Positions 1 to 44,862 of a stretch of 44,862 bases of DNA are shown piece by piece. Under the pieces are notes generated by a model. The model saw nothing but the letters and a program-made list of their open reading frames with translations, was not told the origin of the DNA and made no database searches. The position numbers and the translations under genes are program-made. The DNA is from Thermoflexaceae bacterium (GTDB lineage Bacteria; Bacillota; Clostridia; Lachnospirales; Lachnospiraceae). Location: contig JAQXXN010000045.1 in assembly GCA_029226085.1 (NCBI GenBank), positions 1 through 44,862 of the forward strand, given 5' to 3'. Numbering within the stretch: the stretch's first letter is position 1; each line of letters opens with the position of its first letter.

Positions 1-110
1 GGTGCATGATAATGAAAAAACGGGTCTATGTATATGGTTGCTGCCGCACAGACTGCTAAAACAGCCAGTGTTCCCATTATCACGATTTTATTCCAGGTTT
101 GGCTTTTCAT
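1..110 (-). CDS. N-terminus of a membrane-anchored/secreted protein, partial at window edge; possibly an AlgJ/AlgX/DHHW-like partner of the adjacent MBOAT protein
   Basis: Minus-strand frame from ATG at 110: MKSQTWNKIVIMGTLAVLAVCAAATIYIDPFFHYHAP..., a signal-anchor followed by D-P-F-x-H-Y, immediately downstream of the MBOAT gene. Only 36 aa visible. Confidence 0.5.
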   Translation of the reverse strand, partial: MKSQTWNKIVIMGTLAVLAVCAAATIYIDPFFHYHA

Positions 111-122
111 AATCATCTTCCT

Positions 123-1586
123 CTAAAAATTAAAATATAAGAATGTCGATATTCCCGACAAGGACAGAATCGACCATACTAAAAGCACGATTGTAAATAA
201 TGCTGTCTTAAGATTTGGCACAAACCGGATTTTGCTGCAGTTTTTTCCTGCCAGCACGATAATAAATGCCGCCGCAAAAAACACCAGCATGTGAAATCCC
301 CCGAAATTTTCTGCAAGATTATATAAGGGACGACAGTGAAGCTCAAGGAAAGTTACCTCCGGAAGTTCAAATGCCTTAAAAAGCTCTGAACGGATTTTTA
401 TGGAATTCGCATTCCAGGTAAATAGCCCTTTTAAAACTCCCAGTGCCTGTTTTACACTGTCTGCGCGAAAGATAATCCATGTACAGTTGACAAACACAAA
501 AGTCACAATCCATCGAAATCCCACAAATAATCTGTCCCAGATATTCCGAAACACCCGGTTAAAACATTGTGCGATTCCATGAAGGCATCCCCAGAGAATA
601 AATGTCCAGCTGGCGCCATGCCATATTCCGCTAATCAGAAAGACTATCATGATATTGACATAGGTTCTTAATTTTCCTTTCCTGCTGCCACCCAGCGGAA
701 AATATACATATTCCCTTAAGAACCTTGTCAGTGTCATATGCCATCTTCCCCAAAAGTCCACAATGGATACCGCCTGATACGGTGAGTTAAAATTAACCGG
801 AAGTTCTATGTTAAACATTTTTCCGATACCGGATGCCATGTCGCAATACCCGCTAAAATCAAAATAAATCTGAAATGTATATGCCAGTGATACCAGTACC
901 GTTTCCATGGTTGTCATTGCCCAGACCGTGTCAAATCCCCATGTAACGGCTTTCCCGAAAGTATCCGCAAGCAGAACCTTCTTAAATAATCCCACGGAAA
1001 AAACAAAAATTCCCTCCGCCAGATTATCCGGCTGAAACCTTTTCTTATTTTCATCCTGGAACTGCGGAATCATTTCCCTGTGCAATACAATGGGTCCTGC
1101 AACCAGCTGTGGAAAAAAGGTCACAAAAAGCGCATAATCCAAAAAGCCATATTCCGCCGTTTCACCACGGTAAGAATCAATGAGATAAGAAACCTGCTGG
1201 AAGGTAAAAAAACTGATTCCCAGAGGAAGAAGGATATTCTTCAATGCAAACTCCTGATGAAATAAGGCATTGATATTCTCGATAAAAAAATCAAAATACT
1301 TAAAATAAAAAATGGAACTAATGTTTAAGAAAACTCCAACAATAGTTACTATTTTTTTCTTTCTTCCTTCACTTGTAAGAATCCACCCTGAGAAAAGATA
1401 ATTGCCCAGAATACTGATACAGATAACCGGAAGATACCATATATTATAATAGCTGTAAAACCATAACGACATCCCTATAAGCCACACCTTGGCAAGCGTG
1501 TACTTTTTTATCCTGTTCAGAACAAAATAACCGGTTAAAGCCACCGGTAAAAAAAACAATATAAAAAGATACGAATTAAATAAAAT
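123..1586 (-). CDS. MBOAT family O-acyltransferase (AlgI/DltB-like); start extended to a probable ATT codon at 1586
   Basis: Multi-TM protein with RFLREYVYFPLGGSRKG, NIMIVFLISGIWHGASWTFILWG and the catalytic His context. Extending upstream gives (I/M)LFNSYLFILFFLPVALTGYF, the usual AlgI-family N-terminus. Confidence 0.9.
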   Translation of the reverse strand: MLFNSYLFILFFLPVALTGYFVLNRIKKYTLAKVWLIGMSLWFYSYYNIWYLPVICISILGNYLFSGWILTSEGRKKKIVTIVGVFLNISSIFYFKYFDFFIENINALFHQEFALKNILLPLGISFFTFQQVSYLIDSYRGETAEYGFLDYALFVTFFPQLVAGPIVLHREMIPQFQDENKKRFQPDNLAEGIFVFSVGLFKKVLLADTFGKAVTWGFDTVWAMTTMETVLVSLAYTFQIYFDFSGYCDMASGIGKMFNIELPVNFNSPYQAVSIVDFWGRWHMTLTRFLREYVYFPLGGSRKGKLRTYVNIMIVFLISGIWHGASWTFILWGCLHGIAQCFNRVFRNIWDRLFVGFRWIVTFVFVNCTWIIFRADSVKQALGVLKGLFTWNANSIKIRSELFKAFELPEVTFLELHCRPLYNLAENFGGFHMLVFFAAAFIIVLAGKNCSKIRFVPNLKTALFTIVLLVWSILSLSGISTFLYFNF

Positions 1587-1622
1587 AGGTAACAGTCCCT
1601 TCGCAATGTAATATCTTTTTCT

Positions 1623-1651
1623 ATTATAGTTTTTTCGGTAATTAATTTCAA
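1623..1651 (-). promoter_or_regulatory. Sigma-A promoter of the MBOAT gene
   Basis: Minus strand TTGAAA (1651-1646) - 17 nt - TATAAT (1628-1623). Confidence 0.6.
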
Positions 1652-1686
1652 TTTATTTTGCATTTTTATACCTTCTTTCGGTTTTA

Positions 1687-1715
1687 TTGACATCCCACTT
1701 CTTTTTTGATACATT
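1687..1715 (+). promoter_or_regulatory. Sigma-A promoter of dapL
   Basis: TTGACA (1687-1692) - 17 nt - TACATT (1710-1715). Confidence 0.6.
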
Positions 1716-1764
1716 TATTGTAATTACGAAGATTCTAAATGAATACAAAAAGGAGTTTAAAACA

Positions 1765-2964
1765 ATGCCAAAATTAAATGAGAATTATCTTGACCTTCAG
1801 GAAAGTTATCTCTTTTCCGAAATTGCACACAGAGTTGCCGAATACACCAGGGAAAATCCGGACAAGAAGGTGATTCGTCTTGGTATCGGCGATGTTACAA
1901 AGCCGCTTGCCCCGCTTGCAATCAAGGCTCTTCATGAAGGCGTTGATGCAATGGCAACCGCAGAGACCTTTAAGGGTTATGGCCCGGAACGTGGATACGA
2001 TTTCTTAAGGGATGCCATAAAGGATTATTACGGAAGACGCGGCGTGGAAATTGATGCCGATGAAGTATTTGTTTCTGACGGAGCCAAGAGTGATACCGGT
2101 AATATTACAGAACTTTTTGCAAATGACAATGTAATTCTCGTACCGGACCCGGTTTATCCGGTTTATGTTGACACCAATATCATGATGGGTAAGAAGCTTG
2201 TTTACATGGACGGCAATGCAGAGAATGATTTCCTTCCGATGCCGGACAAGAGTGTACATGCCGATGTAATCTACATCTGCTCCCCGAATAACCCCACCGG
2301 TGCCTGCTACTCCAAGGCACAGCTTAAGGAATGGGTTGACTATGCTCTGGCTAATGATGCCGTTATTCTCTTTGATGCTGCATACGAAGCATTTGTCACA
2401 GATCCGGACAACCTTGCAAGAAGTATTTTTGAAATTGAAGGTGCCAAGAAATGTGCCATCGAATTCTGCTCTCTTTCAAAGACGGCAGGTTTCACCGGAA
2501 CAAGATGTGGTTATACCATCGTTCCGAAGGATCTTAAGTTCATGTCCTCCAGAGGTGTTGAGATGTCATTAAATGCAATGTGGAACAGAAGACAGTCCAC
2601 AAAATTTAACTCCACCTCTTATATCATCCAGCATGGTGCTGCTGCCGTATTTACAGAAGAGGGAATGGCACAGTGCATGGAAAATATTCATTACTATCAG
2701 GAAAATGCAAGAATCATTGCTGACATGCTCGGAAAGAAAGGAATCCGTTACTACGGCGGAATTAATTCCCCATACATCTGGTTTGAATGTCCAAATGGTA
2801 TGGAATCCTGGGATTTCTTTGATTATCTTCTTAAGAATGCACAGGTTGTCGGTACTCCTGGTGCAGGATTTGGTAAGAACGGAAAGAATTTCTTCCGTCT
2901 TACTGCTTTCGGAAGCAGGGAAAATACAATCGAGGCAATGGAACGATTTGATCAGTTATTCTAA
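1765..2964 (+). CDS. dapL: LL-diaminopimelate aminotransferase
   Basis: MPKLNENYLDLQESYLFSEIAHRVAEY...VIRLGIGDVTKPLAP; PLP-lysine context CSLSKTAGFTGTRCGY; SD AGGAG at 1751. The ORF-track start at 1687 falls on the -35 box. Confidence 0.93.
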   Translation: MPKLNENYLDLQESYLFSEIAHRVAEYTRENPDKKVIRLGIGDVTKPLAPLAIKALHEGVDAMATAETFKGYGPERGYDFLRDAIKDYYGRRGVEIDADEVFVSDGAKSDTGNITELFANDNVILVPDPVYPVYVDTNIMMGKKLVYMDGNAENDFLPMPDKSVHADVIYICSPNNPTGACYSKAQLKEWVDYALANDAVILFDAAYEAFVTDPDNLARSIFEIEGAKKCAIEFCSLSKTAGFTGTRCGYTIVPKDLKFMSSRGVEMSLNAMWNRRQSTKFNSTSYIIQHGAAAVFTEEGMAQCMENIHYYQENARIIADMLGKKGIRYYGGINSPYIWFECPNGMESWDFFDYLLKNAQVVGTPGAGFGKNGKNFFRLTAFGSRENTIEAMERFDQLF

Positions 2965-2985
2965 TATTTTTAAATAGAATGCAAA

Positions 2986-3030
2986 GAAAAAAACTACCGG
3001 AGAACTTTAAAACTCCCCGGTAGTTTTTTC
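2986..3030 (+). terminator. Rho-independent terminator downstream of dapL (possibly bidirectional)
   Basis: AAAAAACTACCGG...CCGGTAGTTTTTT inverted repeat followed by a T tract. Confidence 0.8.
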
Positions 3031-3052
3031 TATTATTTTTTATCCATTATCC

Positions 3053-6000
3053 TTAGCCCGTTATTTTTTTCCAGATAACAAGTATAATTGCAAGCAGAAT
3101 ACCTGCAACCGCCACAATCGGAATAATCGGTGACATGCCGCGTGATTCCGGTTCCACGGTATTATCTGCTGCCACAATATCTGCACTGATTGCAACCGGC
3201 TGGATAGATGCCGCATTCTTACCGGTATCAATTCTTGCTCCCGTATTAGCCGGTGCAGAGGAATTCAGTACCAGCACACCATGCATGTTGATTGTACCAT
3301 CCGCATTTCTTGTCGGTTCCACCGCTATATCCGTACTTTCAAACCAGTCCGTCGTCGCCGCCACACCTTCATTATTGGTGGACTCCAGTCCGTCATACAG
3401 ATAATTCGTTGAACTTCTTAAGGAATAGATGACACCGTTTCCTGCGCCAAGCTCCGGATTGGTGGTTGCATTATCCACAACCGACAGCATTCCTGTAAGA
3501 ATCCAAGCCTTCGGATTGGAATTTTTCGTATACAGACTGACATTGTATGCTTTTCCGTTTAATGAATTATTATATGCCGTACAGCTGATGATTTCACAGT
3601 TCGGTCCGGAATTGCTTGTGATTCCCTTTCCGAAGTTATTATATGATACACAGTTAATCAGCTGATGGGCACCGAACATATTCTCACCGCCCAGCTTGAA
3701 TCCGTTACCTTCTCCAAACAGCATGGTTTCATCTTCCAGATTGTCTTCTCTTAAGAAACCGTTACTATACGATACACAGTTTTCAATCACTACTTCACCA
3801 ATCGGGCCCGTAGTGGACTTGGCATACAAATCCCATCCGTCATCAATGTTATGATGTGCTATACATCCATAAAACTTATTACCGGTACCACAGGTTAATT
3901 TTGCAGCAAATCCATCCGCATCCGTTCTTCCCTTATCACAACAGTCATGGGCATCACAGTTTTTTATCAGATTGTTTTCCGGCCACATGCCGTCATCATT
4001 CGGTTCCGCCGAATACCTGCTGATCTGAAGTCCGGCACTGCTCATGTTGTGGATGTTGCACATTTCAACAATATTGTCATTACCACATACACTGATTCCT
4101 TTTCCCGAACCATATGCAAGCTCCAGACCATACACATGCCAGCTGCTTCCCACGATTGAAAGCATGGATACGGAATTTTCCAGTCCCGAACCGTCAAGAA
4201 GCACCCCTCCGGTACTTTGTGCCATAAGGATAATAGGCTGTTCTTTCGTGCCGTTCACACTTCTTCCAATGAGCAGATCCTGTGTCAGTTTATACTTACC
4301 GTTTAACAGCACAATCGTCTGACCCGGCTGGGCATAATTTAAAATCGTCTGTAAATCCAGCGGATTTTGAAGAGAACCGTCTCCATCCGTCTTTCCGTCC
4401 GGTGTTACATATAATATGTCACCAGGTTTTCCTATCTGCCGTACAAGAACTTTATGCTCACCGCTAATGGTTTCATATGACTTAAGATTCTCTACATTAT
4501 TATCCGGAGTAAATTCATAAGTAAAGGTTTCTTCTGCTCCCACAGTCAGCACGGCATCCGCCCGGATAATCTTATCCGCATCAAGCTCTCCGTTATAGAT
4601 TTCATTGCCCGCAGAATCCCTTACCTTTAAAAAACCTGCCACATTGGCAGAAACAATCAATTCATATTCCGTACTTCCAGTGGTATTTCCTGAATATATG
4701 GAAAAATCCGGCTCCACTAAAATTTCGTTGTCGCCTCCGGCAATACCTTCGGTTTTCTGAAATGTAATATTGCTAATTTCCACACCTACTTTACGTGCCG
4801 ATGCAACACCCACACAAATGGAGCCATCCTCCTGTACCATGATACTCTCAGTTCCGTTAAAGGTAATGGTCTCATTTGCACCATCCATGGATGCAATATA
4901 TCCTTCATCCGTCTTTTCCAGCGTATATGTAAAAGTATCCCCTACCTTAACGGAATCATTTTCATTTACCACGGAAAAAGAATTCTTATTATCATGATTC
5001 CGGATTGCTCCCTGATTATTATATGCATCATAAGAAGTATATCCGGTAATCAGCCTTGCACCGTGTCCGTGATATCCGTTATTATACATTTTAAACTGAC
5101 CCACAGACACGGAATTAAAATACTTCGCGTCCTTGGAACCCACACCTGCAATATCTGTTGCATAAATACCGTAACCGGTCTGGTTATCCGGTCCGTCATT
5201 AACATTGGTTACCATATAGGTTGCCGTAAGGACAAAGTTCTCCGTATTCGGGTCAACCTTGGTAAAATAATAAAAGATTCCGTCTTCACTGTCTGCAATC
5301 TTACCGTTTGTCTGTGACGCTATTTCGATTGTTCCGTCTGTTCCCGTCACATCCTCAACAGGAATGATACCAGAATCCGTCTTTACGGCATATTCCTTTC
5401 CGTTTACGGTAATCGTTCCGGAGGTTGCCGAACCCATTGCCGCAATATACCACTGCTGCTTTGGCTCACCTACGGTAATAATACCGGTAGACTCCTTTTT
5501 CTCGTCTTCCTTATATGCCGTAACCTTAATTTCATATGGCTTTCCTTCCGTTAATCCGGTAAGGGTATAATCTCCCTCTGTAAGATTGGATGCCGCAACC
5601 GTATACTTTTCCGTTCCCGATTCCCTATATGCAACTTCAAATCCATCGGCATCCACATTATTCCAGTCCACATAAACCGAGCCGTCACCCAGATTATTCA
5701 GCCACGTAATTTCAGGATTTGCCAGCGGAAGCTTATAATTTTTTATTTTAACTTCTTCGCTTTCTTTATCCGGACAGCCTTTTCTGTACGCTTCTGCCTT
5801 AACTACATAGTCTCCCTTAAGGCTTGGTGCAAAATTATACACTCCCGATTCCGTAATCTGTACACACATGTTCTCGTAACCGTTCTGGAAGAGGAATAAT
5901 CTTGCACTGTCTGCCCCGTCTGTTCCAATTGCCATTGAAACATCCACATCAATCGTACCTTCATCATTAACAGTCACACTGTTAATCACCGGAGCCTCAA

Positions 6001-6631
6001 CTTCATCCCAGTCTTTTCTGGTAATACTCTGAACGGTGTTCCCCGTGTATTCTACCTTTATGTAATAGATATTAATACCCTGGGAAGCCTTAAAACAATA
6101 TGTTCCTGCCTGCGGTATGTTATAAACAACCGGCGTAATTTTCCCATCGTCCCCTGCTGATGTGGGAGCAAAATATGTTCCGCCTTCCACCATTTCACCC
6201 GTAGCCGTATCATACAGGGAAAGGGATCTGTCCGCTTCTTCCTTGTTGCTGCTTATCATGTAAACAGCTGCCGTACCTGCGCCTCCGGTAGTAAAGGAAA
6301 CTGTTCTTTCCGTTTCTCCAGACTTTCCGTTGTATTTCAGCCTCTTCGTAAACGACATGGTACCGTCTTCATTACTTTTGGCATTGGCATCTACCGTCAG
6401 CTTCTTATCGGACGATGCTCCCAATGTAAAATCACCAAATACCAGATCCTGGGTAATATCCCCCTCCGGCAGCTCACTGGCATTAAATGTTATTACCGTA
6501 GTTTCGCTGCCGTTTTCATTCTCTGCCTGTACAGACAATTTCCCGTTCATAAACTCTGTCGGTAATAGACTGATTGTCAATAACACTGTCAGAAGTCCCG
6601 ACATAAATCTCTTATTTCTTCTCAATCTCAT
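3053..6631 (-). CDS. Secreted, membrane-anchored pectate-lyase-like protein (PL9-type right-handed beta-helix, FN3-like domain, C-terminal TM anchor)
   Basis: Signal peptide MRLRRNKRFMSGLLTVLLTISLLPTEFMNG; FN3-like region PEITWLNNLGDGSVYVDWNNVDADGFEVAYRE; PL9-like DADGFAAKLTCGTGNKFYGCIAHHNIDDGWDLYAKS and GEGNGFKLGG; C-terminal IIPIVAVAGILLAIILVIWKKITG. SD GGAGG precedes the Met at 6631. Confidence 0.82.
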   Translation of the reverse strand: MRLRRNKRFMSGLLTVLLTISLLPTEFMNGKLSVQAENENGSETTVITFNASELPEGDITQDLVFGDFTLGASSDKKLTVDANAKSNEDGTMSFTKRLKYNGKSGETERTVSFTTGGAGTAAVYMISSNKEEADRSLSLYDTATGEMVEGGTYFAPTSAGDDGKITPVVYNIPQAGTYCFKASQGINIYYIKVEYTGNTVQSITRKDWDEVEAPVINSVTVNDEGTIDVDVSMAIGTDGADSARLFLFQNGYENMCVQITESGVYNFAPSLKGDYVVKAEAYRKGCPDKESEEVKIKNYKLPLANPEITWLNNLGDGSVYVDWNNVDADGFEVAYRESGTEKYTVAASNLTEGDYTLTGLTEGKPYEIKVTAYKEDEKKESTGIITVGEPKQQWYIAAMGSATSGTITVNGKEYAVKTDSGIIPVEDVTGTDGTIEIASQTNGKIADSEDGIFYYFTKVDPNTENFVLTATYMVTNVNDGPDNQTGYGIYATDIAGVGSKDAKYFNSVSVGQFKMYNNGYHGHGARLITGYTSYDAYNNQGAIRNHDNKNSFSVVNENDSVKVGDTFTYTLEKTDEGYIASMDGANETITFNGTESIMVQEDGSICVGVASARKVGVEISNITFQKTEGIAGGDNEILVEPDFSIYSGNTTGSTEYELIVSANVAGFLKVRDSAGNEIYNGELDADKIIRADAVLTVGAEETFTYEFTPDNNVENLKSYETISGEHKVLVRQIGKPGDILYVTPDGKTDGDGSLQNPLDLQTILNYAQPGQTIVLLNGKYKLTQDLLIGRSVNGTKEQPIILMAQSTGGVLLDGSGLENSVSMLSIVGSSWHVYGLELAYGSGKGISVCGNDNIVEMCNIHNMSSAGLQISRYSAEPNDDGMWPENNLIKNCDAHDCCDKGRTDADGFAAKLTCGTGNKFYGCIAHHNIDDGWDLYAKSTTGPIGEVVIENCVSYSNGFLREDNLEDETMLFGEGNGFKLGGENMFGAHQLINCVSYNNFGKGITSNSGPNCEIISCTAYNNSLNGKAYNVSLYTKNSNPKAWILTGMLSVVDNATTNPELGAGNGVIYSLRSSTNYLYDGLESTNNEGVAATTDWFESTDIAVEPTRNADGTINMHGVLVLNSSAPANTGARIDTGKNAASIQPVAISADIVAADNTVEPESRGMSPIIPIVAVAGILLAIILVIWKKITG

Positions 6632-6674
6632 GCAATCCTCCATATATTTCCAATTCAAACATTATTTGGTCTTA

Positions 6675-6703
6675 AGTTTATCACGGACAAGCCATTATTT
6701 CAA
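6675..6703 (-). promoter_or_regulatory. Sigma-A promoter of the pectate-lyase-like gene
   Basis: Minus strand TTGAAA (6703-6698) - 17 nt - TAAACT (6680-6675). Confidence 0.5.
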
Positions 6704-6724
6704 GCTATCCTGCAAACATCACAT

Positions 6725-6758
6725 AAAGCAGGCTGCCATTTTCATGACAGCCTGCTTT
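6725..6758 (-). terminator. Hairpin downstream of phoU, probable terminator
   Basis: AAGCAGGCTG(T/C)CATGAAAATG(A/G)CAGCCTGCTT inverted repeat between phoU and the next gene. Confidence 0.6.
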
Positions 6759-6794
6759 ACGTAACCTGGTTACTATATTTTTAAGAGAGAAAAT

Positions 6795-7442
6795 CTACTG
6801 TTCTTCGTGTCTGCCTGTAATTGAGAAAATAACCCACTCCGCAATATTGGTGGCATGGTCGCCAATTCTCTCAAAGTACTTTCCTATCATTAACAAATCC
6901 AGTGCCTGATGTCCATTATCCGGATTCTGATGAATTAAATCAATAAGTTCTCCTTTAATTTCAACAAATAAATCATCAACCACATCATCACGATTGATTA
7001 CTTCATGTGCAAGCTCAATATCTCTTCTTACAAATGCATCCACACTATTTATAAGCATAAACATAGTTTCTTTTGCCATCTGCTGAAGATGTGTCAGCTT
7101 CTTAATCATCGGTTCCTTCGGCATGCTCAGGCAGATTTCGGAAATATCCGTTGCATGGTCACCGATACGTTCCATGTCTGTAATCATCTTAAGCGCAGAA
7201 GAAACCAGACGAAGGTCTCCTGCCACCGGCTGCTGCTGCAACAGTAATTTCATGCACAGGGATTCGATGTCTTTTTCCAGACGGTCGATCTGTTCATCCA
7301 TTTCCATTGCCCTGCGTGCTTTTTCATCATCCTGATTTACCAGCGCATCAATTGCCATTTCTATGGCACGTTCAATCAGACTTCCCATCTCAATCAGCTG
7401 GTTATTTAATAACTCAAGCTGCTTTAAATAATACTCTCTCAT
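6795..7442 (-). CDS. phoU: Phosphate signalling complex protein PhoU
   Basis: Two PhoU repeats (DMERIGDHATDISEI, YFERIGDHATNIAEW); downstream of pstB. Confidence 0.95.
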   Translation of the reverse strand: MREYYLKQLELLNNQLIEMGSLIERAIEMAIDALVNQDDEKARRAMEMDEQIDRLEKDIESLCMKLLLQQQPVAGDLRLVSSALKMITDMERIGDHATDISEICLSMPKEPMIKKLTHLQQMAKETMFMLINSVDAFVRRDIELAHEVINRDDVVDDLFVEIKGELIDLIHQNPDNGHQALDLLMIGKYFERIGDHATNIAEWVIFSITGRHEEQ

Positions 7443-8194
7443 TAGCCGAACCTCCCCGTGATATAATCTTCTGTCTTTTTATTTTTAGGCATTGCAAATA
7501 ATTCTCCGGTAGCCCCTTCCTCAATTACTTCACCCAGTAAAAAGAAAACTGTCTTATCAGATATTCTGGCTGCCTGCTGCATGTTATGTGTAACCATTAC
7601 AATGGTGTACTCTTTCTTAAGCTCCAGTGCAAGTTCCTCAATTTTGGAAGTAGAAATCGGATCCAGTGCACTTGTTGGTTCATCCATGAGAATTACTTCC
7701 GGCTGAACTGCCAGCGCCCTTGCAATACAGAGTCTTTGCTGCTGTCCTCCGGAAAGTCCTAATGCAGACTTATGGAGTCTGTCCGAAACCTCATCCCAGA
7801 TGGCGGCTCCCTTCAGGCTTTTTTCCACAATTGCATCAAGTGTGCTCTTATCCTTTACTCCATGGATTCTTGGTCCATAAGCAACATTATCATAGATGCT
7901 CATCGGAAACGGATTAGGCTGCTGGAATACCATTCCTACTTTTTTTCTTAAAACGGTAGTATCTACTCTGGGATCATAAATATCCTCTCCATCCAGCGTA
8001 ATTGTACCGGTAATTCTACAATCTTTTACCAGATCATTCATTCTGTTTAAGCATCTTAAATACGTGGATTTGCCACATCCGCTGGGTCCAATGAATGCCG
8101 TAATGGCGTTCTGCTCGATATTCAGGTTGATATTTTTTAATGCATGATTCTCACCATAATATAAGTCCAGATTTTTCGTTATAATTTTATCCAT
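7442..8194 (-). CDS. pstB: Phosphate ABC transporter ATP-binding protein
   Basis: Walker [10 protein letters not shown], signature [15 protein letters not shown], Walker [32 protein letters not shown] is PstB-typical. Confidence 0.97.
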
Positions 8195-8206
8195 ATATTA
8201 CTCCTA

Positions 8207-9085
8207 TTACTTTTCAATACTATTTACATCAAATTTCTTTGCCAGAAACTTTGTAAGGAAATTAATCAGCAGAACAATCACAAGCAAAACTACCGCTATA
8301 CCGAATGCCACGTCATATTCTGCCTTTGACATGGACAGATAGAGCTGAATGGTGAGCGTTCCGCCGGGATTTAACACCTTTCCAAACAAACCTTTTAATC
8401 CGGCTTTCGGCAGTAATGCGCTGCTGCCTGCCGTAAAAAGCAGTGCGGCTGATTCGCCCACAATACGTCCGATTGCCAGAATGACACCGGTAATGATTCC
8501 CGGCATTGCAGACGGAAGAAGCACCGTACGAATCATATACCATTTCGGTGCACCCATTCCTATGGAACCGGTCCGATAGCTGTCCGGCACTGCTCTTAAT
8601 GCTTCCTGTGTATTTCTGGTAATTAGAGGAAGAACCATCAGTACCAAAGTGAATGAACCGGTTAAAATGGAAAAACCAAGATGTAATACTTCACCAAAGA
8701 AAATCATGCCGAATAATCCGAAAATTATGGATGGAATACCGGAAAGTATTTCTGTTGTAAACTCAATAAGGCGAACCATTCTGCCCGGTTTTGCATATTC
8801 ATTCAGATATATGGCTGAACCCACACTGATTGGCGTCGCTATGAGAAGTGTAATTACTATAATGTAAATGGTATTAATAATATTTCCGGCAATACCAACC
8901 GTATTTTTTAATACACTGGTTACGGATGTAAGGAATGACCAGTTTACTACTCCGATACCTTTTATAAACACATAGACTATAATTCCAAGAACCAGTGCCA
9001 CGGAGAAAAATGCCGAAAAATAGATGGCAGCTTTCAGAATATTATCAGATACTCTTACTTTTTTGTTCATAATGCTGTTTTCCAT
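8207..9085 (-). CDS. pstA: Phosphate ABC transporter permease
   Basis: Binding-protein-dependent permease, GIPSIIFGLFGMIFFG and RIVGESAALLFTAG; gene order. Confidence 0.95.
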   Translation of the reverse strand: MENSIMNKKVRVSDNILKAAIYFSAFFSVALVLGIIVYVFIKGIGVVNWSFLTSVTSVLKNTVGIAGNIINTIYIIVITLLIATPISVGSAIYLNEYAKPGRMVRLIEFTTEILSGIPSIIFGLFGMIFFGEVLHLGFSILTGSFTLVLMVLPLITRNTQEALRAVPDSYRTGSIGMGAPKWYMIRTVLLPSAMPGIITGVILAIGRIVGESAALLFTAGSSALLPKAGLKGLFGKVLNPGGTLTIQLYLSMSKAEYDVAFGIAVVLLVIVLLINFLTKFLAKKFDVNSIEK

Positions 9086-10035
9086 TACTGCACTTCTCCC
9101 TTCTTAAGAATTTTTGTGAGTACCGTGTTTATTAACATGATGAAAACAAACAGTACAAGACCGATTGTAAATAATACCTGTCTATGTATGCCTTCCGCAT
9201 ATCCCATTTCCGCAACAATTGCAGTTGTAAGAAATCTTACTGAATTAAACGGAAGCGGTGCATTGATGGAGCTTCCTGAAACCAGGGTAATTGCCATTGC
9301 CTCACCAATCGCACGCCCTGTTCCCAGTACAATGGCTGTAATGATTCCGGATTTGCATGCCGGAAGAATTACCTTAAAGATTGTCTGAATATGTGATGCG
9401 CCAAGTGCAAGTGAAGCCGATTTTAAATGTACCGGCACCTGTCTTATGCTGGACTGGCTGATGTTAATTACCGTTGGAAGAATCATGATTGCCAGTACAA
9501 TTACCGCTGATAAAAGATTGGCTCCGCCGGTAAACTGATGTGTTTCGGAACCCTTAAAAATTGCCAGTTCCAGTTTATACATAAGCGGATTCAAAATCAT
9601 GAGACCAAGAAGTCCGTAAATAACCGATGGAATACCGGCAAGAAGTTCTACTGCCGCACTAACCCATTTTGCAATTCCCTGCGGTGCAACTTCTGCCAGA
9701 AAAACTGCTGTAAGAACACCAATGGGAACTCCTAATAAAACTGCCATGGAAGTACCCACGATGGATGTTAAAATGACATACAGGATACCAAAGGAGGGGT
9801 CAATACCTGATGTCGGGGCCGGATTCCATTCCGTACTGAACAAAATCTCCTTCAATCCTACCTTAAAGATTGCAGGAGTACCACTGATTATCATGTAAAG
9901 TGCAATTGCAGCCACGGCAAATACCGCTGTAACTGCGCATACTGTAAAAATACCCTTTGCCACATTTTCGACTGTCGATTTTGAAATTCCTGATTTCGAC
10001 TCAATAATCGAAACAACTTTTGTTTCACTATCCAT
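9085..10035 (-). CDS. pstC: Phosphate ABC transporter permease
   Basis: GIPSVIYGLLGL, GRAIGEAMAITLVSG; gene order. Confidence 0.95.
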   Translation of the reverse strand: MDSETKVVSIIESKSGISKSTVENVAKGIFTVCAVTAVFAVAAIALYMIISGTPAIFKVGLKEILFSTEWNPAPTSGIDPSFGILYVILTSIVGTSMAVLLGVPIGVLTAVFLAEVAPQGIAKWVSAAVELLAGIPSVIYGLLGLMILNPLMYKLELAIFKGSETHQFTGGANLLSAVIVLAIMILPTVINISQSSIRQVPVHLKSASLALGASHIQTIFKVILPACKSGIITAIVLGTGRAIGEAMAITLVSGSSINAPLPFNSVRFLTTAIVAEMGYAEGIHRQVLFTIGLVLFVFIMLINTVLTKILKKGEVQ

Positions 10036-10047
10036 ATATACCTCATA

Positions 10048-10090
10048 TCGGCCAAAGCCGGTGATTGTTCACAACCACCGGCCTTTGCCG
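10048..10090 (-). other. Intercistronic hairpin between pstS and pstC
   Basis: Imperfect inverted repeat CGGCAAAGGCCGGTGG...CACCGGCTTTGGCCG on the minus strand with no following T tract. Confidence 0.5.
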
Positions 10091-10100
10091 TTCATATAAA

Positions 10101-11015
10101 TTAATCAGCTACAATAAGTCCAACCTTTTCAATAACTGCCTTGCCTTCATCTGATTTAATGTAAGCAAAGAATTCCTGAACCAGTTCGCTCTGTGCGGAA
10201 ATCTCACCCTTTGTAGCCATTACAAATGGTCTGCATAAGAAGTATGTACCTGCCTTAATGTTGTCTGCTGTTGCTGCAACACCTTCAAGAGAAGCTGCTA
10301 CAACTGTATCATCTACCGCATCAAGGGAAGCATATCCGATTGCACCCGGAGTTGAAGCAACCTTTGCAATTACGGCACCGGTACTGTCTAACTCACTTGC
10401 ATACTTGCATGCATCTTCTACCTTAAGAAGTTCTTCAAATGCTCCTCTTGTACCGGAACCCGCTTCACGTCCGATTACAACAATCGGTGCGTCATTTCCG
10501 CCAAGATCCTTCCAGTTGGTTGTTTCACCTTTGTATATGGAAATTAACTGATCTTTTGTAAGATTCGTTACGGTATTTGACTTATCAACAATAACTGCAA
10601 TACCATCAATTGCCACAATATTTTCAACGGCTCCTGCCTGCTTTTCTGCATCCTTTAAGTTTCTTGAAGAATTACCGATATCAACCTTACCGTTTGTTAC
10701 GGCTTCAATACCTGCACCTGAGCCTGTAAATTCCGGTGAAACCGTTACATCAGGATACTTTTCCATAAAGCTTTCTGCAAGTGCATTTGCAAGTTTTTCC
10801 ATGGATGTTGAACCGGATAATGTAATGGAACCGGATAACTTCTTCTCTGCTGCTGTGGTTGCTGCCTCTGTTGCTGCAGCGGTTGTGGTATCTGCTGCTG
10901 TGGTTGCTGCATTTGTTACATTGGATGAATCAGCAGTCTTATCTGAACTGCATCCGGCAAGACTTGCCATGACTAAAGTTGCTGCCAGTACGGCGCCCAA
11001 AATTCTTTTTCTCAT
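10101..11015 (-). CDS. pstS: Phosphate ABC transporter substrate-binding lipoprotein
   Basis: Lipobox LAGCSS; GSTSMEKLANALAESF; REAGSGTRGAFEELL. Start at 11015 preceded by SD AGGAAGAGAG. Confidence 0.95.
   Translation of the reverse strand: MRKRILGAVLAATLVMASLAGCSSDKTADSSNVTNAATTAADTTTAAATEAATTAAEKKLSGSITLSGSTSMEKLANALAESFMEKYPDVTVSPEFTGSGAGIEAVTNGKVDIGNSSRNLKDAEKQAGAVENIVAIDGIAVIVDKSNTVTNLTKDQLISIYKGETTNWKDLGGNDAPIVVIGREAGSGTRGAFEELLKVEDACKYASELDSTGAVIAKVASTPGAIGYASLDAVDDTVVAASLEGVAATADNIKAGTYFLCRPFVMATKGEISAQSELVQEFFAYIKSDEGKAVIEKVGLIVAD
10845..10935 (-). repeat. Low-complexity Ala/Thr-rich linker in PstS
   Basis: Encodes NVTNAATTAADTTTAAATEAATTAAEKK from reiterated GCTGCTGTGGTTGCTGC-like units. 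Confidence 0.7.
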
Positions 11016-11067
11016 AATTTCTCTCTTCCTTTTCTTAAAAATTTTCATTTCAATTTAAGCATAAATG

Positions 11068-11111
11068 GCACAGGTTATGGTTTCGGTTATGGAGTCGGTT
11101 TAACCTGTGCC
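11068..11111 (-). other. Perfect 10-bp inverted repeat in the presumed pstS 5' leader
   Basis: GGCACAGGTT ... AACCTGTGCC with a 24-nt loop, between the Pho-box-like repeats and the pstS start. Confidence 0.6.
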
Positions 11112-11163
11112 ACATGCTAATTGCTATATTAATTTTTGAATGTAAAAAGAAAAACCATGTTTA

Positions 11164-11191
11164 TGTAAAGATTGTGCAAATTAAATGTAAT
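11164..11191 (-). promoter_or_regulatory. Candidate Pho box (PhoP site) upstream of pstS
   Basis: Three hexamers TGTAAA (11164), TGCAAA (11175), TGTAAT (11186) at exact 11-bp spacing; on the coding strand ATTACA-N5-TTTGCA-N5-TTTACA, matching the Bacillus-type TTWACA direct-repeat Pho box. Confidence 0.65.
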
Positions 11192-11215
11192 GTACAGATA
11201 GTCTGTTTTTCTATC

Positions 11216-13282
11216 TTATTCCGCAATACCATTGACATTATCGTAGGACTGTTGAAACAGTAATTCCTGGGAATTGAAAGCTGCTTCCCCTTCTTTTACC
11301 GTGATTTTCTCATAAGTCCCGTCTGGTTTTTGTTCTCTTGCCTTCACACCGTCACTAAGCATTGTCGTAAATAATTCAAGAATCCTTACTTTAATATCTT
11401 CATCCAGAATCGGTACGGCAACTTCTACCCTTCTGGTAGTATTTCTGGTCATGAAATCAGCAGATGCAATATAGATTTTTCTTCTTACCGCCGTTCCGAA
11501 AATATAGATTCTTGAATGTTCCAGAAATCTTCCCACAATGCTGATTACCCTGATATTCTCTGTTTCACCCGGTATTCCTGCCACAATACAGCATATGCCC
11601 CTGATAATCATTTCTATGCGTACCCCTGCTTTAGATGCTTCAATCAGTTTATCAATGATTACCTTATCTGTAAGGGAATTAAGTTTTAAGCCGATATAAG
11701 CATCCTCACCATTCTTTGCCGCAGCAATCTCTTCGTCTATCATGTCCACCACTTTATTCTGGAGGCATTTAGGCGCAACCAGAAGTTTTTGGGAACTTTC
11801 AACTACCTTTCCAAGTGCAAGCGCATTGAATATCCGTGCCGTTTCAATTCCGATATCAATGGATGACGTCATCAGTGACAAATCCGTATATAGTTTTGCA
11901 GTTTTTTCATTATAGTTACCGGTTCCAATCTGCGTAATATACTCGACCTGATTCTCACCCTTTCTTGTAATCAGACAAAGCTTTGAATGAACCTTTAACT
12001 TGTCCAGACCGTAAATAATACGGCATCCTGCATCCTCCAGACGCCTTGACCATTCAATGTTATTCTCCTCATCAAAACGTGCCCTTAACTCCACGAGAAC
12101 AATAACTTCCTTGCCGTTTTCTGCCGCATCAATTAACAGCTCCACAACTTTACTCATTCTTGCCACCCGGTACAGTGTCATTTTAATGGATACCACATCC
12201 GGATCCTGTCCCGCTTCTTCAAGAAGTTTTAGAAACGGTTTCATGCTTTCATAAGGATAGGATAACAGTTTATCCTTTTCCTTAATCTGCTCAATGATAG
12301 AGCGCTCCTCATCAATAAAAGGTGACTTCTGCGGAATTCTTCTTTCATAGAATAATTCTTTCTTTTCCCTTAGAAGATCTCTTATAATGGAGACAAAAGA
12401 TAAATCTAAGGGTGCTGAAGAATAAAACGCCTGATTCACATCAATTTCCAGATAATCACAGATGATTCCTATGATGTTTTCGTTAATTGTACGGGAAAAT
12501 TCCAGTTTAACCGGACATAACTTTCTTCTTTTACGAATCAGTTCTGACATGATATCGCGGTAATCCAAATCCTCATCATAAGATGCTTCATCTGCATCAA
12601 TATCTGCATTTCGTATGATTCGTATTAAGGATTTGCTTTTTACGGAATAACTTTCAAAAATCTGTGGCGCAAAATGTAAAATTAACTCTTCTACCAGCAT
12701 GAATCTTCTGGATTCCGACGGAACCGGAATCAATCTCTTGAATACCTCGTTGCTGCATGGCACAATTCCCAGCTTCTCATTATTCCGTGCAGTCCTTAAT
12801 ACCACCACGGCATAAATTTCCCGATTCTTAAGAAACGGAAACGGCTGTTTTTTTCCTATTACCTGTGGGGATAACAATGGTTTTATCTCATTATTAAAAT
12901 ACTGTTCCATGTATTCTGCTTCTTCCATGGTAAGAGATGCAAAATTAACCAGACTTATTCCTTCCGTTTCTGCTTTCTTCATCAGACTCTCATATATTCT
13001 GTCTTTCTTTTGGGACATTTCATGAACATCCTTTAATATTGCATCAATCTGTTCCTTACAGGTCATGTTCGTTTTATTATCCCGGTCTTCCTTGGAAACC
13101 ATCATTCTGTCATGCAGGGAACCAACACGGACCATGAAGAATTCATCCAGATTACTTTGAAAAATGGATATGAATGACAGCCTCTCTGCAAAAGGCACCT
13201 GCTCATCCGCCGCCTCTTCCAGAACTCTTTCGTTAAATTTAAGCCACGATAATTCCCTGTTTGCATAACAATTATATGCCAT
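11216..13282 (-). CDS. ppk1: Polyphosphate kinase 1
   Basis: NRELSWLKFNERVLEEA N-terminus; SIKMTLYRVA; HSKLCLITRK; IGTGNYNEKTAKLYTDLSL. SD GGAGG precedes ATG at 13282. Confidence 0.96.
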   Translation of the reverse strand: MAYNCYANRELSWLKFNERVLEEAADEQVPFAERLSFISIFQSNLDEFFMVRVGSLHDRMMVSKEDRDNKTNMTCKEQIDAILKDVHEMSQKKDRIYESLMKKAETEGISLVNFASLTMEEAEYMEQYFNNEIKPLLSPQVIGKKQPFPFLKNREIYAVVVLRTARNNEKLGIVPCSNEVFKRLIPVPSESRRFMLVEELILHFAPQIFESYSVKSKSLIRIIRNADIDADEASYDEDLDYRDIMSELIRKRRKLCPVKLEFSRTINENIIGIICDYLEIDVNQAFYSSAPLDLSFVSIIRDLLREKKELFYERRIPQKSPFIDEERSIIEQIKEKDKLLSYPYESMKPFLKLLEEAGQDPDVVSIKMTLYRVARMSKVVELLIDAAENGKEVIVLVELRARFDEENNIEWSRRLEDAGCRIIYGLDKLKVHSKLCLITRKGENQVEYITQIGTGNYNEKTAKLYTDLSLMTSSIDIGIETARIFNALALGKVVESSQKLLVAPKCLQNKVVDMIDEEIAAAKNGEDAYIGLKLNSLTDKVIIDKLIEASKAGVRIEMIIRGICCIVAGIPGETENIRVISIVGRFLEHSRIYIFGTAVRRKIYIASADFMTRNTTRRVEVAVPILDEDIKVRILELFTTMLSDGVKAREQKPDGTYEKITVKEGEAAFNSQELLFQQSYDNVNGIAE

Positions 13283-13330
13283 ACCTGTTTCCTCCAATTA
13301 TATGTATTTTAAATGTACAAAGTTACTTTC

Positions 13331-13373
13331 ATTATAATAACCACGTGTAAAATCCAGAGTATGCAAATGTAAA
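13331..13373 (-). promoter_or_regulatory. ppk promoter with Pho-box-like half-sites
   Basis: Minus strand TATAAT at 13336-13331, no good -35 at 17 nt; upstream TTTACA at 13373 and 13351 (22 bp apart) plus an adjoining TTTGCA at 13367. Confidence 0.4.
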
Positions 13374-13423
13374 ACCCTTCTGATAAATTCGTAAATTTGC
13401 TTTACATTTTCTTTAGATAAATA

Positions 13424-13452
13424 AAAATGGCTGTGACCAAGTCACAACCATA
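13424..13452 (-). terminator. Terminator after the alarmone synthetase gene
   Basis: ATGGTTGTGAC-TTG-GTCACAGCCAT followed by TTTTTATTTAT on the minus strand. Confidence 0.8.
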
Positions 13453-13455
13453 AAT

Positions 13456-14088
13456 TCATATCCTTTCTATTTCATTGCGAATTGCCAGCATTTCCCGGTC
13501 CATGGAAGCAATGGTTTCCGAATGCTTCTTTAACTTCTCCATGACCCCGGATGCATCCGCCATGGTCTTTTTATAACACAGCTGATAATCCAGAACCGAC
13601 CAGCAGTCCATTGCTGCCGTCCTAAGCTGTATCTCAACCTTTTTCTTCTCACATTTTTCATCAAAACAGATGGGTATCTCTATTATCAGATGGAGACTCA
13701 TGTAACCGTTTTTCTTGGGAACCGCTATGTAATCCTTTTCCTTAATTACCCTGACATCTTTTTGCTGCTTTAACATTCTGGCAATCTCATAAACATCATC
13801 CAGAAAAAGGCACACCACTCTTACTCCGATTAAATCATTTAATTTCTCACAGGCTGTCTTAAAGTTTACATCCAGATTCTTTCTTACAAGCTTTGCATAA
13901 ATGCTTTCGGGTGTCTTGATTCGTTTGCTGATACTGCGCATGATTTCCCTTCCATACTTCATCCCCAGCTGTTCATCGATAATCTTGCATTTTGCCTCCA
14001 CGATATTAATTGCATACTGGCATTTCAGCATATACTGCTCTTTTTCCATTGCTGCCCTGATTGCAGCGATATTGCCCATTTCTCCCAT
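13456..14088 (-). CDS. Small alarmone synthetase (RelA/SpoT synthetase domain only)
   Basis: RIKTPESIYAKLVRK, NDLIGVRVVCLFLDDVYEIA, AVPKKNGYMSLHLIIEIP, VEIQLRTAAMDCWSVLDYQL; no HD hydrolase, TGS or ACT domain. Confidence 0.9.
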   Translation of the reverse strand: MGEMGNIAAIRAAMEKEQYMLKCQYAINIVEAKCKIIDEQLGMKYGREIMRSISKRIKTPESIYAKLVRKNLDVNFKTACEKLNDLIGVRVVCLFLDDVYEIARMLKQQKDVRVIKEKDYIAVPKKNGYMSLHLIIEIPICFDEKCEKKKVEIQLRTAAMDCWSVLDYQLCYKKTMADASGVMEKLKKHSETIASMDREMLAIRNEIERI

Positions 14089-14198
14089 TATTTACTCCCT
14101 GATCAATGATTATCTTTCATTTTATTGTGCTTAAAAGTCATTTATACCATGGGAAAATAAAAATCGTATGGGATTTTTGTAAAGTTTATCTTATATTT

Positions 14199-15002
14199 TT
14201 ATTCCAGTTTAAGAAACTTTGGAATTCTGTTTTCATATGTAGTGAGATATTGAAATCCTGCTTCTTTTAGTATCTCGCATCCTTTCTCTGTTACAAGCCC
14301 TACATGTTCAAGAATATGGGCATCCGAACCGAGGGTAATAATTTCCCCACCCAGTTCACGGTATAATTTCAGAAGATACATATCGGGCATCGTGTCATTA
14401 TGCCCCCTTGCGATTCCGGACAGGTTTAATTCAATTCCTCTTCCACGTTCTATTACCCTTTGAAAGATTCGAACATACTTTTCGCGGTATTCACGCATGT
14501 CTACACGTACTCCGGTCTGTTCATATATATAACGTGAAGGATAGGTAACATGTCCCAGCACATCATATTCATATTCATCCGCCAGTGTATACAGCCACTC
14601 CATGTAACCGTCATATACCACATGGTACTCCGTTTTGTTATAATCATAATCATAGGCATCCTTATCATCCCACATGTTATGAATGGAACCAATGATAAAA
14701 TCCAGAGGATAATCCTTTATAAACTGAAGTGCGGTTTCTTTATTTGCCTGCGGCTGTCCGTATTCCACACCCGCCAGTACCTTTAACCTTCCTGAATATT
14801 CTTCCTTAATGTCAGAAAGTTCCTGATACAGATTTGCACAGTCAAGGATATATCCATATGGTTTATCTGAATAAATATCCATGTGATCCGTTATGGCAAT
14901 TTCCGAAAGTCCTCTTTTTATGGCTGTTTCACAAATATCCCTCAGTTCACACTCTCCGTCAAAGGAATATTTGGAATGCATATGATAATCCACCAAGTAC
15001 AT
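14199..15002 (-). CDS. hisJ: PHP-family histidinol-phosphatase
   Basis: MYLVDYHMHSKYSFDGE, ITDHMD, GSIHNMW, GSDAHILEHVG metal-binding PHP motifs. Confidence 0.85.
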   Translation of the reverse strand: MYLVDYHMHSKYSFDGECELRDICETAIKRGLSEIAITDHMDIYSDKPYGYILDCANLYQELSDIKEEYSGRLKVLAGVEYGQPQANKETALQFIKDYPLDFIIGSIHNMWDDKDAYDYDYNKTEYHVVYDGYMEWLYTLADEYEYDVLGHVTYPSRYIYEQTGVRVDMREYREKYVRIFQRVIERGRGIELNLSGIARGHNDTMPDMYLLKLYRELGGEIITLGSDAHILEHVGLVTEKGCEILKEAGFQYLTTYENRIPKFLKLE

Positions 15003-15027
15003 TTTATACGTCCTTCTTCTTTCTAAT

Positions 15028-15720
15028 CTAATATAATATCTCTTCAATGTACCTTACTTCTTCCATTCTGCTGATTTCAGAAATAATGTCATCATGATTT
15101 CTTTTCTTTCCCAGATTAAGCCGAATCCGAATGTCTACATATTCTTCCCCGACTTTTTTATCCATGGAACAAATCTTAAATCCCTGTTCCTTCATATAAT
15201 CCATCAGGTGGTTTATCCCGTCCGTATCTTGAAGTTCTATCTGAAGTTCAAGGTCACGATTATATTTATCCTGATGTCTGCTGATACCTCCTAAGAATGT
15301 AATGGCGAGCATTACAAGCAGAAATGTAATCACGGAAGAATAGATGTATCCCGCTCCGATGGAAATTCCAAGAACCGCTGTTGTCCATAGTGTTGCCGCT
15401 GTTGTAAGTCCTTTCACATGACTCTTTCCGGTCACGACTATGGTTCCCACGCCTAAAAAACCGATTCCGCTGATAACCCCCTGTGCCAGTCTTACCGGGT
15501 CTCCCGTTCCATATTCCAGAATGCAGTGGATATCCACAATCTGCGCCAGCGCAGAACCCATGCACACCAACGCAAATGTTCGCATGCCTGCAACCTGCTT
15601 TGCGGCACCTCTTTCAATTCCGATTGCCGAGCCCATGACTGCCGCCAGAATCAGTCTGACCGCAACAGACACTTCGTTAAATTCTTCCAGATAACTTAAC
15701 CATTGAAATACTGTCTCCAC
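15028..15720 (-). CDS. MgtC/SapB family membrane protein
   Basis: RLILAAVMGSAIGIERGAAKQVAGMRTFALVCMGSAL...SGIGFLGVGTIV...LTTAATLWTTAVLGISIGAG. Confidence 0.9.
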   Translation of the reverse strand: METVFQWLSYLEEFNEVSVAVRLILAAVMGSAIGIERGAAKQVAGMRTFALVCMGSALAQIVDIHCILEYGTGDPVRLAQGVISGIGFLGVGTIVVTGKSHVKGLTTAATLWTTAVLGISIGAGYIYSSVITFLLVMLAITFLGGISRHQDKYNRDLELQIELQDTDGINHLMDYMKEQGFKICSMDKKVGEEYVDIRIRLNLGKKRNHDDIISEISRMEEVRYIEEILY

Positions 15721-15770
15721 CTTTTGTTCCTCCGAATTCCTGAACTATGTCTGCCTTAAGTTTATCACAA

Positions 15771-16295
15771 TTACATCATTCCCGCAATGACCACACTTGC
15801 GGCAATTCCGGCAAAAGTACTAATTAATGCTCCCGGAAGAGTCCATCTGGTTTTCTTTATTTTTGCAGTCATGAAATAAACCGACATGGTATAGAAAACC
15901 GTTTCCGTACACCCCATCATAATGGAAGCCACCAGCCCCACATAAGAATCCGTTCCGTATTCTTTAAAAATATCAAGAGCAAGACCTGTTGCCGCAGAAG
16001 ATGAAAAAAGTCTTACTATGGCAAGGGGAATCAGTTCTCCCGGAAAATGAAGTGCTTCTGCCACAAATGCAAGATGTTCACATACAAAATCCAGAAATCC
16101 GGATGACCTTAATACCCCCACGCCAACCATGAGTCCCACAAGTGTTGGCATAATATCCACAACCGTTTTCATGCCATCCTTTGCACCTGTTACAAAACTG
16201 TCATATACATTTTTCTTCATGAGTATTCCAAACCCTACAATATAGAAAATCGTAAACGGAATGATATAATCCGATATGTAAACAATAAATTTCAT
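15771..16295 (-). CDS. spmB: Spore maturation protein B
   Basis: MKFIVYISDYIIPFTIFYIVGFGILMKK...PTLVGLMVGVGVLRSSGFLDF...ASIMMGCTETVFYTMSVYFMTAKIKKTRWTLPGAL. Confidence 0.9.
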   Translation of the reverse strand: MKFIVYISDYIIPFTIFYIVGFGILMKKNVYDSFVTGAKDGMKTVVDIMPTLVGLMVGVGVLRSSGFLDFVCEHLAFVAEALHFPGELIPLAIVRLFSSSAATGLALDIFKEYGTDSYVGLVASIMMGCTETVFYTMSVYFMTAKIKKTRWTLPGALISTFAGIAASVVIAGMM

Positions 16296-16296
16296 G

Positions 16297-16345
16297 AAAA
16301 AAGCACCACAGAATGTTTGTTACATCTTATGGTGCTTTGCTTTTT
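16297..16345. terminator. Bidirectional-looking terminator between the GT cassette and spmB; its T tract ends 1 nt before the spmB ATG
   Basis: AAAGCACCA (16300-16308) pairs with TGGTGCTTT (16330-16338). Minus strand reads ...TGGTGCTTTTTTC-ATG(spmB). Confidence 0.75.
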
Positions 16346-16350
16346 TATAT
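16324..16350 (-). promoter_or_regulatory. Weak candidate sigma-E-like promoter for spmB inside the terminator
   Basis: Minus strand GAATA (ATA at 16350-16348) - 16 nt - CATAAGAT (16331-16324), 6/8 against CATACAnT. Confidence 0.25.
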
Positions 16351-16364
16351 TCAATTATTTTATG

Positions 16365-17963
16365 CTATTTATGTCTGACAAAATAAAATATTGCGCCTTT
16401 ATTAAACATATATTCAAATTCATGTTCACAGCACTCTGTCTCTCTTAGTTTGTCCAGAATAATTTCCTGCTCCCAGTCTTCCGTATAAAAGTCCGTATTT
16501 ATTAAAATCACGAAATCTTCACCATCAGCAGGACATTTTGTTTTGTCAAAGTCGACCCATTCATTATATGCAATAAATCTGCTGCCTAACGCTAAATCAT
16601 AATAATTCTGCATCAAGGACCAATCCTCATACCCATAATATATCCAAGGATATTCGCTATACTCTTTTAATATTTCACGCTTCCGATCAAAATCTCCGCT
16701 CCGGTCAATATATCCAATTGACATCTCATTATACTGCGCTGTATACACATTAAACATTAATAAAATTGCAAGCACGGCATAGGACATATAATTCTTATTT
16801 TTTATACGAATATATCCTGCTGCTTTTACCAGTATTAACACTATCGCAACATAACCAACTGCCGATGCCATATAAAAGTACCGGTCGTCTATGATATAAT
16901 CCGGAGTTACATGGGTTATTATTATACCTGCAAACACAGAAGCAGACAGCAGCATGGACATGAACGGCAAATCCTTATCTTTTTTGTATATAAGAAATGC
17001 CAAAGAAACCACAACCAGTATTATACCGATAATGTAATAATCATAGAACATCAGTCTTGACAAACGAACAATACCGGCCAGAATATTATTAAATATCTGT
17101 GTAAGCTGAAAAGCCTTTTCAATTATTGCATCCCCTCGGTATCCTGAAAAAACCTGTGTAATCCAGCGCGGCCAAATAATTGTTGCCGCAACAACTGCCG
17201 ATGCCATTGACGTACCGAATAAAATAATATCCTTCCATTTACGCTTAGTTATGCAGTAAATTGCATATGCTGCCGTAAAACCTACTGCCAGCGTTGAAAA
17301 ATAGTACTGAGTAAGGAATCCACATGTTGTCACACATGCAATCAGAATATGCAAAGCGTACTTTGCTTTTTTATTAATATCCTGTATCAGAATGTATGCC
17401 AGAAGAATATAAAGCATTGCCCATGCTGTCATCATACAATACATCCGGATGAGCATCTGATTGGTAATCATGGATGGCAAAATACATACTGCAATAGTAA
17501 TCATGGACGAAATCACTTTTTTTCGTGTAATCATAAACAGCAGCGCATAGAGCAAAATACAAATTCCAATCAGACAAATCAGATTAACCGATAACCCGAC
17601 CCATTTTGATATACTCGGCCGCATAATTAAAGACATCACATGCAAAGTCAGATAATATATAGGAGGATGTACATTGGTATAAGCGTTGTGTATTGTGCGC
17701 TTAAAAAACTTACCACACTCCGGTGTCATGTCATCGATAACAAATTGAGAATCATACCATTTTCCATACTCAATTCTGGGGCCGACGGAATATGCCGAAT
17801 TTGCCGTAAAATAGGAATATATTTCATCACAGAACCATACTACCTTATATTGACTCCAGTAAAGAAATACTCCTAATACTATTGCAAGCGTTATAAATAC
17901 TGCCAATCCGTTTTTCAAAATCTCACTTTTATTTTTTATCCAAAATTCTTTTATTTTTGTCAT
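16365..17963 (-). CDS. GT39/ArnT-like GT-C membrane glycosyltransferase, paralog C
   Basis: Multi-TM; first-loop WFCDEIYSYFTANS with acidic D-E motif, NVHPPIYYLTLHVMS, FLTQYYFS; C-terminal FYFVRHK. Confidence 0.8.
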   Translation of the reverse strand: MTKIKEFWIKNKSEILKNGLAVFITLAIVLGVFLYWSQYKVVWFCDEIYSYFTANSAYSVGPRIEYGKWYDSQFVIDDMTPECGKFFKRTIHNAYTNVHPPIYYLTLHVMSLIMRPSISKWVGLSVNLICLIGICILLYALLFMITRKKVISSMITIAVCILPSMITNQMLIRMYCMMTAWAMLYILLAYILIQDINKKAKYALHILIACVTTCGFLTQYYFSTLAVGFTAAYAIYCITKRKWKDIILFGTSMASAVVAATIIWPRWITQVFSGYRGDAIIEKAFQLTQIFNNILAGIVRLSRLMFYDYYIIGIILVVVSLAFLIYKKDKDLPFMSMLLSASVFAGIIITHVTPDYIIDDRYFYMASAVGYVAIVLILVKAAGYIRIKNKNYMSYAVLAILLMFNVYTAQYNEMSIGYIDRSGDFDRKREILKEYSEYPWIYYGYEDWSLMQNYYDLALGSRFIAYNEWVDFDKTKCPADGEDFVILINTDFYTEDWEQEIILDKLRETECCEHEFEYMFNKGAIFYFVRHK

Positions 17964-17993
17964 ATCTTCCCTCTTTGATTTTATTGAAGCTTA

Positions 17994-19586
17994 CTACTTA
18001 TGTCTGACCAGATAAATCTTTGCACCTTTGGTAAACAAATAATCAACTTCGTGGTTACATCCTTCTGCATAAAGCAGCCTTTCCAGTATTGCCTCCTGTT
18101 TAGGATAGCTTTCCGTATTAATCATAAAAATAAAATCCTGACCTTCTCCCAAACATTTTGACTCATCAAATTCATTCTGGTCATTATAAACGATAAATCG
18201 GGTTCCCATGGCAAAATCATAATAGTTCTGCATCATCGGCCAGCTCTCGTATCCGTAATACACCCACGGAAGATTTCCATACTCTCTTAACGTTTCCCGA
18301 TTTTGGATAAATTCCCCGGTCTTGTCCACATATCCCATGGACATGTCATCAAATGCTGCCGTAAGAATATTAAATCCTATAACAGCGCACAAAGCAGCAT
18401 TTAATATTTTATGTGCATTTCCTACCGGAAGATATCCGGCACAACTGATTACCATAAGCAGAACTGCTACATAAGCAATTGCAGCCGGCATATAAAAATA
18501 TCTGTAATCCAAATAATATGTTGGTGTAACATGCGTAATAATTAAACTGTAAAAAACTGAGGTTATAAGAAGCATTCCTATAAAAGTAATATTTTTATCC
18601 TTCTTATAGACAAGGAATATAACTCCTGCCACAATCAGAATAATACCTATAATATAAAAATTATAAAACATTAATTTCGGTATACAGGTAAGTCCAAATA
18701 AAATCTCAGTAAAAATCTTAGAAAAATTTGACGCCTGTGAAAAAACTTCTTCCCCACAATATCCTTCAAAAATCTGTTCTGTCCACTCTCCCCATACCAT
18801 AGTTGCAATTGCAACAGACATGACCATGGAGGTAATATATAAACACATCTCTTTCCATCGTTTCTTTATAATGCAGAAAATCGTATGAACAGCGGTAAAT
18901 CCGACAGCAAATACAGCAAAATAATATTGTGTCAGGAAACCTGCCGCTGTCGTCCCTGCAAGTGCCAGATAAAGAAAATATTTAAACCATTTATTAATGT
19001 CCTGCATTACCAGATAACTTAGAAAAACATATAACATTCCCCAAGCTGTAAGCATACAGTACATTCGAATCAGCATTCCATTCGTTAATACGGACGGCAA
19101 TGTTGAAAGAGCCACACAGGCTAAAAGGGCTGTCAATTTTTTACGGCTGATCCAGTAAAAGATTAAATATGCCATAAGACACAGACCCAGCACACAAATC
19201 AAATTAACAGACAAACCTACCCATTTGGAAATACTTCCCTTCATCAATATTGACATCAGACGAATTGTAAGAAAATAAATTGGCGGATGATCATCACCCT
19301 TTACATTATCAATTGTTCTGTTAAACTTTCCCTTGGTTATATCTGCAGACATGTCATCAATTACAAATTGTGAATCATACCATGTCCCATACTGAATTCT
19401 GGAACCCAGACCATACTCTGAATTCGCTGTAAAGAAAGAATAAATCTCATCACAAAACCAGATTATCTTATACCTGCTCCAAAACAAAAATACTCCGGCT
19501 ACAATCACTGCTGCAAGCAGCATGACTAAGATATTCTGAAGAACTTCCTTTCTGTATTTTATATAAAAATCTTTAATTTTTGTCAT
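17994..19586 (-). CDS. GT39/ArnT-like GT-C membrane glycosyltransferase, paralog B
   Basis: WFCDEIYSFFTANSEYGLGSRIQYGTWYDSQFVIDDMS, DDHPPIYFLTIRLMS, FLTQYYFAVFAVGFTA; C-terminal IYLVRHK. Confidence 0.8.
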   Translation of the reverse strand: MTKIKDFYIKYRKEVLQNILVMLLAAVIVAGVFLFWSRYKIIWFCDEIYSFFTANSEYGLGSRIQYGTWYDSQFVIDDMSADITKGKFNRTIDNVKGDDHPPIYFLTIRLMSILMKGSISKWVGLSVNLICVLGLCLMAYLIFYWISRKKLTALLACVALSTLPSVLTNGMLIRMYCMLTAWGMLYVFLSYLVMQDINKWFKYFLYLALAGTTAAGFLTQYYFAVFAVGFTAVHTIFCIIKKRWKEMCLYITSMVMSVAIATMVWGEWTEQIFEGYCGEEVFSQASNFSKIFTEILFGLTCIPKLMFYNFYIIGIILIVAGVIFLVYKKDKNITFIGMLLITSVFYSLIITHVTPTYYLDYRYFYMPAAIAYVAVLLMVISCAGYLPVGNAHKILNAALCAVIGFNILTAAFDDMSMGYVDKTGEFIQNRETLREYGNLPWVYYGYESWPMMQNYYDFAMGTRFIVYNDQNEFDESKCLGEGQDFIFMINTESYPKQEAILERLLYAEGCNHEVDYLFTKGAKIYLVRHK

Positions 19587-19611
19587 ACTCTTCTCCCAAA
19601 GTTTTTATATC

Positions 19612-21210
19612 CTATTTATGCCTGATTAAATAAAATGCTGCACTCTTATTAAATAAATATTCAAATTCATGATTACAGCCAACTGTCTGCTTTAATTTTT
19701 CCAATATTTCCTCTGGTTCATGATAACTATTACTATTAATCATGATAATGAAATCCTGACCACCCACAGGACATTTTTGACTATCAAAATCATTCATGTC
19801 ATTATACACAATAAATTTGCTTCCGAGTGCCATGTCATAGTAATTTTCCATCATTGACCAGCATTCATACCCATAAAACATCCATGGCAGTTCATCATAT
19901 TGTTTTAGTACTTCTCTTTTTTCAAAGTATTCCCTTGTTTTATCAACATATCCCATTGCCATTCCATTATACCAGGCTGTCCATATATGGAAAATCATTA
20001 GCAGAACAATAGTCCCGCTAATGGCACCATTCTGCAATTTTGATACAGGAATGTACTCCATGCAGCTGACTAAAATGAGCAGTATTGCAATATAAGCCAT
20101 TGTCGTTGGCAAATAAAAATATCTTGCATCCATATAATACGATGGGGTAACGTGTGCAACCACCATGCAGTAAAATAGTGATGTACCCAGCAGAATCGTA
20201 ATAATCGGAAGTCTGTCATTCTTTTTTATTATGAGAAAAATTATACCTCCGAGAATTAATAATATTCCTACAACATAATAGTCATAAAAAATTAATTTTG
20301 GCATACAGGTAAACGCATATAGAAGTTCTTTTAATAGTGAAGAAAAATTAAATGCGGAACTTAATACATCCTGTCCACAATACCCCAGAAACATTTGTCT
20401 GAACCAGCTTTTCCAAAGTATCGTTGCAAAGACTACTGCAGAAAACATGGAGATCAGATAATATTTAATATCATTCCAGCGCTTTTTCATTATAAAGTAT
20501 ACACATGATATTGCTGTAAATCCGACTGCAAATACTGCAAAATAGTACTGTGTCAGAAATCCCAGTGTTGTTGTCAGAGATAGTCCTGTATATAATGCTC
20601 TTTTTTTCTTTATAATGTCATTATCACTCAGAATCATGTAACAAAGCAATGTATATAAAACACCCCATAAAGTAAGCATACAATACATTCGAATCAACAT
20701 TGCATTTGTTAAAAAAGATGGAACAATACAGACTGCAACCGATACCAAAAATGCCCATCTCTTCTTTCCCGTTATCCGATAAAATAAAATGTATGTCATA
20801 ATACAAATTGCAATGACACAAAACAAATTAATTGAAAGACCAACCCATTTCGATATACTTCCATCCATTATTATGGACATCAGTCGAATAGCAAGGAAAT
20901 ATACTGGTGGATGCTCATCATTTTTTACATTAACTATCGTCCTGTTAAACAGTCCGTCCGAAGTATCTGCCGTCAGGTCATCCACTACAAATCGTGAATC
21001 ATACCATGTACCATATTGTATTCTTCCTCCGAGACCATATTCTGAGTTAGCAGTAAAAAAAGTATAGATTTCATCACAAAACCACATTACCTTATAGTGG
21101 CTCCAGAATGTAAAAACCCCGGTTACAATTAACACTGCGCAAAAAACTGCCAGTATATGAATCCCTATTCCGTTATCGTTTTTTCTAGACAAATCCCTTA
21201 TTCCTCCCAT
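19612..21210 (-). CDS. GT39/ArnT-like GT-C membrane glycosyltransferase, paralog A
   Basis: WFCDEIYTFFTANSEYGLGGRIQYGTWYDSRFVVDDLT, DEHPPVYFLAIRLMS, FLTQYYFAVFAVGFTA; C-terminal FYLIRHK. Confidence 0.8.
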   Translation of the reverse strand: MGGIRDLSRKNDNGIGIHILAVFCAVLIVTGVFTFWSHYKVMWFCDEIYTFFTANSEYGLGGRIQYGTWYDSRFVVDDLTADTSDGLFNRTIVNVKNDEHPPVYFLAIRLMSIIMDGSISKWVGLSINLFCVIAICIMTYILFYRITGKKRWAFLVSVAVCIVPSFLTNAMLIRMYCMLTLWGVLYTLLCYMILSDNDIIKKKRALYTGLSLTTTLGFLTQYYFAVFAVGFTAISCVYFIMKKRWNDIKYYLISMFSAVVFATILWKSWFRQMFLGYCGQDVLSSAFNFSSLLKELLYAFTCMPKLIFYDYYVVGILLILGGIIFLIIKKNDRLPIITILLGTSLFYCMVVAHVTPSYYMDARYFYLPTTMAYIAILLILVSCMEYIPVSKLQNGAISGTIVLLMIFHIWTAWYNGMAMGYVDKTREYFEKREVLKQYDELPWMFYGYECWSMMENYYDMALGSKFIVYNDMNDFDSQKCPVGGQDFIIMINSNSYHEPEEILEKLKQTVGCNHEFEYLFNKSAAFYLIRHK

Positions 21211-21259
21211 TATACCTCGAATTGCGTAAATGTTTACTCCCCATTCTGCAACTGTTTCT

Positions 21260-21288
21260 ATTATAAATATTGTATCTATTCAAGTCAA
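21260..21288 (-). promoter_or_regulatory. Sigma-A promoter of the GT cassette
   Basis: Minus strand TTGACT (21288-21283) - 17 nt - TATAAT (21265-21260), between spmA stop (21305) and GT-A start (21210). Confidence 0.7.
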
Positions 21289-21304
21289 TAAATCTTATCC
21301 GAAT

Positions 21305-21925
21305 TCATTCTTCCTTTGTTTTATTTTTTATCATGCAATATATAACCGCGGCAAGGGTGCTGACTCCTGTTGCAAGAATGGAAGGTGCCACAATTACAGC
21401 CGGATTCACACTTCCATACTGGCTTCTATACGCTATGATATTAACCGGAATCAGCTGTAAGGACGAAATGTTAATTACCAGAAACGCACACATCGCATTG
21501 CTTGCCGACCTGCTTTTCTCCTGCCAGCTTCCTGCGTGGCGCAGTTTACAGTTATCAACATGGACTTTCTGCAGCTCTTCCATTGCCTTAAGGCCTGCCG
21601 GTGTTGCCGCCCAGCCAAGTCCCAGGATGTTGGCTATGATATTCAGGGATATATATTCCCATGCCTTATGATTTTGTGGTATTCCCGGAAACAGTCCCCT
21701 GATTACCGGTATAATTTTCTTCGTGGCAGCCTTTATCAATCCGGAATCACTGGCAATTTCCATGATGCCCGTCCAGAGTGCCATTACTCCAAGCATGGTA
21801 ATGCATAAGGATACCGCTTCCTTTGCCGAATCCAGTATTCCGTTTCCTACCGCTGCAATATTCCCGGTAAGACTTCCATATAATATTCCCACTAAAATCA
21901 TAAAACCCCAGATATAATTTAACAT
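21305..21925 (-). CDS. spmA: Spore maturation protein A
   Basis: MLNYIWGFMILVGILYGSLTGN...ALWTGIMEIASDSGLI...LNIIANILGLGWAATPAGLKAMEEL. Confidence 0.9.
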   Translation of the reverse strand: MLNYIWGFMILVGILYGSLTGNIAAVGNGILDSAKEAVSLCITMLGVMALWTGIMEIASDSGLIKAATKKIIPVIRGLFPGIPQNHKAWEYISLNIIANILGLGWAATPAGLKAMEELQKVHVDNCKLRHAGSWQEKSRSASNAMCAFLVINISSLQLIPVNIIAYRSQYGSVNPAVIVAPSILATGVSTLAAVIYCMIKNKTKEE

Positions 21926-21951
21926 AAATCCTCTTAAAAGATTTTTGTTAA

Positions 21952-21978
21952 ATTATATGCCGGGGTTTCCCACTCTAT
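21952..21978 (-). promoter_or_regulatory. Candidate sigma-E-type promoter upstream of spmA
   Basis: Minus strand ATA (21978-21976) - 16 nt - CATATAAT (21959-21952), close to the sigma-E pattern ATA-N16-CATACAnT. Confidence 0.4.
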
Positions 21979-21983
21979 TAAAG

Positions 21984-23357
21984 CTATTTCATGTGAAAAG
22001 GCTTCTTATCTTCAATCTCTTTCTTCATATTAACAATATCTTCTTCATACTGGGCAATTCTTGCCTCATATGCCTTAAGCTTCGCTTTGCCTCCTGCATC
22101 CTTACTTCTGACACGGCGCTCCACAGTTTCAATTTCTATTGAATAGGACTTAAGCTTCTGGTCTTTTTCCGTAATCTCCATGTCAAGACGATCCATCTCC
22201 AGCTTAAGTGCCTTCTTCTCATTCATTGCAAGTACACCAAGCGTTGCCATGTGTGCCGCCTTCTCCGTACGTTCCTCCCTAAGCTTTTCAAGCTGATCCG
22301 TAAGTCCCTTTTTCGAATCCAGAAGGGAATTAAGGAATTTCTCTTCTTCTTCCTGTTCTGCAATCTTGCCGCCCACCGTCTTCTGGAATTCTTCATATTC
22401 TGCCTTTACAACCTGAAGCTCTTCATTGGTCCGGTCAATCTTTATGTTCATGTTGACAACAAAATCGTTATATTCCTGCTCCAGTCTCTCATTCTCACGA
22501 CGAATCTTCTCTGCTTCTTCTGCCGCTGCAATTCTTGCTCTTTCTTCTGCCTCACGGCGTTCTCTCTCCGCTCTAAGCTCTGCCTCGCGGCGTTCCTGCT
22601 CTGCACGAAGCTCTGCCTCACGGCGTTCCCGTTCTGCCCGTTCTGCCGCTTCACGACGTTCCCGTTCTAATTCTATCTCAATTCTTCGCTTAACCTCTGC
22701 CTGTACATCCTCCCACTTATTAAGAAGATCTGCCGGTCTTTCCGCACCTGTGACACGGAACTCCCTTCCATCCGGTAATACAAATACCGTGTATGCAGAA
22801 GATGCAAATTCTTTCACATCTGCAATTATCTTCTCAATAATGCTAAGCCATATCTTATCCGTTCCGATGATTTTAAAAATATTCTCATATGCATCCAGAA
22901 TGTCATGTATATTGGAAGAATACTCGGCACAGTACTTATCCAGCTCCATCGTGGCTTCCACATAACGGACATCATTATAGTCTGCGAATCTGTCAACCTC
23001 AAAACGCTCCTTTAAGTCCGTGCATCTTCTTCTGTGCTGCGATACCAGCTCCTGTCGTGCAGAATCCACACAGGCAAGTGCGTCTTCAAACATGTATACT
23101 GCTTCCCTGCTGTTCAACTGTCCCTGTGCTGATAAGACATTCAATGCATCAACCATTGAAGTAACCAGTGCTTCACTTCTAAATCCATAGGTAGCTGCCA
23201 GTTTGACATTCCTTTTTGCACATCGTAATCCTCGTTCAAAGATATCCCTGTATGCCATTCTGTCATCCTGGTTAATATTCCTAAGGGAATTATCGATATT
23301 GATGTTAAACGTTATTTTATTGATGCTTTCAAATTCAGTTCTGGTATGCTGTGCCAT
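21984..23357 (-). CDS. Uncharacterised cytoplasmic coiled-coil protein
   Basis: 457 aa, no TM or signal peptide; globular N-terminal half followed by a long Glu/Arg-rich coiled coil. Confidence 0.75.
   Translation of the reverse strand: MAQHTRTEFESINKITFNINIDNSLRNINQDDRMAYRDIFERGLRCAKRNVKLAATYGFRSEALVTSMVDALNVLSAQGQLNSREAVYMFEDALACVDSARQELVSQHRRRCTDLKERFEVDRFADYNDVRYVEATMELDKYCAEYSSNIHDILDAYENIFKIIGTDKIWLSIIEKIIADVKEFASSAYTVFVLPDGREFRVTGAERPADLLNKWEDVQAEVKRRIEIELERERREAAERAERERREAELRAEQERREAELRAERERREAEERARIAAAEEAEKIRRENERLEQEYNDFVVNMNIKIDRTNEELQVVKAEYEEFQKTVGGKIAEQEEEEKFLNSLLDSKKGLTDQLEKLREERTEKAAHMATLGVLAMNEKKALKLEMDRLDMEITEKDQKLKSYSIEIETVERRVRSKDAGGKAKLKAYEARIAQYEEDIVNMKKEIEDKKPFHMK
22536..22667 (-). 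repeat. Four tandem 33-bp repeats encoding 11-residue (hendecad) units
   Basis: aa 231-274: ERERREAAERA / ERERREAELRA / EQERREAELRA / ERERREAEERA. Confidence 0.85.
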
Positions 23358-23515
23358 CTTTATCGCTCCCTTCTGATGAGTATATTCACCCCATAGTAAT
23401 TTAGCAAATTATATTATACAACAAATTTAATATTTCAACAACCTTTAAGATAAAACTTATAATCGATTTGTATAAAATAAACAAAAATTTAACAATATTT
23501 TTGTTAGTACAATTA

Positions 23516-23554
23516 AAAAAAGTCATGCACCCCATAAACAGAGCATGACTTTTC
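23516..23554 (-). terminator. Terminator after the EIIC-like transporter
   Basis: AAAAGTCATGC ... GCATGACTTTTTTT on the minus strand. Confidence 0.8.
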
Positions 23555-23601
23555 CTATTTCTTAATTATTTTTTGTATGTACCGGTAAATTCAGAATATT
23601 A

Positions 23602-24645
23602 TTATATCTGTAATGCCATATCGCCGTCTTTAATCCAGCCCATTTTCCGCATGAATTCCGAAACTGCAAGGGTCAATGCTGCCGGAAGAATAAAATGCAT
23701 CAGAACAATCAGGATTAATGCCATGGAAGTGCTCATTCCGTTTCCTGTCATTGCTCCATATGCCGCAATCTGTCCCACAAGACCTGCTGAACCCATTCCG
23801 GAGCCTACCGGAGTACTTACCATCTTAAGCACTGCCGAAGCAACCGGTCCGAGAATTGCACTGGATACAATGGATGGTATCCAGATAATCGGTTTTTTCA
23901 CAATATTAGGAATCTGTAACATGGAAGTTCCAAGTCCCTGTGCCACCAGTCCCCCGAATTTGTTTTCACGGTAGCTTGCCACAGCGAATCCTACCATCTG
24001 ACAACAGCAGCCTATGGTTGCCGCACCTGCCGCAAGACCGGTAAGTCCCATTGATATCCCGATTGCCGCCGAGCTGATTGGCAGTGTAAGAATCATTCCC
24101 ATGAGAACGGAAACAATAATTCCTCCCAGTACCGGCATCTGCTCTACATTTACATTTACCAGGGCGCCAAGCCACTTCATGAATGCAGAAATATATGGTC
24201 CAAGAATTAAACCCACCGCTGCACCGCTTAAGATTGAAAGAAACGGTGTAACAATAATATCAACCTTTGTCTTTCCTGCCACAAGATGCCCAATTTCAAT
24301 GGCAACGTATGCTGCCACAAATGCACCAAGTGGTTCGCCCGGCGCACCAAGCTTAATGGTCTCCGCAACCGCCGGAAATGCTCCAATCATACCGGCAACT
24401 GCCGCAGAAACGGTAACAAGCGGGCCTTCCTTAAACTTACATGCCACACCCACACCGATACCGGCACCGGTAATTGTCTTTGCCACATTGCTGATTGCAA
24501 TCAGATAAGCACCAATACTTCCTCCGATTAATGTACCAATCTGTGCTATAATCGTACCGATGATTAACGTGGAAAAAAGGCCAAGCGCCATTCCGCTTAA
24601 ACCGTCAATAAATATCCTGTTCAGTATCTTTTTTACTTTATCCAT
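23602..24645 (-). CDS. PTS EIIC-like (PTS_EIIC_2-type) membrane transporter without EIIA/EIIB partner; candidate NiaR target
   Basis: Gly-rich polytopic protein FIDGLSGMALGLFSTLIIGTIIAQIG...GAGIGVGVACKFKEGPLVTVSAAVAGMIGAFPAV; no HPr/EIIA/EIIB genes in the window; downstream of niaR. Confidence 0.7.
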   Translation of the reverse strand: MDKVKKILNRIFIDGLSGMALGLFSTLIIGTIIAQIGTLIGGSIGAYLIAISNVAKTITGAGIGVGVACKFKEGPLVTVSAAVAGMIGAFPAVAETIKLGAPGEPLGAFVAAYVAIEIGHLVAGKTKVDIIVTPFLSILSGAAVGLILGPYISAFMKWLGALVNVNVEQMPVLGGIIVSVLMGMILTLPISSAAIGISMGLTGLAAGAATIGCCCQMVGFAVASYRENKFGGLVAQGLGTSMLQIPNIVKKPIIWIPSIVSSAILGPVASAVLKMVSTPVGSGMGSAGLVGQIAAYGAMTGNGMSTSMALILIVLMHFILPAALTLAVSEFMRKMGWIKDGDMALQI

Positions 24646-24667
24646 AAAATCTCCTTCCCGACATTAG

Positions 24668-24691
24668 CTGTCTTGTCAGCTGTCTTGTCAG
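24668..24691. promoter_or_regulatory. Two perfect tandem 12-bp repeats, candidate NiaR operators
   Basis: CTGTCTTGTCAG x 2 (24668-24679, 24680-24691), between a -10-like element (minus GATAAAAT) and the transporter SD. Confidence 0.6.
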
Positions 24692-24720
24692 TCAGGAGAT
24701 ATTTTATCACTTATCCTTCT

Positions 24721-25257
24721 TTATGGCAAGCAGATATTTGCATTATCAGATATTATATATCCCTTTTTCGTCAACTCTTCTTCGATAACGTCAAGAGCTT
24801 TTTCGGAATCCGCCTCAACCGTATGGTAATGCACACCACCGGTAAGTTCTTTTAGTGGTTTGGTTCTGTTTGCATTGAGTTTTTCAACAAATTCCCTCAC
24901 ATCGCGTCTGGAACTGATAATCAGGTCCACGGTAATCTGCCCGTAAATGTCATGTTCCACCACTACATCAAGAACTTTGCCGTTATTATCCACTATGGTA
25001 TTCAACTCATCTTCTATCCGTGAATCATCATGAAATACATGAAAGCTCCTGTTGCATTTTGCTTTGGGTTCACGATATAGAATATAGCCCTTATTGGTTG
25101 ACAGAATACTTTTATTTACTGCCCGGAGAAGTGCTATGTCCTGTACAATGACCTGTCTGCTTACATTAAGCATTTCCGAAAGTTCTGTTCCCGAGACCGG
25201 TTTTTCTCTTTTTTCCAGTATATCAATGATTTTTTCCCGTCTTACATCGCCTTCCAT
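24721..25257 (-). CDS. niaR: NiaR-type transcriptional repressor (HTH + 3H domain)
   Basis: N-terminal HTH (REKIIDILEKREKPVSGTELSEMLNVSRQVIVQDIALLRA) and 3H-domain motifs VVEHDIYGQI and LTGGVHYHTVEA. Confidence 0.88.
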   Translation of the reverse strand: MEGDVRREKIIDILEKREKPVSGTELSEMLNVSRQVIVQDIALLRAVNKSILSTNKGYILYREPKAKCNRSFHVFHDDSRIEDELNTIVDNNGKVLDVVVEHDIYGQITVDLIISSRRDVREFVEKLNANRTKPLKELTGGVHYHTVEADSEKALDVIEEELTKKGYIISDNANICLP

Positions 25258-25266
25258 GTCAATCTC

Positions 25267-25530
25267 CTAATCCTCTTCTATAACCTGCATTTCCAGATAG
25301 TCAAATTCTACGGACTCAATAAAATTATCTGCCCGGAACTTTACTTTTGCGTGCCGCTTGAACTCGCTGATATTGGAATCCAGCCAGATAGGCTTCCCCA
25401 GATCAAACTGATAACACATTTTATCAATGGCCGCAAAAATCTTTTTGGTACGGTTATCCGAAGAATAATCCTCTACAACCATATCCTTTATCAAATGGGT
25501 ATCCTTAAATTCCTTAAACCAGATTCTCAT
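25267..25530 (-). CDS. Conserved-looking small protein of unknown function
   Basis: 87 aa ORF in the same tight minus-strand run between the dehydrogenase and niaR genes. Confidence 0.65.
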   Translation of the reverse strand: MRIWFKEFKDTHLIKDMVVEDYSSDNRTKKIFAAIDKMCYQFDLGKPIWLDSNISEFKRHAKVKFRADNFIESVEFDYLEMQVIEED

Positions 25531-25563
25531 GCGGATTTCCTTTCTTTTTCCCTGCCGCCGGTC

Positions 25564-26514
25564 TTATAACACGTTTCTTGCTTCACCCTTAAGAAACGCT
25601 TCGATATTCTTATATACCTCATCCATCAGACGAGTTCTTGCTTCCACCGTTGCCCATGCAATATGCGGCGTAATGATTAACCGGTCATCTGCCATATCCT
25701 TTAACGGACTGTCCGCTGCCATCGGCTCCTTACAGATGACATCCAGGCCTGCCCCGCCGATTCTGTCCTCACGAAGTGCTCTTGCAAGATCTGCTTCATT
25801 AATTATTGGTCCACGTCCCACATTAATCAGAATGGCATGTTTCTTCATCTTACAAAATGCCTCGTAATTCATCAGATTGAGTGTTGCATCATTTAACGGT
25901 GCATGAATGGATAAGATATCTGACTGTGCCAGAATTTCATCAAAGGAGACTCTTTCATATCCACTGTTATTATTCTTTCCACTGGTTGAATAATAAATAA
26001 CCCTGCATCCGAAAGCCTTTGCAACTTCCGCCACATTCCGTCCGATTTCTCCAAGTCCGATGATTCCCCAGGTCTTTCCCTTAAGCTCCATGAATGTTCT
26101 GTCAAAATGGGTAAATACCGGACATCTTGCATAGTCACCGTTTTTTACATAGTCATCATAATATTTTAAATGCTCCATCACATAAAACATCAGGGCAAAT
26201 GTATGCTGTACCACCGAATCCGTGGAATAGCCGCCCACATTGGCAACCGTAATATTTCTGGAGCGGGTATAATCGAAATCAATATTATTAAAGCCTGTTG
26301 CCGTAATGGCAATCATTTTTAACTTCGTGGCATTCTTAAGGGTGGATTCATTCATCGGTACCTTATTCACGATTACAATGTCTGCATCCTCAAGACGCTT
26401 TGCCGCTTCTTCCTGGGTACTTGTTTCATAACGCACAACCTCCCCAAGCTGTTCAAACTTACTTAAATCAATGTCACTTCCCAGTGTCATGGCATCAAGA
26501 ATTACTATTTTCAT
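25564..26514 (-). CDS. D-2-hydroxyacid dehydrogenase (NAD-dependent)
   Basis: GKTWGIIGLGEIGRNVAEVAKAFGCRVIYYST Rossmann motif; NVGRGPIINEADLARAL; ITPHIAWAT. Confidence 0.92.
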   Translation of the reverse strand: MKIVILDAMTLGSDIDLSKFEQLGEVVRYETSTQEEAAKRLEDADIVIVNKVPMNESTLKNATKLKMIAITATGFNNIDFDYTRSRNITVANVGGYSTDSVVQHTFALMFYVMEHLKYYDDYVKNGDYARCPVFTHFDRTFMELKGKTWGIIGLGEIGRNVAEVAKAFGCRVIYYSTSGKNNNSGYERVSFDEILAQSDILSIHAPLNDATLNLMNYEAFCKMKKHAILINVGRGPIINEADLARALREDRIGGAGLDVICKEPMAADSPLKDMADDRLIITPHIAWATVEARTRLMDEVYKNIEAFLKGEARNVL

Positions 26515-26565
26515 GTCCTTACCTCCATCTTTTGATTTTGCTTCCCATGCAGTATACGAAATGCG

Positions 26566-26602
26566 GCACCGTAAACAAACTGCTTGCGGTGCCGCATTAT
26601 TG
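26566..26602 (-). terminator. Hairpin between pgi and the hydroxyacid dehydrogenase gene
   Basis: AATGCGGCACCG ... CGGTGCCGCATT; short T tract. Confidence 0.5.
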
Positions 26603-26639
26603 CAGTACTTCCCTGCATATTTACTGATATTGTATTCTT

Positions 26640-27986
26640 TTATAATCTCTTAAGAAGCTCTTCTCTCTGCTTTTCGAATCCCGGCTTTCCAAGAAGCGCA
26701 AACATATTCTTCTTGTAGCTTTCCACACCCGGCTGGTCAAATGTATTCACACCCAGAATGTATCCGCTTACGCCGCAGGCAAATTCAAAGAAGTAGAATA
26801 ATTCACCCAGATAGAATTCATTCTGTTCCGGTACGGTAACCATAAGATTCGGTACGTTTCCGTCCGTATGAGCAAGAATAGTACCGTTCATTGCACTCTT
26901 GTTGATGAAATCAACACTCTTTCCTGCCAGATAGTTAAGTCCATCCAAATCAACCGGTTCCTCCTCGAGAATAACCTCACATCTGCTCTTTTCCACATTT
27001 ACCACGGTCTCAAACATGATTCTTGAGCCGTCCTGAATAAACTGTCCCATGGAGTGAAGGTCCGTTGTCAAATCAACCGATGCCGGCATTAAGCCCTTTC
27101 CATCCTTACCTTCACTTTCACCGAACAACTGCTTCCACCATTCCGATGTATAATGAAGGCTTGGTTCATAATTACAAAGGATTTCCACGGACTTTCCTTT
27201 TCTAAGAAGAATGTTACGGATTGCCGCATATTTTAAGGAATCGTTATTATCGAAATCATTTTCCAGTGCTCTCTTACGAGCGCTTGCTGCACCTTCCATC
27301 AGCTTGTCAATGTCTGCACCGCTTACCGCTATCGGAAGAAGTCCTACTGCCGTAAGAACAGAAAACCTTCCGCCTACGTCATCCGGTACAACAAATGTCT
27401 CATAACCTTCCTCTGTTGCCAGATTCTTTAAAGCTCCTCTTGCCTTGTCCGTTGTTGCATAAATTCTCTTGGCCGCCTCTGCCTTGCCGTATTTTGTTTC
27501 CAGCATCTTCTTAAAGATACGGAATGCTATGGCCGGCTCCGTGGTCGTACCGGACTTTGAAATAATATTAACAGAAAAATCCCTGTCACCGATTACATCA
27601 ATCAGATTGGAAATATATGTGCTGCTGATACTGTTTCCCACAAAATAAATTTCCGGTGTCTTACGGATTTCCTTGGAAACGGAATTGTAAAAATTATGTC
27701 TTAAAAATTCAATCGCTGCTCTTGCTCCAAGATAAGAACCACCTATTCCGATTACCACAAGTACCTCGGAATCAGACTGAATCTTAGCTGCTGCCTTCTT
27801 GATTCTTGCGAACTCTTCCTTATCATAATCAACCGGAAGATCAATCCAGCCAAGGAAATCATTTCCTGCGCCTTCCCTTGACAACAATAATGCTTTTGCA
27901 TCCTCAGCAATCTTCTTCATGTAATCAATCTCATGCTGCTTAATAAAGCCTTCTGCCTTTGAATAATTAAACTGAACCTGTGCCAT
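26640..27986 (-). CDS. pgi: Glucose-6-phosphate isomerase
   Basis: [60 protein letters not shown]. Confidence 0.96.
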
Positions 27987-28045
27987 AACCTTATCTCCTT
28001 CTATTTAAGAATTTGTCATTCCTGCAATGACAGGCATCTATTATA

Positions 28046-28074
28046 ATTATATTAAATCGTTATTAATTTATCAA
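28046..28074 (-). promoter_or_regulatory. Sigma-A promoter of pgi
   Basis: Minus strand TTGATA (28074-28069) - 17 nt - TATAAT (28051-28046). Confidence 0.55.
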
Positions 28075-28135
28075 GAGTTTCTGTCCTGTAAAATTTCTAA
28101 ATTATTAAAAAATCATTAAACCTTTTCCGAATCCC

Positions 28136-28164
28136 TTGATTTTTCCGCAAATTATTTCTATATT
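28136..28164 (+). promoter_or_regulatory. Sigma-A promoter of the CmpB-like gene
   Basis: TTGATT (28136-28141) - 17 nt - TATATT (28159-28164). Confidence 0.5.
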
Positions 28165-28215
28165 TACAGTAATGATACATATTTATTAATGATTCTTTAC
28201 AGGAGGAAGATACAT

Positions 28216-28839
28216 ATGAAAACAGCAGAGTTTTTTGCCCTTTGCATGATTGTGACCGTCATTTCATTTCTGGGTTTTATCGTTGAAAACATATGGCTTG
28301 CTGCTACCAAGGGTTACATTGACAACCGCAGCATGTGCCTTCCATTTCTGATTGGATACGGTCTTGCCATTCTTGCAATTTATTTATTATTCGGAACTCC
28401 GGCAGAACTTGTTTTTTTTGGAAAAAAGCTTAAAATCAAAAGTACCTTTGCTAAATTACTGATTTATTTTTTTGCAGTCATGGTATGTGTCAGTGTTGGA
28501 GAAATTATTCTTGGTACCATCGTGGAAAAGACCTGCCATTTTTACTGGTGGGATTATACAAGACTTCCTTTCCACATCACCAGATACACATCCATTCCGA
28601 CCAGCATGGCATTTTCCTTTTTAATAACCACCTTTATGCGGCACTTTTTTAACCCGCTGATGGACTTCTTCTTAAGGATGGAACCGAATAAGCTTCAGGT
28701 TCTTTCCCTGACTTTCATGACACTCATGACAGTTGATTTCTTATATAATGCAGTCCGCATTTTTAAGAAAAAAGAACTGAATCAGCTCTGGAAAATTGAT
28801 ACCAGAAATAGTCTTGGATACCGCCTGATTCATTCCTGA
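28216..28839 (+). CDS. Putative ABC-transporter-like membrane protein (CmpB/PF06541-type)
   Basis: Polytopic protein FLGFIVENIWLAATKGYIDNRSMCLPFLIGYGLAIL; SD AGGAGG at 28201. Confidence 0.65.
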   Translation: MKTAEFFALCMIVTVISFLGFIVENIWLAATKGYIDNRSMCLPFLIGYGLAILAIYLLFGTPAELVFFGKKLKIKSTFAKLLIYFFAVMVCVSVGEIILGTIVEKTCHFYWWDYTRLPFHITRYTSIPTSMAFSFLITTFMRHFFNPLMDFFLRMEPNKLQVLSLTFMTLMTVDFLYNAVRIFKKKELNQLWKIDTRNSLGYRLIHS

Positions 28840-28842
28840 TAT

Positions 28843-28882
28843 GAAAAATCCATGATGCCAAATCTGCATCATGGATTTTATT
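28843..28882. terminator. Bidirectional terminator between convergent genes
   Basis: AAAAATCCATGATG...CATCATGGATTTTATTTT. Confidence 0.75.
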
Positions 28883-28914
28883 TTGTCTGTTGTCTGATAT
28901 TCCTGCGTGAGAAA

Positions 28915-29607
28915 TTAAATGCGCTCCACAAGTTCTTTTATGATTTCCACAGAATTTTTAATTGCCATTGCCTCAAATGCAGGATAATCCATTGTAGCAC
29001 TGTCATCTGCTTTGTCTGAAATGGCTCTGAGAATCAGAAACGGAACCTTATTAAGATATGCTGTCTGCGCAATGGCAGCACCCTCCATTTCCGTACAATA
29101 ACCATCAAAATTCTTTATGATTCTGTCTTTAACATCCTTATCTGAAATAAACTGGTCACCGCTGACAATCCGTCCCACATGGACACCTATGGCCGGTGCC
29201 GCTTTTTTGCAGGCTTCCTTACCAATTTCAATTAACCTGTCATCCGCCTTAAAAGACAGCACATCCATCCTCGGAATCTGTCCAAGAGGATATCCAAATC
29301 CTGTCGCATCCACATCATGATGCAGCACATCACTGGATAAAACCACATCTGCAATGTCGATTTCTGCCCGCAGGGAACCGGCAATACCGGTATTTATCAC
29401 ACAATCCACAGAGAATCTGTCCACAAGAATCTGTGTGCATACAGCCGCATTTACCTTACCGATGCCGCTTCGTACAATAACCACATCCTTGCCGTTTAAG
29501 ATACCTTTCTTAAATACCATGGATGCCTTCTCGTAAGTTTCCGTAATCTGCATTTCTTCAACAATCTGGCTCACTTCTTCATCCATTGCGCCAATTATTC
29601 CAATCAT
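28915..29607 (-). CDS. mtnN: 5'-methylthioadenosine/S-adenosylhomocysteine nucleosidase
   Basis: MIGIIGAMDEEVSQIVEEM; VVIVRSGIGKVNAAVCTQIL; CTEMEGAAIAQTAY; RAISDKADDSA. Confidence 0.93.
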   Translation of the reverse strand: MIGIIGAMDEEVSQIVEEMQITETYEKASMVFKKGILNGKDVVIVRSGIGKVNAAVCTQILVDRFSVDCVINTGIAGSLRAEIDIADVVLSSDVLHHDVDATGFGYPLGQIPRMDVLSFKADDRLIEIGKEACKKAAPAIGVHVGRIVSGDQFISDKDVKDRIIKNFDGYCTEMEGAAIAQTAYLNKVPFLILRAISDKADDSATMDYPAFEAMAIKNSVEIIKELVERI

Positions 29608-29715
29608 TTTCTGTTCTCCTTCATCTGATTTTACTGATCCGAATCTGATTTTCAAAATCTGATACAACTTTATCATAATTTACAGAAAGGCTCAAGGAAA
29701 ATTATTACCGCGCCT

Positions 29716-29743
29716 TTGAAATTGGGTAACTTTATGCTATACT
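29716..29743 (+). promoter_or_regulatory. Sigma-A promoter of the TSCPD-murG unit
   Basis: TTGAAA (29716-29721) - 16 nt - TATACT (29738-29743). Confidence 0.5.
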
Positions 29744-29783
29744 ATTACAAATATTGAATATAATAGACCAGGGAGGTTTTATC

Positions 29784-30029
29784 ATGAATTACAGAACAAG
29801 CGGTGTCTGTTCACAGCAGATTAATTTTGAAATAGACGGCGATACCATTAAATCCGTGGAATTTATCGGAGGATGTTCCGGCAATACGCAGGGCGTTGCA
29901 AGACTTGTTGCAGGAATGAAGGTAGATGACGCCATCCAGAAGCTGGAAGGCATTAAGTGCGGTTTCCGTCCGACTTCCTGCCCGGATCAGCTCGCCAGGG
30001 CTTTAAAGCAGTATAAGGAATCTCACTAA
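29784..30029 (+). CDS. TSCPD domain protein (TIGR03905-like)
   Basis: MNYRTSGVCSQQINFEIDGDTIKSVEFIGGCSGNTQGVARLV...CGFRPTSCPDQLARAL. Confidence 0.85.
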   Translation: MNYRTSGVCSQQINFEIDGDTIKSVEFIGGCSGNTQGVARLVAGMKVDDAIQKLEGIKCGFRPTSCPDQLARALKQYKESH

Positions 30030-30060
30030 AAATACATACCTCCAAGAAGGAGCATTAACC

Positions 30061-31125
30061 ATGAAAAAAATCATCTTAACCGGCGGCGGAACTGCCGGTC
30101 ATGTCACACCGAACATCGCTCTGCTTCCGGCACTTTCGGAAGCAGGATTCGAAGTTTCATACATTGGTTCCTATGACGGAATCGAAAAAAAACTGATTGA
30201 AGAATTTAACATTCCTTATTACGGAATCGCAACCGGTAAATTCCGCCGGTATCTGGACCTAAAAAATCTGACCGATCCCTTTAAGGTCATAAAAGGTTAT
30301 GGTGAAGCCCTGAAATTAATGCAGGAATTAAAACCGGACATTGTCTTTTCCAAAGGTGGATTTGTGTCCGTTCCGGTAGTTCTTGCCGCCAAGGCAAAAA
30401 AAATACCGGTAATCAGCCATGAATCCGACATGACCCCGGGACTTGCCAATAAAATCGCCAAACCGGCCGCCACAAAAATCTGCTGCAATTTCCCGGAGAC
30501 AGTAAATCTTCTCCCAAAGGATAAGGCAGTTCTTACAGGTACACCAATCCGTCAGGAATTACTTATGGGAAACCGCCTTGCCGGTCTGGATTTTTGTGGT
30601 TTTACCTCTGATAAACCTGTAATCATGGTTGTTGGCGGCAGTACCGGAGCCGTCCATGTAAATGATGCCGTACGTGCCATTCTCCCAAAACTTCTTGAAA
30701 AGTTTCAGGTGGTCCACCTCTGCGGTAAAGGAAAGCTTGATGAAAACTATAATAATACTCCGGGATATATCCAGTTTGAATATGTCAATAAAGAGCTGCG
30801 GGATGTTTTTGCCGCTGCCGACATTGTCATTTCCCGTGCCGGAGCCAATGCAATCTGTGAGCTCCTTGCCTTAAGAAAACCGAATCTGCTGATTCCGCTT
30901 TCTGCCAAAGCCAGCCGCGGTGACCAGATTCTCAACGCCAATTCCTTTAAGGCACAGGGATACAGTATTGTCCTGGAAGAAGAAAACATGACTGAGGAAA
31001 CTCTATACGCTGCAATTACAGAGCTCTATGATAACCGCCAGTCCTACATTGACCGCATGAGTTCCAGTCGTCAGAGTAATGCCATTCCTGTTATCATGGA
31101 TTTAATAAAAGAATACGCCCGATAA
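30061..31125 (+). CDS. murG: Undecaprenyldiphospho-muramoylpentapeptide beta-N-acetylglucosaminyltransferase
   Basis: ILTGGGTAGHVTPNIAL, GGFVSVPVVLAA, MVVGGSTGAVHVNDAV, ISRAGANAICELLALRKPNLLIPL. Confidence 0.94.
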   Translation: MKKIILTGGGTAGHVTPNIALLPALSEAGFEVSYIGSYDGIEKKLIEEFNIPYYGIATGKFRRYLDLKNLTDPFKVIKGYGEALKLMQELKPDIVFSKGGFVSVPVVLAAKAKKIPVISHESDMTPGLANKIAKPAATKICCNFPETVNLLPKDKAVLTGTPIRQELLMGNRLAGLDFCGFTSDKPVIMVVGGSTGAVHVNDAVRAILPKLLEKFQVVHLCGKGKLDENYNNTPGYIQFEYVNKELRDVFAAADIVISRAGANAICELLALRKPNLLIPLSAKASRGDQILNANSFKAQGYSIVLEEENMTEETLYAAITELYDNRQSYIDRMSSSRQSNAIPVIMDLIKEYAR

Positions 31126-31133
31126 TTTACAAA

Positions 31134-31202
31134 AAATCGGAAGCAAAACCGTTTCATGACCATGTCATGGCTTTCATAAAACGATTTTGCTTCCGGTTTT
31201 CT
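31134..31202. terminator. Bidirectional terminator between murG and fliS
   Basis: GGAAGCAAAACCGTTT...AAACGATTTTGCTTCC with T tracts on both sides. Confidence 0.75.
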
Positions 31203-31223
31203 TGTATGGATTTCTCCCGGCTA

Positions 31224-31697
31224 TCACACCCTAAATCCCCGGTTACTCTCCAATCCAAAGCTCTCATTCAGCGTTCCCTTAGAATAGGTAAGTCCTGCAT
31301 ACACCTGCTGTGTATTTTCCATTACAGGACCTCTTTTATCCTCATGCTTAATCTGTTCAAATGAATTTTTTAACTTTTCCAGCATTCCTACGCAGCGTAA
31401 CAGCTCCGTTGTATCTTTTGAAACCGATGCCCGTATCATTGCCCGGTTCATGTATACATATATCTGCATGAAATTAAGTGAGATTTCATACCGTAAATCC
31501 AGTGAATGCATCAGTTCATTAATTACCCTGCCTGCATGCTTAAGGTTTGTTCGAAAATCTTCCTCTTTTCCTGCATCGCAGCTTACAATGGCGCTGTTCA
31601 GATAGCTTTCTGCCATCTCATATAAGATTACAATTAATTCTGTTGGCGTTGCCTGCATGATTCGGTAAGAAAAACCATTTTTTTCTTCTCTGGTCAT
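31224..31697 (-). CDS. fliS: Flagellar export chaperone FliS-like protein
   Basis: YRIMQATPTELIVILYEMAESYLNSAI...NLKHAGRVINELMHSLDLRYEISLNFMQIYVYMNRAMIRA; adjacent to flagellin. Confidence 0.85.
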   Translation of the reverse strand: MTREEKNGFSYRIMQATPTELIVILYEMAESYLNSAIVSCDAGKEEDFRTNLKHAGRVINELMHSLDLRYEISLNFMQIYVYMNRAMIRASVSKDTTELLRCVGMLEKLKNSFEQIKHEDKRGPVMENTQQVYAGLTYSKGTLNESFGLESNRGFRV

Positions 31698-31717
31698 TTT
31701 CTCTTCCTCCCGTCATA

Positions 31718-33205
31718 TTAACTCTGTAATAACTGTAATGCCGTTTCCGGTCTTGCATTTGCCTGTGACAGCATGGAGGTTCCTGCCTGTGCAAGAACAT
31801 TTGCCTGGGTATATTCTGTCATTTCTTCTGCCATATCCACATCCATGATTCGTGAAAGTGCTGCCGTAAGATTTTCTTCCGAAACGCCCAGATTAGAGGT
31901 TGTATGCTCCAGACGGTTCTGGTACGCACCGATTTTAGAACGTGCCGTGGATAATTTCGTAATGGCTGCATCCACGGAATCAATTGCCCTACTTGCATTT
32001 TCATAAGTATATACGTTCATGTTATTAAGGCCTAATGTTTCCACGGATATTTCCTCCAGATTAATGTCAATAATCTGGTTTTCATTGGCACCCACATGTA
32101 CCTTCATTGTTCCCATGTCCGTTACTTCCTGTTCCATCTGGACAGTTCCGCCATTCTTTGCCACAACATTTTCCGGTACCTTTACCACAAATGTCTTGTC
32201 ATTATTATCACGTACCGTAATGGTATTACCATAGGTTGACATTGTTGCAGAATTGGCAAAACCCACTCTTTCTCCAGACTGTGTTGTAAAATCCGCCTGA
32301 ACATTTTTTCCTGTCTGAACCTCTGATTGCGGAAGTCCCAGCTTTGCTGCCAAAGCTACATTGTCGCATTCCACTTTCATCGTTTCATTCGAACCGGATT
32401 CTGCTGAAATGAATACGAATGCCGTTCCGCTCCTTACAGCTACAGATTCATATCCTTCCGTATCTCCATATTTGGCTTTATCCGTCGTTGCAGAAGGGCT
32501 TACATTAATTATTGTACCGCCTGCCATATTTGTGCCTTCCGCAAGCTTTGTTGCGATGGTTCCCAAAGTATCTCCTACATCAATGGATATATTCAGTCCA
32601 TTAATGGTAATGGTTCCTTCCAACTCTTTGGTAATTGTTTCCGTATCTGACATTCCGATAGAATTTCCTTTTACAACGGCCTTTTGTGCATCGGATGTAA
32701 TTGTGATTCCATAAATTCCATCCGAAAATCCATCCGTAACTTCCATCTGCTTTACATCCGAAACATTGGAATATACCCTTCTTTGCAAATCCCCATTTAA
32801 CAGGGACTTGGTATTAAAATCCGTGTCATTGGCAATACGGTCTATTTCTGCATTCAGGGAATCTATTTCTTCCTGAATTGCTGCACGCTCATCCACGGAA
32901 TTTACATCATTTGCTGCCTGAACGGACAACTCCTTCATTCTTGTAAGCATGGCCTGGATTTCCGTCATGGCGCCTTCTGCGGTCTGTAATACAGAAATAC
33001 CATCCTGTGCATTATTATCTGCCTGGTCAAGGCCCCGGATCTGTGATTTCATTTTCTGTGATATTGCAAGTCCTGCCGGGTTATCCTTCGAATGATTAAT
33101 TTTATATCCTGAGGATAATCTCTCCAGAGAAAGTGATAATTTATCTTCTGTCTTTGACAGCTGTGCGTTTGCTATAATTGCTGACATATTGGTGTTAATT
33201 CTCAT
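31718..33205 (-). CDS. Flagellin
   Basis: N-terminus MRINTNMSAIIANAQLSKTEDKLSLSLERLSSGYKINHSKDNPAGLAIS; C-terminus MDVDMAEEMTEYTQANVLAQAGTSMLSQANARPETALQLLQ. Confidence 0.97.
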   Translation of the reverse strand: MRINTNMSAIIANAQLSKTEDKLSLSLERLSSGYKINHSKDNPAGLAISQKMKSQIRGLDQADNNAQDGISVLQTAEGAMTEIQAMLTRMKELSVQAANDVNSVDERAAIQEEIDSLNAEIDRIANDTDFNTKSLLNGDLQRRVYSNVSDVKQMEVTDGFSDGIYGITITSDAQKAVVKGNSIGMSDTETITKELEGTITINGLNISIDVGDTLGTIATKLAEGTNMAGGTIINVSPSATTDKAKYGDTEGYESVAVRSGTAFVFISAESGSNETMKVECDNVALAAKLGLPQSEVQTGKNVQADFTTQSGERVGFANSATMSTYGNTITVRDNNDKTFVVKVPENVVAKNGGTVQMEQEVTDMGTMKVHVGANENQIIDINLEEISVETLGLNNMNVYTYENASRAIDSVDAAITKLSTARSKIGAYQNRLEHTTSNLGVSEENLTAALSRIMDVDMAEEMTEYTQANVLAQAGTSMLSQANARPETALQLLQS

Positions 33206-33292
33206 GCTATGTACCCATTCCTTTCATGGCACTCCCTTGCGTAAAAAAGTCTGACATCCCTGTCTCTTCCTAAAAGCATCTTTCTGTTATAA

Positions 33293-33320
33293 ATATCGGC
33301 CGTATTTCTTTTTTTAATTA
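33293..33320 (-). promoter_or_regulatory. Sigma-D (sigma-28) promoter of flagellin
   Basis: Minus strand TAAT (33320-33317) - 16 nt - GCCGATAT (33300-33293). Confidence 0.7.
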
Positions 33321-36314
33321 GTCTGTTTTAGCACAAAGATTTGTAAGAATCTCCTTTGCCGCTTTGTATATCAACGCCGAAGGTGCGCCTTTTCCTTCAT
33401 CCAAAAGATTAACAGCGGGTATGCTGTCACTATGTCCCACACCAATTTTGGCATCTGTTATCCCCAGTTTCTCCAATCCGGAACGGATATTATCCACAGT
33501 CTGGCTTATTTTTTCCACTGCTTCTTTCTTATCCGATACAATATAACCGTTTGCTTCCTCATTTCCGACATAAAATTCCGCATATACACTGCCCAGTTCG
33601 CCGGAAGCAAATTTCATCTCCATTTTTCCGGCATTTTCTTCTGTCCGGATAACTTTCAGATGAATACTTCCCATTCCATCCTCCGTTTCAAACGGAATAA
33701 AATACTGCTGTTTTCTGCTTAAATTACTCATCAGATTAACGGTTCTTCCCAGATTTCTTAAAGTCTTTATATCCAGATAATCGTCCGTATTGCTGCTTTC
33801 CATTACCTGTGTACCCACATTCCGGATACTCTCTTGCAGTTTTTCACAAGCTTCCTCCATGGTATCTTTATCTTCCATGGAATCCAGAATCCCGGATACT
33901 GCATCATCCAGCTTCTCATCCTTTAAGCCACGCAGCTCTTTAAAAAGCTTACCGCCGCCCATCAGCTCACCTGCTGACATGATATTATAAAATGTGACCG
34001 GAATACCGTTATCTGTCAGCAGTCTCATGACATTTTCTTCCACGTTCTGATAAGTACCAGCTTCTTCCACCATATCCGAATAGTATTCTTCCCTGGTCTC
34101 TTTATCAAGTTCCCTATATTCTTCAAAAAGTTCCGCCATTTTTTCAGGACTTATTTCATTGATTGTTCCTTTTTCCTCCGATGCCTTTTTAAGTGCTGCC
34201 GGTGTGATGCTCTTTGACAATGTCGAAAATAAATTCTGATAGAATGGCACATTCACCGCTTCCTCTGCCATTCCGGCATCTGTATCAAGCGTTACGTCCA
34301 TACCATATTTTTTTCTGCTGTCCACTGCCATCATGAGGTTTCCCATGCTGATTCTGGCATCCTGGTTTATCAGTGCGCCAACTGCTTTGCCGCCATCTTT
34401 CTTTAACAGATGAAACATCTTGTAAATACCGATAAACTGCTTTCTTTCCTCTTCTGAAATGCCTTCCGTCTTTTCAAGCTTATATAAGAATTCGCTGTAT
34501 TTTACAGTTTCATCCTGTATATTATAATGTTCATTAATATACTGGTTTAATGTTTCAATGTCCGTATCCATCGGATTGATTCCATCCTGAATCATCTGAT
34601 AAGTAACCTGTGGTGTCATGTTATCCATCAGATTATTTAACATACTGTCCGTTTCTCTTACCCGGTTTATGTTTTCCTGTGTCATTTCCATTCCGTTATA
34701 CGCAAGAATGCGTACTGCACGAAGATTGATTTCATTTACCTCTATGCCAAGATTATTTAATATACTGCTTCCACTGTTTGACATCGCCGCTTTCACGGAA
34801 TCTCCCATGTCGCTTCGCACTTTTGTGGACATTGTCTCATATGACTGCCCCGCCTGCTCGTACTGTCTCTGCATGGAGAAAGATACGGAATATACACCGG
34901 TAATGGTTCTTTGGCTTTCCCCGGCTGTGATTTTTCCGATTGCCGCACACGGCATAAATTTTAACCCAAGCAGTGCTTCATTTACATTGGAAACCTGTAT
35001 AAGATCCGCTTCCGAAACATTGTCGGCATCTTTTCTTGTAAGCTGTGCAGTTATATATTTTGTTTCTTCTTCATGCAGTAAGTCAACCAGCTTTGATAAA
35101 TCCTCCGAGTAAATATCAATTCCCTTATTGATTATGGAAACCGTAGAAGATGCCGTCATTAATACGCGCGCCTCGCAGAGTACCCGGTATGATGTCTGGA
35201 TACTTGCCCGGTCTTCTTCGACCTTCTCCCTCGGTATTTCTTTATGTCTTCCTTTTTCCAGTTCATCCGCCAGTTCATTGATGGTTAACTTTCTATTTTC
35301 CGATACAATACCGGAAACATTTTCATAGGAAGCATTATTGACAATCCATATTGCCCGTGCCGCTTTTTTCCATTCCTTATCCTGCTCTGTAAGGGATGTC
35401 TGTGCTGCACGCTGTCCTCCCGTCATGGAATCTACCGCCATATCCATGACTTCTTTCTCATCATATCCATATTCCAGATGATCCAGCCAGTCTTTGTAAA
35501 TAAGATTTTCCCCGGTTACGGGAAGCTCATTGGTAATCAGCCACCGTGCATCCTCGTATGCCTTCCTCGTATCCTTTATTCCAGCCTCTTCAATGATTTT
35601 TCCTGCCTGCGGTTTTATCTGCTCCCACTGGTCATTCGTAAGTCCTGCCTGATAACCATTATTTATGGTGCTGTGATTTGCCATGTATATATTTCCAATA
35701 CTCGGCTTCATTTCATTCCCGATAAGAAATGCCTTTGCCTCATCCGAAAGCGGCATTCTTCCCGCAATGTCGTCTGCCATTTCCATGGTGCTTATGACAT
35801 CCGTGACATTATCCTTTGTTGCCGGCATATATCCCTCACCAAGCCTTACTGCAACCTTTGCTGCCAGATTTCCTCCCTGTGATTCCTCCAGCTCCTCACT
35901 ATCCGGCATGTCAAATGCTCCTGCAAATGCCTGATAATTCTCGTTATATGCAGCAAGCATGATTTTAATCCGGTCAACGACTGTCACAAGTTCTTCATCA
36001 TCAATATCATTGATGTCGAATCCATCCTCATCGAGTTTTGCTGCCTCTGCTCCGGATAATTTATTAAATAACGCCTTCAGATTTGCTTTTGCCGCCTGGG
36101 CATCTGACTTTAACTGTTCTTCAATGGAACTGATTCCTTCCGAGATTCCGTTCATGGTTTTTTTCACATCCGTGGAATTCATCGGCTGGCTGATTTTATT
36201 TATTACCTTTTCAAATGCATTTACGGTTTCCTTAGCAGCTGCCCCGGTAGGAAGCTTTGCCTGACCGTTTACCTGACTCTGATTATATATATTATTAACG
36301 GAAGCTATATTCAC
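33318..36314 (-). CDS. Large (about 1000 aa) flagellum-associated protein of unknown function with a FliK-like C-terminal region
   Basis: GTG start at 36314 with SD AGGAGGGA; sigma-D-like promoter upstream; C-terminus GSIHLKVIRTEENAGKMEMKFASGELGSVYAEFYVGNEEANGYIVSDKKEAVEKISQTVDNIRSGLEKLGITDAKIGV resembles the FliK hook-length-control C-domain pattern. Confidence 0.65.
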   Translation of the reverse strand: MNIASVNNIYNQSQVNGQAKLPTGAAAKETVNAFEKVINKISQPMNSTDVKKTMNGISEGISSIEEQLKSDAQAAKANLKALFNKLSGAEAAKLDEDGFDINDIDDEELVTVVDRIKIMLAAYNENYQAFAGAFDMPDSEELEESQGGNLAAKVAVRLGEGYMPATKDNVTDVISTMEMADDIAGRMPLSDEAKAFLIGNEMKPSIGNIYMANHSTINNGYQAGLTNDQWEQIKPQAGKIIEEAGIKDTRKAYEDARWLITNELPVTGENLIYKDWLDHLEYGYDEKEVMDMAVDSMTGGQRAAQTSLTEQDKEWKKAARAIWIVNNASYENVSGIVSENRKLTINELADELEKGRHKEIPREKVEEDRASIQTSYRVLCEARVLMTASSTVSIINKGIDIYSEDLSKLVDLLHEEETKYITAQLTRKDADNVSEADLIQVSNVNEALLGLKFMPCAAIGKITAGESQRTITGVYSVSFSMQRQYEQAGQSYETMSTKVRSDMGDSVKAAMSNSGSSILNNLGIEVNEINLRAVRILAYNGMEMTQENINRVRETDSMLNNLMDNMTPQVTYQMIQDGINPMDTDIETLNQYINEHYNIQDETVKYSEFLYKLEKTEGISEEERKQFIGIYKMFHLLKKDGGKAVGALINQDARISMGNLMMAVDSRKKYGMDVTLDTDAGMAEEAVNVPFYQNLFSTLSKSITPAALKKASEEKGTINEISPEKMAELFEEYRELDKETREEYYSDMVEEAGTYQNVEENVMRLLTDNGIPVTFYNIMSAGELMGGGKLFKELRGLKDEKLDDAVSGILDSMEDKDTMEEACEKLQESIRNVGTQVMESSNTDDYLDIKTLRNLGRTVNLMSNLSRKQQYFIPFETEDGMGSIHLKVIRTEENAGKMEMKFASGELGSVYAEFYVGNEEANGYIVSDKKEAVEKISQTVDNIRSGLEKLGITDAKIGVGHSDSIPAVNLLDEGKGAPSALIYKAAKEILTNLCAKTD

Positions 36315-36332
36315 CCCAGACTCCCTCCTTAC

Positions 36333-36378
36333 AAAAAAATACTTGTATGGGTAATCTTTCAACCTATACAAGTATTTT
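36333..36378 (-). terminator. Terminator-like hairpin between glgB and the 1022-aa gene
   Basis: Minus strand AAATACTTGTATAGG...CCCATACAAGTATTTTTTT, T tract followed directly by SD GTAAGGAGGG. Confidence 0.7.
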
Positions 36379-36402
36379 CGGCACATTTATTTATTTACAT
36401 TA
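36375..36402 (-). promoter_or_regulatory. Sigma-D-like promoter of the 1022-aa gene, overlapping the glgB 3' end
   Basis: Minus strand TAAT (36402-36399) - 16 nt - GCCGAAAA (36382-36375), same -35 variant and spacing as the flagellin promoter. Confidence 0.5.
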
Positions 36403-38321
36403 TGTTTTTTCTTTCTATTTTTCTTTTTAGTATGCCTGTGGGTAAATTCATATACCTTAATTCCATAGGAATCCAGATTTACCAGAATGGAATCTTCAAA
36501 TCCGCTGCACTCTGCCTTTTTGCTTGTAAGTTCCTCCCCGGCGCCTCCTTTTTCGTCCAGAACCAGCTTATACCGGCCTGCATCCGGTACTCCAATCTTA
36601 TAAGTATTTCTTATAACCGGTGTAAAATTCAGAACAAACAACAACGACCTTCTGCCATCTTCCGAGAATCTCATAAAGGAAAACACACTGTTTTCGGAGT
36701 CATTGGCATTACTCCACATGAATCCTTCCGGCTTGTAATCCGTTGTATATAATGCCGGATACTGCCTGTATAAGGAAAACAGCTTACGAACAAACTTCTG
36801 AAGTCCTGCATGCTCCGGCTCTGCTGCCACATGCCAGTCCAGTGCCTTTGCCTCACTCCATTCACTTGGCTGTCCAAATTCCTGTCCCATGAACAATAAT
36901 TTCTTTCCCGGATGACCAATCATATATGTATATGCCAGCTTTAAGTTCTTGAATTTGTCCGGATACTCGCCCGGCATCTTATTCAGCATGGAGCATTTCA
37001 GATGAACTACCTCATCATGGGAAAGTACCAGAATAAACCGTTCACTGTATGCATACATCAGGCTGAATGTCATTTTGTTGTGGTTCCATTTACGAAACAG
37101 CGGATCACACTTCATGTATTCCAGGAAATCATGCATCCAGCCCATGTTCCACTTAAATGTAAAACCAAGGCTGTCATTTTCTCCCACGACACCGCTGACT
37201 GCCGGCCATGCCGTAGATTCCTCTGCAATGGTCACTGCCCTTGGAAAACGTTCATTCATAACCTTGTTCAGATGGCGTAAGAAATCCATTGCCTCCAGAT
37301 TACCGTTACCGCCATACTTATTGGCTACCCACTGCCCGTTCTGCCTTCCGTAATCCAGATACAGCATGGATGCCACTGCATCAACACGCAGACCGTCTAT
37401 GTGATATTTATCCACCCAGAACAACGCATTGGCAATGAGGAAATTCGATACCTCAGTCTTACCGTAATCAAACACCTTCGTACCCCAGTCCGGATGCTCC
37501 CCTTTTCTTGGGTCTGCATATTCATAGACACAGCTTCCGTCAAAATTAGCAAGACCGTGTGCATCACGTGGAAAATGTGCCGGCACCCAGTCCAGGATGA
37601 CACCAATTCCCTGCTTATGCATATAGTCCACAAAATACATAAAATCCTTCGGCGAACCATACCTCGCTGTCGGTGCATAGTATCCGGTTACCTGATATCC
37701 CCAGGAAGCGTCAAACGGATACTCAGAAATACCCATCAGCTCTACATGGGTATATCCCATGTCTTTTACATACTTTGCCAGTTCCGGTGCAATTTCCCGG
37801 TAATTATAGAATCCGTCTTCTGTACCATCATTCTTTTTCTTCCAGGAACCAAGCTGGCATTCATAGATACACATCGGCTCTTTTAAATGGTCTGCTGCCG
37901 TTTCTTTCTGAATCCACTGTCTGTCACCCCATTCATATCCGTCAAGACACACTGTCTTTGATGCATTTCCCGGTCTTAACTCCGATGCATTGGCATATGG
38001 ATCTGCCTTGTACAGTTTCCTCCCATCCTGGGAAATAATTAAATACTTATAAAGCTGTCCTTCTTTTACATCCGGAATAAAAATATCATATATTCCACCG
38101 TCTGAAATCTTATTCATCCGGTACTGCGATTCATTCCAGTTATTAAATTCGCCTATGACATAGACCTCTCTTGCCCTTGGTGCCCACACAGAAAAATAAA
38201 CACCTTCTCTTCCGTCCACGGTGGTAAGATGTGCACCCATTTTATTATAGATTTCATAATGCGTACCCTGTCCGAATAAATACGCATCCAGCTCTGTTAT
38301 AAATACACGATTTTCTGCCAT
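36387..38321 (-). CDS. glgB: 1,4-alpha-glucan branching enzyme
   Basis: YFSVWAPRAREVYVIGEFNNW; GVILDWVPAHFPRDAHGL; HIDGLRVDAVASMLYLDYGR; LVLSHDEVVH; LFMGQEFGQPSEW. Confidence 0.95.
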   Translation of the reverse strand: MAENRVFITELDAYLFGQGTHYEIYNKMGAHLTTVDGREGVYFSVWAPRAREVYVIGEFNNWNESQYRMNKISDGGIYDIFIPDVKEGQLYKYLIISQDGRKLYKADPYANASELRPGNASKTVCLDGYEWGDRQWIQKETAADHLKEPMCIYECQLGSWKKKNDGTEDGFYNYREIAPELAKYVKDMGYTHVELMGISEYPFDASWGYQVTGYYAPTARYGSPKDFMYFVDYMHKQGIGVILDWVPAHFPRDAHGLANFDGSCVYEYADPRKGEHPDWGTKVFDYGKTEVSNFLIANALFWVDKYHIDGLRVDAVASMLYLDYGRQNGQWVANKYGGNGNLEAMDFLRHLNKVMNERFPRAVTIAEESTAWPAVSGVVGENDSLGFTFKWNMGWMHDFLEYMKCDPLFRKWNHNKMTFSLMYAYSERFILVLSHDEVVHLKCSMLNKMPGEYPDKFKNLKLAYTYMIGHPGKKLLFMGQEFGQPSEWSEAKALDWHVAAEPEHAGLQKFVRKLFSLYRQYPALYTTDYKPEGFMWSNANDSENSVFSFMRFSEDGRRSLLFVLNFTPVIRNTYKIGVPDAGRYKLVLDEKGGAGEELTSKKAECSGFEDSILVNLDSYGIKVYEFTHRHTKKKNRKKKHNVNK

Positions 38322-38507
38322 ATAAAACCCCGTTTCCACATGTCCATAAATCTCAAGGACATATTATGAATTATGTAATAATTTTAACATAAATGCCCCC
38401 ATTTTGTCACTAATTTCAGACTAATTTACAATCCAAAATATATTTGACTTTTGTACCCGTTAAAATTACAATGAAACTATATTTATTTACAATTGCGGGA
38501 GTACATT

Positions 38508-39545
38508 ATGGAAGAAAAAAAACGACTTGTTTATTTGGATGCACTAAGGATTATTGCTATTTTATGTGTGATATTCAACCACAGTGGGGCAAATGGATAT
38601 TTTCTTTATACCACAACGGATAATTTAATCATCCAGATTGTCTCTATTCTGATTTCCTCTTTCTGCAAGATTGGAGTACTTTTGTTTTTTATGATATCCG
38701 GTGCCCTTCTTCTTAATAAGGAAGAGTCTTTAAAGGATATCTATTTAAAAAGAGTATTGCGTTATGTCATCATAATTTTATTATTTAGTTTTATCCGCTA
38801 TGTATATCTTGTACAAGACGGTCAGATTACTTTTTACTGGAAAGATTTAATCCGTAAGATTACCACAGGACAGATATATGTTCCATACTGGTTTTTATAT
38901 TCTTATCTTGGTTTTCTTATGTCTCTTCCGCTCTTCCGGAAGCTTGCAAAGGCATTAAGCAATAAGGATTATATTTATCTTTTTATTTTATATGTGATAA
39001 ACGGCGGCGTTCTGGGAATTCTTGCCAGAACTTTTTTGGGACAGATTGTAATATCCCTGCCATTTGTTGCAGATATGCTTGTCTATCCTCTTTTTGGATA
39101 TTTTCTCGCTCACAGGATTCCGAAAGAAAAGGAAACACTTAAAACAGTTATTATTGCCTGTGTGACAGCCTTTATCGGGCTTTGCATCAATGTCTGTGTC
39201 ACGGAATACGACCATTATGCATTTGGAGACTGGTCCGAAAGCGGATTGCTGCCATTTGTTGTTTTCTCAGCTGTTGCTGTATTTTTTGCAGCCAAATACT
39301 TTTTTGAACGGGTCTCTGTTTGTCCAGCCGTAGAAAAAATCATTTGCACACTGGGAAGCTGTTCTTTCGGAGTTTATCTGATAGAAGGCTATGTTAAAGA
39401 CTATTTCGGATTTATCCAGCAGCTTTTAAGAAATATTATGCCAAATACCCTCGCAGCGCTTTTTTATCTGCTTTGCATTTTCCTGATTGGTTCAGCTGTG
39501 ACATTTATTCTGAAGAAAATACCGCTAATCCGGAAATTATTATAA
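38508..39545 (+). CDS. Acyltransferase 3 family membrane protein
   Basis: RLVYLDALRIIAILCVIFNHSG; polytopic; LGSCSFGVYLIEGYV. SD GGGAG before ATG at 38508. Confidence 0.88.
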   Translation: MEEKKRLVYLDALRIIAILCVIFNHSGANGYFLYTTTDNLIIQIVSILISSFCKIGVLLFFMISGALLLNKEESLKDIYLKRVLRYVIIILLFSFIRYVYLVQDGQITFYWKDLIRKITTGQIYVPYWFLYSYLGFLMSLPLFRKLAKALSNKDYIYLFILYVINGGVLGILARTFLGQIVISLPFVADMLVYPLFGYFLAHRIPKEKETLKTVIIACVTAFIGLCINVCVTEYDHYAFGDWSESGLLPFVVFSAVAVFFAAKYFFERVSVCPAVEKIICTLGSCSFGVYLIEGYVKDYFGFIQQLLRNIMPNTLAALFYLLCIFLIGSAVTFILKKIPLIRKLL

Positions 39546-39599
39546 AATTAAATGAATTTTATTTATAAATAAACATATAATTTACTTGGAGGTTCTATC

Positions 39600-40562
39600 A
39601 TGCTTTATAACATCTTTTATCCGAATTACATAAAAGAATATACATTTACAAGCATTATTTTTGCTTTTGTCATTACCTGTGCAGCCATTACCCTGTGCAA
39701 AGAAGCACTTCCAAAAGACGGTGGACGAGCATTTGCAGTAAACGGAAAGCTTTCCGCAGGAAAACCGCGTGGTGCCGGTATTATCTTTACTCTTACCTTT
39801 GTTCTTTCTGCGGTACTTTTTATTCCCTTAAACGGGGAACTGACAATCTATCTGATTCTTACCCTGGCTGCCATGTTAAGCGGTTTCTTTGATGACAGCG
39901 CACAGACTCCATGGGGGGAACTGAAAAAGGGAATCATTGATCTTGTGATTGCCATAATGGCAGCTGTTACTTATCTTAATTTTAACACCAATACCATCAG
40001 CCTTCCGTTTATCTCTTACGAGCTGACCATTCCTCCGCTCTTATTTGGATTTTTAATTGTTGTACTGGTATGGGCAAGTATTAACGTAACTAACTGTACG
40101 GATGGTGTTGACGGCCTTTGCGGAACGCTTTCCTGCATTACCCTTGCCACCATCTTCGGATTATATTCTTATTATGACAGTGAACCTTTCATGCGTCACA
40201 TGATTTTGCTTCTGATTGTGACGATTCTCGGATATCTGTGGTTTAATGCTTCACCAAGCAAGCTTTTAATGGGGGATGCAGGCTCCCGCGCCATTGGTTT
40301 GTTTATTGCACTGGCTGTATTAAAGACAGGAAGTCCGCTTTTTTACATTCCGGCTGCCATAATGCTGATTATTGACGGAGGACTGGGACTACTGAAAGTT
40401 TCTCTTTTAAGATTTTTGAAGATTCGCATTCTTACCAACATCAGAACACCAATTCATGACCATGTCCGCAAGAATAAGGGATGGTCCGATACCCAGGTCG
40501 TTCTGCGTTTTGCAATTATCCAGACCGTTATTTCCGCAAGCATATTATATGCCCTTCATTAA
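39600..40562 (+). CDS. mraY: MraY-family phospho-N-acetylmuramoyl-pentapeptide transferase (variant)
   Basis: DDSAQTPWGELKKGI, INVTNCTDGVDGLCGT, KLLMGDAGSRAIG, TPIHDHVRKNKGWSDTQVVLRF. Confidence 0.8.
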   Translation: MLYNIFYPNYIKEYTFTSIIFAFVITCAAITLCKEALPKDGGRAFAVNGKLSAGKPRGAGIIFTLTFVLSAVLFIPLNGELTIYLILTLAAMLSGFFDDSAQTPWGELKKGIIDLVIAIMAAVTYLNFNTNTISLPFISYELTIPPLLFGFLIVVLVWASINVTNCTDGVDGLCGTLSCITLATIFGLYSYYDSEPFMRHMILLLIVTILGYLWFNASPSKLLMGDAGSRAIGLFIALAVLKTGSPLFYIPAAIMLIIDGGLGLLKVSLLRFLKIRILTNIRTPIHDHVRKNKGWSDTQVVLRFAIIQTVISASILYALH

Positions 40563-40625
40563 TGGCAGTTTAATACTTTTCTGATGTCTTCTATTGTCTG
40601 TTACGAATATTTTTTCATGATACGG

Positions 40626-40660
40626 GGATATTGATATTATATTATATTTTATCAATATCC
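40626..40660 (+). promoter_or_regulatory. Perfect 11-bp inverted repeat abutting the rubrerythrin SD (operator or mRNA hairpin)
   Basis: GGATATTGATA - TTATATTATATTT - TATCAATATCC followed directly by GGAGG. Confidence 0.6.
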
Positions 40661-40671
40661 GGAGGAATATC

Positions 40672-41280
40672 ATGGTTGATTTTAAAAACAGTGAAACAAA
40701 AGATAATCTGATGAGAGCCTTTGCCGGTGAAAGCCAGGCACGAAACCGTTATACATTTGCTGCTGATCTGGCAGAAAAGCAGAATCATTATGCGGTTTCC
40801 CAGGTTTTCCTGTATACGGCAGGTCAGGAGAAGGAACATGCGGAAATCTTCTACAATCATTTAAAAGAGCTTTCCGGCGAAACCATTTTTATAGACGGGG
40901 GCTATCCCGTGGATTTGTCGGAAGATTTATCGTCACTTCTTAAGATGGCACAGCACAATGAATATGAAGAACATGATGACGTATATAGAAAATTCGGTGA
41001 CAAAGCATTGGAAGAAGGGTTTCTTCAGGTTGCACATTCGTTCCGTTCCATCGCCGAGATTGAAAAATACCATGGTGACCGTTTCGGAAAGTTTGCACAA
41101 TATCTTGACGAAAATAAATTATATATATCGGATATTAAAACAGGCTGGATTTGCTTAAACTGCGGATTTATCATTGAAGGCTTTAAGGCCCCGGAAAAAT
41201 GTCCTGTCTGCCAGCATGACAAGGGCTATTTTATCCGTCTTGAGCTTTCTCCGTTTGCCGCAGACAGCCTTCGTTCCTGA
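40672..41280 (+). CDS. Rubrerythrin
   Basis: FAGESQARNRYTFAAD, GQEKEHAEIFYNHL, EIEKYHGDRF diiron ligands; C-terminal CLNCGFIIEGFKAPEKCPVCQH rubredoxin-like site. Confidence 0.95.
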   Translation: MVDFKNSETKDNLMRAFAGESQARNRYTFAADLAEKQNHYAVSQVFLYTAGQEKEHAEIFYNHLKELSGETIFIDGGYPVDLSEDLSSLLKMAQHNEYEEHDDVYRKFGDKALEEGFLQVAHSFRSIAEIEKYHGDRFGKFAQYLDENKLYISDIKTGWICLNCGFIIEGFKAPEKCPVCQHDKGYFIRLELSPFAADSLRS

Positions 41281-41297
41281 TACAGCTTTTGCATAAA

Positions 41298-41350
41298 GTA
41301 AAAAAGACATCCGGTCATAAAAATAGTCATGACCGAATGTCTTTTTTATT
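41298..41350. terminator. Bidirectional terminator between rubrerythrin and queT
   Basis: AAAAAGACATCCGGTCAT...ATGACCGAATGTCTTTTTTA. Confidence 0.8.
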
Positions 41351-41375
41351 TTCTTAAACCATATCATACTATCGG

Positions 41376-41870
41376 TTAGTTCCCGAAAATCTTATCTTTA
41401 TATTTTTCCAGAACAAATAATAACATCATTCCTAAAACACCGCAGACAATAACTTCTCCGATTCCTACGGTAAGCATCATGTAAGGAACAGCTTCTTCAG
41501 CTCCGTATCCATACTTTAATACGAACGGAACGATTAGGGTATTGGCAATTATCGGCGGAAGCGGTGCCAGCCATTTTGCCTTAATTTTGGAACACAGGTA
41601 TGTTCCCACGGCGCCAAGCAGTGTAGCGATACTTCCAAAGATAATATCCACCAGAATGGCCCCTCCCAGAAAATTGGCAAGGAAGCATCCGATAAATAAT
41701 CCCGGAATGGCTGCCAGAGTAAAAAACGGCAGTATCGTCAGTGCTTCTGCAACACGGAACTGGATTGGTCCAAAGCTCCAGTAATCAAAAATAATTACCA
41801 GAACCACGTAGATGGCAGCAATCATGGCTGCCTGCAGCATGTAAGTTACTTTTTTGTTTCGCATATTCAA
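41376..41870 (-). CDS. queT: QueT-family ECF transporter S component (queuosine precursor)
   Basis: AAMIAAIYVVLVIIFDYWSFGPIQFRVAEALTILPFF...GLFIGCFLANFLGGAILVDIIFGSIATLLGA; preQ1-I-like leader upstream. Confidence 0.9.
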   Translation of the reverse strand: MNMRNKKVTYMLQAAMIAAIYVVLVIIFDYWSFGPIQFRVAEALTILPFFTLAAIPGLFIGCFLANFLGGAILVDIIFGSIATLLGAVGTYLCSKIKAKWLAPLPPIIANTLIVPFVLKYGYGAEEAVPYMMLTVGIGEVIVCGVLGMMLLFVLEKYKDKIFGN

Positions 41871-41876
41871 TTACTC

Positions 41877-41916
41877 CTTAGTTTTATTTTACGTCAGGAT
41901 GGTTTCGAACTGACGA
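41877..41916 (-). ncRNA. PreQ1-I riboswitch candidate in the queT leader
   Basis: Minus strand CGTCAG-TTCGAAACCATC-CTGACG-TAAAATAAAACTAAGGAG: short hairpin, A-rich tail with AAAACTA and SD, preQ1-I architecture. Confidence 0.65.
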
Positions 41917-41924
41917 TTAATAAC

Positions 41925-41957
41925 TTACCATAAGCTCTCTGGAAACGCAATACCCAT
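41925..41957 (-). CDS. Possible 10-aa leader peptide
   Basis: GAAAGGAATAATAAA-ATG GGT ATT GCG TTT CCA GAG AGC TTA TGG TAA (MGIAFPESLW), SD-like AAGGA 8 nt upstream. Confidence 0.3.
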   Translation of the reverse strand: MGIAFPESLW

Positions 41958-41994
41958 TTTATTATTCCTTTCTTATCCTTTTCGATTTTCCTGA

Positions 41995-42399
41995 TTAATT
42001 TACTTCTGAATCATCCATATCAGAATCATCTCCGTCATCACTATGATCATGTCCAAAGTCTTCTTTGCTGATAACACGTTTTGCCATTCTTTCCTTCTCG
42101 ATAGCTTCCGAAAGCAGCTCTTTGACTTCTTTGGAATTCTTTATGTTCAGTATCTTAAAATCCCCCAGTGTCTTATCGGCTGAACAGCAGGAAATCGTTC
42201 CAAGACCAAATATTCTCTGTCCAAATGTTCGTGTCAGTGATACATCGGTTACCCGGTACAGACGAACCTCATCTTCCCTTACATTAAAAATGCCCTTTTC
42301 AATGAAAAAACGGTCCTTTGTCAGACTGTACTTTGTAAATGACCATGGAAGGCCAAATATTGTCCTCTTTCTGTCTTTCCAGATAATTTCCCTTTCCAT
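41995..42399 (-). CDS. Bacterial PH-domain (bPH2/YdbT-like) protein with Asp-rich tail
   Basis: FTKYSLTKDRFFIEKGIFNVREDEVRLYRVTDVSLTRTFGQRIFGLGTI; C-terminal HDHSDDGDDSDMDDSEVN. Confidence 0.8.
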   Translation of the reverse strand: MEREIIWKDRKRTIFGLPWSFTKYSLTKDRFFIEKGIFNVREDEVRLYRVTDVSLTRTFGQRIFGLGTISCCSADKTLGDFKILNIKNSKEVKELLSEAIEKERMAKRVISKEDFGHDHSDDGDDSDMDDSEVN

Positions 42400-42413
42400 G
42401 TGGTATACCTCCT

Positions 42414-43247
42414 TTAGTTTTCATACAATTCTTTCAGTAAAAAGATTTCTTTTGCATAACCATCCAGTTCATTGGGTGTTTCCAGAAAAAACGGAAGCTC
42501 CCTAAGCTTTGGATGATTGATGATTCGTTTCATCGCTTCAATTCCGATACTTCCCTCGCCAATCTTTTCATGCCGGTCCTTATGACTTTCAAACGGATTC
42601 TTGGAATCATTTAAATGAATTGCCTTAAGACGTTTAAACCCAATGACCCGGTCAAACTCCTCCAGCACACCGTCCAGATTCCCAACGATATCATATCCTG
42701 CATCATATACATGACAGGTATCAAGGCATACACCAAGGTGTTCCTTCAATTCTACTCCGTCAATAATACTTCTTAATTCTTCAAAGGTTCTTCCGATTTC
42801 CGAACCCTTTCCTGCCATGGTTTCCAAAAGCACTGTTGTGGTCTGCTCTGGCTTCATGACCTCATTTAACATGGTAACTATATGCTGTATACCGGTTTCT
42901 ACACCCTGTCCCACATGGCTTCCCGGATGAAAATTATAAAAATTCCCCGGGGTATACTCCATCCTTAATAAATCATCTGCCATTGTCTCCCTTGCAAATT
43001 CCCTTGTTCTTTCATCCGCAGATGCCGCATTTAATGTGTATGGCGCATGTGCAAGAATAATGTCTATGCCGTTATTTTTACACAAGTCCTTGAATTTTGC
43101 AATATCGGATTCATCAATGGCCTTGGCACTTCCTCCCCTTGGATTTCTTGTAAAAAACTGAAAAGTGTTGCCTCCCAGGGATAAGATTTCCTCTGCCATG
43201 TGCGCATAACCCTTGGATGTTGATAAATGACAGCCGATTGTAAACAT
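42414..43247 (-). CDS. nfo: Deoxyribonuclease IV (AP endonuclease)
   Basis: [72 protein letters not shown]. Confidence 0.95.
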
Positions 43248-43320
43248 GTGTCCTTTTTCCTTTCTTATTTATTTCTAATGATTTCTGAGTCCACCTCAAT
43301 TTCCACAATAATCCAATCCC

Positions 43321-44178
43321 TCATTCCCCAATCAGTTCCTGATAAATATCCCGCTTAGACACTCCTCTGTCCTTTGCCGCCATTTTCATTGCCTCTTTTT
43401 TATCCATTCCCTGATTAACATACATTTCCACATGCTCTTTCACGGACATGGAAAGAAACTCTTCCTGCTTCTCTTTTTCAATCTCCGCAATCTTCTTTCC
43501 CGCCACCACAAGGACATACTCTCCCCGTGGTTCATTGACTTCATAGTAACGGACAGCCTCTTCAATCGTGGTAAGAAATGCATTCTCATATGTTTTGGTA
43601 AGCTCCTTGCAGACGGTAATTTCCCGTTCACCGCCCAGATACTCCCTAAGCTCTTCCAGTGTCTTTAACAGATGATGCGGTGCCTCATAAAGAATAATGG
43701 TTCTGGTTTCATTTACCAGTTCTTCCAAAATTCGCTTTCTCTCTTTCTTATCCGCCGGAAGAAATGCCTCGAATGAAAATCTTCTGGTTTCCCTTCCCGA
43801 CATGGTAAGTGCCGTAATACATGCTGCCGGACCCGGAAGGGACGTAACCTTAATTCCTGCTGCCAGGCACTGCCTTACCAGTTCCTCACCCGGATCCGAA
43901 ATTCCCGGTGTTCCCGCATCCGTAATAACCGCCACATTCATTCCCGAAAGAATCTTCTCTACAAGATACCTTGCCTTATCAACCTTATTAAACTCATGGT
44001 AACTGGTCATCGGTGTCTTAATGTCAAAATGATTCAAAAGCTTTATACTATGCCTTGTATCCTCCGCCGCAATTAAATCCACCGATTTCAGCGTATTTAA
44101 CACCCGGAATGTAATATCCTCCAGATTCCCGATGGGAGTAGCACACAGATATAATTTCCCACACAGCTTCTCTTCCAT
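43321..44178 (-). CDS. rsmI: 16S rRNA (cytidine(1402)-2'-O)-methyltransferase
   Basis: LYLCATPIGNLEDITFRVLNTL, IAAEDTRHSIKLLNHF, VITDAGTPGISDPGEELVRQ, SLPGPAACITALTMSG. Confidence 0.95.
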   Translation of the reverse strand: MEEKLCGKLYLCATPIGNLEDITFRVLNTLKSVDLIAAEDTRHSIKLLNHFDIKTPMTSYHEFNKVDKARYLVEKILSGMNVAVITDAGTPGISDPGEELVRQCLAAGIKVTSLPGPAACITALTMSGRETRRFSFEAFLPADKKERKRILEELVNETRTIILYEAPHHLLKTLEELREYLGGEREITVCKELTKTYENAFLTTIEEAVRYYEVNEPRGEYVLVVAGKKIAEIEKEKQEEFLSMSVKEHVEMYVNQGMDKKEAMKMAAKDRGVSKRDIYQELIGE

Positions 44179-44187
44179 ATAATACCT

Positions 44188-44862
44188 CTATTCTTTATAA
44201 TGAATATCCCACAATTCCTGTGTATAAACCCCCGGCTCCTTATATACGACCAGCGGACTTTCTATCTTAACCATGGACTTTGCCCCCTTAATTGCATCAA
44301 TCAGCACCATGTTGGCTTCCTTGTCCGCAAATGGATGCACAAACCGTACCCTCTTGGGCTCCAGCTTATATTCCGTCAGCTTGTCAAAGATTTCCACCAG
44401 CCGGTGTGGCCTGTGAATCATGTAAAAATGCCCATTGACCTTTAAAAGTCTTGCCGCCTCCCGTACCACATCATCCAGGCTGCACAAAATCTCATGGCGT
44501 GCAATGGCTTTATGGCTGTCCGGATTGGTCAGTCCGTGGTTTTCATTCATATATGGCGGATTGGATGTTACCACATCATACCTGCCTGCTCCAAAAATTT
44601 TTGAAGCCTCCTTAATGTCCCCCTGTACAATCTCAACCTTTCCTTCCAGTCCGTTCATGCAGACACTTCTTTTAGCCATCTCCACATTGATATCCTGTAT
44701 CTCCAGTCCGTAATAATGCGCACCGCCATATCTTGCCTCCATGAGCATAGGAATAATGCCATTGCCCGTTCCCAGGTCAATGGCACTGTCTGTCTTTCCC
44801 ATCTTGGCAAATGCTGACAAAAGTACCGCATCAATGCCAAAACAGAAAATTTTTGTATTCTG
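44188..44862 (-). CDS. tRNA1(Val) (adenine(37)-N6)-methyltransferase-like, 5' end outside window
   Basis: Frame stays open to the window edge (QNTKIFCFGIDAVLLSAFAKMGKTDSAIDLGTGNGIIPMLM); VVTSNPPYMNENHG catalytic motif. Confidence 0.88.
   Translation of the reverse strand, partial: QNTKIFCFGIDAVLLSAFAKMGKTDSAIDLGTGNGIIPMLMEARYGGAHYYGLEIQDINVEMAKRSVCMNGLEGKVEIVQGDIKEASKIFGAGRYDVVTSNPPYMNENHGLTNPDSHKAIARHEILCSLDDVVREAARLLKVNGHFYMIHRPHRLVEIFDKLTEYKLEPKRVRFVHPFADKEANMVLIDAIKGAKSMVKIESPLVVYKEPGVYTQELWDIHYKE

Follow-up and report, generated by a model that had tools for sequence, protein, structure and literature searches.

A cassette of three glycosyltransferase (GT) genes, predicted to have a sigma-A promoter of its own, probably stands in this locus between two independent, hairpin-insulated sigma-E genes, spmA and spmB. 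We give this reading, which is drawn from the sequence, a probability of roughly two in three. The locus lies in a stretch of Lachnospiraceae DNA of 44,862 nucleotides that was analysed as a whole and is called the window below. A broader proposal, towards which we lean only slightly, is that many sporulation genes of the Lachnospiraceae may have self-insulating promoters, in which the untranscribed promoter stretch is also the anti-Shine-Dalgarno (anti-SD) arm of a terminator hairpin.

The features of the locus are listed in Table 1. The five genes follow each other on the minus strand in the order spmA - GT - GT - GT - spmB, as stated in the first-pass annotation, and spmA and spmB are 5.0 kb apart, with three genes, a promoter and a predicted terminator between them, i.e. 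they do not form the adjacent pair expected of an spmA-spmB operon. Misassembly as the cause of this order was ruled out, since G001, an independent genome of the same genus, has a matching order on a single contig (coiled-coil gene - spmA - GT - GT - spmB - MgtC - PHP). In G003, two GT genes are followed by spmB, and the contig starts within the first GT. G002 (L090:376-4473) has the coiled-coil gene, one GT and the PHP gene, and lacks spmA, spmB and MgtC at this place. A further contig, L108 (JAMPBI010000173.1), is titled Alistipes sp. and carries close relatives of the genes of the window's Lachnospiraceae locus; it is probably mislabelled or part of a mixed bin.

Table 1. Features of the spmA-GT-spmB locus, in window coordinates.
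Feature	Position	Strand	Remarks
PHP/HisJ-family gene	14199..15047	-	downstream flank, conserved in G001 and G002
MgtC family gene	15028..15720	-	downstream of spmB; Pfam MgtC, E 7.2e-32
spmB (spore maturation protein B)	15771..16295	-	174 aa; ORF, Pfam Gate E 5.9e-8, homologs
Terminator-like hairpin with T6 tail	16297..16338	-	before spmB, stops 1 nt short of the ATG
Sigma-E-type promoter of spmB, ATA-N16-CATAAGAT	16324..16350	-	motif scan; -10 within the 5' arm of the hairpin
Third GT (GT-C of the first-pass annotation)	16365..17963	-	532 aa, GT-C-type membrane glycosyltransferase, end of cassette; ORF
GT-B	17994..19586	-	530 aa, GT-C-type membrane glycosyltransferase; AF2 and Foldseek
GT-A	19612..21210	-	532 aa, GT-C-type membrane glycosyltransferase, first in cassette; ORF
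Sigma-A-type promoter of GT cassette, TTGACT-N17-TATAAT	21260..21288	-	11/12 consensus matches
spmA (spore maturation protein A)	21305..21925	-	206 aa; ORF, order-wide homologs
Long hairpin over SD and AUG of spmA, then TTTT	21902..21968	-	29-nt arms, 83% complementary; inverted repeat
Sigma-E-type promoter of spmA, ATA-N16-CATATAAT	21952..21978	-	motif scan; partly in the 5' arm of the hairpin
Coiled-coil protein gene	21984..23357	-	upstream of spmA; flank conserved in G001 and G002

The product of spmA matches the Pfam Gate domain with E 1.9e-5, under the gathering score. The GT proteins are indeed paralogs of near-equal length with mutual identities of 53-55%, GT-A being 55% and the third GT 53% identical to GT-B, and the WFCDEIY motif and an RHK C-terminus are common to all three. 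In a tree they share one clade with G001_GT2 and G003_GT2 (support 95/99), while GT1, a second, divergent paralog that G001 and G003 have, is missing at the locus in the window. The copy number at the locus thus varies from one to three within one genus, and there is nothing unusual about the cassette as such, a gene set that varies between lineages. Its GC content (33-37% in the window at 16000-21500) is below that of the flanks (about 40-45%). As for the way in which the cassette might have arrived, the window contains no tRNA that could point to a tRNA-linked insertion, and, apart from the paralogs themselves, no repeats flank the cassette as remnants of a mobile element would, the lower GC being the only such sign.

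The first-pass annotation called the GTs GT39-like, a label that stands with respect to the fold. The AF2 model of GT-B (pLDDT 90.8, pTM 0.90) is a multi-spanning helical bundle of the GT-C type, and Foldseek returned 22 PDB matches at E <= 0.001, including ArnT, OST/PglB, DPY19, ALG12 and Pmt4, with ArnT (5f15) as the best match (E 6.6e-7) and Pmt4 at 2.9e-4. The label does not stand at the level of Pfam, where no GT39 family scored above the cut-off in the three GT proteins of the window: GT-B reached E 0.0029 with PMT (17.6 bits, the cut-off being 22.7), and PMT_2 was not among the matches listed for it. Among the 24 GT homologs, four matched PMT_2 (best E 1.6e-8). GT-A gave a weak match to the NCBIfam LA_3751/3752 putative glycosyltransferase, and searching the PDB sequences with a profile of the GTs returned nothing meaningful. 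Residues D46, E47, H100, P102 and R174-M175-Y176 are invariant across the 24 homologs. The acidic motif D46/E47 comes directly after the first helix (2-37), a position that would agree with the D/E motif in the first extracytoplasmic loop of GT-C enzymes. The window proteins share with ArnT (5f15), PMT/GT39 (Pmt4), PglB and ALG12 the fold and the DE motif after the first helix, and further the HPP motif and a C-terminal mixed domain; they differ from these enzymes in that sequence identity is about 10% and the match to Pfam PMT is under the cut-off. Going by GT-C enzymes in general, the natural reading is that the trio are transferases of the polyprenyl-phosphate-sugar type, which would move a sugar from a polyprenyl-phosphate carrier onto an envelope acceptor.

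It had also been claimed that spmA and spmB are normally encoded side by side. With adjacency defined as a distance of at most 150 nt, this holds for the other families of the order, in which the genes are adjacent in 30 of the 35 genomes that have both (30/36 with either), but not for the Lachnospiraceae, in which 48 genomes have both genes and 15 of these have them adjacent. The non-adjacent pairs of the family include one at 184 nt, 10 at 1-10 kb on the same strand, 5 on one contig with over 10 kb between the genes, 5 on opposite strands and 12 on different contigs. The intervening genes, named by eye from sequence starts, are mutually unrelated; examples are a symporter, DnaJ/DnaK-like genes, and MATE-like and ABC transporters. 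A MATE-like transporter gene is found between spmA and spmB in three other genera (L097, L101 and L102). The first-pass annotation had taken unlinked spm genes in relatives as evidence against an insertion into a sporulation operon, and within the Lachnospiraceae this is what we found, although in the order as a whole the adjacent state is probably the ancestral one.

The promoter motifs are in keeping with separate transcription units. The near-consensus sigma-A-type promoter after the spmA stop, noted in the first-pass annotation, has identical hexamers and the same 17-nt spacer at the corresponding position in G001; together with a terminator hairpin present in three genomes this argues for the predicted independence of the cassette. 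Upstream of the spm genes we found the sigma-E pattern, ATA followed by CATAnnnT, within the range ATA-N15-17-CATAnnnT and at a fitting distance, the -10 being placed at -34 for spmA and at -36 for spmB, with a spacing of 16 in both cases; at spmB this spacing is identical in G001 and G003. The motif occurs at 18 of 53 spmA starts (0.9 expected in shuffles), at 13 of 33 separated spmB starts (0.27 expected), at 1 of 19 adjacent spmB starts (0.2 expected) and at 3 of 182 other genes. Since it is far above chance at separated but not at adjacent spmB, many separated spmB genes would have promoters of their own. The view that the cassette was placed in a sporulation operon is therefore not upheld, as the spm genes of this family are usually separate, and in the window each has its own predicted sigma-E-type promoter. 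In B. subtilis the operon is dacB-spmA-spmB. In C. difficile, spmA-spmB form an operon of the sigma-E regulon (PMC3789822). The window resembles these operons in its homologous genes and in the sigma-E-type promoter before spmA, and differs from them in that spmA and spmB are separate and spmB has its own predicted promoter. A forespore sigma-G/F promoter before spmB was also considered; the agreement of the motif with the sigma-E pattern, and sigma-E control of the C. difficile genes, led us to reject it.

Both sigma-E-type promoters overlap a hairpin. The strong stem-loop with a T6 tail directly before the spmB ATG is, as had been proposed, a likely terminator at the end of the cassette; its 3' arm contains a weak SD (GGTG), the upstream stretch 16240-16370 has a fold z of -2.86, and in G001 and G003 its position and pairing are kept while the sequence has changed. 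The computed cost of opening the spmB start is 18.6 kcal/mol in readthrough RNA and 2.7 in RNA cut at -24. At spmA the long hairpin, also found in G001, folds with -31.3 kcal/mol (21890-21967), and the opening cost is computed as 13.2 kcal/mol in readthrough RNA and 7.2 when truncated, a score of only about 6.0. At both genes, then, a stable hairpin is computed to hide the ribosome-binding site or start in readthrough RNA. We propose that RNA arriving from an upstream gene would carry the full hairpin, which would terminate transcription and hide the SD or start codon, and that transcripts from the sigma-E promoter would have their 5' end beyond the 5' arm, form no hairpin and be translated. 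Because the -10 or the spacer lies in the 5' arm, a gene's own transcript is predicted to lack this arm and thus the hairpin. In the window, GT transcription would stop at the spmB hairpin, and any leakage would be poorly translated. The untranscribed stretch would consist of the -35/-10 spacer and the -10, so that the choice of promoter would set the translation of one and the same coding sequence; sigma-E use, transcription start, termination and translation block are all parts of the model rather than observations.

In order to compare genomes we defined an insulation score as the cost of opening the SD and start codon in RNA beginning 75 nt upstream, minus that in RNA beginning 24 nt upstream. 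A score of at least 6 kcal/mol is reached by 17 of 105 spm starts and by 1 of 182 starts of other genes from these loci. Both this pass mark and the choice of -24 for the truncation date from after examples had been seen, and the sequences counted are related by descent, come mostly from draft assemblies and have predicted start codons. Many Lachnospiraceae spm starts are not insulated. Among spmA, spmB and spoIVA, insulated starts were found in 27 of 68 cases with a co-directional upstream gene and in none of the 37 with a divergent one (p = 8e-7). Pairing between the spacer and the SD, examined at 39 starts, is stronger in cis (-11.9 kcal/mol) than in trans (-8.0), a difference reached in 0 of 5000 permutations; by gene, it is significant for spmB and spoIVA and not for spmA alone (904/5000).

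The design is also seen in spoIVA, with starts placed by protein anchor: 12 of 19 Lachnospiraceae genomes have it as opposed to 2 of 30 from other families of the class, in a family sample that is enriched, since 13 of its 20 genomes were chosen for spm hairpins or for spm starts near the cut-off. Of the seven genomes chosen otherwise (G018, G031, G034, G035, G041, G049 and G060) two pass, namely G041 and G060. With a later start, the spoIVA of G018 would by eye also seem to be insulated. The clearest insulated promoter is that of spoIVA in the own genome of the window (L142 / L289, G000:C73), in which ACCCCTTCCT, within the -35/-10 spacer, pairs with AGGAAGGGGT, directly 5' of ATTTTT-ATG. Little of the design is seen in spoIIIAA, where 3 of 17 reach the cut-off and the start of one of these is doubtful; spoIID and SASP yielded too small a number of starts, or starts in unsuitable positions, for a judgement.

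It is also possible, although we consider it doubtful, that the hairpins are simply terminators of the upstream genes, which in short gaps overlap the next promoter, so that hiding of the SD is an unselected side effect. Several hairpins are followed by T-tracts, insulation is restricted to co-directional neighbours, the gaps before insulated starts are mostly 50-120 nt long, and 15 of 214 co-directional gaps of 45-200 nt in the own genome (7%, partly sporulation genes) also score high. However, the 27/68 rate of the sporulation genes far exceeds this matched rate (p about 1e-9), the anti-SD of spoIVA sits in the -35/-10 spacer across many genera, and the 3' arm of the spmA hairpin of the window lies inside the coding sequence, all of which count against this view. 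A sensing attenuator, i.e. a riboswitch-like element, at spmB is very improbable: the window has no Rfam match, and what is conserved next to the start codon in three genomes, although a stable stem, is a simple stem-loop to which no further domain is attached and which has a sigma-E promoter motif inside.

The other alternative, which is likewise improbable, concerns the cassette: it could have entered an spmA-spmB operon that was functional, and could now be controlled by sporulation and serve to glycosylate the spore or its coat. The GTs do lie beside sporulation genes in three genomes, and adjacency of the spm genes is the common state in other families, but the cassette promoter is of the sigma-A type and distant GT homologs are found on other contigs, many of them in other species. 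A further case is G002, which keeps its GT between the same flanks; homolog searches found neither spmA nor spmB elsewhere in this genome, and SpoIVA and SASP gave no match either, at a genome completeness of 81%. This member of the genus may have lost sporulation, and survival of the GT cassette seems independent of the sporulation genes. Because of G002 the role in a spore glycan, raised in the first-pass annotation, is unlikely. The cassette would most likely decorate the vegetative envelope.

It is instructive to compare the proposed design with B. subtilis sigG (spoIIIG). For this gene a hairpin of 20 or more pairs has been proposed, which would keep readthrough RNA from spoIIGA-sigE from being translated and which cannot form in sigG's own transcript (PMC5942855, citing Masuda 1988 and Sun 1991). 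The arrangement at spmA, spmB and spoIVA resembles the sigG hairpin in the proposed block of readthrough. The differences are that sigG is one forespore gene, whereas here genes with sigma-E-type (mother-cell) promoters are concerned and the arrangement recurs across the family, and that the 5' arm at spoIVA and spmB is located within the -35/-10 spacer or the -10 of the promoter. A literature search covering mainly titles and the openings of abstracts, with few subscription papers, gave no description of the design at spmA, spmB or spoIVA. If true, self-insulation lets spmA, spmB and spoIVA stand behind vegetative genes, and it may explain why the spmA-spmB pair broke so often. It would be a simple and general device by which gut bacteria that form spores prevent the expression of developmental genes located behind active neighbours, it would extend a special case of B. 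subtilis to an entire family and its mother-cell genes, and it would provide a sequence signature for sporulation transcription units in uncultured genomes.

Finally, all 715 starts in 0.99 Mb of the own genome were scored. The ranking is headed by spoIVA (17.3), spmB (15.8), a D-Ala-D-Ala carboxypeptidase (14.8), a xanthine/uracil-type permease (14.0), spoVAA (L276:6792-7412, 13.8), a doubtful ORF (13.0) and spoVAD (L252:778-1797, 12.8), i.e. the top scores are mostly those of sporulation genes. The high values of spoVAA and spoVAD suggest that the device is not confined to mother-cell genes. The carboxypeptidase gene (S11, L316:6153-7400) has a sigma-E-type promoter as well as an insulating hairpin and possibly encodes a sporulation DacB/DacF. 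Within the window, start hairpins with scores of about 10 are also present at 40672 (+), a gene that by eye is possibly rubrerythrin-like, and at 24645 (-), a PTS EIIC gene.

Follow-up and report, generated by a model that had tools for sequence, protein, structure and literature searches.

What role is played by a 998-aa protein whose gene lies between the glycogen branching enzyme gene glgB and the genes of a flagellin and the chaperone FliS, in the 44,862-nucleotide stretch of DNA analysed here (the window)? The coding region, on the minus strand at 33318..36314, opens with a GTG, and this open reading frame and its coordinates, given earlier in a preliminary description of the DNA, proved correct. 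A longer alternative frame starts with an ATG at 36386. The GTG at 36312-36314 is the better start, because the Shine-Dalgarno sequence AGGAGGG (36323..36329, minus strand, read from the sequence) precedes it and because the frame from the ATG would cross a terminator hairpin. The upstream neighbour is glgB (36387..38339, minus strand), whose presumed terminator overlaps the promoter of our gene, which we name DUF6240 after its Pfam domain. On the other side lie a flagellin of 495 aa with an MRIN N-terminus (31718..33205, minus strand), a member of the DUF6240-linked flagellin clade treated below, and FliS of 157 aa (31224..31697, minus strand), the chaperone gene of a DUF6240-flagellin-FliS module. 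The gene neighbourhood bears out the earlier statement that the gene sits with flagellin and fliS, outside any hook/basal-body cluster.

The body of the protein was at first taken as long, helical and unrecognised. The last of these no longer applies: residues 381-661 (34332..35174, minus strand) match the Pfam family DUF6240 (PF19753) with an E value of 3e-95, and the score of 318-319 bits against a gathering cut-off of 26.6 makes the protein a member of the family. A second, weaker and partial match falls within the helical repeat region (35361..35867, minus strand). PF19753 is matched by 33 of 33 full-length DUF6240 proteins (one per genome, the 998-aa protein included). To our knowledge, DUF6240 is a Pfam family without an assigned function, and our literature search found no paper that names it. 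An NCBIfam search of the 998-aa protein gave no family, and a single-sequence PDB search with it gave nothing meaningful. AlphaFold models of two input sequences, the C-terminal 170 aa and the DUF6240 domain, had low confidence (pLDDT 44 and 50), which made Foldseek searches uninformative. A helical motif of the PxTxxN type occurs 77 times in DUF6240 proteins against 7.8 expected from shuffles, and it is common to the DUF6240 and YlqG families. A phylum-wide DUF6240 family was considered and rejected, since outside the gut-associated order from which the window comes only sub-cut-off matches were found; the frames behind some of these, of about 530-690 aa, fit YlqG-type proteins.

The distribution of the gene follows that of flagellin. 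In 33 of 36 loci DUF6240 has a flagellin gene as its neighbour on the same strand, separated by no more than one gene, and the usual arrangement is DUF6240-flagellin-fliS. The remaining three loci comprise two at the end of a contig and one real exception (G053). Among 246 genomes of the order, cross-tabulated by hand and not independent of one another, 146 have DUF6240 and flagellin, 3 DUF6240 only, 22 flagellin only and 75 neither (Fisher p 6e-39). Sixteen of the 22 flagellin-only genomes belong to one family (f17) and two represent weak flagellin matches. In a set of 61 relatives, the gene was present in 39/42 flagellates and in 0/19 non-flagellates. Most genomes of the order carry several flagellins, and every flagellin neighbouring DUF6240 that we placed on a tree fell into a single clade (support 100/99) that held none of the 42 other flagellins included. 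L152 and L185 (G004:C127 and G038:C91) had been relabelled from other to partner flagellins ahead of tree building, because a DUF6240 gene lies beside each on the same contig. Furthermore, the clade stayed intact when 26 flagellins of DUF6240-negative flagellates were added, and none of these entered it, in a quick tree that covered part of the flagellins of those genomes. By their MRIN or MKIN N-termini the partners correspond to clade (a), described for flagellins of Eubacterium and Roseburia (Neville et al. 2013, PMC3720852), with which they also share a similar size and a promoter of the sigma-28 type; the assignment is by features and not by a joint tree. In contrast to the DUF6240 loci, the account of clade (a) in the available part of that paper mentions no upstream partner gene. 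Giant flagellins were also seen in relatives, with frames of 1273-1638 aa that carry a flagellin N-terminal domain (G017:C23:31955, G020:C9:17862, G027:C63:14874).

The sigma-D-type promoter reported upstream of the gene, TAAT-N16-GCCGAAAA, is present at 36402-36375: its -35 element TAAT (36399..36402, minus strand) lies inside the last codons of glgB and its sigma-D-like -10 element GCCGAAAA at 36375..36382 (minus strand). The promoter ascribed to the partner flagellin, TAAT-N16-GCCGATAT, was likewise found at 33320-33293 (33293..33320, minus strand). The stop codon of DUF6240 forms part of the flagellin -35 TAAT (33317-33320). The spacing had been called unusual, but N16 is normal for the group, as the Butyrivibrio sigma-28 consensus is TAAA-N16-17-MCGATAa (PMC3720852). 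The bare motif was rejected as evidence by itself, with 21 matches in the genome versus 15 for the reversed pattern. When upstream regions were scored for TAAA-N15-17-CCGATA-type sites and a best score of at least 9 was taken as sigma-D-like, such a site preceded 22 of 35 DUF6240 genes versus 13 of 306 controls (Mann-Whitney p 3e-14; Fisher p 5.5e-17), as well as 19/34 flagellin genes and 2/31 fliS genes. This conservation supports the late, sigma-D-dependent regulation put forward in the preliminary description. The -10 element contains GAAA in 13 of the 22 DUF6240 sites versus 0 of the 19 flagellin sites (p 3e-5), a variant that may lower the expression level of the DUF6240 gene.

A passenger gene that merely sits beside flagellin and has no flagellar role would agree with the silence of the literature searched. 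The co-occurrence, the synteny over many families, the conserved promoter and the FliK-like domain described below make this reading scarcely credible; DUF6240 is almost certainly a flagellar gene.

The DNA between its -10 element and its start codon contains a perfect inverted repeat of 13 bp followed by a T-run (36336..36378, minus strand; -17 kcal/mol, z -5.6), a terminator-like hairpin that looks like the terminator of glgB. The 5' arm begins within the -10 element and overlaps the expected start site, so a transcript starting at least 6 nt past the -10 would be without most of that arm, and its predicted fold reaches only -3.1 kcal/mol. We infer from this arrangement that read-through from glgB would be stopped at the hairpin while the sigma-D transcript escapes. 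The promoter-in-terminator layout (36336-36382) is kept in four relatives (L062, L064, L065 and L066).

FliK controls hook length and acts as the export switch; it is secreted, binds FlhB_C, and its mutants make polyhooks. A FliK-like C-terminus had been noticed in the DUF6240 protein from the sequence alone, and profile searches agree. Residues 871-963 (33426..33704, minus strand) hold a YxIP hairpin and a FliK_C-like domain, and within them residues 892-963 match Flg_hook (PF02120) with 23.8 bits, under the Pfam cut-off of 29.8. About ten DUF6240 relatives exceed this cut-off in a profile search of genomes, and 20 of 33 members, the 998-aa protein included, match PF02120 at E<=0.01. In profile-profile comparison with hhalign, the 33 DUF6240 C-termini matched 14 canonical FliK domains with 96.9% probability and an E value of 1.8e-10; the lack of similarity to FliK named in advance as the outcome that would speak against the idea did not arise. 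Searched against PDB sequences, the C-terminal profile found 2RRL (Salmonella FliK_C) with E 3.6e-4, and one designed protein scored similarly. With FliK the protein shares a homologous C-terminal domain, along with a polar N-terminus and a low cysteine content.

The L-x-P-E-x-L-G signature of the FliK_C core is, however, not kept in the 33 DUF6240 proteins examined. The proline before LG is present in 29/29 canonical FliK proteins versus 0/33 DUF6240 proteins; the glycine is invariant (33/33). The specificity switch of Salmonella comes about through binding of the FliK_C core to FlhB_C, and the hydrophobic residues Val302 and Ile304 lie close to FlhB_C (PMC6972891). Provided that LGxVxI aligns, as the transfer of numbering assumes, the position equivalent to Val302 keeps V or I in the 33 sequences and that of Ile304 is Ala in 13/33 and Gly in 5/33. 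With the signature proline lost and the Ile304 equivalent often Ala or Gly, binding of FlhB by the DUF6240 protein is not assured. FlhB-switch activity might by analogy carry over from Salmonella FliK, an expectation weakened by the changed signature.

The homologous domain could also mean that the protein is a divergent FliK controlling hook length, either as a duplicate or as a replacement. This is very unlikely. A canonical fliK, for which the preliminary description had suggested looking, is present elsewhere in the genome (C31, beside flgD) and coexists with DUF6240, and other Flg_hook proteins occur in most DUF6240-positive relatives. Unlike FliK, the DUF6240 protein has lost the P-E-LG motif and is encoded outside the hook cluster, under a late promoter and linked to flagellin. 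It also has no FliK-type N-terminal ruler with a flexible linker, its body being the helical DUF6240 repeat region.

As judged from profile comparison, the nearest relative of the DUF6240 protein is YlqG and not FliK. The DUF6240 profile matched that of YlqG with E 1e-16 over 423 columns in hhalign, compared with 0.05-0.5 for unrelated control profiles. The match spans the C-terminal half, that is the helical repeats, the YxIP hairpin and the FliK_C-like domain, and the hairpin lies outside the region matched by FliK. Both groups have in common the MxITxEN helical repeat region as well as the hairpin and the FliK_C-like domain. In contrast to YlqG, the DUF6240 protein is about twice as long, with an expanded DUF6240 region, does not keep the HxDxxxLG signature and has a late promoter, and its gene is located with flagellin and fliS and not with an FlhX gene. 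The same genome encodes, in C245 (L059:5616-7558), a YlqG-type FliK relative of 542 aa next to a stand-alone FlhB C-terminal domain of 95 aa (Bac_export_2). They make up a second uncharacterised FliK-like/FlhB-like pair in this genome, which we take to be of the YlqG and YlqH/FlhX type. No gene for such a stand-alone domain lies beside DUF6240 within the window. FlhX as an exclusive partner of DUF6240 was considered and rejected, since the stand-alone FlhB C-terminal domain is also found in DUF6240-negative flagellates. The DUF6240 protein is very probably a member of the FliK/YlqG superfamily, and its link to FliK, to YlqG and to one flagellin lineage is newly worked out here.

DUF6240 proteins contain 0.21 cysteines per 100 aa versus 1.11 in the other proteins of the same loci; the values are 1.05 for GlgB, 0.91 for FliS, 0.16 for YlqG and 0.04 for FliK. 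As in FliK and flagellin, N, Q, S and T abound among the first 30 residues of DUF6240 proteins, and membrane-type hydrophobic segments are absent from nearly all members. Such a composition fits export through the flagellar apparatus and does not prove it. If the protein were instead a cytosolic escort or brake, it would never be secreted, would hold the partner flagellin together with FliS, and would use its FliK-like domain only for docking at the export gate. The strict partnership with one flagellin lineage, the long all-helical repeat body and the four cysteines that remain in the 998-aa protein agree with this. We regard it as rather unlikely, given a cysteine content far below that of the cytosolic controls and of FliS, and an N-terminus as polar as that of FliK. 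The export-like composition, together with the late promoter, the linkage to flagellin and the loss of FliK signature residues, would also suit a structural component of the flagellum that is secreted and made along with the partner flagellin (at a junction, cap-like or on the filament surface), in which the FliK-like fold was inherited without the switch function. However, Pfam and PDB sequence searches revealed no likeness to known axial or cap proteins, the FliK_C-like fold retains the invariant glycine and the overall pattern, and the weaker -10 variant gives no hint of high expression; a structural part is therefore improbable.

The promoter, the co-occurrence, the flagellin clade, the matches to FliK and YlqG, the lost proline and the canonical fliK elsewhere lead us to a third, filament-stage protein of the FliK superfamily and not to FliK itself. 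Its most likely role is late control, at FlhB, of the export of the partner flagellin, to which this product of a sigma-D gene would be dedicated, a proposal to which we give roughly even chances. The polar, cysteine-poor N-terminus would enter the type III export gate of the flagellum or dock there, the helical MxITxEN-repeat body would hold or measure the partner flagellin, and the C-terminal domain would contact the cytoplasmic domain of FlhB, or FlhX as the stand-alone copy of that domain. This contact might adjust the choice, the timing or the amount of exported flagellin. The protein would act after the hook-to-filament switch, the switch itself being made by the canonical FliK. Against the model of export control stands the central DUF6240 domain, which is unlike a FliK ruler. 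The preliminary description had already considered a filament-stage regulator, and an export regulator fits better than a hook-length FliK because a canonical fliK exists elsewhere; DUF6240, the YlqG branch and the tie to one flagellin had escaped it.

More tentatively, substrate specificity might be controlled further after the FliK switch, with the DUF6240 protein and the partner flagellin setting a flagellin-type decision, such as where, when or in what amount this flagellin enters the filament. In the gut, the flagellin of Eubacterium, Roseburia and their relatives serves as an immune signal, and these species carry several flagellins, which raises the question of how order and dosage are controlled. 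A protein of the FliK superfamily that accompanies exactly one flagellin lineage throughout an order offers a concrete, deletable candidate for the selection of flagellin in the filament, and DUF6240 gains a testable function.

Two further observations concern other parts of the window. At 16365-21210 lie three paralogues in tandem, each about 530 aa long and 52-56% identical between neighbours, which appear by eye to be multi-pass membrane proteins; they have no Pfam match, and the one searched against NCBIfam had none there either. In addition, a 1201-aa protein encoded at 3053-6658 contains an fn3 domain and has a match, far below the cut-off, to the pectate disaccharide-lyase PelX.
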